Assembly (NCBI GenBank): GCA_028714175.1
Contig: JAQTMV010000001.1
Location: 1 to 64,000, forward strand
From: Methylococcales bacterium
Lineage (GTDB): Bacteria; Pseudomonadota; Gammaproteobacteria; Methylococcales; Methylomonadaceae
Reading direction: 5' to 3'
Length of the DNA stretch: 64,000 nucleotides
This document shows, in pieces, positions 1 to 64,000 of this stretch. The notes beneath the pieces are model-generated. The model was not told the origin of the DNA and made no database searches. It worked only from the letters and a program-made list of their open reading frames with translations. How positions within the stretch are numbered: the stretch's first letter is position 1; every line of letters begins with the position of its first letter. The position numbers were made by a program, and so were the translations under genes.

Positions 1-568
1 AACCACTGACAATGCCGGAGGTCACTGTCTGACTCAGTCCAAATGGATTACCAATTGCGACTACAAAATCACCGACTTTCAGTTGGCTGGAGTCGGCAAT
101 GGGCAACTGGGTTAAATTGTTGCCGGGAACCCGAATGATAGCGACATCGGATTCAGGGTCGGCGCCTATTAATTCCGCATTGAGCTGGCGACCGTCATGC
201 AAGGTAACCATAATTTTATCTGCTTTATCAATAACGTGATTATTCGTCAGTACCAAGCCCTGGCTGCTGTCGATAATGACGCCGGATCCCAGGCTATTTT
301 TTTGTTGACGGCGTAATTGTTCGGGTACATTAAAAAATTCACGAAAAAAAGGATCCTGCATCAACGGATTATCGCTAATCTGAATATTGGTTGTGGTAGA
401 AATATTTACCACTGCCGGCATAGCGCGTTCAAGCATCGGAGCCAGGGACGGCACCGGCTGTCCTTCAATGTAGGGTGGCATACCTGCAGCCAGTACTGCA
501 AACGGTGTAGACAAGTAAACGGATAAAAGAGAAATGAATAACAGTTGCTTTACTAAGTTAGTCTTCAT
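1..568 (-). CDS. degQ: Deg/HtrA-family periplasmic serine protease, partial (C-terminus outside window)
   Basis: Envelope quality-control endoprotease. The first 189 residues are visible. Residues 1-27 form a Sec signal peptide ending near AVLAAG. The trypsin-like fold follows: catalytic His is in LTNNHV (H111) and catalytic Asp in ESDVAI (D141). The serine (GNSGG) and the PDZ domains lie beyond base 1. The loop before the protease core is short, more like DegQ/MucD than DegP, but the paralogue cannot be settled from half a gene. Start is the ATG at 568-566. Confidence 0.9.
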   Translation of the reverse strand, partial: MKTNLVKQLLFISLLSVYLSTPFAVLAAGMPPYIEGQPVPSLAPMLERAMPAVVNISTTTNIQISDNPLMQDPFFREFFNVPEQLRRQQKNSLGSGVIIDSSQGLVLTNNHVIDKADKIMVTLHDGRQLNAELIGADPESDVAIIRVPGNNLTQLPIADSSQLKVGDFVVAIGNPFGLSQTVTSGIVSG

Positions 569-888
569 CAGGATTTTCCAGGGATTGATAAACAGCGTGA
601 TAGACAATATATGTTTGAAAATGTTTAAAACAAGGGCCAATTGTATAATTCAGGCTGCTAAAAAGGTCCTTGGAAAGGAAAAGTCTGGAAATCAGCCCAG
701 AAACAGTAAAGAGCCGGAATCAGGTTTCCTGCTCGGAAAGGAAGCTTCGTTTGAAAATCGGGTTTAACGAACTTTATGCCGGCTGGACTTTATATGCGCT
801 TTGCATTTTGTGGACAGGTAAATCAACAAGGTCTGAACACTATCCCGTTGATTTTAGAAATATCGCGTCTTGGCTTGGTAATCGAAAA
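569..888. other. Intergenic stretch between the Deg protease and 6S RNA
   Basis: No gene is recognised here. Small open frames exist on the plus strand but none has a plausible ribosome site or a recognisable product. It should hold the promoter of the minus-strand protease gene next to base 569 and the 3' processing region of the 6S RNA. Confidence 0.5.
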
Positions 889-1073
889 ATGTATCTCCCA
901 CCTGCGCCGTTATATGCTTTCGTCCTTGAACCGTAGGTTCAAGTGGGGACGTAACCAGACAATCAGGCTTCCCATATAAAACGGGCATGCGCACCATGAA
1001 AGGTGTTCGCCCCCGGGGTAAAAACAGGTTCAGGAAACACCCGGCACACTCTCGAACGCTGCAGGAGATACAA
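889..1073 (-). ncRNA. ssrS: 6S RNA (RNA polymerase sigma-70 holoenzyme regulator)
   Basis: Read on the minus strand, GUAUCUCC near the 5' end (1071-1064) pairs perfectly with GGAGAUAC at the 3' end (898-891), forming the closing stem. Other 6S hallmarks follow in order: a 5' segment with GUUCG...GCCGGGU, and a 3' hairpin CUUGAACC-uac-GGUUCAAG at about 940-920, which matches the conserved CCUUGAACC...GGUUCAAG hairpin of E. coli 6S RNA. It lies 18 nt downstream of zapA in the same direction, the usual gammaproteobacterial position. 6S RNA mimics an open promoter and sequesters sigma-70 RNA polymerase in stationary phase. Ends are accurate to a few bases. Confidence 0.87.
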
Positions 1074-1091
1074 GGTAATAGTTTAGCGTGT

Positions 1092-1391
1092 TTAACGGTT
1101 TTCTAAAACGTTTTCTATTTTCTGACTCATTTTTGTCAGACATTCACTCAAGTTCTGGCTCAATTTGGCATTCTGATTTTTCATCAACTGCAGTTCATGC
1201 GCCAGATTAAGCGCAGCCATGACCGCAATTCTATCCGGTCCGGCTATTTTGCCGGAGTCTCTCATTTTGCGCATTTGCACATCGAGCTGCTGCGCTGAAT
1301 GGATCAGATCGTCCTGTTCTTCAGGGTCGCAGGCAATTCTGTATTCCTTACCCATAATGGTGACAGATACTGCTGGGGTTTTTTTATTCAT
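1092..1391 (-). CDS. zapA: Cell division protein ZapA
   Basis: A 99-residue FtsZ-ring stabiliser. The N-terminal part has the ZapA pattern VSVTIMGKEYRIACDPEEQ, followed by a long coiled coil (about residues 50-95) that forms the tetramer. Length fits the family (about 100-110). It overlaps the upstream zapB-like gene by 4 bases (ATGA) and is followed by 6S RNA, the gene order expected in gammaproteobacteria. Confidence 0.93.
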   Translation of the reverse strand: MNKKTPAVSVTIMGKEYRIACDPEEQDDLIHSAQQLDVQMRKMRDSGKIAGPDRIAVMAALNLAHELQLMKNQNAKLSQNLSECLTKMSQKIENVLENR

Positions 1392-1609
1392 GAGCTGCGC
1401 TCCATTGCTTTCAGGCGAGTAATCATGGCTTCAACTCGGGTTCTGGCTAGATTGGTTTTTTCCAGCAATTTGGTTTTTTCCCGTACCAATGTTTCTTGTT
1501 TCGACTTCAGAGAGCTGTTTTCAATTTTTACGCAATGGTATTGCTCGATGAGCTGATCAAGCTTGCCTTCAAAGTCTTTTAATTCTAAAGGTTGTTGAGT
1601 TTCTGTCAT
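1388..1609 (-). CDS. Small coiled-coil protein, TIGR02449/ZapB-like
   Basis: A 73-residue, highly charged protein predicted to be nearly all helical coiled coil (LKDFEGKLDQLIEQYHCVKIEN onward). Short proteins of this kind directly upstream of zapA are known as the TIGR02449 family and are thought to help organise the Z-ring like ZapB. Translationally coupled to zapA by an ATGA overlap. Role is inferred from family and position. Confidence 0.75.
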   Translation of the reverse strand: MTETQQPLELKDFEGKLDQLIEQYHCVKIENSSLKSKQETLVREKTKLLEKTNLARTRVEAMITRLKAMERSS

Positions 1610-1788
1610 GGCGGTAACTCTATATGTTGCAAGAAATCAGGTTCATTTAAAAGTGTTCTTCAATTGTAAAGCAGGCTTGAAATACGCAGAGCCAATCGCT
1701 CAGCGATTTAAAGTGTACAAATATTATCCATATTAAAGATTAATGGTAGCATAAGCATTATTTTTCTTTTACTAATTGTGAAATTATT

Positions 1789-2322
1789 ATGGCTTACGAA
1801 GTGTGTAATGTAATAGTTATACAAAGTGATGCTGGACTTTCTGCGGCTGAAGCTCACGGGATGGCGACCGGCATGTTATGCGTCAATGAGCATATAGAGA
1901 GCGTTCAGTGGTTAGGCGAGCTGTTGCACGATGTCGCCGCTGTGACTGATAAAGACAAGGCTTTGCTGGTACGGTTATTCGAGGACACACGGCGCTTATT
2001 GGCGAGTGAGGAATTTGAATTTGATCTGTTTTTACCTGATGAAGAGGTTTCGTTAAGTGAGCAGGTTGAAGCTTTGAAAAACTGGTGCCGGGGTTTTCTG
2101 TTTGGAGCCGGTGCAGGTTCGGTCGTTTCAAACTGGCCGGATGAGGCTCGCGAAATACTCAAGGATATTACTGAATTTACCAGGCTGGATACAGAGGTTG
2201 AGGGTGAGGAAGATGAGAATGCCTTGATGGAGATTACTGAATATCTGAGATCAGCTGTATTATTGCTACGCGCTGAATTGAGCAATAATAACGGCGATTC
2301 TGTTTCACAGCAACGACAATAA
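1789..2322 (+). CDS. ygfB: YgfB/YecA family (UPF0149) protein
   Basis: A 177-residue all-helical protein of the UPF0149 family: characteristic segments include AEAHGMATGMLC near the N-terminus and LKNWCRGFLFGAG in the middle. First gene of the ygfB-pepP-ubiH operon; its stop lies one base before the pepP start. Divergent from the zapB-like gene; the 179-bp gap at 1610-1788 should contain both promoters. In Pseudomonas YgfB has been linked to regulation of cell-wall recycling and ampC, but that role cannot be read from this sequence. Confidence 0.85.
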   Translation: MAYEVCNVIVIQSDAGLSAAEAHGMATGMLCVNEHIESVQWLGELLHDVAAVTDKDKALLVRLFEDTRRLLASEEFEFDLFLPDEEVSLSEQVEALKNWCRGFLFGAGAGSVVSNWPDEAREILKDITEFTRLDTEVEGEEDENALMEITEYLRSAVLLLRAELSNNNGDSVSQQRQ

Positions 2323-2323
2323 T

Positions 2324-3634
2324 ATGAAGCAAAGCGAATTTAAAAAACGGCGTAAACAATTAATGCAGCATGTCGGCAAAGGCAATATCGCCCTGATAGG
2401 CAGTGCCGCAACCCGCATCCGCAACCGGGATGTGGATTATCCATTCCGGCAGGATAGTGATTTTTTTTATTTAACCGGCTTTAATGAACCGGATGCCCTG
2501 GCTGTGTTTATCCCCGGACGCGAACAGGGGGAATACATTTTATTTTGCCGCGAATTTGATGAAAAAAAAGCCTTATGGGAGGGAGCACATGCGGGTCTGG
2601 AAGGTGCGACAGCGCACTATGAAGCGGATGATTCTTTCCCGATTGATGACCTGGATGACATTTTGCCGGGCATGCTGGAAAACAAAACCAAGGTTTTTTA
2701 TCCGATGGGGCGCGATTCAGAGCTGGATCACAGCTTGCTGGAATGGATAAAGCATATCCGCGGTCAATCCAGAACGGGCGTTATTGCACCTGGCGAGTTG
2801 ATTTCTCTGGAGCTTATTCTGCATGAAATGCGCCTGTTTAAAAGTGCTGCCGAACTTAAACTGATGCGCCGCGCCGCAGAGGTTTCGGCAAACGCCCATG
2901 TTAAAGCTATGCAAATTTGCAAACCTGGACTGTATGAATACCAGATAGAAGCGGAAATTATTTATCATTTTATACAAAACGGTTTGCGCGCAGTGGCTTA
3001 TCCTTCGATTGTTGCCAGTGGAAAAAATGCCTGCACTTTGCACTACACTGAAAATGCCGATAAATTAAAAAACGGTGATTTATTGCTTATTGATGCCGGT
3101 GCTGAATGCGACCATTATGCAGCCGATATTACGCGCACTTTTCCAGTTTCCGGGCATTTCAGCGAGCCGCAAAAACAGCTTTACCAGCTGGTTCTGGATG
3201 CCCAGGCGGCGGCAATTGAACAAATCAAGCCCGGACTGCCCTGGAATCTTGCACATGAAGCTTCTGTTGAAGTGCTCACCAGAGGTTTGGCATCTTTAGG
3301 TCTGCTCAAAGGCAAGGTGAAAAAACTGATTAAAGATGAAAAATATAAACAGTTTTATATGCACCGGATCGGCCATTGGCTGGGTATGGATGTGCATGAT
3401 GTCGGCGATTATAAAGTAAATCAGGAGTGGCGATTATTGGAAGCAGGCATGGTACTGACGGTAGAGCCTGGCTTGTATATACCTGCGGACTGTAAAACCG
3501 TTGATGAAAAATGGCGCGGTATAGGCATTCGTATTGAGGATGATATTTTGGTCACCGTTCAAGGTCATGAAGTATTAACCGGAAGCGTGCCCAAAACCAT
3601 AGCAGACATTGAAGCATTAATGCAGGCAAGCTGA
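2324..3634 (+). CDS. pepP: Xaa-Pro aminopeptidase (aminopeptidase P II)
   Basis: Removes N-terminal residues preceding proline. 436 residues, close to E. coli PepP (441). The C-terminal pita-bread fold shows all five Mn ligands: D257 (LIDAGAE), D268 (ADITRTF), H351 (RIGHWLG), E381 (TVEPGLYI) and E405 (IRIEDD). The N-terminal aminopeptidase-P domain has FRQDSDFFYLTGFNEPDA. Sits between ygfB and ubiH with 1-bp spacings, a conserved operon. Confidence 0.96.
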   Translation: MKQSEFKKRRKQLMQHVGKGNIALIGSAATRIRNRDVDYPFRQDSDFFYLTGFNEPDALAVFIPGREQGEYILFCREFDEKKALWEGAHAGLEGATAHYEADDSFPIDDLDDILPGMLENKTKVFYPMGRDSELDHSLLEWIKHIRGQSRTGVIAPGELISLELILHEMRLFKSAAELKLMRRAAEVSANAHVKAMQICKPGLYEYQIEAEIIYHFIQNGLRAVAYPSIVASGKNACTLHYTENADKLKNGDLLLIDAGAECDHYAADITRTFPVSGHFSEPQKQLYQLVLDAQAAAIEQIKPGLPWNLAHEASVEVLTRGLASLGLLKGKVKKLIKDEKYKQFYMHRIGHWLGMDVHDVGDYKVNQEWRLLEAGMVLTVEPGLYIPADCKTVDEKWRGIGIRIEDDILVTVQGHEVLTGSVPKTIADIEALMQAS

Positions 3635-4845
3635 TGCAGCAAGATTATGATTTATTGATTGCCGGTGGCGGCTTGGCGGGTAACTGTCTGGCCTTGGCTT
3701 TAAAAGATACCGGGCTGCGGATTGCTATTGCTGAAGCCAGTACGCATGAACAGTTGCAAACTTCGCCAGCAGGTGACAGAGCCTTGGCTTTAGCTGCCGG
3801 TACAGTAAACATGCTGGAGGCATTAGGCATCTGGCAAAACATCAGTTACGCTGCGACAGCGATAAAACAGATTCATATTTCTGACCGCGGTCATTTCGGC
3901 AAAACTCGCCTTTCGGCGCAAAAGGAAAAGGTAACGGCATTGGGCTATGTCATTACTGCGCGAGACATTGAAACGCATGTGTTTAATCTGGTTAAAGATG
4001 CCAGCATACAGTTGATTTGTCCGGCCCGTGTTGTTGGTTTGATGGCTGGCGATGACGGAGTTAACGTTAGTTTAAAACAAGGCAATGAAGCGTTAAACAT
4101 ATCGGCCAAATTATTGGTCGGCGCTGACGGTGGATTATCGTCAGTTCGCAAGCTGCTGGATATAGCTCAGCATGTTACAGAGTATGGTCAAACAGCACTG
4201 GTCACTACAATTAAGTCATCTGCTCCTAATAAAAATACCGCATTCGAACGCTTTACAGCTTCTGGACCACTGGCGTTATTGCCCATAGCTAAAAACCACT
4301 GTGCTGTAGTCTGGACGCGCACGAGTGAAGATGCCAACGCGCTGATGTCAGGCAGCGAAGCGGATTTTCTGGAAGAACTGCAACAGTGTTTTGGCTACAA
4401 ACTGGGCAGGCTTGGCCTGACTGCGCCAAGGCGGGCTTTTCCCCTGTCGCTGATACGTGCAGATAAAATGATTGCAGATCGAGCGGTAATTATTGGTAAT
4501 GCGGTACATCAGTTGCACCCCGTTGCAGGCCAGGGGTTTAACTTAGGGTTGCGGGATGTTGTCCGATTGGCTGAAATGCTTATCAAGCAGCATGAACAGA
4601 ATAAAGATATCGGTGCAGCCGATTTTTTAAAGGATTATGCTCTGTCCAGGAAGAAAGATCATGACCGGACAATTGGTTTTACTGATGCTGTGGTTAAGAT
4701 TTTTTCCAATGATTGGTTGGCGCTGGCAGTTGCCAGAAATATCGGGCTGACTTTACTGGATCATGTTCCTGTTGCAAAAACCTTGTTTACTCGCCATGCC
4801 ATGGGGCTTGCGGGGCATATATCCAGACTGGGAAGCAGTAGGTAG
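3634..4845 (+). CDS. ubiH: 2-octaprenyl-6-methoxyphenol hydroxylase (ubiquinone biosynthesis)
   Basis: FAD-dependent aromatic hydroxylase of the ubiquinone pathway. 403 residues. Dinucleotide-binding motif AGGGLAGN near residues 10-17, the DG motif LLVGADGGLSSVR, and the second FAD motif GNAVHQLHPVAGQGFNLGLRD are present. The position after pepP and the HQLHPVAGQG sequence favour UbiH over UbiI or UbiF. The ATG overlaps the pepP stop codon, so translation is probably coupled. No ubiI follows; the next gene is convergent. Confidence 0.92.
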   Translation: MQQDYDLLIAGGGLAGNCLALALKDTGLRIAIAEASTHEQLQTSPAGDRALALAAGTVNMLEALGIWQNISYAATAIKQIHISDRGHFGKTRLSAQKEKVTALGYVITARDIETHVFNLVKDASIQLICPARVVGLMAGDDGVNVSLKQGNEALNISAKLLVGADGGLSSVRKLLDIAQHVTEYGQTALVTTIKSSAPNKNTAFERFTASGPLALLPIAKNHCAVVWTRTSEDANALMSGSEADFLEELQQCFGYKLGRLGLTAPRRAFPLSLIRADKMIADRAVIIGNAVHQLHPVAGQGFNLGLRDVVRLAEMLIKQHEQNKDIGAADFLKDYALSRKKDHDRTIGFTDAVVKIFSNDWLALAVARNIGLTLLDHVPVAKTLFTRHAMGLAGHISRLGSSR

Positions 4846-4912
4846 AGCAACAGCAACTGTGAAATTATTCGATATCTATGATCATAAATTAAAATCACAA
4901 GACTTGCAGAAT

Positions 4913-4946
4913 GCAGAGCTGACTGATTGACTCAAAACAGCTCTGC
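4913..4946. terminator. Hairpin between convergent ubiH and comEA-like genes
   Basis: A perfect 9-bp inverted repeat, GCAGAGCTG (4913-4921) and CAGCTCTGC (4938-4946), lies 67 bp after the ubiH stop. There is no clean T-run after it, so it may be a weak or bidirectional terminator, or an RNA-stabilising hairpin. A second, weaker CACTCAA/TTGAGTG pair lies at 4966-5000. Confidence 0.4.
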
Positions 4947-5012
4947 TGCAAACATAAAAACCAACCACTCAATCGAGAGGGGATCCCGGGTTTTTGAGTG
5001 AGTGATCGCTAT

Positions 5013-5306
5013 CTACTTTGATGTGCTATCTTTCTTTGGTTCGACGGCAACTGCTGCATCACTAAGCAAAATGTCGTTTTTGTTTTTCTCAACGGTCTTT
5101 TCGCCTATACCTGCAACATTGCTCAAGTCTCCGGCTGTTTTGAACAAGCCTTTTTCTGACCTGTATTTTACGATAGCTTCGGCTTTTTTCAGGCCAATGC
5201 CTGACAAGGCTTCCGATATGGTTTTTGCATCAGCTGTATTTACATTAACGGGTGCGGCAATAGCATTGGCAGCACATAGAGATAACAGTATCATTAACTT
5301 TTTCAT
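5013..5306 (-). CDS. ComEA-like helix-hairpin-helix DNA-binding protein, secreted
   Basis: 97 residues with a Sec signal peptide (MKKLMILLSLCAANAIAA) and a mature part made of the ComEA helix-hairpin-helix pair: VNVNTADAKTISEALSGIG then VAGIGEKTVEKNK. Such proteins bind double-stranded DNA in the periplasm during natural transformation. A short lysine-rich C-terminal tail follows the domain. Monocistronic here; no other competence gene is adjacent. Confidence 0.85.
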   Translation of the reverse strand: MKKLMILLSLCAANAIAAPVNVNTADAKTISEALSGIGLKKAEAIVKYRSEKGLFKTAGDLSNVAGIGEKTVEKNKNDILLSDAAVAVEPKKDSTSK

Positions 5307-5555
5307 TGTCTTCCTTAAAGCAAGATTAAAATATTGAATAACCTGGAATAGACTTTGTTGTCACCAAGCAAAATAGCAGGTCTATTCGACATAAAAGTCT
5401 AGTGGGGTATTAAGAAAATACAACGGTAATTTCGCACTATTTATTGACCATGTACGCAATATTTCAATTCGTTGCCAGATTTTCTGGCATATCTGGGTTC
5501 AATCTATATTCTGTAACTGCATTTCCAGGATTATGGTGTCTGAAACTTGCCAACA

Positions 5556-6530
5556 TTAAGCGCTATTAGCAATAATGATAGCTCGTTTTGGGGCCGGCAG
5601 ACCCTCGCAGGTTAGATTTGGGTTTTCTGCATCAAGAAAATCCTGCAACGAATGAAACTGCATCCATTCAGTACTGCGCTGCTCTTCAGTACTGGTTGTA
5701 GTGACATCAATCAGACGAATATTGATAAAGCCGCATCGTTTCAGCCAGCTGATTAATGTTTCGCAACTGGGTAGGAACCAGACATTACGCATTTTGGCAT
5801 AACGACCTTCAGGCACTAACACCTCGCCCAATCTGCCGTCGATAACCAGAGTTTCCAATACCAACTCACCACCGGGTTGCAGGCAGTCTCTTAATTCCAG
5901 AAGATGATCGATGGGCGAACGGCGATGATGAAGCACACCCATGGAAAATACTGTATCAAACGCTTTTAAACCATAAGGTAATTCTTCTATAGCTAATGGC
6001 AAAACATAAACCGGCGCTTCGCCATATAGTTTTCTGATTAGCTGAAACTGCATTACATTAAGCAGTAATGGGTCTATGCCAACCACCATTTTTGCCTTGG
6101 CGCCCAACATACGCCAGCAATGATAGCCATTGCCGCAACCCACATCCAATACCATGCGCTGGCTAAGCGGGCTGATTTGTGCTTGTAAACGATTCCACTT
6201 CCAGTTTGATCGCCATTCGGTGTCAATCTTGATGCCGAATAAATCAAATGGCCCTTTCCGCCAGGGACATAATGTTTTGAGTTGCTGTTCAAGTTGATTT
6301 CCGGCAGCATCAGTCAAGTCATCCGGCCTGCCTATCTGCACGGCATCAGCATCTAATAAACGGTATGTTGCGGTCAATTCAGGCACGCATTCAACCAGGT
6401 TCCGCCATTGTTCCATTGTGCCATGCCTGGTTGAATCAAACGCATTGGTGAGTTGTTGCGGCAATATCCTGACCCAGGCATCGGCATCGACAGCAAGTAG
6501 CGCATTATATAACGGCTGATAATCAATCAT
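5556..6530 (-). CDS. cmoB: tRNA U34 carboxymethyltransferase CmoB
   Basis: Makes 5-carboxymethoxyuridine at the tRNA wobble position using carboxy-S-adenosylmethionine. 324 residues, matching E. coli CmoB (323). The SAM-type binding motif VLDVGCGNGYHCW is at about residues 128-139, followed by MGVLHHRRSPIDHL. The partner cmoA, which makes the carboxy-SAM cofactor and usually sits next door, is absent from this window. Confidence 0.93.
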   Translation of the reverse strand: MIDYQPLYNALLAVDADAWVRILPQQLTNAFDSTRHGTMEQWRNLVECVPELTATYRLLDADAVQIGRPDDLTDAAGNQLEQQLKTLCPWRKGPFDLFGIKIDTEWRSNWKWNRLQAQISPLSQRMVLDVGCGNGYHCWRMLGAKAKMVVGIDPLLLNVMQFQLIRKLYGEAPVYVLPLAIEELPYGLKAFDTVFSMGVLHHRRSPIDHLLELRDCLQPGGELVLETLVIDGRLGEVLVPEGRYAKMRNVWFLPSCETLISWLKRCGFINIRLIDVTTTSTEEQRSTEWMQFHSLQDFLDAENPNLTCEGLPAPKRAIIIANSA

Positions 6531-6620
6531 CAGGACAGCGACTGGTAGGGCGAATACAACGATTTTGAAAACGGGACTGACATAGGGATTATTCAGATGA
6601 TAACCCAGAATAATTTTACC

Positions 6621-6675
6621 TCTGCAGGAGCGGCTTTAACCGCCAGAAATCTCGGCTAAAGCCCCTTCTGCAAGC
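6621..6675. repeat. REP-like palindrome (AGGAGCGGCTTTA type)
   Basis: Near-palindromic sequence between cmoB and the mlaC-like gene: CTGCAGGAGCGGCTTTAAC on the left pairs imperfectly with the complement of CTCGGCTAAAGCCCCTTCTG on the right. Its core resembles the widespread AGGAGCGGCTTTAGCCGCG repetitive extragenic palindromes of gammaproteobacteria. Probably an mRNA 3'-end structure or a RAYT-mobilised repeat. Confidence 0.6.
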
Positions 6676-6819
6676 CAATTGATTGAACTGGGCGGGGCAT
6701 ATTCTTTTCCGCGAATCACTTTGCTGCTAAACTAAAGGTACAGATAGGCAAGGGGGCAACACTAATGCTTACCAACTAACTCTGACGACTAATGATAGTC
6801 ATGCTGCTCAAACTATAGC

Positions 6820-7455
6820 CTATGATCTTTTTGCTGTCAGTGCTTCACTATTTCGTTTTGCCAGGTTATCAATAACCGCGTCTAATGAACCTTTAGTTTG
6901 GGCTTCGTTGCTAAAAGTCGTGCGGTAGTTAGTCACCAGACTCACACCTTCAATCATAATATCGTAGGCTTTCCATTCGCCCTTGCTTAGCAGCATACGG
7001 TAATTTACGGCAACAGGCTGTAGACCGGGCTGCAACACTTCTGTTTTTACGATGACTTTTGTCGCATCATTTTCCATGTCAAGGGGCAAATAACGAATCG
7101 ACCAGTCTTTAAACTCGACAAATGCGCGGGAATAGGTTCTTACCAGTAACGTTTGAAACTCCTGCTTAAAACGCTCCCGTTCGTCAGGTGTTGCAGTTTT
7201 CCAGAGCTTCCCCAGGACTAATGCAGAAATCCTGTCGAAATCAGTATGTGGTAAAATAGTTTCGTTAACAAATTGGGTGACTTTTGTAAAATCCTTGATA
7301 AAGGATTTATCCTGCATTCTTTGCTGTAATTTTGCCGAAGCAATTTCTATGGCTTGTTGTGGGGGCAACAAATTAGCCGCCATTACGTCCGTAATAGGCA
7401 TTAAAGCCATTAATATTGCAAATAAACCAAATAATGTGTTGTGTTTTGCTTTCAT
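6820..7455 (-). CDS. MlaC/Ttg2D family phospholipid-binding periplasmic protein
   Basis: 211 residues with a Sec signal peptide (residues 1-26, ending DVMAA) and the MlaC fold, recognisable from FVNETILPHTDFDRISALVLGKLWKTAT and a mid-protein segment with FQTLLVRTYSRAF. MlaC ferries phospholipid between the outer-membrane MlaA complex and the inner-membrane MlaFEDB transporter. Here it stands alone, with no mlaD/E/F genes beside it, so it may be a stand-alone paralogue. Confidence 0.83.
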   Translation of the reverse strand: MKAKHNTLFGLFAILMALMPITDVMAANLLPPQQAIEIASAKLQQRMQDKSFIKDFTKVTQFVNETILPHTDFDRISALVLGKLWKTATPDERERFKQEFQTLLVRTYSRAFVEFKDWSIRYLPLDMENDATKVIVKTEVLQPGLQPVAVNYRMLLSKGEWKAYDIMIEGVSLVTNYRTTFSNEAQTKGSLDAVIDNLAKRNSEALTAKRS

Positions 7456-7806
7456 AAAAAACCTCTAAAATCAAGCCGGTGTATGCATACCATATTTTTC
7501 AAATATAGTAAGTGCATTCCCTGATACAATAGTTTCTTAGCCAGTAGGCTGACGTTATTACCTACCTGCAAATCTCGACGAACTAACCTATAAGTATATA
7601 TAAGATGATATATAATAACATCAATTTTCTTCGCACAGGTATGAGAAGAATGTATTTTCACCGGCTGCCGGGGTAATAATTCGAGAGTGATGAGTTATTT
7701 TATTTGGTACAAGTTCTCCCGGGGAGCTATTTTTTAGTACGCCAGGTTTGAGTTAGCGGAAGTGTAATGCAACAATTGAATTCCAAATATATTTATGGGA
7801 CACATA
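7456..7806. other. Intergenic region upstream of divergent mlaC-like and gspG genes
   Basis: AT-rich, no gene recognised. It should contain the divergent promoters of the MlaC-like gene and the secretion operon. It carries the hairpin listed at 7712-7735. Short open frames on the minus strand here have no recognisable product. Confidence 0.5.
7712..7735 (+). terminator. Terminator/attenuator-like hairpin in the gsp leader
   Basis: AGTTCTCCCGGGGAGCT (7712-7728) folds into a 7-bp hairpin (with G-T pairs) followed by ATTTTTT on the plus strand, 70 bp before gspG. There is no plus-strand gene just upstream, so if real it would act as a leader attenuator of the secretion operon. Confidence 0.35.
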
Positions 7807-8235
7807 ATGAAACAAATGATAAATCATACAGAAACAGGCTTCACTTTGCTGGAATTATTGGTGGTGTTGGGTATTATTGCCATGCTTGCCGGAATAGTCG
7901 GGCCCCAGGTCATGAAACACATGGGCGAATCCAAAACCAAAGCGGCAAAGGTACAAATTGAAGAAATGGCGGCAACGCTGGATATGTATAAACTGGATTT
8001 GGGTAGTTATCCATCAAGCGAGCAGGGTTTGCAGGCGTTAATTGAATCGCCCGACAGTGCAAAGCGCTGGAATGGTCCTTATTTGAGTAAATCCAAAATA
8101 CCGCTTGATCCGTGGCAACAGGAATACCATTATGTGTCTCCCGGCGCACACGGAAAATTTGATTTATTCACCCTGGGCGCGGATGGTAAAGAAGGCGGTG
8201 AAGGCGAGGATCAGGATATTGTCAGCTGGGAATGA
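7807..8235 (+). CDS. gspG: Type II secretion major pseudopilin GspG
   Basis: Major subunit of the periplasmic pseudopilus. The short leader ends in TETG, cleaved by prepilin peptidase before FTLLELLVVLGIIAMLAGI with the required Glu at +5. The C-terminal globular part has the GspG calcium-loop region SSEQGLQALIE and SPGAHGKFDLFTLGADGKEGG. The ATG at 7807 has GGGA 6 bases upstream; an in-frame ATG at 7795 is the alternative. First gene of an operon running to gspD. Confidence 0.95.
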   Translation: MKQMINHTETGFTLLELLVVLGIIAMLAGIVGPQVMKHMGESKTKAAKVQIEEMAATLDMYKLDLGSYPSSEQGLQALIESPDSAKRWNGPYLSKSKIPLDPWQQEYHYVSPGAHGKFDLFTLGADGKEGGEGEDQDIVSWE

Positions 8236-8732
8236 TATATAAGGCTCAAGGCTCAAGGTTCAAGGCGAAAAAGAGGGACTATTTGCCTCTTTCACGAGTG
8301 GGCGGTTTTACCCTGCTTGAGCTTGTTGTTGTTTTGTTTATTGTCGTACTAGGTTTTTCTGTTGTCGGCATTAACCTTTCATCAGGGAATGAACCCACAG
8401 AAATCAAAGCCGCAGCCAGGGATATTGTTTCTGCTCTGCGTTATGCCAGGGGACAGGCTTTAATGTCCCATCAAGAAACTACGCTTGCCCTTGATCTTGC
8501 CGAAAACAACTATACTGTGAGCGGACGAGACAGAGTTTATATTATTCCCAAGACTATTGATATTACCGTGGTTACCGCACAAAGCGAGCTGAGAGGCGAA
8601 GGTTTGGGAAATATCCGTTTTTTTGCTGATGGCTCTTCAACAGGCGGCAGAATTACTTTGGAGCGGGGTAATACTGCCTGGCAAATCGATATTAACTGGT
8701 TAACCGGTCAGATTGAACTTGAACATAAATAA
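8232..8732 (+). CDS. gspH: Type II secretion minor pseudopilin GspH
   Basis: Minor pseudopilin, 166 residues. Prepilin motif RVGG|FTLLELVVVLFIVVLGF; the mature part has the GspH pattern ALRYARGQALMSHQE and a C-terminal FFADGSSTGGRI. Its ATG overlaps the gspG stop. The leader is unusually long (about 25 residues) because tandem 7-bp repeats (AAGGCTC, AAGGTTC, AAGGCGA; 8241-8268) are translated as KAQGSRFKAKK. Confidence 0.9.
   Translation: MIYKAQGSRFKAKKRDYLPLSRVGGFTLLELVVVLFIVVLGFSVVGINLSSGNEPTEIKAAARDIVSALRYARGQALMSHQETTLALDLAENNYTVSGRDRVYIIPKTIDITVVTAQSELRGEGLGNIRFFADGSSTGGRITLERGNTAWQIDINWLTGQIELEHK
8241..8268 (+). repeat. Tandem 7-bp repeat within the gspH leader
   Basis: Four heptamers in a row: AAGGCTC, AAGGCTC, AAGGTTC, AAGGCGA. 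They code for part of the GspH leader. The same kind of unit recurs at 9130, 17630 and 43443. Confidence 0.8.
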
Positions 8733-9129
8733 ACAGCAGGGTTTTTCTTTACTGGAAATTCTAATTGCGTTTTCGATTCTCGCGCTTTCGTTAGGCATTT
8801 TGCTAAAGATTTTTTCTGCTGGCGTTAATACTGCTCTAATTGGAGAGGATTATACGGCGGCTGTTCAAATTGCTGAAGGCTTAATGGCTAAAACAGGGGT
8901 GGAAAAACCATTGCAGGCAGGTCAGGAGGAAGGAAACGAAAATGAAAAATATCATTGGCTGGTTGTGGTCAGTCCGTTTGAGTTTAATCCTGAAAATAAC
9001 GATGTCTCGGCTATAACGGCGACGCTTTTTAAAGTTAAGGTTACCGTAAGTTGGGGCGATGATAATACCCACGCCAATGAAAGCCAGGTTGAATTAAGCA
9101 CTTTAAAATTAGTTAAAAAATCATTATGA
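8713..9129 (+). CDS. gspI: Type II secretion minor pseudopilin GspI
   Basis: Minor pseudopilin of the tip complex, 138 residues. Prepilin motif NKQQG|FSLLEILIAFSILALSLGI with Glu+5. It overlaps the end of gspH by 20 bp and has no ATG; the start is TTG at 8713 or 8719. Spacing and order G-H-I-J-K are those of canonical gsp operons. Confidence 0.88.
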   Translation: MNLNINKQQGFSLLEILIAFSILALSLGILLKIFSAGVNTALIGEDYTAAVQIAEGLMAKTGVEKPLQAGQEEGNENEKYHWLVVVSPFEFNPENNDVSAITATLFKVKVTVSWGDDNTHANESQVELSTLKLVKKSL

Positions 9130-9878
9130 GGCGAAAGGCGAAAACAGCTAGGTTGATAGCCTTTACGCCTAAAAGCCGGCATAAAGGCTTTACCCTGATT
9201 GAAGTGCTCATAGCCATGACGCTGTTGGGCATTATGGTCGTGCTACTGTTCAGCAGTTTAAAAATTTGCGCAGACAGTTGGGAGAAAGGCGAAAGCAAAA
9301 TAACCGATGTGAATGAAGTCGCAGTCGTTTATAATTTTTTTCAACGACATTTGTCTACAACTATGCCATTATGGAATGTTTTGTCAGAAGACGAGAGGAG
9401 TTTTTCTTTTCAAGGCAAAGCACAATCTTTACAATTCATTTCCGCTTTTCCTGCAAGTGCAGGTAGATCGGGTTTGCAGGTGTTTTCCTTAAATATGCAG
9501 GAAGAGGATAAAGAGCAGGCCATCATGGTGACTTTAACCCCATTTGTCCCAGTGGCTGAGGGCGAAGAATGGCACAAGGAAAAAGAAACGTTAATTAAGC
9601 ACGTAAGCGATTTTACGCTGGCTTATTTTGGGTCGGATGATGGAGTGAGTGAGGGTGCTTGGTCAAAGGAATGGCTGGATAAAGGTATTTTGCCTCGATT
9701 AGTTAAAATCAGCATCAAACTGGATAATGGAATTTTCTGGCCGGAGATGATTATTGACCTTAAAGTTACGGGTGCAAGCAACAACACAGATCTTGAAATT
9801 GATAATTCAAGCAATATTGACAATTCAGAAAATACGGACGATTTAAAACATATAGATGAGTCTGAGGCTGTCGAGTGA
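9126..9878 (+). CDS. gspJ: Type II secretion minor pseudopilin GspJ
   Basis: 250 residues. Prepilin motif SRHKG|FTLIEVLIAMTLLGIMVVL. ATG overlaps the gspI stop. The leader is about 22 residues and, like gspH, is built from heptamer repeats (GGCGAAA twice at 9130-9143, with inverted copies at 9157-9171). The C-terminus is an Asn/Asp/Ser/Glu-rich tail (NNTDLEIDNSSNIDNSENT) not usual in GspJ. Confidence 0.88.
   Translation: MRRKAKTARLIAFTPKSRHKGFTLIEVLIAMTLLGIMVVLLFSSLKICADSWEKGESKITDVNEVAVVYNFFQRHLSTTMPLWNVLSEDERSFSFQGKAQSLQFISAFPASAGRSGLQVFSLNMQEEDKEQAIMVTLTPFVPVAEGEEWHKEKETLIKHVSDFTLAYFGSDDGVSEGAWSKEWLDKGILPRLVKISIKLDNGIFWPEMIIDLKVTGASNNTDLEIDNSSNIDNSENTDDLKHIDESEAVE
9130..9143 (+). repeat. 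Tandem 7-bp repeat (GGCGAAA x2) at the gspJ start
   Basis: Two exact GGCGAAA units encode residues 2-6 of GspJ. About 15 bp downstream the complementary form GCCTTTACGCC appears, so the leader region can fold into an imperfect hairpin. Confidence 0.65.
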
Positions 9879-10831
9879 TAAGGCAAAAGGGCCTGGCACT
9901 GATTCTTGTGTTGTGGGTGTTGAGTCTACTGACTATTATGGCAGGCAGTTTTGCTCTTGGCATGCGCCGGGAAGTATCTATTATTGAAGGTATTAGAAAT
10001 AACGCTCAGGCCATGGCCATTGCAGAATCCGGTATTGCAATGGCAGAAATGATGTTGCTGAATCCTGACCAGAATAAACGTTGGCGTGCGGATGGCAGTA
10101 TTTATGAAATAAACTTTGCGGATGCCAAAGTTCGAGTACGGCTGTTATCCGAAACGGGTAAAATAGATATTAACAAAGCTGATCAAGCTTTATTGCAAGG
10201 GCTGATGCTCCAAGCCCCTGTGGAGGCCGAGCAACAAAACAGGCTAGTCAGCGCCATTCTTGACTGGCGTGATACGGATGATCTGGTGCATTTAGATGGC
10301 GCGGAAAAACAGGAATATCGGGACGCTGGTTTAAGCTATCAGCCTGGAAACAAACCTTTTCAGAGCGTTGAAGAATTACAGCTGGTATTGGGTCTGGATG
10401 CATCTGTGTTTAAAAGGATTGAGAACCTCGTTACTATTTATTCAGGGCAGCAGCAGGTTGATTTACGGCATGCCGCCAAAGAGGTGTTGCAGGTAATGCC
10501 CGGACTGGATGCAGGCCTGTTAGATGCCTACATTGCGGCGAGATTGGACAGCGCTGTAAATGGCTTACCTGTGCCGGCATTCCCGTCAAGCTTAGGACAA
10601 AACCTCTCCGTAGGACAAAATAATGCGTTTACCGTTATTTCTGAAGCACTGTTGAATGACGAATCAACTGCCGTGATAAGTGCGGTGATAAACCAATCCG
10701 ACGAAACTCAAGCAACTCCATTTCAGGTATTAAAATGGCAGCATGTAACGACAAATGATGCTTCATTATTTAGCGATGCTATGAGTGAATTATTAGTAAA
10801 ACAGTATGATGAACCTGAATTCAACAATTGA
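9875..10831 (+). CDS. gspK: Type II secretion minor pseudopilin GspK
   Basis: 318 residues, the large minor pseudopilin that caps the pseudopilus. The N-terminus MIRQKG|LALILVLWVLSLLTIMAGS is a prepilin motif lacking the +5 Glu, as is typical of GspK. The globular domain includes GKIDINKADQALLQGLM and ILDWRDTDD. ATG overlaps the gspJ stop by 4 bp. Confidence 0.9.
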   Translation: MIRQKGLALILVLWVLSLLTIMAGSFALGMRREVSIIEGIRNNAQAMAIAESGIAMAEMMLLNPDQNKRWRADGSIYEINFADAKVRVRLLSETGKIDINKADQALLQGLMLQAPVEAEQQNRLVSAILDWRDTDDLVHLDGAEKQEYRDAGLSYQPGNKPFQSVEELQLVLGLDASVFKRIENLVTIYSGQQQVDLRHAAKEVLQVMPGLDAGLLDAYIAARLDSAVNGLPVPAFPSSLGQNLSVGQNNAFTVISEALLNDESTAVISAVINQSDETQATPFQVLKWQHVTTNDASLFSDAMSELLVKQYDEPEFNN

Positions 10832-11915
10832 TCTGGACTTTAAGCAGTTCTTTCGCTGGTGGAAGCGAGAACTTCGCTTTCTCGTACCTGAAAAATTAAA
10901 GCAGCTTGTTAATGTCAAAGAAGGCTTTATCATTGTTCGCCCTGATGGCAATCAGTTAGAACTGACTTATGAACTAAATGGCCAGACTGAATTCCTGGCA
11001 AGATTAGATCGAAATGAATTTGGTGCAGATCAATATAAAGCATTGAGGGCAACAGATGAAAGGATTGATAAAGCAACAATAATAATCAGGCTGGCTCGAC
11101 AGGACGGTATTCAAAAGGAGCTGGCTTTGCCAGCTGCCGCAAAAGGTAATCTGTATCAGGTTGCCGCTTATGAGCTTGACCGTTATACACCGTTTAAAGA
11201 AAACCAGGTTTATTTCGCTGTTAAACCGCTAGATGTTGTTAATGAGCCTGGTCAAATCAGAATTAAGTTAGTAATAGCGACCAGAGAATTTCTTGATACG
11301 CTCTGCGAAGATATTACAGCAATGGGCATGGTGCCATTATTTGCTGATTATGAAGATGCACCCAATACTCTTGAACAAAATGATGGCTATTATAATTTGT
11401 TGCGCGATATTCTAAGACAGAAGACAAGAAAAACACCGCGTTTAATTTACTCAGCACTTATAACATCGGTATGTATACTGCTGGCAGCTGTTATAGCGCT
11501 GCCGGTGTGGTTTGAATATCGGGAGGTCAAGGCATTAGAACTTAAAACCGCGGCTTTGGAGAAAGATGCCAGGAAGGTTAAGGCATTGCAATCGGACATT
11601 GATGCTGTGATTGACGAAACCCGTCAACTGATTGATGAGAAAAATGCTAAACCTCCAGTGATTGAAATGTTGAATGTGTTAAGCATGCTAATAAAAGATG
11701 ATACCTGGCTGAGCTATGCACAATACTCAGACGGGCATTTGCAAATACAGGGTGAGTCTCCGGCGGCCTCAACATTGATTGCTGTGCTGGAAGCATCTGA
11801 ATTATTTGCCAACGCCCGATTTGTTTCGCCGGTTACCCAGGATAGCATCAGCAAGCTTGAGCGATTTCAAATTACCGTTGATGTGACTAAAGCTGGCGGC
11901 ATTGATGGCAAATAG
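10806..11915 (+). CDS. gspL: Type II secretion inner-membrane platform protein GspL (PilN-domain type)
   Basis: 369 residues. A cytoplasmic actin-like N-terminal domain (about 1-210) is followed by one transmembrane helix (about 215-237, LIYSALITSVCILLAAVIAL), then a coiled coil and a PilN-like periplasmic domain. GspL normally anchors the ATPase GspE to the inner membrane with GspM; neither gspE nor gspF is in this window. Overlaps gspK by 26 bp; ATG at 10806 or 10809. Confidence 0.85.
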   Translation: MMNLNSTIDLDFKQFFRWWKRELRFLVPEKLKQLVNVKEGFIIVRPDGNQLELTYELNGQTEFLARLDRNEFGADQYKALRATDERIDKATIIIRLARQDGIQKELALPAAAKGNLYQVAAYELDRYTPFKENQVYFAVKPLDVVNEPGQIRIKLVIATREFLDTLCEDITAMGMVPLFADYEDAPNTLEQNDGYYNLLRDILRQKTRKTPRLIYSALITSVCILLAAVIALPVWFEYREVKALELKTAALEKDARKVKALQSDIDAVIDETRQLIDEKNAKPPVIEMLNVLSMLIKDDTWLSYAQYSDGHLQIQGESPAASTLIAVLEASELFANARFVSPVTQDSISKLERFQITVDVTKAGGIDGK

Positions 11916-11925
11916 AGGAAACTAG

Positions 11926-12504
11926 GTGCGTGTTTCTACGGCACATCAACGTTGGTTTGCAGTCGGTTTATTGGTTGCAGTAATACTGATCTTTAGCATG
12001 ACTGTTATAGCCCCTTTGGTCAGCAAAGGCATGGAGTTGCATGACGCTAAAAATAGCCTTGTTTTCAGGCTACAACAATATGAACGGATTTCAGCCAAAA
12101 AAGAGTCTGTTATTGCCAGTATGGCTACAATTAAACAGCAGCATGATAAGCAGGGTTATTTTAATAGCCAGAAAACCGATGCACTGGCATCTGCCGAGAT
12201 GCAGGAGTTTATTAAAAAAACGATTGTCGATGCCGGCGGACAATTGAGCAGCACCCAGGCGCTTCCAGTCAGCAATGATGATAAATTTAGCCGGATAACC
12301 GTTAGAGTAAGAATGAGAGGGAATAGTGAAGTCTTGCGGGCGGTGCTTTACAAGATAGAAACATCCACCCCGTTTATTATTATTAACCAGCTGGATATAA
12401 GACCGATGCGCGGCAGTAGAAATAGAACGACGCGCCAATTTGAACCCAGTAATGAATTAAACGTAAATTTTCAGGCGGTGAGTTTTATGAGAAAGCAACC
12501 ATAA
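11926..12504 (+). CDS. gspM: Type II secretion platform protein GspM
   Basis: 192 residues with an N-terminal membrane anchor (FAVGLLVAVILIFSMTVIAPL), a coiled coil and a ferredoxin-like periplasmic domain, the layout of GspM. Starts at GTG 11926, with GAGGAAAC just upstream. Its stop overlaps the ATG of the next gene (TAATG). Assignment rests on topology and position between gspL and the GspC/N-like gene. Confidence 0.82.
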   Translation: MRVSTAHQRWFAVGLLVAVILIFSMTVIAPLVSKGMELHDAKNSLVFRLQQYERISAKKESVIASMATIKQQHDKQGYFNSQKTDALASAEMQEFIKKTIVDAGGQLSSTQALPVSNDDKFSRITVRVRMRGNSEVLRAVLYKIETSTPFIIINQLDIRPMRGSRNRTTRQFEPSNELNVNFQAVSFMRKQP

Positions 12505-13121
12505 TGAATAGTAAGCTCATGTCTGTGTTAGCCCTTGTTTGCACAGTGTTAGTATTGATTATTATCGGTGAGTGGCTCTATGCAGTGCAGGCGCAAAAGC
12601 GATCATTAGCGCCAACAACTTCCAAGGAAACAAAAATATCCCTTGATGAGATGCCCGGTATAGAGTTGTCCAGGCAAACCGAAGAAAGTTATGCGGATAT
12701 GGTAGCCAGGCCTTTGTTCATTAAAGGCAGAAAACCTGTAGATGAACCCAGTCGTGAAGAAGTCCAGGGTTTCACCTTAGCCAATACCTTCGACTGGCAA
12801 CTGAATGGAGTCTATTCCACGAAACAAGGTCTATTTGCATTGTTCAGCCGGTCTACATCAAAGGTTCCTAAAGATAATTATCGCAAGATAACAGCAGACG
12901 CAGATCTTGATGGCTGGAAGCTGACTGAAATTCACAAGGATAGGGTCCTGTTAAAGCAAGGTGATCAGCAAAAGGAATTACTGCTTCGAAAACCAAAAAT
13001 CAAGGAATCTCCCATAAAACCTTCTATACCTAACAAGCCCAACGCACCAAATATGCCTAACATACCTAATAGCCGTCAACTTCCGTCAGGCGATTTTGAG
13101 AATAAAAATGAACACTTTTAA
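12504..13121 (+). CDS. GspC/GspN-like type II secretion protein with HR domain
   Basis: 205 residues: one N-terminal transmembrane helix (SVLALVCTVLVLIIIGEWLYAV), then MVARPLFIKGRKP and a homology-region-type beta domain with FDWQLNGVYS, then DGWKLTEIHKDRVLLKQGD. This resembles the HR domain of GspC/PulC, which contacts the secretin N0 domain. No PDZ or coiled-coil region follows; instead the C-terminus is a Pro-Asn tail (IPNKPNAPNMPNIPN). In operons of this order the gene is often named gspN; which name fits better is uncertain. Confidence 0.68.
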   Translation: MNSKLMSVLALVCTVLVLIIIGEWLYAVQAQKRSLAPTTSKETKISLDEMPGIELSRQTEESYADMVARPLFIKGRKPVDEPSREEVQGFTLANTFDWQLNGVYSTKQGLFALFSRSTSKVPKDNYRKITADADLDGWKLTEIHKDRVLLKQGDQQKELLLRKPKIKESPIKPSIPNKPNAPNMPNIPNSRQLPSGDFENKNEHF

Positions 13122-15474
13122 AAAAATAGCAACAACCTCCTGCTTTGTGGTTGTGGGTTTATCGCTTGGCAGTTGTGAGTTATTAGGCCCTAAGCAAGCA
13201 GTCAAGCAGACGTTGGCTCCAGTAGCAAAGGAGCAACCGGATGTTGTTTATAAAGAACTGCAAAACAAGCCGCCCATTACCGAAACAACGCAGTCAAAGA
13301 GTGAGTTGTATCCAGGAACAGACCGTTTTGTATCCGGTAAAGCACCTCAACACAGAAGAGCTAGCCCAACAGGCGCAGGTTCATATAGCCTGAATTTTGA
13401 CGAAGCTGATCTTGGCGAAGTGGCAAAAGTTATTTTGAGCGATATCCTCGGACAAAATTATGTACTAAGCCCAAAAGTAGCAGGTAAAGTCACGTTACAA
13501 ACAACCGAGCCATTAACCAAGGAGGAATTACTGCCTACGCTGGAAATGGTCTTGCGTATGAATAATGCGGCTTTGGTTAAGGATGGCCGAATTTATCATA
13601 TTGAACCTGCCGCAGAAGCTTTATACAGTTCCAGCATATCCAGCGGCAGAACAGGGTATCAGACCAGAGTCATACCTGTTAAAAATGTGGCAGTTCAGGA
13701 TATTGCTGAAATTTTGAAACCACTGGTGCATGAAAAAACCATACTCAATGTCGATGGTGCACGCAATATTCTGGTGGCTTCCGGGACAGCCGATGAAATG
13801 GCCAGGGTTATGGATATGGTAAGTACATTTGATATTGATGTGTTAAAAGGCCGTTCTTTCGGCTTGTTCCCATTGGCCCATGTAGACCCGGAAACAGTTA
13901 TTGACGAGCTGGAAAGTATTTTTTATCAAAAAGCTAAAGCCGGCGAGTCAGAGTTTTTTCAGTTTATTCCTATAGAGCGATTAAATGCCGTTTTGGCTGT
14001 TACTCATCAGGCACGGTATCTGGAAGATATTGAAAGCTGGGTTACCAGGCTGGATAGAGCCAACACGGCCAGTGGCGGCGGTGTAAATGTCTACAAGGTT
14101 CAACATGTGGATGCCGAGGAATTGGCGGACACCTTGAATGAAATTTTTACTGGCGCCGCAAAAAAAGACAAGTCAGCAAAGGTGGCACCGGGGCACAAAG
14201 CATCTACTATGACCAATAAAGGACCGACCAGTACCGGTACTCAGCCAACTATGCCAACCGGCAATCTGGCATCCTTACCCTTCAATCAACCTAATGAAAA
14301 TTCATCGGCAGATAATGCCCCGTCCGGCAATCCGGGGGCCTTCGCCCTCAATCAGTCTGGTGAAAATTCATCGGCAGGTAATGCGCCGCTAGGCAATCCG
14401 GGAGCCTTCGCCCTCAATCAGTCTGATAAAAAATTATCGGCAGGCAATCAAAGCGCTGGAGACGCTCATGTGGCCAATGTCGGCGAGGTAAAAATAATCG
14501 CTGATAAAGCGAATAACGCGGTAGTTATTGTTTCTACGCCTCGCGAGTATGATACGATTCTTCCAGTCATCAAACAGCTCGATATAATGCCGTTGCAGGT
14601 ATTGATTGATGCGTCAGTAGTCTCGGTCAGGTTGACGGATAATTTACAGTACGGCATAGAGTGGTTTCTCAGACAAGGAAACACTGCAATCGGTAGCAAT
14701 TTAGGGGGTAGCGCTTTAGGAGGAATTAGGCTAGGAGATCTGGCCGCTGATGCGGCCACCGCCTTCGCAACAGGTGGACTTAGCGTGGTACAGAACTCGG
14801 GTTCTGTAAAGGCTATTTTGCATGCGCAAGCAGCTAAAGGTAACGTTGATGTCATTTCATCGCCGTCTTTAATGGTGTTGAATAATCAGGAAGCGAAAAT
14901 AAATGTCGGTCAACAAGTACCCATCTCAACCGGCTCCTCATCGGTTCCTATCGCTGGCGGGGCGACTCCCAGCTTTGCTCAATCCAATTCAATTCAATAT
15001 AAGGATACCGGCGTCACCCTGGAAGTTACGCCCAGGGTTAATGCGAACGGTATGGTTATTATGGAAATCAAGCAAATTGTCAGTAGCGTAGTGAATATAC
15101 CAACTCAAGATTCTACTCAAACTCAACAACAAACCCCGACCATTGATAAAAAAGAGATTGAAAGTTCCGTGGCTGTACTGGACGGTGAAACGATAGCGTT
15201 AGGCGGCTTGATTGATGAACAAAACACTGAGAACAAAAATGGGATTCCCTGGTTATATCAACTGCCGTTGATAGGGCCATTGTTTGGAAGTACAAAATAT
15301 GATAAAATTAAAAATGAACTGGTTGTCCTGATCACGCCGCGCGTGGTAAAAAGCAAGCAGGATTCCAGACAGGTTACTGATGAATTCAAACGCAAATTAA
15401 CCGGAATTTATCAAGATGTATCAACTTATAACTATGAACCGACCATGGGCGAAGAAGGAAAGCAAATTCCTTAA
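13108..15474 (+). CDS. gspD: Type II secretion outer-membrane secretin GspD
   Basis: Forms the outer-membrane exit channel. 788 residues. Lipoprotein-type signal ending LSLGSC, so it is probably lipidated. N0-N3 domains occupy roughly residues 90-460, and the C-terminal secretin domain contains VISSPSLMVLNNQEAKI, VGQQVPI, TGVTLEVTPRVN and GGLIDEQ...LPLIGPLFG. The N3 region contains a three-fold 22-residue repeat (14281-14451). ATG at 13108 chosen; a TTG 12 bases upstream is in frame. Overlaps the preceding gene by 14 bp; last gene of the operon. Confidence 0.94.
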   Translation: MNTFKKIATTSCFVVVGLSLGSCELLGPKQAVKQTLAPVAKEQPDVVYKELQNKPPITETTQSKSELYPGTDRFVSGKAPQHRRASPTGAGSYSLNFDEADLGEVAKVILSDILGQNYVLSPKVAGKVTLQTTEPLTKEELLPTLEMVLRMNNAALVKDGRIYHIEPAAEALYSSSISSGRTGYQTRVIPVKNVAVQDIAEILKPLVHEKTILNVDGARNILVASGTADEMARVMDMVSTFDIDVLKGRSFGLFPLAHVDPETVIDELESIFYQKAKAGESEFFQFIPIERLNAVLAVTHQARYLEDIESWVTRLDRANTASGGGVNVYKVQHVDAEELADTLNEIFTGAAKKDKSAKVAPGHKASTMTNKGPTSTGTQPTMPTGNLASLPFNQPNENSSADNAPSGNPGAFALNQSGENSSAGNAPLGNPGAFALNQSDKKLSAGNQSAGDAHVANVGEVKIIADKANNAVVIVSTPREYDTILPVIKQLDIMPLQVLIDASVVSVRLTDNLQYGIEWFLRQGNTAIGSNLGGSALGGIRLGDLAADAATAFATGGLSVVQNSGSVKAILHAQAAKGNVDVISSPSLMVLNNQEAKINVGQQVPISTGSSSVPIAGGATPSFAQSNSIQYKDTGVTLEVTPRVNANGMVIMEIKQIVSSVVNIPTQDSTQTQQQTPTIDKKEIESSVAVLDGETIALGGLIDEQNTENKNGIPWLYQLPLIGPLFGSTKYDKIKNELVVLITPRVVKSKQDSRQVTDEFKRKLTGIYQDVSTYNYEPTMGEEGKQIP
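14281..14451 (+). repeat. 66-bp tandem repeat in gspD
   Basis: Two full units (14281-14346, 14347-14412) and a partial third (14413-14451) encode imperfect 22-residue repeats: NQPNENSSADNAPSGNPGAFA, then NQSGENSSAGNAPLGNPGAFA, then NQSDKKLSAGNQ. The low-complexity Asn/Ser/Gly/Ala insert lies in the N3 loop of the secretin. Confidence 0.85.
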
Positions 15475-15602
15475 TTAGCTATGTAATCATGTGTATGGAT
15501 TTGTTGGCAGTTGTGCAGGGTATGCACCAGAAGTAAGCCGGTAAAGTTTTGTTTGGACGAGTTAAAAATTAGTAACTGATCTGGCGAAAGGGGATATCAA
15601 TC

Positions 15603-16502
15603 TCAACATTTAATTTCTTTGGCGGCTAACAGCAATTCAGCAATAAAATGCTGACTGTATAAAGGCAAATAATTATGTTTTAAATAGGCTATTTTAGTCC
15701 TTGAACCGGGAATCAGATGAGATAAGTCCCTTGCCACCAAATCCCAATCTGCCAGCGGGTCATAGGCCATAGCGGCGACAAGGCCGACACCCATCCCCAG
15801 TCGCACATATGTTTTTATCACATCGGTATCAGCGGCCGCCAGGATAATATCCAGTTCCAGTCCTGTGTTTTTAAAGGCACTCTCAATATTTGACCGCCCG
15901 GTGTAACCGAAGCTATAGGTAAGAATGGGAAAAGTGGCCAAGCGTTCAAGAGTAATATCACCCTCACTTAGCGGATGTTGCTGCGGCAACACCAGGGCAT
16001 GATGCCATTCATAACATTGTTCAATAACCAGATCAGCCACTTCATCAACTCTCTCGGTGCAGATGGCAATATCGGCTTTACCCGTATGCAACTGATCAAT
16101 CAGTTGTTCCGGCGACGCTTGTACCATGTAGATACTAACTCCTGGATATTTTTTCCTGAACCGTTGAATAGGCGCAGGTAAAAAATACTTGGCCTGGGTA
16201 TGGGTGGTCGCAAGGTGCAAAATACCCTGATTACTGTCAAGATAATCGGCGGCTATGTTTTGAATGTTTGTCTTGGCTCTGTTAATGGTTGCAACCTCTT
16301 CCATAATACGAATTCCCAACGTAGTCATGCCGATCAGTTTTTTACCCTGTCGTTCAAATAAAGGCGAGCCTAACTCGGACTCAAAAAGTTGCAATTGCCG
16401 GCTCACCGCCGATTGCACAATGTGCATTTTTTCCGCTGCTTTGGAGAGATTTAAATTTGTTTCCTGAAGCACACGAAGTAATTCAATTTGACTCAAATTC
16501 AT
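15603..16502 (-). CDS. cysB: CysB-type LysR-family regulator of sulfur assimilation
   Basis: 299 residues. N-terminal winged helix NLNLSKAAEKMHIVQSAVSRQ is the CysB/Cbl signature, followed by the LysR effector domain with THTQAKYFLPAPIQRFRKKYP. CysB activates sulfate uptake genes when N-acetylserine is present. It is the last gene of the sulfate operon, 1 bp after cysA, so the regulator is probably co-transcribed with its targets. Cbl is the alternative name. Confidence 0.9.
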   Translation of the reverse strand: MNLSQIELLRVLQETNLNLSKAAEKMHIVQSAVSRQLQLFESELGSPLFERQGKKLIGMTTLGIRIMEEVATINRAKTNIQNIAADYLDSNQGILHLATTHTQAKYFLPAPIQRFRKKYPGVSIYMVQASPEQLIDQLHTGKADIAICTERVDEVADLVIEQCYEWHHALVLPQQHPLSEGDITLERLATFPILTYSFGYTGRSNIESAFKNTGLELDIILAAADTDVIKTYVRLGMGVGLVAAMAYDPLADWDLVARDLSHLIPGSRTKIAYLKHNYLPLYSQHFIAELLLAAKEIKC

Positions 16503-16503
16503 G

Positions 16504-17547
16504 CTAATGAAACCAGTGCGCCTGGCGTATCCTCAGGTCAACTTTGTCGCCTCTGTTCAATTTTAGTTGATTAAACTGGTCATTGGGCATTTCTGCAATA
16601 ACGGGTGCAGCTGAACCATTGGCATCATTTTTGACCAGCTCAAGACGAATCAGCCCCCCCAGATGTTGCCAGTCCTTCAGGGTTGCAGGCGAATTATTCT
16701 CGGGTTTAGCTTTTTCAATGACAATATCATGAGGGCGGACATGCGCGATTTTACCTTCCTGATTTGGAGTTAGTAATCCTGCTGTTTGCAGCCAGTCGGT
16801 ATCATGCTCGTCCAGATCAAAAATATTGGTCTGTCCGATAAAACGCGAGACAAAAGCATTGGCTGGATGATCGTAAATATCGCTGGGTGAGCCTTGCTGT
16901 TCGATACGCCCATGATTAAGCACGACAACCTGACTGGCCACTTCCATGGCTTCTTCCTGGTCGTGGGTAACAAAAATACTGGTGACATTCAATTCATGAT
17001 GCAAGTTTCGTATCCAGTGCCGCAAATCCTTACGCACACTGGCATCCAGAGCGCCAAACGGTTCATCCAATAATAATACGGAGGGTTCTACTGCCAATGC
17101 ACGAGCCAGAGCGATACGCTGACGTTGACCGCCGGAAAGCTGGTCAGGAAAACGGTCATGCAGCCAATCCAGTTGCACCAGTTCCAGCAAGGCATGAACT
17201 TTTTTAACGATTTCGGCTTCACTCGGTCTTTCCTTACGCGGCTTGACTCTTAAACCAAAAGCTACGTTATCAAATACGGTCATATGCCGAAATAACGCAT
17301 AATGTTGAAACACAAAACCGATATGGCGGTTTTTAACCGGTTGGTCGGTGACCTTGTCGCCTTTTAAAAAGACATCGCCGTCATCGGCTTGTTCGAGACC
17401 GGCAATGATGCGCAGCAAGGTGGTTTTACCGCAGCCGGAGGGGCCCAATAATGCGACCAATTCACCTTCGGGAATTTCCAGACTGATATTGTCGAGCGCG
17501 GTAAACGCGCCGAAATGTTTATTGATATGGCTTACTGTAATACTCAT
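16504..17547 (-). CDS. cysA: Sulfate/thiosulfate ABC transporter ATP-binding protein
   Basis: 347 residues. Walker [10 protein letters not shown] (about residues 34-42), Q-loop FVFQHYALF, signature LSGGQRQR, Walker [13 protein letters not shown] and switch His in VTHDQEEA, then the C-terminal TOBE-like regulatory region. It energises uptake through CysT and CysW; the neighbours fix its substrate as sulfate or thiosulfate. Confidence 0.95.
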
Positions 17548-17625
17548 GGGATGTCTCTAAATATATTAAATTCAGGTGAAAGATGAATGGCACAAGGCGA
17601 AAGAGGAAAACCTTCTCTGTCCAGG

Positions 17626-18501
17626 TCACCCTTTAGCCTTTAGCCTTTTATCTTGGTTTTGCTTCCATTCAAGGAAGGTTTTAAACACCAGCGTCACGAT
17701 AGCCAAAGCGGCGAGTAATGAAGCGCAGGCAAAGGCGCCGACGAAATTGTATTCGTTGTAACTGACTTCGACGTGCAGCGGCAGCGTGTTGGTGAGCCCG
17801 CGAATGTGGCCAGACACCACCGAGACTGCGCCGAATTCGCCCATTGCTCTGGCATTGCACAACAGCACGCCGGTCAGCAGTGCCCATTTGATATTGGGCA
17901 AAGTGACTTTGAAAAAGGTTTGCCAGCCACTGGCACCCAGCGATAAAGCCGCTTCCTCTTCTTCATGACCGATTTCCTGCATCAGCGGAATCAGTTCGCG
18001 GGCAACAAACGGGAAGGTCACAAACAATGTAGCCAGAATAATCCCCGGTACTGCAAAAATGATCTTGATGTCATGTTCGGAGAGCCAGAGCCCGAGCCAG
18101 CCCTGGGCGCCAAAAATCAGTACATAAATAAGACCTGCAATCACCGGCGACACCGAAAACGGCAGGTCGATCAGCGTAATCAGCAGGCTTTTGCCGCGAA
18201 ATTCAAAGCGGGCTATCGCCCAGGCCGCGGAAACACCAAACACGGTAGTCAGGGGTACCGTGACCAAGGCAACCAGCAGCGTCAGTCTCATCGATGACAG
18301 CGCGTCGGGATTAGTCAGGCTGGCACTGTAGGCCGACCAACCTTTGGCAAAAGCTTCAATCAGCACAATCGCCAGCGGAAAAACCAGAAACAAACCGATA
18401 ATGCCCAGGGTGATTCCAATCGATGCGTATCGAACCCAATCCGGATCCGACAGCGTGAGTTTATTTGAAGAAATATAAGGTGTAGCAGAAATGGCATTCA
18501 T
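17626..18501 (-). CDS. cysW: Sulfate/thiosulfate ABC transporter permease CysW
   Basis: Second inner-membrane subunit, about 291 residues from the ATG at 18501, with six transmembrane segments and the EAA loop [23 protein letters not shown]. An upstream in-frame extension to 18546 has no good ribosome site. The last residues (DKRLKAKG) are encoded by a tandem 7-bp repeat at 17630-17649. Confidence 0.94.
17630..17649 (-). repeat. Tandem 7-bp repeat at the cysW 3' end
   Basis: On the minus strand AAAGGCTAAAGGCTAAAGG: CTAAAGG units in tandem, directly before the cysW TGA. A related GGCGAAAGAGG segment follows at 17592-17606. Confidence 0.75.
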
Positions 18502-18512
18502 TACAAACCTCT

Positions 18513-19340
18513 TTACAATTGTCCGGTACGGTGGCGTACCCACCATTGCAGCCCATTAATCAATAACAGCAGCAGAAACGACAGGATCAGCATGGTCATG
18601 CCAATGGCGGTTGCCCCGGCGTATTCGTATTGTTCCAGTTTGGTGATAATCAAAAGCGGCACGATTTCCGAGATATAAGGCATATTGCCGGCAATAAAAA
18701 TCACCGAACCGTACTCGCCGACGCCGCGGGCAAAAGCCAGCGCGAAGCCGGTAATTGTAGCGGGCAGGATATTGGGCAGAATGACTTTGATAAACGCTTG
18801 CAGACGGGTGGCGCCGAGACTGGCAGCGGCTTCTTCTATCGCCGTATCCAGTTCCTGCAGCACCGGCTCGATGGTTCGCACGACAAATGGCAAACCAATA
18901 AAGATCAAAGCGACGACAATACCCAATGGTTTGTAGGCAACTTGTATTCCGAAGTTATCAATCAACAGCTTGCCGATCCAGCCTTGGGGTTCGTAGATTG
19001 TTGCCAGCACGATACCGGCAACTGCGGTCGGCAATGCAAACGGCAGATCAATCAGCGCGTCGAATAGACGTTTGCCGGGAAACGTATAGCGCACCAGCGA
19101 CCAGGCGATAATAAAGCCGAACAGGGCCGCCACGGCGGCGGCAATCAGAGCCGACACAAAGCTGACGCGGAATGAAGCTTGTACACGGTGATTGGTCAGA
19201 ATCGCCCAGTACTCGTCGAGGTTTAGCTGCATAGATTTCAGCAGCATCGCACTGAGTGGAATCAGCACAATAAAGGCCAGATAGACCAGGGTAAGGCCAA
19301 TGGCCGGGCGAAATCCCGGCATAATGTTACTTTGTGGCAT
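18513..19340 (-). CDS. cysT: Sulfate/thiosulfate ABC transporter permease CysT
   Basis: 275 residues (also called CysU), six predicted transmembrane helices, EAA loop [24 protein letters not shown] that docks on CysA. Pairs with CysW. It follows sbp after a 75-bp gap containing a stable hairpin. Confidence 0.94.
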
Positions 19341-19370
19341 GTCAGTAATCTTTCGTGTAAGTTGGGTGCC

Positions 19371-19409
19371 GGATGTTGGGTTAACGAAAAAGCCGTTAAC
19401 CCATCCGAC
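19371..19409 (-). repeat. Hairpin between sbp and cysT (REP-like)
   Basis: GGATGTTGGGTTAACG (19371-19386) pairs with CGTTAACCCATCCGAC (19394-19409) with a short bulge. The GGGTTAAC/GTTAACCC core resembles other REP elements in the window. Such hairpins behind a binding-protein gene commonly protect its mRNA, giving more binding protein than permease; that role here is inference. Confidence 0.6.
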
Positions 19410-19415
19410 GCTATT

Positions 19416-20420
19416 TTAAGGCGCGTAGATTTGATCGAAGGTGCCGCCGTCATCGAAATGCTCTTTTTGCGCTTGCGCCCAGCCGCCAAATTTGTCCTTG
19501 ACAGTAAATAACTCTAATTTGGGAAAACGTTTCAAATCTTCAGGATTGGCATGTTCCGGTTGGTAAGGACGGTAAAAGTGTTTCGCCGCCAGTTTTTGCC
19601 CGACCGGTGAATACAGGTATTGCAGATAAGCTTCCGCCAAATCCTGAGTGCCATTCTTTTTGACGATTTTTTCGACGACGGCCACCGGCGTTTCCGCTAA
19701 AATGCTGACCGGCGGCACGACAATCTCGTATTTTCCGGCCCCCTGTTCTTTAAGCGCCAGAAATGCTTCATTTTCCCATGCGAGCAGCACATCGCCGATA
19801 CCGCGCTGGATGAAAGTCGTAGTGGATCCGCGTGCGCCGGAGTCAAGTACCGGCACATTTTTGTACACTTTCTTGACAAAATCCTTGGCGGCATCCTTGC
19901 TGCCGAATTTTTGTTCTCCAAACGCCCAGGCGGCCAGATAGTTGTAGCGTGCGCCACCCGAAGTTTTGGGATTGGGGGTAATGACCGATACGCCTTCTTT
20001 CGCCAGATCGTCCCAGTCTTTAATGCCTTTGGGATTGCCTTGACGCACTAAAAATACAATAGTGGAGGTGTAAGGCAAGCTGCTGTTAGGAAAATGACTC
20101 TGCCAGTCTTTTGGTAGCAACCCGGCCCGTTGAGAAATTTGATCGATGTCGTATGACATAGCCAGGGTCACAACATCTGCTTCCAAACCGTCGATAACCG
20201 CTCGTGTCTGCTTGCCGGCACCGCCGTGCGATTGCTGTATTTCGACATCTTCTCCGGTTTTGTCTTTCCAGTATTTAATAAACTCCTTGTTGAAGTCCTG
20301 ATACAGTTCCCGGGTTGGATCATAGGAAACATTGAGAATCCCTCTGCCCGCCAAAGCCATACCGCTCAGCAGTAAGGCTAGGGTGAGGAATAGGTGTTTT
20401 AATGATTTGGTAAATTTCAT
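19416..20420 (-). CDS. sbp: Periplasmic sulfate-binding protein
   Basis: 334 residues. Signal peptide residues 1-24 ([13 protein letters not shown]). Mature protein has the family hallmarks [54 protein letters not shown] and [13 protein letters not shown]. Captures sulfate for CysTWA. The AT-rich 20421-20698 upstream carries repeated AGATATAT-like runs and probably the operon's second promoter. Confidence 0.94.
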
Positions 20421-20698
20421 AGCTTCTCCTTAATGGAAAGTGTTGTATTTGTTTTGACGCATCTTTTATTAATTGTCATATCCAAGTTATACGACAAATA
20501 TCGTAAACAAATTAATTAGCACATAAAAACGATATATTTAGATTCATATATCTCTAAATTAGATATATTTCTATTCAGAAAACCCATGGCAGACAGCACG
20601 AAAGGCCTTCATCGATTAAATGGATTTGCCTCATCCTCCCTTGCCGATGCAAGTGGAGTTATCATTTCAGCAATTCTTACCGCTACCTTTGTACCGGA

Positions 20699-22210
20699 TT
20701 ACCAGTATGTGGGCTTACCGTCACCAAATGCATTCAGCGAAACTTCGAAGAAGAAGAAGTTGGTGGCCTCAGAGGTGAAGGGACCATTAACAGGTCTTGC
20801 CTGTGCCGTGGTAAAGTCGCCAGGATTAAAACGGGCGTAGCTTAAACTCCAATCGACATAGGGGTTAAGTTTATGGCGCATACGGATGTCCCATTCCTGA
20901 CCCAGGTAGCTTCCGCTCTTACCAGTCCGATCTTGTAAATTGGCGCGGCTCCAGGCGCCGGTATCGCTTTCCAGCCAATAAGTGTTAAAACCGGCATCGA
21001 TGCGGACATCCTTGTATGGGGTAAACTCAATTCTGGCTTTTGGCGTGATGATGTTATCCCAGGAAAAATAATCGTTGCGGGACCACGGCTGGTTGAAGCC
21101 GTAAAAAGCATCGAAGCGTTGGTTGTTGTTATCTGCAGGGTTTTTGTCGCCGGTACCGTAGCCGAAAAATAAACTGGCTCTGGGCTTCCACTCATGGTCG
21201 AAGGTATAGCCGAGCTCTATCGCGTACGCCAGGGCATCATGCTGCTGCTTGGTCTGCCGGGTACCTGACAGTGAACCAAACCGGCCGAACTGTTTGTTGA
21301 TGTCGGCATCGAAATCGAATCCGCTGCCAGGAATAAACCCGTAAACCCTGAGGCCCGGCGCATAAATGTCCATATCGGCCTTGCGATTAGCGGCAACGGA
21401 ATTGGTTGGATCACCGTCGACTTTGCGGCCAAAGAAGTATGGCTGGATTGTGATAATATCCGACCAGCGGCGGATACTCAGCACGCCGCCATAAAACCAG
21501 GTATCTTCGTCGTTCCTGTCCCACTGGTATTTCAAGCGTTCTATCGGCTGCAACGCGAAGGTATCCAAATCCCAGTCGTTTTGCTGTTTACCAAAACGAA
21601 CACGGTAGCCGAAGAAATTGTTGGTGGTGTTACGGAACTGGTTATTGGCCAGTAAGCGCCGATCCAGCACTTCGAAAGCCATGCGGCCTGCGCGAATACT
21701 TAACGGCCGGTTGAAGCCCAGCGCGTTTTTGAAATACAGCTCACCGTAAGCCTGAATCAGTTCATGTTCGTTAACATCGGAATCGGATCTTTCATAGAGG
21801 CCGTTTTCACTGCTGGCGCTTTCATATTCGACTGCAAAACGGAAAGGATCGAGAATGTCCACCACACCAAGATAGGCTCGTGTTCTCAGCAACCATAGAT
21901 TGTCCGGGTCGGGACGGAATTTTCTTACTGCGCGGCCCGAAGACGTGTCGGTCCAAAACCGGTAATCGTTTTCGCGATATTCGTAGCGAGTGCGAAAATC
22001 CAGGCCAACATTCAGCCAATCGATGTCGCGAAACTGTTCGAATTGGGTTTTGCTCAAATTTCGCACATAAGACGGCGGATCGGTGTCCGGTTCGACGCGA
22101 TACCCTTTGGTTTTGCGGAAATAATCTTCGGCGTTTGCCAGGCCCGGCAACGCCAGCAACAAGCTCAGAACGGCGGCTACCGACTTGGCATTAACAAAAT
22201 CACGTTTCAT
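20699..22210 (-). CDS. Outer-membrane beta-barrel porin, alginate-export-like family
   Basis: 503 residues: signal peptide (1-27, PGLANA), then a beta-barrel rich in alternating aromatic strands. Stretches such as NVGLDFRTRYEYREND, WLLRTRAYLGVVDI and the terminal KPTYW match the AlgE/alginate-export-like porin family. Membership does not imply alginate export; standing between the YezD-like gene and sbp, it most likely lets sulfate or organosulfur compounds cross the outer membrane. That substrate is inferred from context only. Confidence 0.72.
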   Translation of the reverse strand: MKRDFVNAKSVAAVLSLLLALPGLANAEDYFRKTKGYRVEPDTDPPSYVRNLSKTQFEQFRDIDWLNVGLDFRTRYEYRENDYRFWTDTSSGRAVRKFRPDPDNLWLLRTRAYLGVVDILDPFRFAVEYESASSENGLYERSDSDVNEHELIQAYGELYFKNALGFNRPLSIRAGRMAFEVLDRRLLANNQFRNTTNNFFGYRVRFGKQQNDWDLDTFALQPIERLKYQWDRNDEDTWFYGGVLSIRRWSDIITIQPYFFGRKVDGDPTNSVAANRKADMDIYAPGLRVYGFIPGSGFDFDADINKQFGRFGSLSGTRQTKQQHDALAYAIELGYTFDHEWKPRASLFFGYGTGDKNPADNNNQRFDAFYGFNQPWSRNDYFSWDNIITPKARIEFTPYKDVRIDAGFNTYWLESDTGAWSRANLQDRTGKSGSYLGQEWDIRMRHKLNPYVDWSLSYARFNPGDFTTAQARPVNGPFTSEATNFFFFEVSLNAFGDGKPTYW

Positions 22211-22331
22211 GTGTTCACCTTGTTTTAAAAATCTCTGTTGGTTACAGTAACTTCAGGTGGTCCTGTCAGTTTGCAATCACTGTTTGATAATATTTTTTTC
22301 GCCGTATTTTTTCGGTAAAATTTAATGTTGT

Positions 22332-22517
22332 TTATTTATCAGGGGCTGATTTGGCATCAAAACGCAGTTTCTCCTTACGTTCAATTTGAACAACCTTGCC
22401 TTCGTGGATGATGATTTCAACCGATCCAAAGCGAATCCCTTGCAAAGCAGCGGCAATCTGATTTGCGACGTTAGGCGCCTGCTGTTCTTTACTGTGTTTT
22501 TTTGTATCAAGCATCAT
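22332..22517 (-). CDS. YezD-family (DUF2292) small protein of sulfur assimilation operons
   Basis: 61 residues. The core ALQGIRFGSVEIIIHEGKVVQIERKEKLRF is the YezD/DUF2292 signature. These small proteins recur at the head of sulfate and sulfonate assimilation operons; the biochemical role is unknown. The ATG at 22517 has AGGAG 7 bases upstream. First gene of the minus-strand sulfur operon. Confidence 0.82.
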   Translation of the reverse strand: MMLDTKKHSKEQQAPNVANQIAAALQGIRFGSVEIIIHEGKVVQIERKEKLRFDAKSAPDK

Positions 22518-22610
22518 CAAAGTACTCCTGTCATACTTTCAGCTGAGAATGAAACGTGTTGTTTACGTTCAGTATGTTTTAAGATGGCTACACTATAGCA
22601 GCGAAACTGT

Positions 22611-22632
22611 AGAACATTTAATGATATGTTCT
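22611..22632 (-). promoter_or_regulatory. Perfect inverted repeat upstream of the sulfur operon
   Basis: AGAACAT (22611-22617) and ATGTTCT (22626-22632) form an exact 7-bp inverted repeat with an 8-nt centre, about 95-115 bp upstream of the YezD-like gene in AT-rich DNA. Position and form suit a CysB or other LysR-type binding site. The binding protein is inferred. Confidence 0.45.
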
Positions 22633-22959
22633 GATATATATATCTGATTTAGTGATAAAGATGAGGTGTAAAGGAACGTGCATGAAATAACTCGGTCATT
22701 TGTAGAGGTGAATTAATTCCACCCTGCACACCACGCAATGCAACACTCCCACCAATGTTAAGTGTTAGCAACAAATAGAAATGTCCGGTTTTGTAGCAAA
22801 TGGATTGTCCACTTTTTCATGCGCCGTTTCCCGGCGCAGCCGACGCGAAGCGAATTTCCGCGATGTCCTTGCAATCTTCTTTCTTCTCCTGGGCTTGGGC
22901 ATCGTACTATGCCAACCGGCGAGAGCCGTGAAACACCACCAACATGCCGTCTGTATACC

Positions 22960-23230
22960 ATGCAATATCGTCGAGATTACACAGCAGGCGCCACCATTTT
23001 TTCACCGTGGTTATGTTCTGCCGATTATCATTATTGGGCAGTGGGGAAGCGATGACCATTTTGCGCGAAGAGATCCGTGCCGAGAAGGTACCCAGACCAT
23101 TTCAGATCGATGCAATGGTCATTTTGCCGGATCACATCCACGCATTATGGACATTGCCAACCGATGATGCCGATTATTCCATTCGATGGCGAAACATCAA
23201 ACGTTCATTCACCCAGCAAATAGAACCCGT
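22960..23230 (+). pseudogene. Decayed REP-associated tyrosine transposase (RAYT)
   Basis: Starts MQYRRDYTAGATI in one frame and continues FFTVVMFCRLSLL...IDAMVILPDHIHALWTLPTDDADYS in the next, so a frameshift lies near 23000. The HxH of the Y1/HUH nuclease (DHIHALW) is intact, but the coding match stops near 23230, before the catalytic tyrosine region, where GTTGGGTT palindromes take over. RAYTs mobilise REP palindromes; several REP-like elements surround it. Confidence 0.7.
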
Positions 23231-23328
23231 AATAGGTTGGGTTAAAATCCTGTTCCAACCCAACATTTGCCGCGCCAAATGTGTTGGGTTGCGAAAAGAT
23301 GCAACCCATCGCGTCCGTCTTCGCTTTT

Positions 23329-23490
23329 GTAGGGTTTCGCGCCAGCAAACCACCATGCCCAAAATAGCACCCACTCGGGAAGAAGAAATTAACCAGTCCG
23401 AAATAAAAAACCCTCGCCTGGAAAAGTCCGGGCGAGGGTCGGTTTGGTTGGCTCCGATGTTGGCGGACTGCTAGCGCGAATCTGTCTTAG
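23329..23490. repeat. ~160-bp repeat element, copy 1
   Basis: Runs from GTAGGGTTTCGCGCCAGC to a degenerate right end TGGCGGACTGCTAGCGCGAA. It contains a strong internal hairpin CCCTCGCCtggaaaagtccGGGCGAGGG. Nearly identical to 24148-24308, in the same orientation; the two copies bracket the toxin-antitoxin pair. Confidence 0.8.
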
Positions 23491-23500
23491 GGGTTATAAG

Positions 23501-23758
23501 TTATCGGTACACGTCTTTACGGTATGCAATCTTGACGACCGCAACAATTAGAACAGTATCATTAATACTGTAAATAACGCGATATTCGCCGACTCGAATG
23601 CGGTAAAAATTAAAAGTGGATTTAAGCTTTTTTACCCCAGAAGGGCGTGGATTAACACATAACTGCTCTAAGGCTTCAAGTATTTTACCTTGCAAAGCTT
23701 TTGGCAATTTGCCAAACGCCTTTTCAGCCGATGGTTTAATGATGATTTCATAAGCCAT
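23501..23758 (-). CDS. RelE/ParE-family toxin
   Basis: 85 residues. Pattern AYEIIIKPSAEKAFGKLPKALQ, GVKKLKSTFNFYRIRVGEYRVIYSI and terminal KIAYRKDVYR is typical of the RelE superfamily, whose members cleave mRNA on the ribosome or poison gyrase. It overlaps the upstream antitoxin by 11 bp. The toxin stop lies only 10 bp from repeat copy 1. Confidence 0.85.
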   Translation of the reverse strand: MAYEIIIKPSAEKAFGKLPKALQGKILEALEQLCVNPRPSGVKKLKSTFNFYRIRVGEYRVIYSINDTVLIVAVVKIAYRKDVYR

Positions 23759-23942
23759 ATTTCGCCTTTAAATCATTTAAACCTATGCCACCTTCTTCAT
23801 TTAAGACTTGTTCAGCTTCACGAACATCAAGCTCTTCTTGGTAAATTTCTAACAGCATGGCAATAAATTCATTAGCTGATTTACCCGCTGAATGCGCCAT
23901 GGTAAGCAGTTCAGATTCGGTTTGTTCATTAATTTGTAGCAT
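23748..23942 (-). CDS. Antitoxin of the RelE-type pair
   Basis: 64 residues. The N-terminal part (LLTMAHSAGKSANEFIAMLLEIYQEEL) looks like a ribbon-helix-helix-like dimerisation/DNA-binding segment, and the acidic C-terminus (LNEEGGIGLNDLKAKYGL) is the likely toxin-neutralising tail. Identified mainly through its position before and overlap with the RelE-type toxin. Confidence 0.72.
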   Translation of the reverse strand: MLQINEQTESELLTMAHSAGKSANEFIAMLLEIYQEELDVREAEQVLNEEGGIGLNDLKAKYGL

Positions 23943-24147
23943 TTGGGTTTAACTCCATTGATTTGTGAATTATCAAAATCAATGAAGTCTGTCCCCCATT
24001 GATTTCCTAGTCGTAAGTATACACTTCCCCATCTGGAAAAGGGGAAGTAAGTAGTTATATGGATTCTATAGACTCATTGATTGTTTGCCAAATTTGTTTT
24101 CTGAGTCACTGCTAAGGAACGCGCACATTATAACTTCGATGAGTAGC

Positions 24148-24308
24148 GTAGGGTTTCGCGCCAGCAAACCGCCATGCCCAAAATAGCACCCAATCGGGCA
24201 CAGAAATTAACCAGTCCGAAATAAAAAACCCTCGCCTGGAAAAGTCCGGGCGAGGGTCGGGATGGTTGGCTCCGATGCTGGCGGATTGCTAGCGCGAATC
24301 CGCCCTAC
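24148..24308. repeat. ~160-bp repeat element, copy 2
   Basis: Same element as 23329-23490 but with intact ends: left GTAGGGTTTCGCGCCAGCAA and right TTGCTAGCGCGAATCCGCCC followed by TAC are imperfect inverted repeats, giving a MITE-like or BIME-like unit. The right end itself folds (GGCGGATTG/CGAATCCGCC). Between the antitoxin and this element (23943-24147) no gene is seen; the antitoxin promoter should lie there. Confidence 0.8.
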
Positions 24309-24337
24309 AATTTATTCGCCGTACGGATGTCCTGAAT

Positions 24338-24373
24338 CCAGCGGTACGCGGTGCTTTGTCGTGCGTCCGCTGG
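24338..24373 (-). terminator. Hairpin after the diheme peroxidase gene
   Basis: CCAGCGG (24338-24344) and CCGCTGG (24367-24373) form a stem about 28 bp beyond the peroxidase stop. No clear T-run on the minus strand, so it is a possible terminator or 3' stabiliser. Confidence 0.35.
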
Positions 24374-24400
24374 AACGAATAGTTGGGCGATGATAGCGAT

Positions 24401-25816
24401 CTAGTGCGCTTTCTCGAACTCGAAGTTGAGCGTCCGGCTGCCGCTCGGCACTCGCTTCGGAATGAGCGTCTTCAGGCGTTCAGGCAGGATACGCGGGTCA
24501 AGCAGACCGTATTTCACGAAATCGACAAGATCAGAGAACTCCTCGTCGGAGAGCACGATCGGAGTCTGTAGCAGTGGATCAAGCCTAGCGAGCACAGGTT
24601 CGATCGGGCCAGGCTGCCCCTGCATATCCACCGGGAGTCCGCTCGGAAAATAATTGCGCGCAGAAGTATAGGGGTCCAAATGGTGACGGATGGCATCCTC
24701 AAGATGGACGAATGCGCCATTGTGCATGAAAGCCGGCATAACCGCAGCGTTGCGTAGCGGTGCTGTCCGAAACATGTAGCGATCTGCGGGGACCCCAGTG
24801 ATCTGCTCAAGGCCAAAATCCTCGTCAGCGCCCGGTCCATCGAATACCACGTTTCCAAACGAAGGAACGACCTGCGGAACTCCGATCACATGCTGCCTGA
24901 AGTCGCTAAACATCTCGTTGGACTGTCCCGCTACTTTATGACATTGCACACACCCTGCTTTTCCAAAAAAGAGCAACGCGCCCTTCTTCTGGCTCTCCGT
25001 CAACGCATTACGCTGGCCACGAGCAAAGCGGTCGAGGGGTGCGTTGGCGAAAACCAGGGTGAACTCGAACTCGGCGATTGCCTTGCCGAAGTGATCAAAG
25101 TTGATGGGGGCTCCGTTCGCGGCCTCCGGAAACACCTGACCGAATAATTTCCTATACTCGCTGATCCCGTTCAGGCGGTGCAGCACCTCGTTTCGGATGT
25201 CATCGTTGCCGCCCGGAAAGCTGAATCCGGCGACCTCGACACGCTCCGTAGGCGGGATGAAGGCCTGCGCGACCAGCAGGTGTGGCTGGTAGGACAACGA
25301 AAGTCCCTCGGGAGGCGGGAATTTGAATCCGGCGCTATTGTCAAATGGATCGCCCGACAACGCAGCAAACCGCGAATTCCACATTAGCGTGGGATACAAC
25401 GGCGTGTTAACAGCGAGCGGTGTGCGACGTTGATTGCGCGGCCCCGTCCGTTTCGGGCCAACGACGAGGTTGTTGTCAATACCGATGGCAATTGGCTGAG
25501 TGTCACCGAAGCCGTTCGTAGGCGAGTGACAACCACCGCAAGTGTTGTCGTCGTTCAGGCCGCCAATGATATCAAACCAAAGCAGCCGACCAAGATTGGC
25601 GCGCTTCTTATCGATCGGGCGCCCGAGCTTCTGCTTGAAATTCGTCTCGATGGTGCCTGTGAATCCGTGGCTCGCAAGCGCTGTAATGAGCTGACTGTCA
25701 AGCGAGTTGCCGTTACCAGTCTGAGTGCTCTGAAACCCCAAGAGGTAGATCAGTGTCGCTGCGAAGAAGTATAACGCAGCTTTAGGGATAGAAGAGATAA
25801 AGAAGCCTTTTCTTAT
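24401..25816 (-). CDS. Diheme cytochrome c peroxidase-family protein (CCP/MauG-like)
   Basis: About 471 residues from the proposed ATA start. An N-terminal signal or anchor (ALYFFAATLIYLLGF) is followed by two c-type heme sites, CGGCH (about residues 93-97) and CVQCH (about 289-293), in the two-domain layout of bacterial diheme peroxidases. Family members reduce hydrogen peroxide or, as in MauG, oxidise a partner protein in the periplasm. The open frame extends to 25927 but contains no ATG or GTG suited to start there; GGAGG (25826-25822) stands 5 nt before ATA (25816-25814), followed by a Lys/Arg start to a signal peptide. GC content appears higher than in flanking housekeeping genes. Confidence 0.82.
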   Translation of the reverse strand: MRKGFFISSIPKAALYFFAATLIYLLGFQSTQTGNGNSLDSQLITALASHGFTGTIETNFKQKLGRPIDKKRANLGRLLWFDIIGGLNDDNTCGGCHSPTNGFGDTQPIAIGIDNNLVVGPKRTGPRNQRRTPLAVNTPLYPTLMWNSRFAALSGDPFDNSAGFKFPPPEGLSLSYQPHLLVAQAFIPPTERVEVAGFSFPGGNDDIRNEVLHRLNGISEYRKLFGQVFPEAANGAPINFDHFGKAIAEFEFTLVFANAPLDRFARGQRNALTESQKKGALLFFGKAGCVQCHKVAGQSNEMFSDFRQHVIGVPQVVPSFGNVVFDGPGADEDFGLEQITGVPADRYMFRTAPLRNAAVMPAFMHNGAFVHLEDAIRHHLDPYTSARNYFPSGLPVDMQGQPGPIEPVLARLDPLLQTPIVLSDEEFSDLVDFVKYGLLDPRILPERLKTLIPKRVPSGSRTLNFEFEKAH

Positions 25817-25978
25817 GGTGGCCTCCAAAAAAAATAGAATTACTATTCTTCGTATCCAGGTGTGGAGCAAAGGAAGACTACGAAGAACTATGACTGCAAC
25901 CGCATAAACTAACAAGCTATTATCCAAGCAGTTGGGTAAGGAGGCGATATCGCTATCACCTCCTCCCCGCAGTTGTCC

Positions 25979-26458
25979 TTATTTTTTATTAATCTGGATC
26001 TCTTTCGTACCGCCTGGGATGAATTCTGATATAGGAGGATTCGGAGGAATAGTATTGAAGTTGACCAAGCTAGCTGAAGATTGCACGACGGCCGAACCCC
26101 CTCTGAATGTTCTAAGCTGGCTGGTTACAACAACTTCCAATCTCTGGGTATGGCGACCGTCATCTGTATTGATGTCTGTGCAGTTAATTTTAGTTGTGAG
26201 TGAATTTTGTCCAAAGGCAACCCAATCCCCCCCGGAGCGTTGAGTGAGTGTCAGATTTAGACCCACTTGGGCGTCCGCACCATCAGCAGGGGAGCAAGTG
26301 AAATCGACTATCACATTTGCACCCACACCCTCGAAGACAAGGCTGGCAGCTACCACATCGATGCTATCTATGTCTACCTCCGCAGTCGCCAGGGTAGGAA
26401 TTGACAGCATAGCGATAGCAAGGGCTAATGCCGGGATGAAACGAATTTGCTTGTTCAT
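25979..26458 (-). CDS. Small secreted protein of unknown function
   Basis: 159 residues: clear Sec signal peptide (residues 1-26, ALALAIAMLSIPTLATA) and a Thr/Val/Ser-rich, probably beta-structured mature part with two cysteines (VDFTCSPAD and KINCTDIN). No family recognised. AGGAGA lies before the ATG. It is the first gene downstream of the sigma-54-type promoter and is followed 160 bp later by the diheme peroxidase, suggesting joint expression; it could be a peroxidase partner or substrate, which is speculation. Confidence 0.7.
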   Translation of the reverse strand: MNKQIRFIPALALAIAMLSIPTLATAEVDIDSIDVVAASLVFEGVGANVIVDFTCSPADGADAQVGLNLTLTQRSGGDWVAFGQNSLTTKINCTDINTDDGRHTQRLEVVVTSQLRTFRGGSAVVQSSASLVNFNTIPPNPPISEFIPGGTKEIQINKK

Positions 26459-26683
26459 TGCTTTCTCCTGTTAATTTAAACGCTCTCACAGAAGAACCTC
26501 GAAACTAATAGTCTCTCCTGTGAGAAATGAAGATATGAAAGGATACGTTTTACACCGTTAATCTGAAACCCATGTAATCAAAGACAGTACCTCCTTTCTC
26601 ATCACCGATCGACTAACCAGTCTCGGAAAATATTTCATCTGCGTTCTCCGTTCATTAGTTTATGAAGAACACTCTATAATAGT

Positions 26684-26701
26684 AAGCACTATAAATGCCA
26701 A
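26684..26701 (-). promoter_or_regulatory. Sigma-54-type -24/-12 promoter
   Basis: On the minus strand TTGGCATTTATAGTGCTT has GG and GC with exactly 10 bases between, the invariant sigma-54 spacing (consensus TGGCAC-N5-TTGC). Transcription would start near 26674, leaving a leader of about 215 nt before the secreted-protein gene. An RpoN-dependent activator is encoded directly upstream. Confidence 0.62.
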
Positions 26702-26761
26702 TGTTATATTCCCAGTAAAATCAATGCCTGGCTTAAAGCAGCAAACACGTTAACTCCTTTC

Positions 26762-26800
26762 TTGCAACAGAATGTTGCAAGTTTTGGTTGCAGTTGCAAC
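26762..26800. promoter_or_regulatory. Paired TTGCAAC palindromes, candidate enhancer for the sigma-54 activator
   Basis: Two exact inverted repeats: TTGCAAC-agaat-GTTGCAA (26762-26780) and GTTGCA-gt-TGCAAC (26787-26800). They lie 60-100 bp upstream of the -24/-12 element and 18 bp after the activator gene. Paired Fis-type dimer sites at this distance are what an enhancer-binding protein uses. Confidence 0.6.
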
Positions 26801-26817
26801 GTTTCGCAGTATTCGGC

Positions 26818-27876
26818 TCAGTTGTGTTTACTTAGCCCGAGGCTTTGCATCTGCCGCCACAGCGTCGTGCGGTGCATACCCAGGGCGGCGGCAGTACGCT
26901 CAAGATGCCAGTGATGCTGCTCCAGAGCTTTACACAAGGTCTCGGCGTCCGGGTTGGCGACTTGGATTGGGGGCGGGGGGATTACGGCGGGATTTGAAAA
27001 AGGTGATGGCGATCTTCTGTCGCCTTTTCTCTTTTCCTCGTAAAGCGGCCGGGGCAAGGCGATTTCAAATGGCCCCAGATCGTTCATATCGATGACGTCG
27101 CCCGGACAATAAACGAAGGCATGTTCGATCGCGTTTTTCAGCTCTCGCACATTGCCTGGCCAAGGACGGCCGGTCAATTCTTCCATCGCTTCGGAGGTAA
27201 TGCCTTTGATCTTATTAGAAAAGCGTTGGTTGAAGAGTTGAATGAAATGCTCGACCAGTGCAGGGATGTCGTCGCGGCGCTCCCGCAGCGGCGGTAGAGT
27301 TAATGTTACGGTATTGAGGCGATAGAAAAGATCGGCGCGAAAACGGCCCGATGCAACTTCGGGCGCAAGGTTTTTGTTGGTGGCCGTAATGACCCGTATG
27401 TCTAGTGGGTGCGTTATGTTGCAGCCCACTTGCTCGAGGCACTTTTGTTCCAGCACCCGGAGCAAACGCATCTGGATCGCCGGGGAAATATCGCCGATTT
27501 CATCCAGGAAAAGGGTACCGCCCTGCGCTGCCTCAAAGCGCCCTAGCCGATCCTTGATTGCACCCGTAAAGGCGCCCTTGACATGGCCGAAAAGCTCGCT
27601 TTCCAACAGATGTTCACAGAAGGCGGAGCAATTCACCTGCACGAGCGGAGCAGCCCTCCGTGAACTCGATTTGTGGATCGCTTCGGCAGCCAGTTCCTTG
27701 CCGGTACCTGTTTCACCGTAAATAAGCACCGTCGTATCGGTCCGGGCAAGACACTCGATCTTCTGATACACCTGCTGCATGACAGGAGAGCGGCCCACCA
27801 AACGGCCCAAAGAGGGACATTTTCTTTGTGCTTTGAAAAGAGGGAGGTGACTCATATTGCTAATCCCGTAAGGCAT
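26818..27876 (-). CDS. Sigma-54-dependent transcriptional activator without sensor domain
   Basis: 352 residues. AAA+ domain: Walker A GETGTGKE, the sigma-54 contact loop GAFTGA, Walker B GGTLFLDEIGD, arginine finger region FRADLFYRLN. A Fis-type helix-turn-helix closes the protein (ERTAAALGMHRTTLWRQMQSLG). Only about 25 residues precede the AAA+ core, so there is no receiver or ligand domain; control must come from another protein or from expression level, as for PspF. Starts at 27876 or the internal ATG of MSHLPLF. A proline-rich linker precedes the HTH. Confidence 0.9.
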   Translation of the reverse strand: MPYGISNMSHLPLFKAQRKCPSLGRLVGRSPVMQQVYQKIECLARTDTTVLIYGETGTGKELAAEAIHKSSSRRAAPLVQVNCSAFCEHLLESELFGHVKGAFTGAIKDRLGRFEAAQGGTLFLDEIGDISPAIQMRLLRVLEQKCLEQVGCNITHPLDIRVITATNKNLAPEVASGRFRADLFYRLNTVTLTLPPLRERRDDIPALVEHFIQLFNQRFSNKIKGITSEAMEELTGRPWPGNVRELKNAIEHAFVYCPGDVIDMNDLGPFEIALPRPLYEEKRKGDRRSPSPFSNPAVIPPPPIQVANPDAETLCKALEQHHWHLERTAAALGMHRTTLWRQMQSLGLSKHN

Positions 27877-27970
27877 TGATGCTGCTTAATAAGGGGACGA
27901 AATCGCACAAAACCCATTATAAAACCGTAAGTCAGTTTTGCCTAGCAAACCGTCACAGCACATAGATATT

Positions 27971-27999
27971 AGCGGATTGCCTGACTGAGCGAATCCGCT
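27971..27999. repeat. REP-type palindrome AGCGGATT...AATCCGCT
   Basis: Exact 8-bp arms AGCGGATT (27971-27978) and AATCCGCT (27992-27999). The same arm sequence forms the right end of the 24148-24308 repeat, so the sigma-54/peroxidase cassette has related palindromes on both sides. Confidence 0.65.
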
Positions 28000-28051
28000 G
28001 CTTTACAGGTTTCGGGATTTATACCTTAAATTTAATCAAGATCAGATATTA

Positions 28052-28291
28052 TTAGGTCAGTTCTAAACGTTTTTCAATACGGTCTATACGATCATTCAGC
28101 CGGTCATACCGCAGATGTTGATCTGCAATACTGGCCGCGAAATCACCACCATCTCTTCGCAGACTGGCAATACCACTTTCCACGATTATTAACCGTGATT
28201 TAATTTCCCGCGTATCCTCTTTTACGGATGCTATATCAGCTCTGATAGCGCGTAGCTGCTCCAGCACAAGGTTGTCTATATTATCGGTCAT
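28052..28291 (-). CDS. Small coiled-coil protein of unknown function
   Basis: 79 residues, almost entirely helical with heptad patterning: LEQLRAIRADIASVKEDTREIKSRL and YDRLNDRIDRIEKRLEL. Such short proteins are common conserved hypotheticals in proteobacteria; no function can be assigned. Start has AGGGACAAG upstream. Confidence 0.65.
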   Translation of the reverse strand: MTDNIDNLVLEQLRAIRADIASVKEDTREIKSRLIIVESGIASLRRDGGDFAASIADQHLRYDRLNDRIDRIEKRLELT

Positions 28292-28381
28292 CTTCTTGTC
28301 CCTTTCTTTAGATTTATGGATTAAATAATATCATACAGACCATTGATAAAACTATAATCGCACCGTCCATTCTTACCAACG

Positions 28382-29188
<807 letters not shown>

Positions 29189-30325
29189 TTATCCAGTTAG
29201 TTTGTCAAAAAAGTTTTTTACGCCATCAGTCCAGGAGTGCTCTTGAGGACTGTGGTGTTTGCCGCTGCCGGATAAGGATTCACCGAGTTTTTGCACCAGG
29301 GCTTTTTGTTCCTTGGTCAGTTGCACCGGGGTTTCTATAGTTACTTTACACAGCAAATCACCCACTGCGCCGCCTCTGACCGGTTTAATGCCTTTGCCGC
29401 GCAATCTGAACGTTTTTCCGGTTTGGGTTTCGGCCGGTATAGTCAGTTTCACTTTGCCATTCAAAGTGGGCACTTCTATCTCATCGCCCAGACAGGCCGT
29501 AACAAAACTGATGGGTACTTCGCAATATAAATTGGCGCCGTCACGCGTAAAAATGGCATGCTCTTTAACCCGAATCTCGATATAAAGGTCACCCGATGGG
29601 CCGCCACGTTCCCCAGCCTCGCCTTCTCCAGCCAGGCGTATGCGGTCACCGGTATCGACACCGGCAGGGATTTTCGCGGACAAGGTTTTGGTTTCCTGAA
29701 CACGCCCTTGACCATGACAGACGCCGCAAGGGTCTTTAATTTGTTTGCCGGTTCCGCGACAGGTGGGACAGGTTTGTTGCACAGAGAAAAAGCCTTGTTG
29801 CATCCTGACTTGACCATGACCATGACAGGTTGAACATATAACAGGACTTGAACCTTTTCTGGCTCCTGAACCCTTGCATTCGCTACAGTTAACCATTACC
29901 GGAATACGGATTTTGGTCTCCGTGCCGGCAACGGCTTCTTCCAGCGTTAATTCCAGGTTATAACGTAAATCCGAACCACGCTGAACACTGCTGCGCTGCC
30001 TGGCTCCACCACCGAAAATATCACCGAACACATCGCCGAAAATATCACTGAAACCTTCGCCGCCAAAGCCGCCGGGACGTCCGCCCATAGACTGGTCAAC
30101 GCCTGCATGACCGAATTGATCATAAGCGGAGCGCTTTTTAGGGTCTGATAAAATCTCGTAAGCTTCTTTAATCTGTTTAAATTTGGCTTCGGCTGCTTCT
30201 GCCTTGTCAGCGTTTCTATCAGGGTGATATTTCATCGCCAAACTGCGATAGCTTTTCTTAATTTCTGCGTCGCTGGCGTTTCTATCAACGTTGAGCAGCT
30301 TGTAAAAATCTTCTTTTGTTGCCAT
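29189..30325 (-). CDS. dnaJ: Chaperone DnaJ (Hsp40)
   Basis: 378 residues. J domain with the HPD motif (MKYHPDRN), a Gly/Phe-rich linker, and four zinc-finger repeats [24 protein letters not shown] and CGVCHGQG, then the C-terminal substrate-binding domains. Stimulates DnaK ATPase. Separated from dnaK by about 1.1 kb of toxin-antitoxin and small genes, unlike the usual adjacency. Confidence 0.97.
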
Positions 30326-30505
30326 GTTTCAATCCACTCCTGATTGTTGCTCAGGAGATAAAGCATTGCTGCGAGGTTATTAAAAGCCGCACATAATGAA
30401 GGCGCGGAATAGCTTTTTGGTTAGGGTTAGCGTAGGGTACTTTGTACGTACCGCCGTCCATTACTAGCAAGATTAGCATATGAAATGCCTCTGCAAGACT
30501 CAAAC

Positions 30506-30643
30506 TCAGATATTGTTTTGATCCTCGGGTAAATAATCTTTCTTTATCAACTGCTCAAAATTAAACTTATGTTGACGAAGCAAATCAGCATTTTTCATGA
30601 GCCAGGCATAAAAGTCTTTGTTGTAATCTGCTAAAACTTCCAT
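30506..30643 (-). CDS. Short DUF29-like protein or fragment
   Basis: 45 codons starting MEVLADYNKDFYAWLMKNADLLRQ..., which resembles the beginning of DUF29 proteins (YDxDFYAWL...LLR). Full DUF29 proteins are about 150 residues, so this is either a truncated remnant or a small relative. AGAG lies before the ATG. Too short to confirm. Confidence 0.4.
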   Translation of the reverse strand: MEVLADYNKDFYAWLMKNADLLRQHKFNFEQLIKKDYLPEDQNNI

Positions 30644-30717
30644 AAGTTTGCTCTCTTTATTATCAAATGCTTATCTCTTTTTACCAGGATTGGTGCAGGG
30701 AAACTACCCTTTAAACT

Positions 30718-30951
30718 CTATTTATAAACGTCCTTTCGGTGACCTATTTTTACAATATGAATAATCAAACAATCATCAAAAACAGAATAGACAATACGAT
30801 AATCGCCGCATCTAATTCGGTAGGTATGATCTGAACCGATTAGTTTTTTATGCCCTGCAGGATGTGGGTTATCTGCTAATTCTTCTATTACCCGGGTTAA
30901 TTTTTTAACAACCTGTTTGGGCAAGCGGGTTAATGATTTTTTAGCTCGATT
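30718..30951 (-). pseudogene. RelE-family toxin with damaged N-terminus
   Basis: Residues LTRLPKQVVKKLTRVIEELADNPHP through YRIRCGDYRIVYSVFDD to KIGHRKDVYK are a good RelE-superfamily match. However, the reading frame starts immediately after the antitoxin's TAG with NRAKKSLTRLPKQ and has no ATG; normal relatives begin about 8 residues earlier. The only start is TTG at 30924, which would give 68 residues lacking the first beta-strand. Probably an inactivated toxin. Confidence 0.6.
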
Positions 30952-31134
30952 CTATAGCAGGTCATTATCAATCAATTCTTTTTTTACCTGCTCCCAAGGG
31001 ATTGTTTCTTCGTTTCTCAATTCAGCAACTGCCGCCAAGTCCTCTAAATCTTCCATCAATTCAAGGTATTCATCCATGGATAATATGACGGATATTTTTT
31101 GTCCATTGGTATCGGTAATATACTGTTTTGGCAT
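30952..31134 (-). CDS. Antitoxin (Phd/RelB-like)
   Basis: 60 residues: KISVILSMDEYLELMEDLEDLAAVAELRNEETIPWEQVKKEL matches short antitoxins that precede RelE-type toxins. It is in the same reading frame as the downstream toxin remnant, separated only by its own TAG codon. Confidence 0.72.
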   Translation of the reverse strand: MPKQYITDTNGQKISVILSMDEYLELMEDLEDLAAVAELRNEETIPWEQVKKELIDNDLL

Positions 31135-31455
31135 GGCTTGAACTCGCTATTCTTTTTCTGTTTTTGGATTTAGACAAAAGGTACGTAATGGTTGCCCTGC
31201 ATGGCTTCTTTTTATACGAAACTAGAGCTTCGCTGGCCACCACCATTCATCCATCATTACAAAGTATCGACGATTAAATGGTGCATAAAATGCACTCTGC
31301 ATGGTTTAAGGCTTCTTCCTTGGGTAATTCATGCAACTTCGTAAGCTGAGTTGAACAACGTGAAACCCGGCAATTATCCAAAAATGCCGGGTTTGCGCTA
31401 TCACTTCAACCCTGCGAGCTCAAAAATCAAGAAAAATTAGTGTAGCCGATTTAAT
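31135..31455. other. Intergenic region between dnaK and the antitoxin gene
   Basis: No gene recognised. It holds the hairpin listed at 31363-31394, the likely end of the dnaK transcript, and should include the antitoxin promoter. Confidence 0.5.
31363..31394 (-). terminator. Hairpin downstream of dnaK
   Basis: AAACCCGGCA (31363-31372) and TGCCGGGTTT (31385-31394) form a perfect 10-bp stem with a 12-nt loop, about 60 bp past the dnaK stop. The T-run after the stem is short (TTT), so termination strength is uncertain. Confidence 0.6.
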
Positions 31456-33384
31456 TTAGTCTTTTTTGATTTCCTCAAATTCAGCATCGACTACATCATC
31501 GTCAGGCTTTGCATGATGTTCATGTGAACCGCCACCAGCATGTGTTTCACCTTCTTCAGACGCCGATTTTTGTGCATAAACACGTTCAGCAAGTTTACCT
31601 GATAACTCGGTTAGAGCATTGGTTTTGGCTTCAATCTCTTCTTTATCGTCGCCTTTAACCGCTTCTTTTAACGCATTAATCGCCTGTTCAATGCTGGATT
31701 TTTCATCCGCCCCGACCTGGTCACCCAATTCTTTCAATGATTTCTCAGTCGCATGTATCATGCCATCGGCATGGTTGCGGGCATGGACCAATTCAGTCAG
31801 CTTGCGGTCTTCATCGGCATGCGCTTCGGCATCTTTAATCATGCGTTGTACTTCTTCATCTGACAAACCGCTGGAGGCTTTAATCACAATGGATTGCTTT
31901 TTACCAGTTGCCTTGTCTTTGGCAGATACGTTCAAAATACCGTTCGCGTCAATATCAAAAGACACTTCAATTTGTGGTATTCCGCGTGGCGCTGGCGGGA
32001 TGTCCGCCAGATCAAAACGCCCCAGCGATTTATTAGCTGATGCTTTTTCACGCTCGCCTTGCAAGACATGAATGGTTACAGCAGTCTGGTTATCATCAGC
32101 TGTTGAGAACACTTGCGAAGCATTGGTTGGTATCGTGGTGTTTTTCTCAATCAGTTTGGTCATGACGCCGCCCATTGTTTCAATGCCAAGAGACAATGGT
32201 ATAACGTCCAGCAACAACACGTCTTTAACTTCACCACCCAAAACGCCGGCTTGGATCGCCGCGCCTAAAGCTACCGCTTCGTCCGGATTTACGTCTTTAC
32301 GCGGTTCTTTGCCAAAAATGTTTTTTACCATTTCCTGGACTTTCGGCATACGCGTTTGACCGCCCACCAGAATCACGTCATTAATATCTTTTGCCGATAA
32401 GCCAGCGTCTTTAAGCGCTATTTCACAAGGGCCTTTAGTGCGATTAATCAATTCTTCAACCAAAGATTCCAGTTTGGCGCGAGTCAATTTAACATTCAAA
32501 TGCTTGGGGCCTGTGGCATCCGCAGTAATGTAAGGCAGATTAACATCGGTTTGCTGGCTCGAAGACAATTCAATCTTGGCTTTTTCTGCCGCTTCTTTCA
32601 AACGTTGCAATGCCAATGGATCATTATGGACATCTACGCCACTTTCTTTTTTGAATTCGGCTGCCAGATATTCAATGATACGTGAGTCAAAATCTTCACC
32701 ACCCAGAAAAGTATCACCGTTAGTAGATAAAACTTCAAATTGATGTTCGCCTTCTATCTCGGCAATTTCAATAATTGAAATATCAAAGGTGCCACCGCCC
32801 AGGTCATATACTGCAATTTTGGTATCGCCTTTAGGCTTATCCATACCGAATGCCAGCGCAGATGCAGTCGGCTCGTTAATAATACGTTTAACTTCCAAAC
32901 CTGCAATGCGGCCTGCATCTTTAGTGGCCTGGCGTTGCGAATCATTAAAATAAGCCGGTACGGTAATAACGGCTTCAGTAACGGTTTCGCCCAGATAGGC
33001 TTCAGCGTCTTTTTTTAGTTTCATCAAAACGCGAGCTGAAATTTCAGGTGCGGCCATTTTTTTGCCATGCACTTCAACCCAGGCATCACCGTTTTCTGCT
33101 TCGATGATTTTGTAAGGCACCATTTTGATGTCTTTTTGCACGACATCATCTTTAAAACGGCGACCAATCAAGCGTTTGATCGCAAATAGCGTGTTTTTGG
33201 GATTGGTAACAGCCTGGCGTTTTGCCGACTGTCCCACCAATACCTCATCATCGCTGGTAAAAGCAATAATTGAAGGCGTAGTACGAGCGCCTTCACTGTT
33301 TTCAATCACTTTCGCTACGCCGTTTTCCAATACGGCAACGCACGAGTTGGTAGTTCCTAAATCAATCCCAATTATTTTAGCCAT
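31456..33384 (-). CDS. dnaK: Chaperone DnaK (Hsp70)
   Basis: 642 residues, the usual length. Starts [19 protein letters not shown]; nucleotide-binding motifs [10 protein letters not shown] and [14 protein letters not shown]; linker [13 protein letters not shown]; substrate domain and a C-terminal lid ending with the acidic [11 protein letters not shown] motif. Works with GrpE (upstream) and DnaJ. Preceded by a sigma-32-type promoter. Confidence 0.98.
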
Positions 33385-33432
33385 CGAATGCTCCAGACTT
33401 GAATTATATAAAAAATGTAAAAGTTATTGCCG

Positions 33433-33460
33433 ATATGGGGGCTGTTTTATTGTGTTCAAG
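33433..33460 (-). promoter_or_regulatory. Heat-shock sigma-32 promoter for dnaK
   Basis: On the minus strand CTTGAA (33460-33455) and CCCCATAT (33440-33433) are separated by 14 bp, matching the sigma-32 consensus CTTGAA-N13-17-CCCCATNT. The -35 box overlaps the grpE stop codon, so dnaK has its own heat-inducible start within the grpE-dnaK junction. Confidence 0.7.
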
Positions 33461-34058
33461 CCTGCTCGTCAATTTCTGACGGTTTTTCTGCTGCTTTTGC
33501 TACAACAACCATAGCAGGACGCAGCAAGCGGCCATTCAGCATATAACCTTTTTGAAACACATTAACCACGGTATTGGGTTCTGCACCTTCCACCTCCTGC
33601 ATGATCATTGCCTGATGCTGTTCAGGATTAAAAGGCTGACCGATAGGATCAATTGGGACGATATTAAATTTTGTAAACACTGATTCAAACTGTTTAATAG
33701 TCATTTCGCTGCCAACACGAAACTTCTGCACATCCTCACTATCGCCTGTTGCCGCTTGCAAACCCAGTATCAGGCTGTCCAACACTGACAGCAGTTCTTT
33801 GGCAAAACTCGCCAAAGCAAATTTATGTGCATCTTCAAGATCTTTTCGCGTTCTTTTTTTCAGGTTTTCCATTTCTGCCTGCATGCGAACTACTTTATCC
33901 CAGTTTTCATGGGCTTTTTGTTTAGCTTCAGCTAATTCCTTTTTTAGCTCATCTATCGTATATTCATGTTCGCCTACTTCAGTATGCTGAGGCTCTTGGT
34001 TCTCCATTTCGTTTTCAGCGTCAATTTGGGACTCAGGCGCTTCCTGATCTTTACTCAT
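33456..34058 (-). CDS. grpE: Nucleotide exchange factor GrpE
   Basis: 200 residues from the ATG of MSKDQEAPES. Long N-terminal helix (ELAEAKQKAHENWDKVVRMQAEMENLKKRT) and the C-terminal beta domain with the GrpE signature region VVNVFQKGYMLNGRLLRPAMVVV. Releases ADP from DnaK. Lies between hrcA and dnaK. Confidence 0.95.
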   Translation of the reverse strand: MSKDQEAPESQIDAENEMENQEPQHTEVGEHEYTIDELKKELAEAKQKAHENWDKVVRMQAEMENLKKRTRKDLEDAHKFALASFAKELLSVLDSLILGLQAATGDSEDVQKFRVGSEMTIKQFESVFTKFNIVPIDPIGQPFNPEQHQAMIMQEVEGAEPNTVVNVFQKGYMLNGRLLRPAMVVVAKAAEKPSEIDEQA

Positions 34059-34202
34059 TATATATAGCTCCAATAGTAGTTAGTTATGCCGTTTGAGTAA
34101 CTCTTTACTCACCAGGAAGTACACAAGGTATTATGCTTCTTCATGATCTTCGTGTCTTTCATGGTAAATATTTATTTTGTAAAAAGGCTTTTGCCTACCT
34201 GG

Positions 34203-35261
34203 TTACAATGGGGATGTGGATTTTGGATTCAAGGCCGCACTTAATAATTTTGCCGTGACATCGACAAACGGGATGATTTTCTCATAAGCCATGCGTGTCG
34301 GCCCTATAACACCCAGCACGCCGACCACTTCATCATTGACAGAATAGGAGGATGTGACCAGGCTGCAGTGGTCAAATGCCTGGTAACCGGATTCTTCGCC
34401 GATAAAAATCTGCACGCCCTCAGCCTTCATCGCTTGATCCAGAAGATGAATTACATCCTGCTTTTGACTGAAGGCATCAAACAGTTTTTTCAGATGATCC
34501 CTGTCTGATAACTCCGAAAAACCCATTAAATTGGTTTCTCCAGCCAACACATAATCGTCTTTTTCATTATCTGATTCAAAAGTCAATCGCGCCATTTTTA
34601 TCGCATCCAGCATAGCCTGATTCATGCGTTCCTGATCGTCTTGCAACTCTTTCAAAACGGCTTCACGAACAGCAGCCAGACTGCGGCCGCAATAGATTGA
34701 ATTGAGATACGTGCCAGCCTGTTGTAATTCCGACGCACTAAAAATTTTGTCCGTATGAATGACTTTGTTATGAACTTCCTGTTCATTGGTGACAAAAATA
34801 ACCAGCACGCGTTTGTGCGATAAAGGCAAAAATTCGATATGACGCAAAAAAACAATTTCTCTTTTGGGCAGTGTTACCACGCCGGCCATCCGTGTTAATT
34901 CTGCAAGCAATCGCGACGCAATACCGATTACCTTGCCGGAATCATCTCTCTCCGACAAGCCCTGATGCAGGCGTGTTAAATCTTTAGCGTCCAGCGGTTT
35001 AACCGTTAATAGGCTGTCAACAAACAGGCGATAACCGCTGACTGTGGGTACGCGCCCCGCTGACGTATGCGGGGAATGTATCAGTCCCAAATCTTCCAGA
35101 TCCGCCATGACATTACGAATGGTTGCAGGGCTCAGATTTAGTTTTGAGTTTTTTGATAACACTCGGGAGCCAACCGGCTGTCCATCGCTGATATAGCGTT
35201 CAACGAGCGTTTTTAATAACTGCAACGACCGTTCATTTAAATACCGAGTATTATTACCCAC
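34203..35261 (-). CDS. hrcA: Heat-shock repressor HrcA
   Basis: 352 residues from GTG 35261. Winged-helix N-terminus (RYLNERSLQLLKTLVERYISDGQPVGSR, LSPATIRNVMADLEDLGL) followed by the GAF-like and inserted dimerisation domains. HrcA represses chaperone operons through CIRCE operators. Start chosen because GAGG stands 5 nt before this GTG and because a CIRCE-like element lies just upstream; an in-frame GTG at 35288 would place the operator inside the gene. Confidence 0.93.
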   Translation of the reverse strand: MGNNTRYLNERSLQLLKTLVERYISDGQPVGSRVLSKNSKLNLSPATIRNVMADLEDLGLIHSPHTSAGRVPTVSGYRLFVDSLLTVKPLDAKDLTRLHQGLSERDDSGKVIGIASRLLAELTRMAGVVTLPKREIVFLRHIEFLPLSHKRVLVIFVTNEQEVHNKVIHTDKIFSASELQQAGTYLNSIYCGRSLAAVREAVLKELQDDQERMNQAMLDAIKMARLTFESDNEKDDYVLAGETNLMGFSELSDRDHLKKLFDAFSQKQDVIHLLDQAMKAEGVQIFIGEESGYQAFDHCSLVTSSYSVNDEVVGVLGVIGPTRMAYEKIIPFVDVTAKLLSAALNPKSTSPL

Positions 35262-35284
35262 ACATACCTCAAAAAACCAAACAC

Positions 35285-35309
35285 GCACTCTACCTATGTT
35301 GAGTGATAA
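35285..35309 (-). promoter_or_regulatory. Degenerate CIRCE-like operator upstream of hrcA
   Basis: On the minus strand TTATCACTC, a 10-nt spacer, then GAGTGC, compared with the CIRCE consensus TTAGCACTC-N9-GAGTGCTAA. The left arm matches 8 of 9, the right arm 6 of 9, and the spacer is one base longer. It suggests autoregulation by HrcA. Confidence 0.4.
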
Positions 35310-35517
35310 TATCGAAAAGTATCAGCTCATTTGTCTGTTGTCAATAAAGGCTGTAAGTCTGAATCAGGTTTGTTATACCGAACTGCGGAAGCTGAGTTTA
35401 TAAGTCGTCCGAAACACATAACCGATACTTTCTTTACACTAAACTTTAGCGCTTGCAGTTAAGCATTTTTGGACAGGGGGTATCATGGCCAAAACAGGGT
35501 GGCCGCAAAATACCGGG

Positions 35518-36174
35518 TTATGCTGGCTTATCCTTATTATATTGCTCTGCAAATTTAGTTATTTTCTGAGGGTTGTAGGTAATCTTGTTATCTTTGACAT
35601 TGATAATGCCTTGCTTTATCAACTCATCAAATAATTCTTCAGGATCGATTCTATTAACCTTAAATTTGTTTTTAATGCTATTAAGCAAGGTTTCTTTTTT
35701 TGCCGGCTTGCTATGATTCTTTAGATGTTCACAATATTTTTGCAAATAGTCTTGAATCTCCGTTTCAGTCTCTTTTGCCACTGTAACTATTGCAGGATAT
35801 TCTTTTTTTGTACCGATCCTCTGCGCACTACGTTGTTGACTGATTAGTAAACTTACAACATGATCCAAATCTGTATCATTAGATACGATATCAAAATGTG
35901 TTTGAGGCGGTAATTGAGCCATTAACATGCCTGCCCAAAAAGTAATTCCAAAGTCGGCAGCATTTTTACCGCTATTCGGCATTTTGATAATTTTTAATCT
36001 GTCATCATTGACGGTAGTGGTGAGTGGAATAACCCAATCAAGAGGTATTTTGGCTCCACTTTGTGCATAACAGACAACTACATGAGAATATTTCTCCAGA
36101 TTTTCCATGAGCTGCTGAACCTGATTCGGACAATTTTCCAAATCTATCAATAATACTCGAATGGGTTTTTCCAC
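35518..36174 (-). CDS. NYN/PIN-like nuclease-fold protein
   Basis: 218 residues. N-terminal PIN/NYN-like domain with conserved acidic residues: D11 in LLIDLENCP, D74 in KNAADFGI and D100/D102 in VSNDTDLDHV. A C-terminal region (about 150-210) with a winged-helix-like LFDELIKQGIINVKDNKITY resembles LOTUS-type RNA-binding modules. Probably a metal-dependent RNase; target unknown. Next to fhcC but with its own gap (98 bp). Confidence 0.65.
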   Translation of the reverse strand: MEKPIRVLLIDLENCPNQVQQLMENLEKYSHVVVCYAQSGAKIPLDWVIPLTTTVNDDRLKIIKMPNSGKNAADFGITFWAGMLMAQLPPQTHFDIVSNDTDLDHVVSLLISQQRSAQRIGTKKEYPAIVTVAKETETEIQDYLQKYCEHLKNHSKPAKKETLLNSIKNKFKVNRIDPEELFDELIKQGIINVKDNKITYNPQKITKFAEQYNKDKPA

Positions 36175-36272
36175 TGTTTCTTTACTCGCATTTGGTATTA
36201 ATCCGGCATCGGTATTTTACTTATACACCTCTCCCCGAGGGAAAGAGAATTTTTAGAAGTTCCTTGAAATAG

Positions 36273-37085
36273 CTAAAGCTTGACCAAAATCTCGCCACGC
36301 CCCATTTCCGACATATCGCCCGCATAACGTTGTACACGATTAAATGCCGAAGCTCCATTAGCAAATCTGGAATTGAGCTTATTAAAAGACGCAAATAAAA
36401 TCGGTAAAAATGCCAGCGTATGTGCGCCGCAATCATTAAAACTGGCAGGCAGCCGGGGCTGATTCCATAATAACAAGGTACCGCGGCGCATCGCATAGCC
36501 TACATACCGGCCCGTTTGCCCCATCACGGCAATCGTTCCGGCGGTCATGCGTGAACCGCAATAATTGCCTGCATTGCCTTCAATCAAAATAATACCGCGG
36601 CGCATGTGGTCACCGGCGCGTTCGCCGACACACCCTTTAACGAGGATTGCACCGCCCTTCATGCCCATTTTATTGCCCGGCAAAGCCGCGCCCAAAAAGT
36701 CACCGGCATTGCCGGCAATTTCCAGATAACCGTTTTTCATTTCACAAGCAGCGTAAAGTCCGGCATTTCCGGATATTTTAATCTCACCGGACTTCATGCC
36801 AAACCCCAGGTAAGCGCCTGCATCACCTTCTACTGTAATGCTGCCGCCCTGTAACTCCTTACCGATAAAATCCAGTTTGGCAAAGCTGTTTTTAATGACG
36901 ATAGTTTGTGCGTTTGAACCTGAAATAGTAAATAATTCATCAACACGCAGCTTGCGTTTGCCGTTTTGCAACGTTAAAGCAGCAATATCAGGCAATGCCA
37001 AATCTTTTAAGTGATGGCAGACTAGCGGCGACATATCGACACGTTGATCGGGTCTGTGTTTTAACGTAAATGTTAAAGCGCTCAT
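36273..37085 (-). CDS. fhcC: Formylmethanofuran dehydrogenase/hydrolase complex subunit FhcC
   Basis: 270 residues forming a parallel beta-helix built from repeated GNAG motifs (ISGNAGLYAACEMKNGYLEI, GNAGDFLGAALPGNKM, GNAGNYCGSRM), as in GltB/FwdC-type domains. Part of the bacterial complex that hydrolyses formyl groups to formate in the tetrahydromethanopterin pathway of formaldehyde oxidation. Its start overlaps the fhcD stop by 4 bp. Confidence 0.95.
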   Translation of the reverse strand: MSALTFTLKHRPDQRVDMSPLVCHHLKDLALPDIAALTLQNGKRKLRVDELFTISGSNAQTIVIKNSFAKLDFIGKELQGGSITVEGDAGAYLGFGMKSGEIKISGNAGLYAACEMKNGYLEIAGNAGDFLGAALPGNKMGMKGGAILVKGCVGERAGDHMRRGIILIEGNAGNYCGSRMTAGTIAVMGQTGRYVGYAMRRGTLLLWNQPRLPASFNDCGAHTLAFLPILFASFNKLNSRFANGASAFNRVQRYAGDMSEMGRGEILVKL

Positions 37086-37978
37086 GCCATAATCTCCTGT
37101 AAGTGAAAGTGGAACGGCCCCAGTTTGCCGCCGTAATTGCCTGCACTGATACGTTTGATGCCATTATCCGCGCCCAAATCGCAGACTGCCTGAATACCTA
37201 CGCGCATGGCTTTGGCGATGTCTTCCTTGGTTAAGCCGTCAATGACAATTTCCATGACTGATTCAATTTCAGATGACAAATCGGTTTTGGTCATGCCTTT
37301 TAACGTAGGGCAGAAAGCATCATTAGTCGATGCGTTCAGCGCTTTGTATTTTGAACCGACCTTAGAACCGGAACGCACCACACCACCAGGGAACGGCATA
37401 ATCACATTGGCGATTTTGCGCATTTCTTCAATTGCGGCTTCACAGGCTGCCAGCGCTTGCGGTTGTGACTCGGCCAATACTAAAAAATTACCGCCGCCGA
37501 TGGCATCGACTTGTCCTGTAGTCGCTTCGGATAAAAATTCACCGTCCATCACGGGTATCCTCCAGTAACGTTTGCCGGAAATGACTTTGGCAATCTGAAA
37601 TCCATCACCGAAATAGCGCAGATTTTTACCCAATGGTATTCTTATGCCGCCATCAATCCCGGCAAACAGCGCGGATGTTGGCGAGGTTAACACACATTGT
37701 CCGGCCCTGGTTTCAAGCTGTTTAGCCAGGCCTTTGCCGCCCATTGCAAATATCATGATGGAAACGCCTGGACGGCCGTCAGGCGTTTCGGAAGAGTCTA
37801 AAACGCGTTCGATTCCAGCTTCACAACCGCAGGCGATCACTGACGTTGCAAAGCCGGTCATGGCCTGCGCGGAAATCATCGCCCATTTTTCGTTTTGCGC
37901 GGTGATAATGGCTCGGGTAGCTTTCATCGGGAAAGCTTCGGCAAAAGTTAAGTCGATGGTTACACCGTTAATAATCAT
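37082..37978 (-). CDS. fhcD: Formylmethanofuran:tetrahydromethanopterin formyltransferase FhcD
   Basis: 298 residues, the length of archaeal and bacterial Ftr/FhcD. Features include TFAEAFPMKATRAIITA at the N-terminus and VMPFPGGVVRSGSKVGSKY in the second lobe. Transfers the formyl group from tetrahydromethanopterin to the methanofuran-type carrier. In typical methylotroph clusters fhcD lies directly after fhcA; here 2 kb of foreign-looking genes separate them. Confidence 0.96.
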   Translation of the reverse strand: MIINGVTIDLTFAEAFPMKATRAIITAQNEKWAMISAQAMTGFATSVIACGCEAGIERVLDSSETPDGRPGVSIMIFAMGGKGLAKQLETRAGQCVLTSPTSALFAGIDGGIRIPLGKNLRYFGDGFQIAKVISGKRYWRIPVMDGEFLSEATTGQVDAIGGGNFLVLAESQPQALAACEAAIEEMRKIANVIMPFPGGVVRSGSKVGSKYKALNASTNDAFCPTLKGMTKTDLSSEIESVMEIVIDGLTKEDIAKAMRVGIQAVCDLGADNGIKRISAGNYGGKLGPFHFHLQEIMA

Positions 37979-38120
37979 ATTGTTATGCTCATTGTTAATG
38001 TTTTTTCTGGTGTTGAGTATTGTCTATGGGTTAAATAAGTGGCTCGTCTGAAGTTTTAAGTGTTCTTTACAGGATTCGATGATTCCTGCATTCCGCAAGG
38101 GTAATTTGAGCGTTTTTAGT

Positions 38121-38405
38121 TTATAGCCGCTTTGCCGCCGTTTTGTATACGGCATTGCGCTCTCGCTTACCAACTGCCACTATTAGAATTACAAGTTCTT
38201 GGTCACGCACTTCATAAACGAGTCTGAAACCAGCTTTCCGCAGTTTTATTTTGTAACAGTCTTTCATTCCACTGAGTCTTGAATTTTCTACACGAGGAGT
38301 GTCCTTTAATGTGTGCAATTTTTTAGCGAACTGTTCACGAATAGAGTGATCGAGACTATGCCATTCTTGCAATGCCTGTTCTTTAAAGCGCAGTTTAAAG
38401 CTCAT
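38121..38405 (-). CDS. RelE-family toxin
   Basis: 94 residues: KLRFKEQALQEWHSLDHSIREQFAKKL, MKDCYKIKLRKAGFRLVYEV and VAVGKRERNAVY are the RelE pattern, including the basic and aromatic residues used for ribosome-dependent mRNA cleavage. Overlaps its antitoxin by 11 bp. Lies 142 bp downstream of fhcD's start side, inside the split fhc cluster. Confidence 0.9.
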   Translation of the reverse strand: MSFKLRFKEQALQEWHSLDHSIREQFAKKLHTLKDTPRVENSRLSGMKDCYKIKLRKAGFRLVYEVRDQELVILIVAVGKRERNAVYKTAAKRL

Positions 38406-38643
38406 CCCAAGCCACTTCTATTTCAGCCTGACATTTTCTTGATTCAACGATTGCCGCCAATTCGACATCTTCCAGCTTATTCATCAGCATTTCATAAGCT
38501 TTAGCCGGAATGCAGTAAAAAGCAGGTTCATTATGGTCAAGAATAGCCACTGGAAAACCATCGCCAGCAGCTACAGTCGCCATTGGATCATTTTTTAGTT
38601 CCGTGAGACTCGCTGCAGTCTCTGCAAGAATGGTAGTAGGCAT
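38395..38643 (-). CDS. Phd/YefM-family antitoxin
   Basis: 82 residues. N-terminal Phd/YefM-type segment (AETAASLTELKNDPMATVAAGDGFPVAILDHNEPAFYCIPAKAYE, seen in StbD/RelB relatives) and an acidic C-terminal tail that would block the toxin. SD AGGAG before the ATG. Confidence 0.87.
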   Translation of the reverse strand: MPTTILAETAASLTELKNDPMATVAAGDGFPVAILDHNEPAFYCIPAKAYEMLMNKLEDVELAAIVESRKCQAEIEVAWDEL

Positions 38644-38696
38644 GTTTTATCTCCTGATGTATTGCTTGTGTCAGTAAAGTAATTGTTTAGTTTCAC

Positions 38697-38885
38697 TTAA
38701 CATTCGCTTCTTATCTTGCCTTTACCAGCGATAGAAACAGGCGGTTGACGGCGTTTATCGACAGCTTGATGATTTTTGATTAATTCATGCAGCGCAATGT
38801 TAATTATTTCATTGAAATCATCAATGCCCGCACACTGCGAGACATTTTTAAATAAGGTATCGTTTATGGTAATGGTTTGTTGCAT
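38697..38885 (-). CDS. VapB-like orphan antitoxin
   Basis: 62 residues from the ATG at 38885: TITINDTLFKNVSQCAGIDDFNEIINIALHELIKNHQA is the ribbon-helix-helix DNA-binding pattern of VapB-type antitoxins. No VapC PIN toxin follows; the next gene is the RelE/YefM pair. Either an orphan or the remainder of a lost pair. Confidence 0.6.
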   Translation of the reverse strand: MQQTITINDTLFKNVSQCAGIDDFNEIINIALHELIKNHQAVDKRRQPPVSIAGKGKIRSEC

Positions 38886-39022
38886 GACTAAATCCTGTTG
38901 TTGAAACCTACTAGTTTTATTGCTTAGTTGGTAATTATTGTGCATAAGACAATAGGAGGAGAAACAAAGTCATTCGAGAATGATGCGCTTCGTTCCTCGA
39001 CACGTTCTATTGCACTACCGCG

Positions 39023-39862
39023 CTAATCATCATATTTTTCACTTAATAATCGGACGATGATTTGCGACCATTTGATGCTGTCAAAAACCAAGGGTTTTAT
39101 TACTGGCTTCGTCCCATGAACGTCTGACATATCACTTCTTAGTGTCTGCATTACATAAGCTGCTTGACTGAGTGATTGTTTAAGATTGTCCTTGAATTGG
39201 CTAATATTAGATTCTTTCCATTGAATTCCGCTAAGTTGCTGATCAATAGCTTCAAAAACGCCAATTGCCTTAAGTGATTTATTACATCGTTCCTGAAAGG
39301 ATTTACTTTTATTTACATCACCAAGATTCTTATCTCGATATACTCGTGCCGTTACACTATCAACAACAGCACATGCAGACGATATTGCACCACTTAAGTC
39401 ACTGTCACGAAATTTTGTTGCCGCTTTAATCAAATCCTCCCGTGCGGATGAATCTAATTCGCTTAAATCTGACAAATCTAAAATTTCAATCGGTAATACC
39501 TTGTTATCAATTACTTGCCAACCTAATCGGTTAAGACAGTATTGCAATCTTTTTTCTAGGTTCTTTTTTTCATTTCTGTCATTACTGTTTAGGTCATATA
39601 TACCACTCAAAATTTCTTCTATGACGATGTTTAAAAAGCGATGCTTTGTTTCGTCAGCAAAGTCCAGAAAATGATCACCTATCTCTGTTACAAGTTGGTC
39701 TCTATCTTCTTTCGGCCCGAAATGTTCATAATAACCTAAGCGATTTAGGATTTTTATATCAAATCCAGCAAGTCCGACAATATCCTTAACAGAGTGGAAA
39801 TCTAGTTTTCTAAGTATTGGAACTACAGCAGCCCATGCCGAATTAATATCTTGATTATTCAT
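39023..39862 (-). CDS. Abortive-infection C-terminal-like domain protein
   Basis: 279 residues, no signal or membrane segment. An N-terminal helical part (about 1-120) is followed by DSDLSGAISSACAVVDSVTARVYRD, ERCNKSLKAIGVFEAIDQQL and LRSDMSDVHGTKP, which resembles the C-terminal domain of phage abortive-infection proteins (Abi_C type). Stands between fhcA and the antitoxin genes. A defence role is inferred from this resemblance and the neighbours. Confidence 0.55.
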   Translation of the reverse strand: MNNQDINSAWAAVVPILRKLDFHSVKDIVGLAGFDIKILNRLGYYEHFGPKEDRDQLVTEIGDHFLDFADETKHRFLNIVIEEILSGIYDLNSNDRNEKKNLEKRLQYCLNRLGWQVIDNKVLPIEILDLSDLSELDSSAREDLIKAATKFRDSDLSGAISSACAVVDSVTARVYRDKNLGDVNKSKSFQERCNKSLKAIGVFEAIDQQLSGIQWKESNISQFKDNLKQSLSQAAYVMQTLRSDMSDVHGTKPVIKPLVFDSIKWSQIIVRLLSEKYDD

Positions 39863-39929
39863 AGAACTTATTTCCTAAAAGCGTCTTCCGCAGTTCACAG
39901 TTTGCTTTATCCGGAACTCGTAACCACTA

Positions 39930-41594
39930 TTACGACTGATTACGTAATGGATGCACTGTCAAACTGCCGCGCCCATCTTCGGTCATTTCATCATCACTGA
40001 TTTTAAAATTGCCGAGCTTCATCGTCAGGTAGCGATCGAAATAGTCTTTCAAATCTTTTTCCACAGATGCGTCAAAGTCGGGCTTAACCGTGTGAGTTGT
40101 TCCCCATTTCGTAGAGACCACTTTGCCGTCAACCACAACCAATTGACCGTCCTTAAACACATAGTCGGGTTTTTCAAACATAAGTTGGCGGTCGGCATTG
40201 TCGGTGTAAACGGTAATATCCGCCCAGTTGCCTGAGCTTAAGCCGCCGCGGTCTTTTAATCCAATAAGTTTTGCCGCTCCAGTCCGGGTCATAATGGCGA
40301 TTTCCTGTAAGGTGTATTCACGCTCAATTGATGCCAGCGTCGTCATTTTTTGCGCTTCCGGATGAATCGTTGATAACACGTCATTACGGAAACTTCGGTC
40401 CATTAACAAACGTATCAAATGCGGGTAACAGGTAAACGGCGCGCCATTGGGATGGTCGGTGGTCAAGAAAATGCGCCACGGGTCATCAACCAGCAGGAAG
40501 GTCTCCAGACCTATCGCCCATTGCAAGGCATTAACAAAGTTTTGGTCTTTATACTTGAACGGCACAATACCGCAGCCTGCATCACATTCAATATCCATCG
40601 TCACCCATTTATTCGGGCTGGCGTGTTTATGATTGGCATGTTGGCGCATACTGTCACCGGAAGCCGTTACCGTTTGACCAAATAGAATCTGCCCGACATC
40701 GATGGTGATGTTTTTGTTTTTGTTGACGGCTTCGGCAATCTGCGCCGCACCCGATGAAAATTTGAAATCGCCTTCGGTACCGTAGCTATGAAACTGGATA
40801 TGGGTCAAGTGCATCGGTAAACCGCCTATGCCTTGTATCGTATCCAGCGTTGTTTGCATATTTCCGGGAACACCCAGATTACAACCGTGGACATGCAGCG
40901 GATGCGAAATGCCGATTTCTTTAACGGCAGTGGCAAGAACGCGCAGAATATCTCGCGGCGTCACGCCATAATGACTGTTTTGCTCATCCAGATCCAGTTT
41001 GCGCTGGTTAAATTTGAAAGCATTAATACCACCGGGATTAACTACTTTAATGCCGATGGCTTTAGCGGACTGAATCGTCCAGGCTACATAATCATTAATG
41101 GCTTTTTGATCTTTTTTAGCAGTTAATAGGCGGAGTAGATAATCATCACTGCCCAGCATCACATACCCGCCTTTATCCAGAATCGGAATATCCGCCATTT
41201 CCATATGCGCCTGCCGTGCATTAATCGGCAATAGCGCCGGTTCAAAACCGGCGGTATAACCCATTTCCGCATAACGATAACCGGTCACAAAGGTGCTGGG
41301 CATCGCATGGCCGCAGCCGGAACGGGTGATCGGTGTACGCTTTACAGTATCTTGCCGATGATCTTCCGGTAATAGGATTCTGGCAATGTTGCCCTTACCG
41401 CCGCCGATGTGTGTGTGCATATCAATCGCGCCGGACATCACTATCTTGCCGTTTAAATCGTATTCTTTATCAACTTGAAAATCCCCGGACGGTTTACTCA
41501 CAATGTGTCCGTCTTCAATGTAAATATCCTGTTGTTTACCATCGACACCGCTCGCAGGGTCGTAAACCGCTCCACCTGTTAACTTAATTAGCAT
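39930..41594 (-). CDS. fhcA: Formylmethanofuran dehydrogenase/hydrolase subunit FhcA
   Basis: 554 residues, amidohydrolase superfamily. Metal-site motifs DMHTHIGGGKGN, HVHGCNLG, HLTHIQFHSYG and the catalytic Asp in TTDHPNGAPF. Catalytic subunit that hydrolyses the formylated carrier to formate in bacterial methylotrophs. Lies 30 bp after fhcB. Confidence 0.96.
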   Translation of the reverse strand: MLIKLTGGAVYDPASGVDGKQQDIYIEDGHIVSKPSGDFQVDKEYDLNGKIVMSGAIDMHTHIGGGKGNIARILLPEDHRQDTVKRTPITRSGCGHAMPSTFVTGYRYAEMGYTAGFEPALLPINARQAHMEMADIPILDKGGYVMLGSDDYLLRLLTAKKDQKAINDYVAWTIQSAKAIGIKVVNPGGINAFKFNQRKLDLDEQNSHYGVTPRDILRVLATAVKEIGISHPLHVHGCNLGVPGNMQTTLDTIQGIGGLPMHLTHIQFHSYGTEGDFKFSSGAAQIAEAVNKNKNITIDVGQILFGQTVTASGDSMRQHANHKHASPNKWVTMDIECDAGCGIVPFKYKDQNFVNALQWAIGLETFLLVDDPWRIFLTTDHPNGAPFTCYPHLIRLLMDRSFRNDVLSTIHPEAQKMTTLASIEREYTLQEIAIMTRTGAAKLIGLKDRGGLSSGNWADITVYTDNADRQLMFEKPDYVFKDGQLVVVDGKVVSTKWGTTHTVKPDFDASVEKDLKDYFDRYLTMKLGNFKISDDEMTEDGRGSLTVHPLRNQS

Positions 41595-41624
41595 CGTTTT
41601 GTCCCACCTGTGTGTTTATCAACA

Positions 41625-42893
41625 TTATCTTTCCTGCAAGGCTTGTTCAATGGCATTCATTACGTGAGCCGTGCTGGGTAATCCGGAATCGCGTAACTTC
41701 TGCAGGCGAATGGCGACCACGTTGTCCATGCGATAGGCATGGCCGGCATGATCAATACCCGGCGTACCGACAGGAATTAACACATCCGGTTCTTTTTCGA
41801 AAGTCATTCCGGAACGGCCAATGACAATAGTTGGTAAATTCGTTACGGGCGGCACTGCATTGACATTAAACGCCTGTACCCATACCAAAGCGTCTGCTTC
41901 GTTATTGTCCAGCAAAAAACGGGTATCATTCAGATACGGGTCATATTCCGGATAACCCCGGCTAAATCGTGTCCGTGCAGGATAACCGGTTGTCCAGCCA
42001 CAAACCTGATTAGCGGTTTGATCGCCTTCTTTACCCGCTAACGGCAAACCGGAACAACGGGTGTTTTGATTATTAATGTCCTTAATCATTTCTGATAATG
42101 TCTGTACGGTTAATTCCGCCTGACTGTACGTCAATGCCCCCGCAGACCAGGTGACTACGCTGTATTTTGCCGCTTTTAAACTCGTAGCAATAGCTTGTAA
42201 ATCAGCGACTGCAATGCCGCAGACCGAGGCGGCGCGTATTGGCTGGTCTTTAACCAGGGCTCTTAATACTGCAATCACATCGGGTAAATCTTCAGTCGCA
42301 CATTCTAAAATCTTCGCCTTTTGACCATTAGGCGAAGTTGACGCATTGCCTGATGGCGCTTTCCCTAGATAAATAACCTGACGATTACCGGTATTATCCA
42401 GAAACATGGATTCCTTGTTCCATAGATAATGCTCGAAAAAGCGTGGCGCAAAGGCTTCCAGATCAGTGCCGACCACCAATAATAAATCACAGCGATTTTT
42501 GACTTCCGCCAGCGTGGTATTCATCCAGCCGGTATCCTGCATTGCCAGAAAGTTATTGCGCGCCCCGGTGAAATTCATGTTATCGACGACAGCGCCGCAG
42601 CGATCTGCTAATGCCAGCAATGCCCGCATACCGTTGACATCGGTTGCGCAGCCGCCAATAACAGGTTGATTGGTGTCTTTTAACAATGCGGCCGCTTTTG
42701 CCACGGCAATACCCAGACTGACTTCTTTGCCGTCAACTCTGGGGCTGGTGTCGGTAATCGCCTGCTCAAATGCAGGGGTATTAACCGCACAACCGTTTTC
42801 AATTACTTTCAGCGATACGCCGTCAACCCGAATGATCAGGTCATCCGTGCCAATACCGCAAAAAGGACTCGGTACTTCAGTTATTACAGTCAT
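41625..42893 (-). CDS. fhcB: Formylmethanofuran dehydrogenase subunit B-like FhcB
   Basis: 422 residues, a shortened relative of molybdopterin oxidoreductase subunits (FmdB/FwdB). PFCGIGTDDLIIRVDG at the N-terminus lacks a canonical iron-sulfur CxxC set, as expected for the bacterial non-redox form. First gene of the fhc cluster. Confidence 0.94.
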   Translation of the reverse strand: MTVITEVPSPFCGIGTDDLIIRVDGVSLKVIENGCAVNTPAFEQAITDTSPRVDGKEVSLGIAVAKAAALLKDTNQPVIGGCATDVNGMRALLALADRCGAVVDNMNFTGARNNFLAMQDTGWMNTTLAEVKNRCDLLLVVGTDLEAFAPRFFEHYLWNKESMFLDNTGNRQVIYLGKAPSGNASTSPNGQKAKILECATEDLPDVIAVLRALVKDQPIRAASVCGIAVADLQAIATSLKAAKYSVVTWSAGALTYSQAELTVQTLSEMIKDINNQNTRCSGLPLAGKEGDQTANQVCGWTTGYPARTRFSRGYPEYDPYLNDTRFLLDNNEADALVWVQAFNVNAVPPVTNLPTIVIGRSGMTFEKEPDVLIPVGTPGIDHAGHAYRMDNVVAIRLQKLRDSGLPSTAHVMNAIEQALQER

Positions 42894-42979
42894 TCAGCTG
42901 TCCTTTTAGTTAGTCACACATATAGAGTTATTGTGACAGATGACTGCGAATACATGCAATGAATTCATTTCAAGTTAAT

Positions 42980-43435
42980 TCAATGTTTCCGGGTGTACTT
43001 TTTTAGTTCGCTGGATTCATCATCGCTTAATATCAGCGGTATTTCCACAGCAGTGTTTTGGTCTATTTTAAAACCGCGCATTTCCAAAATACCTTTGGTA
43101 TTGAGTGAAATAATCAGGTACAACACATCAGGGTAGGCCGCCAGCTCTAAATCAGCACTTGAAGGTTGTGCCGGTGCGGATGGGTGAGAATGGTAGATGG
43201 CGAAAAGGTCTTCTCCCAGTTCACGCATTTTAGCCATAGTCGAGATTTGTTGCGCGGCATCGAGCAGAAAACGCTGCCTGGGTTGTTCGGCGGTATTTTT
43301 GATCGGATAGCAATGAGTAGCAAAGCCGTTTTTGCCACCGATGAGTCCGCATATTTCGAAGTCAGGCGACTGTTGTGCAAGATGTAATAATTGATTGGTT
43401 ATTTTGCGGGGTATTTGGATTTCTTCTGGGGTCAT
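42980..43435 (-). CDS. JAMM/MPN (M67) metalloprotease-like protein
   Basis: 151 residues from the ATG at 43435. The full JAMM zinc motif is present: E27 in FEICGL, H82 and H84 in YHSHP, then S92/S93 and D95 in PSSADLE. Bacterial members trim sulfur-carrier or ubiquitin-like proteins and sometimes act in cysteine synthesis. No carrier protein is adjacent. An upstream TTG would place the start inside the heptamer repeats, so ATG is preferred. Confidence 0.86.
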   Translation of the reverse strand: MTPEEIQIPRKITNQLLHLAQQSPDFEICGLIGGKNGFATHCYPIKNTAEQPRQRFLLDAAQQISTMAKMRELGEDLFAIYHSHPSAPAQPSSADLELAAYPDVLYLIISLNTKGILEMRGFKIDQNTAVEIPLILSDDESSELKKYTRKH

Positions 43436-43442
43436 AATGTTT

Positions 43443-43463
43443 GGTTCAAGGTTCAAGGTTCAA
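43443..43463 (+). repeat. Tandem 7-bp repeat GGTTCAA x3 at the prmC 3' end
   Basis: Three exact GGTTCAA units. On the minus strand they encode the last residues of PrmC (TLNLEP) and supply its TGA stop. Confidence 0.85.
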
Positions 43464-44333
43464 GGTTATAGGACGACACATTTGCCTCTGCACTGTATTC
43501 CATTGTCCATAAGTTACCCGGGGTTGTCCCGATAGATCGGCGTACGTTTGAACGTTTGCGTAGTGGAAATCTTTAAAAATTGTTTGAACCTGTTGCTGCT
43601 GGTTGTAGCCATGTTCAATTAACAAATGTCCTCCATATTCCAGGCGGTTACGCGCAGTGGAGGCAATGATGTTAATATCGCTGAGTCCCTGCTCAGCGGC
43701 GCACAAGGCTGTTTGAGGTTCAAAGCGGATGTCGCCTTGCTGCAGATGGCTATCGTCTTCTGCAATGTACGGCGGGTTGCTGATAATCAGGTTGAATTTG
43801 GCATCGGGCACATTATCAAACCAGTTGCTTTGATAAAACTGAATGTTATCAGTGCGGTGTTTATTGGCGTTTAGCTGGGCGATGCGCAGTGCGGCCAAGC
43901 TGACATCGGTTGCGCTGACGTGTATATGCGGCCGTTCCGCAGCCAGCGTGATGGCTATAATGCCTGAGCCTGTGCCTAGATCAATAATCCTGAACGGTTT
44001 GTTTGCAGGTATCAGCTCCAAGCTGAGTTCAATAAGCAATTCGGTGTCGGGACGGGGAATTAATACATCCGGGGTGACGTGAAAATCCCGCGACCAGAAT
44101 TCCCGATTGCCGGTGATATAAGCAATAGGATTACCTTTTTGCCGTTCTTTTAGCAACGTCGAAAATCTGTCTATCTGTTCAGGCTGCAATGGCTTATCGG
44201 GCCAGGCGCGAAGATACGACCTTTGTTTATCAAGAACCAGGCACAGCAAAAGTTCTGCATCCAGTAATGCCGAATCAGAGCAAAATGCAAGTTTATTTGC
44301 CGCTTCTTCCAGCACGGATTTTATAGGCAGCAT
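43446..44333 (-). CDS. prmC: Release factor glutamine methyltransferase PrmC
   Basis: 295 residues. SAM-binding IIDLGTGSGIIAITLA and the catalytic NPPY motif in LIISNPPYIAEDD. Methylates the glutamine of the GGQ motif in RF1 and RF2. Directly follows prfA (its substrate), a conserved order. The C-terminus comes from a heptamer repeat and ends slightly unusually. Confidence 0.95.
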   Translation of the reverse strand: MLPIKSVLEEAANKLAFCSDSALLDAELLLCLVLDKQRSYLRAWPDKPLQPEQIDRFSTLLKERQKGNPIAYITGNREFWSRDFHVTPDVLIPRPDTELLIELSLELIPANKPFRIIDLGTGSGIIAITLAAERPHIHVSATDVSLAALRIAQLNANKHRTDNIQFYQSNWFDNVPDAKFNLIISNPPYIAEDDSHLQQGDIRFEPQTALCAAEQGLSDINIIASTARNRLEYGGHLLIEHGYNQQQQVQTIFKDFHYANVQTYADLSGQPRVTYGQWNTVQRQMCRPITLNLEP

Positions 44334-44338
44334 CAAGT

Positions 44339-45424
44339 TTAATCTTCGCCAAGTTGGGTTAGCAGTTCTGCCTGATGTTCGCTAATCAGCGGCTGAATCA
44401 CCTGTTCCAGACCACCCTGCATGATGTCGTCCAGTTTATACAGCGTTAGGTTGATGCGGTGGTCGGTTAAGCGTCCTTGTGGATAATTGTAGGTACGAAT
44501 ACGCTCTGAACGGTCACCGCTCCCGACTTGCAGTTTTCGAGTGGCCGATTGTTCTGCGTGGTGTTTTTCCTGTTCTGCGGATAATAGACGCGATGCCAGT
44601 AAGGACATCGCCCTGGCGCGGTTTTTGTGTTGTGAGCGTTCGTCCTGGCATTCCACTACCACGCCTGTAGGAATATGGGTAATACGTATCGCGGATTCGG
44701 TTTTATTGATGTGCTGTCCGCCTGCTCCTGATGCGCGGTAGGTATCCACTTTAAGGTCGGCCGGGTTGATGTCGATGGCATCGACTTCATCGACTTCGGG
44801 CATGATGGCGACAGTACAGGCGGAAGTATGGATACGGCCTTGCGATTCGGTTTCCGGCACCCGCTGTACACGGTGCGCGCCGGATTCAAATTTCAATTGT
44901 GAATACACATCACGCCCGGAAACACGCAAAATAACTTCTTTGTAGCCGCCGTGGTCGCCCAGGCTTTCGCTGATAATTTCAGTTTGCCAGCCTTTTCTTT
45001 CGGCATAGCGTTGATACATGCGGGAGAGATCACCTGAAAAAATGGCGGCTTCGTCGCCGCCTGTTCCAGCGCGTATTTCCAGGAAAATGTTGCGATTGTC
45101 ATTGGGATCCTTGGGCAGTAATAAAACCTGTAATTCATGATCCAGTGTTGCTATCAGAGATTCCGCTTCATTGATTTCTTCTTTGGCTAATTCCCTTAAT
45201 TCGGGGTCGTTATCATTAACCATTTCCCGGGCTGAGGCGAGCATTTTTAAAGCTTGTTCATAGCGTTTGTAACAATCGACCAATGGGCCGATTTGGGCAT
45301 ATTCCTGGCTCAGGGCGCGAAATTTGTTTTGATTACTTTGTACCTCGGGTTCTGAAAGTAAGGCGGCGATTTCGTCATAACGTTCAGAGAGGTTTTCCAG
45401 TTTAAGTTGTATCGAGTGTTTCAT
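44339..45424 (-). CDS. prfA: Peptide chain release factor 1
   Basis: 361 residues. GGQ motif in [17 protein letters not shown], and the stop-codon-recognition region around residues 185-195 ([20 protein letters not shown]). Terminates translation at UAA and UAG. Its ATG overlaps the hemA stop (ATGA), so expression is coupled. Confidence 0.97.
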
Positions 45425-46680
45425 TGAGATTTGGTTAATTTAAAAATTTCGCGGGCAGCGGCAATCAAGTCGTGGCGTTCATTTTCGGCAGCGGCCCTGA
45501 TTTGGGTGCTGGGCGTATGAATGAGTTTATTGGTCAGGCTGTAAGCGAGCCGATTAAGGGCTTCTTCAGCGGGGACGCCGTTTTTCAGTAACGCCAGGGC
45601 TTTTTGTAAGGTTTCATCACGGGATTGTTCGGCTTGCTGGCGGTAATCCCGAATCGTCGATTGTGCGCCTTGAGCGCGGAGCCAGGCTAAAAAATGGTCA
45701 ACCTGCGTGTCGATTATTTCTTCGGCTTGTTCTGCTGCCAGCCGGCGCGAGTTCATGTTCTGGTCTATCGTGTGTTGCAAATCGTCCACGGTATATAGAT
45801 AGACATCGCCGAGTTGTTCAACTTCGGCTTCAATATCACGCGGTACCGCAAGGTCAACCATAAACATCGGCTTGTGTTTGCGTTTTTTAAGTGCGCTTTC
45901 TACACGGCCTTTGCCCAGTATCGGCAATTGGCTGGCTGTTGAGGAAATAACAATGTCAGCTTCAGCCAGATGAATAGGCAATTCGGACAGCGCAATTGCG
46001 TAACCATTAAACTGTGCGGCCAGCGTGTGCGCTTTATCGTAGGTACGGTTGGCGATAATTAGGCGGCCTATGCCTTGTTGGGATAAATGCCTCGCTGTCA
46101 GTTCTATGGTTTCGCCTGCACCTATCAGCAGAGCGGTCTGCTCGCTGAGTTTATCGAAAATTTGTTGCGCCAGCTGCACGGCGGCAAAGGCTACCGATAC
46201 GGGACTGGAACCAATAGCGGTATCGGTGCGCACTTTTTTAGCGGCAGTAAAGGTATGTTGAAAAAGTCTGCCCAGACGTCTGCCTAAAGTGCCTGCATCA
46301 TAAGCAGCCTGATAGGCGGTTTTCATTTGCCCGAGAATTTGCGGCTCGCCTAATATCATCGAGTCCAGGCCACAAGCAACTCTGAAGATATGGCGGCACA
46401 CGGATTTGTCCGTATGGCAATACAGGTAGGGGGTGAAATCTGTAGCATTGATCTGTTTACTTTGAGCAACCCAGTCGATCAGAACTTGTTGGTTGCTGGT
46501 CGTTGATGTGCAGTAAAACTCGGTACGATTACAGGTTGATAATATGGCGGCTTCACTGATTTCCTTGAGCCGCCATAATTCTTTTAACGAAGATTCCAGT
46601 ATATCGGCAGGGAATGACAGACGTTCACGGATGGAAACCGGTGCAGTATTGTAATTAATCCCTACGGCAAGAAGTGTCAT
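45421..46680 (-). CDS. hemA: Glutamyl-tRNA reductase
   Basis: 419 residues. Catalytic Cys50 in STCNRTEFY, tRNA-binding and NADPH domain with [16 protein letters not shown], and the C-terminal dimerisation helices. First committed step of tetrapyrrole synthesis through the C5 pathway. Heads hemA-prfA-prmC; divergent from the TPR gene, with a 214-bp promoter region at 46681-46894. Confidence 0.97.
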
Positions 46681-46894
46681 GATATTAATAGTGCTAGGTG
46701 TTTATTCAAGTTACAAGTTGCGCGCAAGAGACAAGGCTCACATTTTTACCTTGTGTCTATAATATCTTACGTCAGATTGTATAACATTTCCCTGTATCAG
46801 ATGGTTTTTGGCAGAAATACTCGTATATTATGTCGCCGTATTTTAAGAAATATAATAACTTTATCCAAATGGAATAAATCAGCTGTCTAAATCG

Positions 46895-48697
46895 ATGGGT
46901 TTTTCTGATAATCTATTGTGTAATATATTGAGTAATAAATTAGGATTGTGTGTGTTAATTTTTAGACTGCTTTCAGTAATAACCATCGTTTTACTTAATA
47001 GTTGCGCCGATTCACCTGCAAAGCCGGGTGCACGGGAGCTATCTGTTGCGCCTGTTAAAATAACTGAGACCAAAGGAAAGACTCAACAAAAAGAACTGAA
47101 AACCTCAATTGATCCTGATGTGCTTTTTATGCTGTTGACGGCAGAGCTTGCCGGACAAAGAGGTCAATATGATGTGGCTCTGGAGGGCTATATGGAAGCC
47201 GCCAAGCGTGTAAATGATTCGCGCTTTGCCGAAAGGGCGGCAATGATTGCTCTGTATTTGAAAGACAGCAATAAAACCGATGAGGCGGTGGCTTTATGGC
47301 TGCGACAGGATGCCAAAAACCCGACAGCAAGAAAAATTGCTGCATTATCGGCGTTAAGAACTGGAAATAAGCAGGCCGCTGTTGAACACTTAAATGTATT
47401 GCTTAAGGCTGATCCTGCCGGTTTCGAGAATGCGGTGCTTGAATTGGCCAATGTTTTGCAAAGGGACGGTAAGGCAGCCGATGTTTACGATGCGCTGGAG
47501 GCTTTGTCGTTACAGCATCCAGGTCAGGCCGAGATATATTTTATGCAGTCATTGCTTGCTATGCAGATGAAAGACAAAGATCTGGCTGAAAGAAAAATAC
47601 AACAGGCTTTAAAGATACGCCCGGATTGGGATAAGGCGCTGATTTTTCAGGCCCAGATAGCGGTATTTTCAGGCGACTTGAATTCAGCAAAATCGTTGTT
47701 AAAAGAGGCATCCGATAAGTATCCGGACAACAACAAAATTAAAAAACTGTTGGCGCAGGTGTTAATAAAATCCGAGGAATATCAAGAAGCCGGCGAGGTT
47801 TATCAGAGTATTATTTTGGCCGATCCCAAGGATTTTGAAAGTCAATTTGCACTGGGATTGGTCTATCTGCAATTGGAACAGGATGAACAGGCTGAAGACA
47901 TTTTTAAAAAACTGCTGGAACAGCCTGAGTGGCAGTATCAGGCAGGTTTTTATTTGGGGAAAATTGAAGAAAAACGGGGACATATGAAAAAGGCGCTAGC
48001 CTGGTTTGATAAAGTAACGGATGGGCCGTTAGTCTTTGAATCGGGGATATCCGCAATTGCTTTGCTGGCAAAAGATAAACAATACAATGATGCCAGTTTT
48101 CGACTAAGTACATTACAAACGCGGTTTCCAAAACAAAAACTGCGTATTCTGCTGGTTCAGGCAGAGCTGTATAGTCAGCAAAAGCGGTATGAGGAGGCCT
48201 TTAATCTGTTGACGAAGGCACTGGCGGATTCTCCTGATCAAAAAGAGCTGTTGTATACGCGTGCATTGATTGCTGAGCGTATTGGCAAGCCAGATATTGT
48301 GGAAGCTGATCTGAAGAAAATACTGGTAATGGAGCCTGATAATGTGGAGGCCTTAAACGCTTTGGGATATACGTTGCTGAGCAAGCCCGGGCGCTATGCT
48401 GAAGCGGAAAAATATCTCCAGCATGCGCTCAGGCTTCAGCCGAATGAAGCAGTCGTCATCGACAGTTATGGCTGGTTGCAGTTTAAATTAGGCAATAATG
48501 AAAAGGCCCTGGAGTATTTACAACTGGCCTATGAAAAACAGCAGGAAAATGAAATAGCAGCGCATCTTGCCGAGGTATTGTGGGCTTTAGGTAGGAAAGA
48601 CGAGGCTAGGGAGTTATTTGATAAGGCTATTAAAGCTGCGCCGGCAGATGAATATCTACTGGATTTTCAACGAAGAATACTGCACGGTGCACACTAG
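46895..48697 (+). CDS. TPR-repeat lipoprotein upstream of lolB
   Basis: 600 residues. N-terminal hydrophobic stretch ends in a lipobox (VLLNSC at about residue 39), then at least ten tetratricopeptide repeats, e.g. NVEALNALGYTLLSKPGRYAEAEKYL and AVVIDSYGWLQFKLGNNEKALEYL. TPR proteins in this position, next to lolB, are conserved in Pseudomonas and methanotrophs and probably scaffold envelope complexes. The stop overlaps the lolB start. An internal ATG cannot be excluded as the true start. Confidence 0.82.
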   Translation: MGFSDNLLCNILSNKLGLCVLIFRLLSVITIVLLNSCADSPAKPGARELSVAPVKITETKGKTQQKELKTSIDPDVLFMLLTAELAGQRGQYDVALEGYMEAAKRVNDSRFAERAAMIALYLKDSNKTDEAVALWLRQDAKNPTARKIAALSALRTGNKQAAVEHLNVLLKADPAGFENAVLELANVLQRDGKAADVYDALEALSLQHPGQAEIYFMQSLLAMQMKDKDLAERKIQQALKIRPDWDKALIFQAQIAVFSGDLNSAKSLLKEASDKYPDNNKIKKLLAQVLIKSEEYQEAGEVYQSIILADPKDFESQFALGLVYLQLEQDEQAEDIFKKLLEQPEWQYQAGFYLGKIEEKRGHMKKALAWFDKVTDGPLVFESGISAIALLAKDKQYNDASFRLSTLQTRFPKQKLRILLVQAELYSQQKRYEEAFNLLTKALADSPDQKELLYTRALIAERIGKPDIVEADLKKILVMEPDNVEALNALGYTLLSKPGRYAEAEKYLQHALRLQPNEAVVIDSYGWLQFKLGNNEKALEYLQLAYEKQQENEIAAHLAEVLWALGRKDEARELFDKAIKAAPADEYLLDFQRRILHGAH

Positions 48698-49293
48698 TGA
48701 TATTAAGTATTAAAGCAATGCAGCCAGGCTGGTGGTGTCTTGTAGTGATGCTGTCGGCCTGTGCTACCGTGCCTGTAGAGCCTGAAGTGCATTATTCAAA
48801 GATTGCAAGGGAGCATCTTTACCAGATGGAGCGATGGTCGTTTGAAGGCCGGCTGGCGTTAACCGGAAAGAATGATTCCTGGCAGGCAAGTATAAACTGG
48901 GGGCACAGGCCCGATGATGAGAAAATAAAGTTAACCGGACCCTTGGGTCAGGGTGCAACCGTTATTCAATTAACAGGCGATTCAGTCACGATAGACCGCG
49001 GGGATGATGAAGTGCAATCATCAACACAGCCGGAAGAGTTTATTAACCAACAACTGGGCATGTTCGTCCCGGTGCACTCCTTACGCTATTGGGTAGTAGG
49101 CCTGCCTGAGCCAACTCGTGCATTTGTAGAGACTGCCACAGGTTTTACGCAGTCCGGATGGTTGATAGAATACAAGCAAATGCAGTCCGTCGATGATCAA
49201 TCTATGCCGCGTAAAATCACAGTCACGAATGAGCAGGTCAAATTAAAATTAATCATAGATCAATGGGTTTTAAATGTCGCAAAAGCAATATAG
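48697..49293 (+). CDS. lolB: Outer-membrane lipoprotein insertase LolB
   Basis: 198 residues. Signal with lipobox (MLSACATVP), then the LolB beta-barrel with WSFEGRLALTGKNDSWQASINW and the exposed region GPLGQGATVIQL. Accepts lipoproteins from LolA and inserts them into the outer membrane. Overlaps ispE by 20 bp. Confidence 0.92.
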   Translation: MILSIKAMQPGWWCLVVMLSACATVPVEPEVHYSKIAREHLYQMERWSFEGRLALTGKNDSWQASINWGHRPDDEKIKLTGPLGQGATVIQLTGDSVTIDRGDDEVQSSTQPEEFINQQLGMFVPVHSLRYWVVGLPEPTRAFVETATGFTQSGWLIEYKQMQSVDDQSMPRKITVTNEQVKLKLIIDQWVLNVAKAI

Positions 49294-50146
49294 GCAGTCT
49301 GCCTGGGCGGTAAGGTGGCCCGCACCGGCAAAGTTAAATTTAATGTTACGGATAGTTGGTCAACGGCCTGATGGGTATCATTTGTTGCAAACGGTGTTTC
49401 AATTTATCGAGTTGTGTGACTGGATAACATACCATCCTGTCGATGATGGGCGAGTCAGCTTGGAAAAAACGATTCCAGGCGTGGCAGAGGTGGATGATTT
49501 AACGGTTAGGGCAGCGAAGCTGCTAAAAGCAGAAACAGCATGTGAGTCTGGCGTGCGCATCGAGGTGGAAAAAAACCTGCCTATGGGCGGCGGCCTTGGG
49601 GGGGGCAGTTCTGATGCCGCAACGACATTAGTGGTATTGAATAAATTATGGGGCCTGCAGTTATCAATTGAAAAATTGATGGAACTGGGATTGACTTTAG
49701 GCGCAGATGTGCCGGTGTTTGTCTATGGCTATTCATCATGGGCGGAAGGTGTCGGTGAAAAACTGGAGAAAATCAGTCTCCAGGAGCGCTGGGTTGTGGT
49801 TATCAAGCCTGAGTGTCATGTCAATACAAAAGAAATATTTTCAGCTAAAAATTTGACACGGAATAGTAAATCGATCACAATAGCCGACTTTATAGCGGGT
49901 CAGCACCAAAACGATTGTGTGGAAGTGGTTTGCCAGCTTTATCCGACTGTTAAGGATGCTTTGGTTGATTTGTCCAGATTTTCAGAGGCAAGGCTAACCG
50001 GGACAGGGGCTTGTGTTTTTGCACAGTTTGATTCAGAAAGCGCAGCCGTTAGCGCTTATCGGACGCTTAAAGATAAGTGGCAGGTTTTTTTGAGTAAAGG
50101 TGTAAATGAATCGCCCTTGTTTTCAAAGCTGAAGATCGGTAAATAG
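49274..50146 (+). CDS. ispE: 4-diphosphocytidyl-2-C-methyl-D-erythritol kinase
   Basis: 290 residues, GHMP kinase of the MEP isoprenoid pathway. WPAPAKLNLMLRIVGQRPDGYHLL at the start and the ATP-binding glycine loop PMGGGLGGGSSDAAT. Conserved order lolB-ispE-tRNA(Gln)-prs. Confidence 0.96.
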   Translation: MSQKQYRQSAWAVRWPAPAKLNLMLRIVGQRPDGYHLLQTVFQFIELCDWITYHPVDDGRVSLEKTIPGVAEVDDLTVRAAKLLKAETACESGVRIEVEKNLPMGGGLGGGSSDAATTLVVLNKLWGLQLSIEKLMELGLTLGADVPVFVYGYSSWAEGVGEKLEKISLQERWVVVIKPECHVNTKEIFSAKNLTRNSKSITIADFIAGQHQNDCVEVVCQLYPTVKDALVDLSRFSEARLTGTGACVFAQFDSESAAVSAYRTLKDKWQVFLSKGVNESPLFSKLKIGK

Positions 50147-50159
50147 TTATCTTGATTAT

Positions 50160-50234
50160 TGGGTCGTCGCCAAGCGGTAAGGCACGGGGTTTTGATCTCC
50201 GCATTCCAAGGTTCGAATCCTTGCGACCCAGCCA
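50160..50234 (+). tRNA. tRNA-Gln (anticodon TTG)
   Basis: Acceptor arms TGGGTCG (50160-50166) and CGACCCA (50224-50230) pair fully; D-arm CCAAGCGGTAAGGC; anticodon stem CGGGG/CTCCG with loop TTTTGAT, anticodon TTG; T-arm with GGTTCGAATCC; encoded CCA end. Sits between ispE and prs, as in many gammaproteobacteria. Confidence 0.96.
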
Positions 50235-50274
50235 TTTACCTCCAACCGGTTAAATTCAATTTGGGAGTGCTTGA

Positions 50275-51228
50275 ATGGATGACACCCCGATGATGGTGTT
50301 TTCTGGAAATGCTAACCTGGCTTTGTCTGACGGAATAGCAAAAAAACTCAACATGCGCCTGGGGATGGCGGCCGTCGGCAGATTTAGTGATGGTGAGATT
50401 GCGGTAGAAATTCAAGAAAATGTCCGTGGTAAGGATGTTTTTATTATTCAGCCGACCTGTTCGCCTACTAATGAGAATTTAATGGAATTACTGGTGATGA
50501 TTGATGCTCTCAAGCGGGCTTCAGCATCACGGATTACCGCGGTAATGCCTTATTATGGTTATGCGCGGCAGGATAGACGTTCGCGATCAGCCCGGGTGCC
50601 AATTACCGCCAAGCTGGTTGCTAAAATGATTGAACAAGCGGGTGCTCATCGAGTTTTAACGGTTGATTTGCATGCCGATCAAATTCAGGGTTTTTTTGAT
50701 ATACCTGTAGATAATGTGTATTCGTCACCCCTTCTTTTAGGCGATGTGTGGCGGCAGCAGTATAAAAATCTGATTGTTGTTTCGCCGGATGTTGGCGGCG
50801 TTGTCAGAGCACGTGCGCTTGCCAAGCGCCTGGATGACGCTGATCTTGCCATTATAGACAAGCGCAGGCCCAAGGCGAATGTCTCGGAGATTATGCACAT
50901 TATTGGTGACGTTGACGGCCGCAGCTGTGTGTTGATTGATGATCTGGTTGATACGGCAGGGACGCTGTGTCATGCCGCTGCTGCTTTAAAAAAACACGGT
51001 GCAATAAAAGTGGTTGCCTATTGTACTCATGCGGTATTGTCAGGCTCTGCGATGAAAAACTTGAATGGCTCGGAACTTGATGAGTTGGTGGTTACCGATA
51101 CGATACCGTTGAGGCGGGATGCTATTGATTCAGGTAAAATAAGACAGCTAAGCGTTGCAGAGATGTTGGCTGAGACTATAAGGCGTATGGCGGTCGGTGA
51201 GTCGGTTAGCTCGCTCTACGTAGATTGA
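50275..51228 (+). CDS. prs: Ribose-phosphate pyrophosphokinase
   Basis: 317 residues. Makes PRPP for nucleotide, histidine and tryptophan synthesis. ATP loop [13 protein letters not shown], metal-site [12 protein letters not shown] and PRPP loop [20 protein letters not shown] 8 nt before ATG. The stop is followed by a near-exact duplication of CTACGTAGATT. Confidence 0.97.
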
Positions 51229-51309
51229 CACTACGTAGATTAATGGTTGTTGATTGAGAATGTAATGTGCATGCTTTACGGCAGGCACTTCAAAAAATGG
51301 TGAGAAAAA

Positions 51310-51912
51310 ATGTCTAAGGTATTTGAATTTGTTGCCGAAGGTCGTGGACGATCAGGTAAGAGTGCAGCAAGAAACGTGCGTCGTCAAGGTAATGTGCCTG
51401 CAGTAATATACGGTGGCCATCGCGAGCCTCAAATGCTGGTGTTAAATCATAACGAAGTCATTAAGCATCTTAATCATGAGGCGGTTTATTCGCATGTACT
51501 GGATGTCACTGTTGATGGAAAAACAGAGCAGGCAATTTTGAAAGGCGTTCAACGTAACCCTGCAAAATTTCAGATTTTGCATCTGGATTTTCTCCGGGTT
51601 AACATGTCCGAAGCGGTAAAAGTGCATGTACCTTTGCATTTTACCAATGAGCATACCTCCATTGGTGGAAAAAAGGGCGGTATTGCAGCCCATTCGATGG
51701 TGGATGTAGAAGTGGCTTGCTTGCCTTCAGCTTTGCCTGAATTTATTGAAGTTAATCTGGCCGGCCTGGATATTGGCGAGACTTTCCATTTATCTGACCT
51801 GATTTTGCCCACAGGTGTTGAGATTGTCGTTTTGGCACAGGGTCCAGAACATGACTTGCCTGTCGTCTCGATGATGGCTTCTAAAGCCAGTAAAGACGAG
51901 ACTGCTGAATAA
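51310..51912 (+). CDS. rplY: 50S ribosomal protein L25 (CTC form)
   Basis: 200 residues, the two-domain Ctc-type L25 that binds 5S rRNA: N-terminal L25 domain (GRGRSGKSAARNVRRQGNVPAVIYG) plus a C-terminal TL5-like beta domain. Longer than the 94-residue E. coli form. Between prs and pth, a conserved context. Confidence 0.95.
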   Translation: MSKVFEFVAEGRGRSGKSAARNVRRQGNVPAVIYGGHREPQMLVLNHNEVIKHLNHEAVYSHVLDVTVDGKTEQAILKGVQRNPAKFQILHLDFLRVNMSEAVKVHVPLHFTNEHTSIGGKKGGIAAHSMVDVEVACLPSALPEFIEVNLAGLDIGETFHLSDLILPTGVEIVVLAQGPEHDLPVVSMMASKASKDETAE

Positions 51913-51932
51913 ATTGCAACTATAGATTAAAA

Positions 51933-52499
51933 ATGATAAAGCTTATCGTTGGTCTGGGTAATCCAGGCCGGCAGTATGAAAAAACCCGGCACAATGCCGG
52001 GTTTTTGTTTTTAGATTCCGTGGCGCAGAAACTGGGCTGTATCTGGTCCAATGATTCCAGGTTTCAAGGCTTGGTTGCAGAGGGCAGCGTTGCAAACGGC
52101 AAGGTCACGCTGTTAAAGCCTGACACTTTTATGAATAGAAGCGGCCAGTCTGTGGGCAAAATCGCCCGCTATTACAAATTGCTGCCTGAAGAAATTCTCG
52201 TGGTTCATGATGAACTGGATTTCAATCCCGGCGTCGTAAAACTTAAAAAAGATGGCGGTCATGCAGGCCATAATGGCTTGAGAGACATTATTGCGCATTT
52301 GGGATCAAAAGAGTTTTACCGCTTAAGAATAGGCATCGGCCGGCCTGCCGCCGGAAAAATAGTTACCGATTTTGTGTTGTCTGCGCCGTCAAAAAATGAA
52401 TGGGATTTGCTGCTTGCAGCGTTTGATACGGGCAAAGGCTTTATTGATGAAATGGTCGCCGGGGATATGGCGGCTGTGATGAATAAATTGAATTCTTGA
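51933..52499 (+). CDS. pth: Peptidyl-tRNA hydrolase
   Basis: 188 residues. IVGLGNPGRQYEKTRHNAGF contains the active-site Asn and His; KPDTFMNRSGQSV and HDELDFNPGVVKLKKDGGHAGHNGLRD follow. Rescues tRNA from prematurely released peptides. The codons for KTRHNAGFLFL form an intrinsic-terminator-like hairpin (51980-52012). Followed with a 4-bp overlap by the truncated M28 peptidase frame. Confidence 0.96.
   Translation: MIKLIVGLGNPGRQYEKTRHNAGFLFLDSVAQKLGCIWSNDSRFQGLVAEGSVANGKVTLLKPDTFMNRSGQSVGKIARYYKLLPEEILVVHDELDFNPGVVKLKKDGGHAGHNGLRDIIAHLGSKEFYRLRIGIGRPAAGKIVTDFVLSAPSKNEWDLLLAAFDTGKGFIDEMVAGDMAAVMNKLNS
51980..52012 (+). terminator. Intrinsic-terminator-like hairpin inside pth
   Basis: AAAAACCCGGC (51980-51990), loop ACAAT, GCCGGGTTTTT (51996-52006): an 11-bp perfect stem with a GC core followed by GTTTTTA, about 50 bp into the pth coding sequence. 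It has all hallmarks of a rho-independent terminator. In vivo activity would depend on ribosomes covering it. Confidence 0.6.
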
Positions 52500-54577
52500 T
52501 CAAATTCCAAGTTCTGCGACCGGATTGGCTGAGTTGGCGGGAAGGATGTTTGCACGCAGAACTAATTGAAAAAATTCAGACAGAAAAAAGACTGGAAAGT
52601 ATGGGGGTCGTACACAACGTTCTGGTTAGAATTCCCGGGAAAGTACCGGACAAGGCTTTGCTAGTGGCTGCACATTACGATTCGACGCCAACGGGTCCGG
52701 GCGCCGCAGACGACGGAGCATCAGTCGCCGCTATTCTGGAAACGCTGAGAGCATTGAAGACTCTGCCCACATTGCAAAATGACCTGATTTGCATTTTTTC
52801 AGATGGCGAAGAAGCGGGCCTGCTGGGGGCAGAAGCCTTCGTTGCTGGACATCCATGGTCAAAAAATATCGGACTGGTGCTGAATTTCGAATACCGCGGC
52901 AACCGTGGCCCTTTTGTTATGTTCGAAACCAGCCGGGGTAATGGCAAGCTCATCGATGGCCTGGCAAGCGCTGCTCCCCATCCTTTGGGCAACTCGCTGA
53001 TGTATGAGGTATACAAGCGTATGCCTAATGATACGGATATGACAGTCTTCAAGCGAGCCGGCATTCCCGGCATGAATTTCGCCGCTATTGAAGGACATAC
53101 CAGTTATCACACGCAACTTGACCGCCCCGAACTATTGCAGGAAGGCAGCCTGCAACACCAGGGCGATATCCTGCTCGCCCTGGCTCAATATTTTGGGAAT
53201 GCTTCCTTGGAGAATCTGCCTTCCGAGGATCGCGTCTATTTTGATGCGCCTGGATTAGGTATCGTGAACTACCCGGTTGGCCGGGTTTTTCCGCTCTGCT
53301 GTGTTCTGATTCTGATTTTCGGTATTGTGTTGGCTCTGGGCTTGAAATCCGGCGAACTGCGAGTCGCTCAAACAGCGCTGGGCACTCTTGCATTCCTGAT
53401 TATGATCCCGGTAATAGCTGGAATCTGCCAACTCTTGTGGATAGGCATTCGTCAACTCCATCCTGAATACGACACAATGTTGCAAGGAGACATCTACAAT
53501 AGCCATTGGTACCTGCTGGCTTTTGTTATGCTGGTGATCGGTTTATTTGGTTTTTTACAGTCTGGAATGCACAGATGGATATACCCGATGGAATTGGCTG
53601 TAGGCGCAGCGTCGTGTTGGCTGATATTTCTTGTTGCTGCCAGTATAGGGCTGCCGGGTGCGAGCTTTTTGTTCTTTTGGCCATTGGCGCCTGTTCTGCT
53701 GGTCATCTTCGTACTGTTTTTACCACAACGTAAATCCCCCGCATCCCTAATATATTCAGGATTGATGCTTCTGGGAGCCGCCCCAGGCATCCTTATATTC
53801 ACACCCTTCATCAAAGCCTTATCCGTCGGCTTAACACCGAAACTGATCGGCGTAGTAATGGCTGTACTCGTTATGTTACTCGGCTTGCTGGCGCCGCTTA
53901 TTGACGCATTGATGCGACGCATCCTGTTGCCGTGGTTGCTGTTGACAGCAGCTATCCTGTTCCTGATAACAGGTTCATTCACTTCCGGTTTTGATGTCGG
54001 GCATCCACGCCCCAATAATCTGTTTTACGCACTGGATGAAGCAACCGGGAAAGCGTTTTGGCTTTCGACTGACAAGCAACTCGACGCATGGACCCGAACT
54101 TTTTTCCCAGGCAATTCAGTTCGACGCCAGGTTAATGAGATATTTGGCGATAAGTCTCTGGTTTTTTGGGCGGCTTCAGCGCCGGTTTTGCCATTGCCAA
54201 CACCCACCATCGAGGTGTTGGAAGACAATATCATATCCGATATCCGGAAGATTACTATTCAAGTCCGATCGCTGCGACATGCACCCAAGCTCAACATATA
54301 TGTAGAAGGAGCAAACGTCATCAGTTCGAAAGTAGAAGGGCGAATTTTTTCACAATCCCCTCGCCGGGACTGGAGCCTTGAAGGCTTTGGTATCCCTGAG
54401 AAAGGGCTCGCTATTGAATTGAAGGTACAGGCTGGACCGGCATTTAAAATCAGAGTCATCGACTTTTCCTACGGACTCCCGCAGACAGGTTCGCGATCAC
54501 GGCCTGCTGGCATGATTGCTCAGCCTTTCGAATTAAGCGATACGACGCTGGCAGCAAAAACTGTCGATTTTAAATGA
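52496..54577 (+). CDS. M28-family metallopeptidase, 5'-truncated
   Basis: 693 codons open but with only a TTG at the head, overlapping the pth stop. The M28 zinc peptidase core is present (VAAHYDSTPTGPGAADDGAS with H60 and D72/D73; FSDGEEAGLLGAEAF; ligand His in HTSYHTQLD), followed by about eight transmembrane helices (residues about 260-500) and a soluble C-terminal domain. Related full-length proteins start with a membrane anchor and roughly 80 further residues before LESMGVVHNV; these are missing. Probably a remnant that lost its promoter and export signal. Confidence 0.68.
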   Translation: MIKFQVLRPDWLSWREGCLHAELIEKIQTEKRLESMGVVHNVLVRIPGKVPDKALLVAAHYDSTPTGPGAADDGASVAAILETLRALKTLPTLQNDLICIFSDGEEAGLLGAEAFVAGHPWSKNIGLVLNFEYRGNRGPFVMFETSRGNGKLIDGLASAAPHPLGNSLMYEVYKRMPNDTDMTVFKRAGIPGMNFAAIEGHTSYHTQLDRPELLQEGSLQHQGDILLALAQYFGNASLENLPSEDRVYFDAPGLGIVNYPVGRVFPLCCVLILIFGIVLALGLKSGELRVAQTALGTLAFLIMIPVIAGICQLLWIGIRQLHPEYDTMLQGDIYNSHWYLLAFVMLVIGLFGFLQSGMHRWIYPMELAVGAASCWLIFLVAASIGLPGASFLFFWPLAPVLLVIFVLFLPQRKSPASLIYSGLMLLGAAPGILIFTPFIKALSVGLTPKLIGVVMAVLVMLLGLLAPLIDALMRRILLPWLLLTAAILFLITGSFTSGFDVGHPRPNNLFYALDEATGKAFWLSTDKQLDAWTRTFFPGNSVRRQVNEIFGDKSLVFWAASAPVLPLPTPTIEVLEDNIISDIRKITIQVRSLRHAPKLNIYVEGANVISSKVEGRIFSQSPRRDWSLEGFGIPEKGLAIELKVQAGPAFKIRVIDFSYGLPQTGSRSRPAGMIAQPFELSDTTLAAKTVDFK

Positions 54578-54638
54578 TTCGTCTTATAGAGAATCTCAGT
54601 ATCGGGTTTAGCGCGAAAGACCGCTATGGCCATCGTTC

Positions 54639-55010
54639 ATGACATCACCCCTCCGCATGGATGCCCTCGTCGCAGCAAGGGAATTCACCGAAAGCATCGT
54701 CGCCACTATCCAGGAGCCCCTGGTGGTGCTGGACGTCGATGGACGGGTAGTTTCAGCCAACCGGGTTTTCTATCAGTTGTTTCAGGTTACGGAAGAGGAA
54801 ACACTTATGCTGATGATGTGCTTCGATGACAAACCGTTTCTGAAGTTGATTTGGAAATGGCTAAAAGCAGTCATATTCGATACCGGCGGAAAGGTGCTGC
54901 ATCCTATCACGGGCACACCTCAAAAGGGTATTGTTACTCTGAGTGACCAGGGAGTCGATAAAAAGGCTAGAAAAATAGAAATGAGGCCAGGTAGAGGCTG
55001 CCTGCTATAA
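54639..55010 (+). pseudogene. PAS-domain sensor fragment
   Basis: AREFTESIVATIQEPLVVLDVDGRVVSANRVFYQLFQVTEEET is a typical PAS domain N-terminal half as found in CheR/histidine kinase hybrids. After this the match decays (LMLMMCFDDKPFLKLIWKW...) and the frame ends with no output domain. Read as the stump of a deleted sensor gene. Confidence 0.55.
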
Positions 55011-55404
55011 AAGAAAACAGTATTGTTTTTTTTATTAAAGACAGTTCCTGCCAATAGATGGATGCGCGGGTTTTTTGCTCTGTCCAGGCTGTCAGCATGT
55101 TATTGGTTAGCCGGGAAAAAAGGGACGACAGCACACGCCACAGGTTATATGCTACATATAGAATCATGCCCAATAACAAATAGAAAACGATGGCTTGGGT
55201 TTGATGGAGGTCAGTGTGGAATAAATGTTCGACAAGTGTATCAAGGGTGGATTCAATCCACTCGAATGAGATAAACAATAACTCAAAGAATAAATGGACT
55301 AATTCAAACAATAATCCCATAACCACATCGGGCATTATTACAATACTAATAAAGCCAAGCAGAGCCAAACCGTAGAGAATTTTTCGATAAGTGCTTGAAA
55401 TCAT
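54967..55404 (-). CDS. Membrane protein of unknown function
   Basis: 145 residues with four likely transmembrane segments (about 8-30 and 33-48, 70-92, 125-143). No recognised family. Lies 67 bp after purL in the same direction and overlaps the PAS fragment tail on the other strand. Confidence 0.55.
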   Translation of the reverse strand: MISSTYRKILYGLALLGFISIVIMPDVVMGLLFELVHLFFELLFISFEWIESTLDTLVEHLFHTDLHQTQAIVFYLLLGMILYVAYNLWRVLSSLFSRLTNNMLTAWTEQKTRASIYWQELSLIKKTILFSFIAGSLYLASFLFF

Positions 55405-55470
55405 TTATCATCCTGCCTGCTATTTGAAAAAAGGCATGGCTAAAATGCTGTCACTTGCACAGTGTGATTT

Positions 55471-58400
55471 TCATTTTAAGCCTTGCGTCCAGACCCTGGC
55501 ATTTCTAAACATCCGCATCCACGCGCCATACTCGCTCCAGTCATCAGGATGCCATGAATTTTGCAAGGTTCTAAAGCAGCGTTCAGGATGCGGCATCATG
55601 ATAGTGAAGCGTCCATCGCTTGTGGTTAAAGCGGTAATACCGAAAGGCGAGCCATTGGGATTGGCTGGAAAATCCGTCGCAATAGCACCGTAGTCATCGA
55701 CATAACACAAGGCGACGGCTTGCGAGTCAAAAGCAGTCCGAGGATCGAAAGCAAACTCTGCACGGCCTTCGCCATGGGCAACAGCAACGGGCATTCTGGA
55801 GCCTTCCATGCCTGCAAACAAAATGGAGGGTGATTTTTGAACTTCAACCATGGCTACCCGGGCTTCAAATTGCTCTGACGTATTACGCATAAAGCGCGGC
55901 CAATGCTCGGCTCCAGGAATGATTTCCTTTAATCCCGACATCATCTGGCAACCATTACAGACACCCAAGCCGAAGGTATCTGACCGTTGAAAAAATGCCT
56001 CAAATTCATCCCGGGCGCGTGGGTTAAATAGAATGGATTTGGCCCAGCCTCCACCTGCGCCCAGTACATCGCCATAAGAAAAACCGCCGCAGGCAACCAG
56101 TCCGGTAAAATCACGCAAACTTACCCGTCCATGAATAAGATCGGTCATATGCACATCGACGCTGGTAAAGCCGGCACGATCAAACGCCGCCGCCATTTCT
56201 ACATGACCATTCACGCCCTGCTCTCGCAGGATAGCAACTTTGGGTCTGGGTGTTAAAATATACGGTGCGGTGACATCCTCATTAACATCAAACGTTAATT
56301 TAACATGCAAGCCCGGATCATTATCATCGGCAATGCGTTCAAACTGTTGCCTGGCGCAATCGGGATTATCACGCAAAGCCTGCATTCTGAAGCTGACTTC
56401 AGACCAGAGGGTTTGCAATTCAGCGCGGCTGGCGGAATAAACAAATTTGTTTTCAAAGCTGATGGTTAATTGCTGTTCTTTCAACACCTTGCCTATGAAA
56501 AAAGTGCAGTCTTTCAAGCCCGATTTATTTAACAAGCCAATAACATGTTCACTATCGTTGGCACGAATTTGCAATACTGCGCCAAGTTCTTCATTAAACA
56601 ATGCAGACAAGGCATCATCGCCCAAGTAATCGAGTGATAGCTTGACTCCCAATCTGCCGGCGAACATCATTTCAGAAATAGTGGCTAATAAGCCGCCATC
56701 AGAACGGTCATGATACGCAAGCAACTTGCCTTGGCTATTCAATGCTTGAATGGCATTAAAGAATATTTTTAATAAATCCGGATCGTCTAAATCGGGGCAG
56801 TCGTCGTCATCCCCCATTTGATTGTAAACCTGTGCTAACACCGAACCGCCCAAACGAGCTAGTCCCAAGTCAACGATGACTAATAAACTATCTTCATTAT
56901 CTAGCCATTTTAATTGAGGAGTCAGGGTCTTGCTGACATCGGCCACCGGCGCAAACGCTGTAACAATAAGCGACAACGGTGCCGTCATGATTTTTTCACC
57001 GGCGTTATCTTTCCATACGGTTTTCATCGACAGTGAATCTTTACCTACGGGGATGGCAATGCCCAGCGCCGGACATAACTCCATGCCGACCGCTTTAACA
57101 GTATCAAACAACGCCGCATCCTCACCCGGGAAACCCGCAGCCGCCATCCAGTTGGCGGAAATTTTAATTTTACTTAGTGATTCCACGCGGGCTGCCGCGA
57201 GATTGGTTAATGCCTCGCCTATCGCCATGCGGCCCGATGCAGGAGCGTCAATTACGGCAATTGGCGACCGTTCACCCATCGCCATGGCCTCGCCTGTCAG
57301 GGCATAAAAACCTGATGCGGTTACCGCGACGTCGGCCACGGGCACTTGCCAGGGACCGACCATTTGATCGCGCGCGACCAATCCTGTTATCGAACGGTCA
57401 CCGATATGAATGAGAAAACTTTTATCGGCGACGGCAGGAAAAGACAATACACGCTTTACGGCTTCCTTTATTTTAATCCGGCTGATATTCAATGCGCGCG
57501 TTTTGGGCTTAACGCGCTTGACATTCCGGTGCATTTTCGGCGATTTTCCAAACAATACTGACATCGGAATATCAACGGGCTTGTCGCCCAGCAAGGCATC
57601 ATTGAGCAATAAATGCTCTTCTTCAGTTGCTTTGCCGATGACCGCAAACAGACAATGTTCACGTTCGCAAAAGGAGCTAAACAGCGCCAATGATTCCGGC
57701 TTGATAGCGACCACATAACGTTCCTGTGCTTCGTTACACCAGATTTGCATCGGTGACATGCCTTTGTCGGCATTGTGTACATTACGCAATTCGAAGCGTC
57801 CGCCGCGTCCGCAGTCATGGATAATTTCAGGTACGGCATTGGACAATCCGCCAGCACCAATATCATGTATCGAGATAATAGGCGTATCGTTACCCAGGGA
57901 ATTGCAATGGTTGATAACCTCCTGACAACGGCGTTCCATCTCGGGGTTTTCCCGTTGCACCGAGGCGAAATCCAGATCCATGGAACCTGCGCCTGAAGCC
58001 TGGGATGAAGCTGCCCCGCCGCCCAAACCGATTAACATGGCAGGCCCGCCTAAAATAATAATCAACGAACCGGCCGGAATAGCGTGTTTTTCGATCAGCA
58101 TCGGGCGGATGTTACCCATGCCGCCTGCAATCATAATCGGCTTGTGATAACCCCTGAATTCATTGCTAGTCCCTATGACGGGCTGTTCAAAGTTGCGGAA
58201 ATAGCCCGCCAGGTTGGGCCGGCCAAATTCATTATTAAATGCAGCGCCGCCGAGAGGACCTTCAAGCATAATATCTAAAGCCGATGCAATACGTTCGGGC
58301 TTGCCGTTATGCTTTTCCCAGGGTTGAGGAAAGCCTGGAATTTGCAAATGCGATACTGAAAACCCGGTTAACCCTGCTTTAGTTGCAGAACCTCGCCCGG

Positions 58401-59361
58401 TTGCGCCTTCATCGCGAATTTCACCGCCGGAACCGGTAGCGGCTCCCGGGAAAGGAGAAATGGCGGTAGGATGATTGTGAGTTTCTACTTTCATCAGCAA
58501 ATGCGCGTCTTCTTCGACATAGCCATATATGCCTGTTATGGCATTGCGAATAAAAACTTGTGCTTTTGAGCCTACTGCTACCGAAGCATTATCACTGTAG
58601 GCGGATAAAATCCCTTCCGGGCTTTTTTCGGCGGTGTTACGTATCATGCTAAATAAAGACTTGGCTTGCTCTACGCCATCTATCGTCCAGTCAGCATTGA
58701 AAATCTTATGCCGGCAATGTTCGGAATTGGCTTGCGCAAACATCATCAGCTCGACATCCGTCGGATTTCTGCCAAGGTTTTGAAAGCTGTCAGTCAAATA
58801 ATTAATTTCATCATCCGATAACGCCATGCCCAGTTGTGAATTTGCCTTAACCAGCGCGTCACGGCCATGCTCAAGTATATCTATGCTGAGTAATGGCTTG
58901 GGTTGATGTTGAATAAATAAATCCGGCTCTATAATGTCATATAAAACGGTTTGGGTCATGCGGTCATGAAGTAAAGCCGATAGCTGTGTTTTAGCCGATG
59001 TTGATAACGGGTTGTTGGCTATTAGCTGGTATTCAATACCCCGTTCAATGCGCTTGACCGCTGACAAGCCGCACCGCTGCGCAATCTCTGTCGCTTTACT
59101 GGACCAGGGTGAAATGGTGCCTGGTCTTGGCACAACCAGCAGGGATTCAAAATTTTGAATCCCTGCTGGTTGCCTGGAACCATAAGATAGCAACTGATTT
59201 AAGATGGCGGCTTGACTGTCATTTAAGTCATTTTCAACATCCACAAAGTGGATAAACCGTGCTGAAACGGCTGTGATAGCTGATTCTGCAGCCTGCAATT
59301 CAGTCAGTAGTTTTTTGACGCGAAAGTCAGATAATGCACAGGTTCCAGGGATTTTTAACAT
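55471..59361 (-). CDS. purL: Phosphoribosylformylglycinamidine synthase
   Basis: 1296 residues, matching E. coli PurL (1295), the large single-chain form. N-terminal PurS-like domain, two AIRS-type halves ([41 protein letters not shown]), and a C-terminal glutaminase with nucleophile Cys in [13 protein letters not shown]. Fourth step of purine synthesis. ATG at 59361 ([13 protein letters not shown]) chosen; the frame stays open to 59424 but that part runs through a REP palindrome. Confidence 0.97.
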
Positions 59362-59387
59362 GTAAGCAAAACAATAAATGTTGGTTA

Positions 59388-59452
59388 TCGGGTTAGCGCA
59401 GCGTAACGACAATACCGGGTGCAAGATGTCGGGTTACACTGCGCTAACCCGA
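59388..59452. repeat. REP-type inverted repeat between bamC and purL
   Basis: TCGGGTTAGCGCAGCGTAAC (59388-59407) and the complement of TCGGGTTAGCGCAGTGTAAC (59433-59452) form a 20-bp inverted repeat with one mismatch and a 25-nt loop. The GGGTTAGCGCAG core is a typical REP-like extragenic palindrome. Confidence 0.8.
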
Positions 59453-59475
59453 CCTACGCGATTTACCTGATCCAG

Positions 59476-60222
59476 TTATTTTTTTGCCAAATCAGCTTTA
59501 ATGGTTTCCTGCAAAAGAGTCAGTAGCTTAAAACTGGCTGCATCAGAGAGCGGTTGCTGATCTTCACTCATGACAATGATATCCGTTAGCTGATTATTGG
59601 CTATCAACTTGAGTCGATATTCCTTGTCATAACTTTGGATGCCGCTAAAAATAAACACGAGTTCATCCCAGTATGATTTATCCTCTACTTTCCGCTCATC
59701 AGGATCATAGTGGACGGTAAACTCTCCCGCTTCCTGATTACGTTCGGTTACTTCAATAGATTTTCGGCTTAATGCTTTACCCACTATGCGCCAGGCCATG
59801 GCAAACGGCACATTGATACGCAAGCGGTTTTCGCCTATATCAAAGTTAACACGTTCCACTTTAATTAATTTGGGATCGATGACCGTTTCGCTTACAGACG
59901 GCGCGGCGGCTACGGGCTGCGCTGCTGCTTTAGTTGCAGGCGGAGCAACATGCGCTGCCTCCTTGGCGGGCGCTGCAACAGGAGTGGAAGATATGTTCGC
60001 ATCAGTATCGGCGCCAACAAGAGGGGAGGGCGGTGCCGAAGCCGAAGGGCCTGGAAGATGATCTTGCTTCAGATCATCCGGCAAGATCAGGGGCGGAATT
60101 TCAGTGGTGTACTGATAATCTTTTTCCTTATCGGGAAAATAACTTTTAACATAACTGCAGGCTGACAGATTAATCAGGAAAGCTGCACTTATGAGGAATG
60201 AACCCGTTTTAGAGTTTATCAT
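59476..60222 (-). CDS. bamC: Outer-membrane assembly lipoprotein BamC (NlpB)
   Basis: 248 residues. Lipobox INLSAC, then the unstructured BamC segment (DKEKDYQYTTEIPPLILPDDL) that lies on BamD, an Ala/Pro-rich linker (about 70-115), and one helix-grip domain. Shorter than E. coli BamC (344), which has two such domains. Downstream of dapA by 4 bp, the conserved dapA-bamC pairing. Confidence 0.85.
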   Translation of the reverse strand: MINSKTGSFLISAAFLINLSACSYVKSYFPDKEKDYQYTTEIPPLILPDDLKQDHLPGPSASAPPSPLVGADTDANISSTPVAAPAKEAAHVAPPATKAAAQPVAAAPSVSETVIDPKLIKVERVNFDIGENRLRINVPFAMAWRIVGKALSRKSIEVTERNQEAGEFTVHYDPDERKVEDKSYWDELVFIFSGIQSYDKEYRLKLIANNQLTDIIVMSEDQQPLSDAASFKLLTLLQETIKADLAKK

Positions 60223-60226
60223 TTAT

Positions 60227-61102
60227 TTAAATAATCCCAGCTTGATGCATGGCACCGCGGACTGCATCAAAACAATCTTCAGTTAGCCAGGTTAAAGGTA
60301 AACGAATACCTATACCAATTAAGCCCATTTGTGCTAGCGCCCATTTAACCGGGATTGGATTCGACTGAATAAACAGACTCTTATGCAAGGCAGCTAATTT
60401 TGTGTCTATGGCTAATGCGGTTTGTTTATCGCCCGACATTGCCGCCATAATCATTTCATGTACCAGGCGTGGCGCAACGTTACCGGTTACGGTAATCGAG
60501 CCATTGCCACCTAGTAGACAAAACTCGCGGCTGGTGGCATCGTCGCCGGTATAAATAGCAAAATCGGTACTTGTCAAATCGCGGATTTTTTTTAACCTGG
60601 ACAAATCGCCTGTCGCTTCTTTAATGCCCACGATATTGGCTAGTTGAGACAATCGGCCCACTGTTTCCGGCAGCATATCACAGGCGGTGCGCCCCGGCAC
60701 ATTGTATAAAATCTGCGGAATATCAACCGTTTCAGCAATGGCTTTGTAATGCAGATACAAGCCTTCCTGAGTCGGTTTATTATAATAGGGGGTTACGATC
60801 AAACAGGCATACGCGCCGGCTTGTTTGGCTTTGCGAGTCAGGCTGATCGCTTCAGTGGTTGAGTTTGCCCCGGTTCCGGCAATAACCGGAATTCTGCTGT
60901 TAACAAAGTCAACAACAGTTTTGATAACATCACAGTGCTCATCTTCATCCAGTGTCGCTGACTCACCGGTTGTGCCTACCGCAACAAGGGCATCGGTACC
61001 TTGCGCTATGTGAAAGTCAACCAGTTTTTTTAAGCTTTCCTTATCCACGGCACCGCTTTCATCCATCGGTGTTACTAACGCTACGATACTACCTTGAATC
61101 AT
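60227..61102 (-). CDS. dapA: 4-hydroxy-tetrahydrodipicolinate synthase
   Basis: 291 residues, TIM-barrel aldolase condensing pyruvate with aspartate semialdehyde. GTTGESATLDEDEH near residues 43-56, catalytic Tyr in YNVPGRTA, Schiff-base Lys in IVGIKEATGDLSR. First gene of the dapA-bamC-purL strand; AAGGT is seen before the start. Confidence 0.96.
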   Translation of the reverse strand: MIQGSIVALVTPMDESGAVDKESLKKLVDFHIAQGTDALVAVGTTGESATLDEDEHCDVIKTVVDFVNSRIPVIAGTGANSTTEAISLTRKAKQAGAYACLIVTPYYNKPTQEGLYLHYKAIAETVDIPQILYNVPGRTACDMLPETVGRLSQLANIVGIKEATGDLSRLKKIRDLTSTDFAIYTGDDATSREFCLLGGNGSITVTGNVAPRLVHEMIMAAMSGDKQTALAIDTKLAALHKSLFIQSNPIPVKWALAQMGLIGIGIRLPLTWLTEDCFDAVRGAMHQAGII

Positions 61103-61311
61103 AAAATCTCTGGCTCAAAATTGATAGGGTTATAAAACTGCCGTCATTATAACAAGCAAATACATAAAAAAGGTACAAGGTGCCTGGCTAAAAGAGATTG
61201 TTCCTTGATACCTGAACTAGCAAAATCCTGTCATAATGCGGTATAATTCTTAAATAAACAAACATTTCCTTGGCGCTTTCCGCGCCTCCTCCTATGCCAA
61301 CAGGTAAATCC

Positions 61312-63081
61312 ATGTCCAATGATGTTTCACCATTACCCTCTTTCCGTGATTTAGCGCTGATAGACCCGGTGCTAAAAGCGCTGGATGATGTCGGTTATGA
61401 AACACCTTCGCCTATTCAGGCACAAGTTATCCCGCACCTGCTGCAAGGCAAGGATGTGTTGGGGCAGGCACAAACGGGAACCGGCAAAACAGCCGCTTTT
61501 GCACTGCCTATTTTATCGCGCATCGATCTTCGGCAAAAAGACCCGCAGGTTCTGGTTCTGGCGCCGACTCGCGAACTGGCGATTCAGGTGGCGGAAGCGT
61601 TTCAACGTTATGCTGCACATTTACATGGCTTCCATGTTTTACCCATTTACGGTGGCCAGGACTATAGCACCCAGTTACGCCAGTTAAGGCGTGGCGCTCA
61701 TGTTGTTGTCGGCACGCCGGGTCGGGTCATGGATCATATGCGCAAAGGCACGCTGAATCTGGGCGGGCTTAACGTTTTGGTACTTGATGAAGCCGATGAA
61801 ATGCTGCGCATGGGTTTTATTGATGATGTGGAATGGGTACTTGAACAAACTCCCGACGACATACAAATTGCGCTATTCTCAGCAACGATGCCACCGGCGA
61901 TTCGCAAAATTGCTCAAGAGTATTTGCATGAGCCTGAACAAATCACCATTAAAGTGACCAGCGCATCTGCAGAATTCATACGCCAACGTTTTTGGATAGT
62001 CAGTGGCGTACACAAACTGGACGCACTAACCCGCATTCTTGAAGCCGAAACGTTTGACGGCATGATTATTTTTGTCAGAACCAAAACTGCAACTATTGAG
62101 CTGGCTGAAAAACTGGAAGCGCGTGGCTTTTCGGCAGCTGCGATTAATGGCGATATGTCTCAGGCGCTTAGAGAACGTACCATTGCCCATCTGAAGAACG
62201 GCAAACTGGATATCCTGATCGCGACCGATGTTGCTGCACGCGGATTGGATGTAGACCGTATTACCCATGTCGTTAACTACGACATCCCTTACGATACCGA
62301 GTCGTACATTCACCGTATAGGCAGGACCGGACGTGCTGGACGTACAGGCGATGCGATATTGTTTATCGCCCCCAGAGAAAGAAAACTGTTGACTAATATT
62401 GAAAAAGCAACCAAGAAAAAAGTTGAAGAAATGGGCTTGCCTTCAACTGAAGTCATTAACAATAAACGTATCGCCCGTTTTAAACAAAACATAACTGATA
62501 CCTTGGCCGCAGAAGAACTAAGTTTTTTCAGTCAATTGATTGAGCAATACCAGCAGGAACATAATGTATCGGCTCTGGAAATAGCCGCTGCTCTGGCAAA
62601 ACTGGTGCAAGGGGAAACGCCGCTGTTAATGCAAAACTTGCCGAAAAAATCCTACGACAGCAGGGAGGACAGACCAGAACGAGCAGACCGGCCGCAAAGG
62701 GACCGTAAACCTAAACGTGCGTTTGGCGGAGGGGCTGATATTGAAATGGAATTATTCCGTATTGAGGTCGGCCACAATCATGGCGTAAAGCCTGGCAATA
62801 TTGTCGGAGCCATCGCCAATGAAACAGGCATTGATGGCGACCATATCGCCCGTATTAGAATCGAAGACGAATACAGTACTGTTGAGTTGCCGGCGGGCAT
62901 GCCGAAAGAACTGCTTCAGGAACTGAAAAAGATCAGAGTCGCCGGTCAGTTGCTTAACATATCAAAAATGCATAACAGTAGTAGCAAATCAAAACCGGAT
63001 GATGCGGATAAAAAAGTGGACAAAAGCAAAAAACGGATAGGTTCTACATCACGACGGGCAAAGCCGAAAGTGGCTGAATAA
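61312..63081 (+). CDS. deaD: DEAD-box RNA helicase DeaD/CsdA
   Basis: 589 residues. Q motif PSPIQAQVIPHL, motif I AQTGTGKT, DEAD (VLDEADEM), SAT (LFSATMP), motif VI HRIGRTGRAGR, and a C-terminal DbpA-like RNA-binding domain (LFRIEVGHNHGVKPGNIVGAIANE) after an Arg-rich linker. Involved in ribosome assembly and cold adaptation. ATG at 61312 follows CAGGTAAATCC; a TTG at 61270 is the longer alternative. Confidence 0.94.
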   Translation: MSNDVSPLPSFRDLALIDPVLKALDDVGYETPSPIQAQVIPHLLQGKDVLGQAQTGTGKTAAFALPILSRIDLRQKDPQVLVLAPTRELAIQVAEAFQRYAAHLHGFHVLPIYGGQDYSTQLRQLRRGAHVVVGTPGRVMDHMRKGTLNLGGLNVLVLDEADEMLRMGFIDDVEWVLEQTPDDIQIALFSATMPPAIRKIAQEYLHEPEQITIKVTSASAEFIRQRFWIVSGVHKLDALTRILEAETFDGMIIFVRTKTATIELAEKLEARGFSAAAINGDMSQALRERTIAHLKNGKLDILIATDVAARGLDVDRITHVVNYDIPYDTESYIHRIGRTGRAGRTGDAILFIAPRERKLLTNIEKATKKKVEEMGLPSTEVINNKRIARFKQNITDTLAAEELSFFSQLIEQYQQEHNVSALEIAAALAKLVQGETPLLMQNLPKKSYDSREDRPERADRPQRDRKPKRAFGGGADIEMELFRIEVGHNHGVKPGNIVGAIANETGIDGDHIARIRIEDEYSTVELPAGMPKELLQELKKIRVAGQLLNISKMHNSSSKSKPDDADKKVDKSKKRIGSTSRRAKPKVAE

Positions 63082-63093
63082 AAGATTCACTTT

Positions 63094-63535
63094 GATTTGA
63101 ATCAAATACTCAAAGGCTTGGAGCCGTTCAAAGACAGCATTGAAGGGATTCCGGTAAATCAACCTACTACTGGTACTGGCTGGTGGATGGCTTGATGGAA
63201 GCAGGTTAACGTGTTCATTTGGTGAATACAGCAGCGGTTAAGCAATACGAGGGTTTGAAGCACACCGACGATGACCACGATGCGTTCCGGCTAGCGCATT
63301 TGTTACGTTTAGGCCTATTGCCATCGGGGCATATCTAGCCAAAGCAAAGCAGGGCGGTGAGGGATTTATTACGCAAACGGGAGACAGTTAGTCAGGCAAC
63401 GAACTGGGCATATTTTGAGAATAGAAAACTTATATTCCCGTAATACCGGCAACCGTTTAAGTTGCAACGCCATCAAGCGTCTGACTCAAGAACAACATAT
63501 TGAGAAATAGTTTGATGATCCGACTGTGGCGCTGA
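63094..63535 (+). pseudogene. IS110-family transposase remnant
   Basis: In several frames one reads DLNQILKGLEPFKDSIEGI, then WYWLVDGLMEAG, VHLVNTAAVKQYEGLKHTDDDHDAFRLAHLLRLGLLPSGHI, RAVRDLLRKRETV and NRLSCNAIKRLT-like pieces: the DEDD-domain half of an IS110 transposase with frameshifts and stops. No intact ends found. Between it and the next remnant (63536-63708) nothing else is recognised. Confidence 0.75.
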
Positions 63536-63708
63536 TATTTTTCCATTGTGAAAGACCAGTAGCCTTTATCCTGATGGGTGACTGGCGCGCATCAATGCTT
63601 GCACGAACCACTAAACGAGAAGACGGCTGCGTATAGTCAACTGATTACCCAAACAAAACGCTGCACATCTGCACACGAACAGGCAATTTGTACAAGGGGA
63701 TAAAAACC

Positions 63709-63906
63709 ATGACAAGTTGGGCAGAAGAAGAAGTAAAAACGGCCGCGCTGGGCGACCAACGATTGAATAAGCGACTGCTTAAAGATATGAGGTCAACGCT
63801 AGAAGATTTGGCATCGCAAAAGGAATGCAAGATACATCAAGCATCAGGAAGAAGAGGACAAGCGAATAGATCAACTCGATTTATTTTAATGCATCACCAT
63901 ATTTAG
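63709..63906 (+). pseudogene. IS4/Tn5-type transposase N-terminal fragment
   Basis: MTSWAEEEVKTAALGDQRLNKRL is the conserved DNA-binding N-terminus of IS4-family (Tn5-like) transposases (WAxxEFxxxxLGDxRLxxRL). The match continues into HQASGRRGQANRSTRF with deviations, then the frame stops after 65 codons without the catalytic domain. Confidence 0.7.
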
Positions 63907-63946
63907 GTGGGACAAAATTAACCCGCTTCGAGCGGCTTATCTTTTC

Positions 63947-63973
63947 AAACCACTGGCTTTGCCAGAGGTTTTT
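63947..63973 (+). terminator. Rho-independent terminator
   Basis: AAACCACTGGC (63947-63957), loop TTT, GCCAGAGGTTT (63961-63971): an 11-bp stem with one A-A mismatch, followed by a T-run to 63973. Reads as a terminator on the plus strand behind the transposase fragment. Confidence 0.55.
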
Positions 63974-64000
63974 GATCGGTGTCCCGGGATAAGTACTTGT

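Follow-up and report, generated by a model that had tools for sequence, protein, structure and literature searches.

PspF is an example of an enhancer-binding protein (EBP) that is composed of an AAA+ domain and an HTH without an N-terminal sensory domain, acting on a local target with possible help from IHF. EBPs have been grouped into classes, including those that have no N-terminal regulatory domain (PMC7175178). In Desulfovibrio, co-localised EBP regulons have been described in which the EBP genes adjoin their target operons (PMC4641369), and for NtrC a consensus box, TGCACCAnnnTGGTGCA (TGCACC-N5-GGTGCA), has been published (PMC8743547; PMC4987338).

The locus considered here lies in a 64-kb window (the whole stretch of 64,000 nucleotides that was analysed) and is probably a local sigma-54 control region composed of an adjacent EBP, its enhancer, a promoter, and a 159-aa target. 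It resembles the PspF system in having an EBP made up of AAA+ and HTH, with the sensory domain absent, a local target, and possible IHF help, but the EBP scores far below the PspF cut-off, pspA does not adjoin it, and the operator is different. The likeness to NtrC consists in a 17-bp dyad, its TGCA cores 13 bp apart, that precedes a -24/-12 promoter, and in an AAA+ GAFTGA activator with a Fis-type HTH; in contrast to the NtrC box, the inner letters here are AC/GT, not CC/GG, and a third half-site overlaps the dyad, while the EBP is without a receiver domain and there is one full operator in the genome. Similar to the Desulfovibrio regulons, the EBP gene is found by its predicted target operon together with putative EBP sites and a conserved sigma-54 promoter, whereas here the enhancer and promoter appear to be inherited with the EBP gene and the target gene varies between genomes. 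The predicted control region is real but of a familiar, ordinary kind, and is well supported by conservation.

The activator and its domains

The orphan sigma-54 EBP (352 aa) is encoded at 26818..27876 on the - strand. Its Pfam domains are Sigma54_activat (PF00158, 3.6e-67), AAA_lid_14 (1.5e-25), and HTH_8 (PF02954, 8.8e-8), the last being a C-terminal Fis-type HTH at residues 314-344. The AAA+ domain, with the Walker and GAFTGA motifs of this class (GETGTGKE, GAFTGA, and FLDEIG in the translation), begins at residue 26, and there is no N-terminal sensory domain; because of this, control of the EBP is probably through how much of it is supplied or through some partner. The protein is above no cut-off among the NCBIfam equivalog models listed (NifA, NtrC, NorR, PspF, and others): it reaches 309.9 bits against the ntrC model (cut-off 558.6), which together with the missing receiver domain sets it apart from NtrC regulators, and 266.3 bits against the PspF model (cut-off 443.55), which excludes it from PspF. 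Between the EBP and its ortholog at a second locus, L001 of a Methylobacter MAG, the recognition helix (GMHRTTLWR[QR]MQSLGL) is almost unchanged; it is unlike the helix of the NtrC-like EBP in this genome (L015; GYGRNTLTRKIKELGI), which we infer to be NtrC. A sigma-70-like TAGGCA-17-TATAAT precedes the EBP start (27944-27916), a match whose frequency is as expected by chance. The gene upstream of the EBP is dapB in the window and PP2C-kinase in L001, and a small coiled-coil-like ORF (MTDNIDNLVLEQLRAIRADIASVKEDTREIKSRL...; 28052-28291, - strand) lies between dapB and the EBP.

The predicted promoter element and the half-sites upstream of it

Reading the - strand away from the activator gene, CGAAACGTTGCAACTGCAACCAAAACTTGCAACATTCTGTTGCAAG comes first, then a spacer of ~60 bp, and then the -24/-12 element TTGGCATTTATAGTGCTT (26701-26684), which has a counterpart in L001. 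The GG at 26699/26698 and the GC at 26687/26686 give the GG-N10-GC spacing just where the original prediction had placed it. TGGCA is exact and the -12 part, GTGCT, has one mismatch to the TTGCW of TGGCACG-N4-TTGCW; both doublets of a sigma-54 promoter are present, and the GTGC in place of TTGC counts against the sigma-54 reading. Taken alone, the element is no better than chance, as 0.96 matches to TGGCAYN6TGCW are expected per 64-kb window, and the top score, under home-made weights set after the sigma-54 consensus, is tied among three window sites (TTGGCATTTATAGTGCTT and two others). The site is credible because of its position and strand, for which the chance of an equally good site on the right strand of the 360-bp intergenic region is ~0.008. 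RpoN is encoded in the genome (PF04552, 8.1e-67). Transcription is predicted to start at 26674 (- strand), ~12 bases past the -12 GC, a position derived from spacing alone.

Between operator and promoter there is an IHF-like site, AATCAATGCCTGG (26719..26731, + strand), with one mismatch to WATCAANNNNTTR. At the aligned spacer position L001 has AATCAAAAACCTA, likewise one mismatch from the IHF consensus (AATCAA-type); ~0.1 such matches are expected per 60 bp, which makes the IHF-like match weak evidence. The region had been described as a complete control region, and its elements are indeed all present, but that description omitted this weak spacer site.

Two TTGCAAC palindromes had been predicted 60-100 bp upstream of the promoter element, and TTGCAAC-N5-GTTGCAA and GTTGCA-N2-TGCAAC sit 63-101 bp upstream of the -24 GG, in agreement with this. 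The first, TTGCAAC-AGAAT-GTTGCAA at 26762-26780, extends at 26761-26781 to the dyad CTTGCAAC-AGAAT-GTTGCAAG, which is unique in its own genome and whose half-site centres, 26764.5 and 26777.5, are separated from the -24 GG by 66 and 79 bp; TTGCAAC-N5-GTTGCA is kept in L001 (3487-3504). A third half-site, CTGCAA on the - strand (26788..26793), lies 13 bp from the middle one, a spacing kept in L001 (3474-3479), and with the shared middle half-site it makes an overlapping second dyad, TGCAAY-N5-STTGCAA. The palindrome originally given as the second, GTTGCA-GT-TGCAAC (26787-26800), is completed by a fourth TTGCAA copy (26794..26800) whose 2-bp spacer corresponds to one of 1 bp in the ortholog; with its spacing unconserved, this copy would be an auxiliary or degenerate site. 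Of the two-palindrome operator, then, the first dyad is conserved and the second is not kept in that form, and three TGCA-centred half-sites 13 bp apart, in NtrC-box geometry, are the better description of the conserved core. Beyond the palindromes it is 17 bases to the end of the activator ORF at 26818.

Taken singly, TTGCAAC shows no enrichment in the window (21 seen, 17.5 expected), while the expectation for the spaced pair in shuffles is 0.00. In pattern searches, on which all genome-wide statements here rest, the 4.86-Mb genome holds the exact spaced pair just once, and the triple half-site pattern at 0 mismatches is found only at this locus in the two genomes that carry it (G000 and G155), its next best matches having 1-2 mismatches. 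The operator is not due to chance. The genome scan proposed earlier for more TTGCAAC pairs yielded no second copy of the full operator, which makes a single-target local regulator likely; a wider TTGCAAC regulon was rejected on the uniqueness of the exact pair.

As the geometry is that of the NtrC box, phosphorylated NtrC instead of the adjacent EBP might bind here. Of the 14 positions specified in the published box, TGCAACAGAATGTTGCA shares 12, its half-sites have the identical 13-bp spacing, and L015 supplies an NtrC-like recognition helix. However, the two departures from the box are symmetric and recur in L001, which agrees with it at only 10 of the 14; both genomes have AC/GT in place of the CC/GG of TGCACC-N5-GGTGCA. 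NtrC is generally expected throughout the family, unlike this operator, which is restricted to the two genomes with this EBP; moreover, the EBP is 17 bp from the operator and its recognition helix is unlike the NtrC-like one. Binding by NtrC is accordingly considered very improbable. The NtrC boxes of the genome itself were of no help as a reference, their one-mismatch matches lying mostly in open frames and being uninformative.

The long palindrome at 26761-26781 was also considered as a terminator or RNA hairpin ending the EBP message, a scan having flagged CTTGCAACAGAATGTTGCAAG with TTTT as terminator-like on the + strand. The terminator reading was rejected because that strand is the wrong one for the T run: the EBP and its neighbours are read from the - strand, on which AAAGG comes after the stem (TAGC in L001). 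Furthermore, what is conserved are the TGCA letters and the 13-bp repeat, including the half-sites outside the hairpin, which leaves a hairpin function very improbable indeed.

Conservation in a second genus

A GTDB contig scan of ~85,000 species genomes, which needs exact short peptides and therefore reaches close relatives only, found one clear EBP ortholog, 74% identical, in L001. The EBP is present in two of the 237 genomes of the family, and the operator, even at one mismatch, occurs in the same two. No further orthologs were found in 311 genomes of the order, none in viral contigs, and none above 60% identity on plasmids. Because the operator adjoins the EBP gene in both genomes, the two form one inherited unit, and their co-occurrence counts as a single locus passed on by descent and not as two independent cases. 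The earlier prediction is mostly right: a sigma-54 promoter with an upstream operator beside an EBP gene is supported as a unit conserved in a second genus and absent elsewhere among the 237 genomes, although not in its two-palindrome form.

After the EBP, L001 carries CTGCAA-N7-TTGCAA-N7-TTGCAG and then the -24/-12 element TGGCATTTATCTTGC (CTGGCATTTATCTTGCGC), which with TGGCA and TTGC is better than that of the window. The half-site centres are 66/79/92 bp from the -24 GG in the window and 67/80/93 bp in L001. From the EBP stop to the -12, the two loci align with 100 identities, 28 mismatches, and 10 gaps (maximum 80 identities in 200 shuffles), while over the 100 bp that follow the figures are 45 identities, 37 mismatches, and 36 gaps, so that conservation fades just beyond the predicted start site. 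This conservation of operator and -24/-12 in a second genus is the strong evidence that they are real.

Such a block could also have been kept only through a recently exchanged DNA segment, with its sites functionless; its presence in 2 of 237 genomes with different flanking genes suits horizontal transfer. The EBP coding DNA is, however, already down to 862 identical of 1047 aligned bases, and the intergenic block still has 100 identical of 128; identity fades right past the predicted start, and the TGCA cores, their spacing, and GG/GC are all kept. A functionless exchanged segment is thus judged very unlikely. A dispersed repeat encoding CGREFIRA.G.AR.NSRP was also seen at several places in L001 (e.g., inside ORF 4678-7470); it begins some ORFs or lies within them, and in the nitrate-reductase-like gene it is in frame.

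In the local sigma-54 reading, the EBP (26818-27876) would sit as dimers on the TGCA-centred half-sites just past its own stop codon, oligomerise there, and loop across the 60-65-bp spacer, IHF possibly helping. Its GAFTGA loop and ATPase would open sigma-54 RNA polymerase at TTGGCA-N6-TGC, with a start near 26674, the output being the gene of the secreted 159-aa protein and perhaps the MauG-like ORF behind it. The EBP, operator, and promoter would form one inherited unit that in two genera stands ahead of different secreted-protein genes. Domain content, the sequence elements, their positional conservation, and their exclusive co-occurrence are what the computation shows. This explanation is weakest in its single ortholog, its long leader (~215 nt), and the GTGC of the -12.

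Predicted target genes, leader, and parallel loci

The predicted target is a 159-aa protein with an N-terminal signal-like sequence (25979..26458, - strand). No family was found for it in Pfam or NCBIfam, and its predicted structure (mean pLDDT 50.9) is too poor for a fold search. Behind it lies a di-haem cytochrome c peroxidase/MauG-like ORF (24401..25927, - strand; PF03150, 7.6e-29), possibly the second gene of the operon; cytochrome c peroxidases and MauG are among its PDB relatives. This ORF has no obvious ATG (25815-25927, - strand); GGAGG stands just before an in-frame ATA that opens the signal-like stretch RKGFFISSIPKAALYFFAATLIYLLGF, suggesting an unusual or damaged start. Between the two genes, at approximately 25939-25964 (- strand), there is a perfect 11-bp hairpin with a GCGA loop and no T run (fold z-score -4.4), which may uncouple them. 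A ParE-type toxin gene (PF05016) is found at 23501-23758 on the - strand.

The predicted 5' leader is long, ~215 nt (26459..26673, - strand). Homologs of the 159-aa protein, 138 aa long, were identified in another genus (L027 and L028), where they share a leader of ~180 bp with the window, corresponding to the last ~180 bases here; neither EBP nor operator was seen beside them. Because this leader is shared without EBP or operator, it is suggested that near 26620-26660 the unit of EBP, operator, and promoter became attached to a gene that already had this leader (direction unproven). The leader also has a 26-aa ORF (MKYFPRLVSRSVMRKEVLSLITWVSD; 26638-26558, - strand) with GGAG upstream, either a leader peptide or chance. 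At 26440-26674 (- strand) the fold of the leader is somewhat better than those of shuffles (z -2.1), an inverted repeat, CTCACAG...CTGTGAG, is present, and Rfam gave nothing real on the control and leader region.

The next gene in L001 encodes a different product, a secreted protein of 272 aa that carries a CSPGYW motif and has no match in the window's genome. Its homologs were found in G053, G073, and G089, three genomes from another genus; in each case the gene lies directly behind a different EBP, 840-851 aa long, whose sensory regions are called PAS-like from their sequence. Near these loci are strong -24/-12 sites (TTGGCACGGGCGTTGC, TTGGCACGGAGGTTGC, and TTGGCCCGGCAGTTGC), with TGTCTCA/TGAGACA palindromes upstream of them after the EBP stop. 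The three loci resemble the window in having an EBP gene, palindromes past its stop, a strong -24/-12, and a gene for a secreted protein, here related to the target of L001; they differ in the length and PAS-like regions of the EBP and in the palindromes. As these are TGTCTCA/TGAGACA rather than TTGCAAC, the same EBP-operator-promoter layout has arisen there independently, in parallel, with an unrelated operator. Secreted proteins with CSPGYWRQ/KN recur in several genera behind unrelated regulators (L046-L053), either a PAS-EBP or, in L046, a LuxR/NarL-type regulator. The CSPGYWRQ/KN members tested belong to no Pfam or NCBIfam family, and nothing useful was found in the literature on TTGCAAC with sigma-54 or on CSPGYW.

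The locus is likely to represent a single-target orphan activator that, with its own enhancer and promoter, has become linked to different genes for secreted proteins. A further reading, tentative and on balance doubtful, is that EBP gene, enhancer, and sigma-54 promoter form a compact cassette moved as one piece before different secreted-protein genes in different genera, here taking over the leader of a pre-existing gene; if true, it would be a simple route to rewiring sigma-54 control. An uncharacterised activator gains a concrete predicted operator of three TGCA half-sites 13 bp apart and a single predicted target. The comparison suggests a way of rewiring sigma-54 control in which the regulator brings its enhancer and promoter along and the target gene changes, and the parallel PAS-EBP loci suggest that adjacent sigma-54 activators have repeatedly been placed over CSPGYW-type secreted proteins in these methanotroph-related bacteria.
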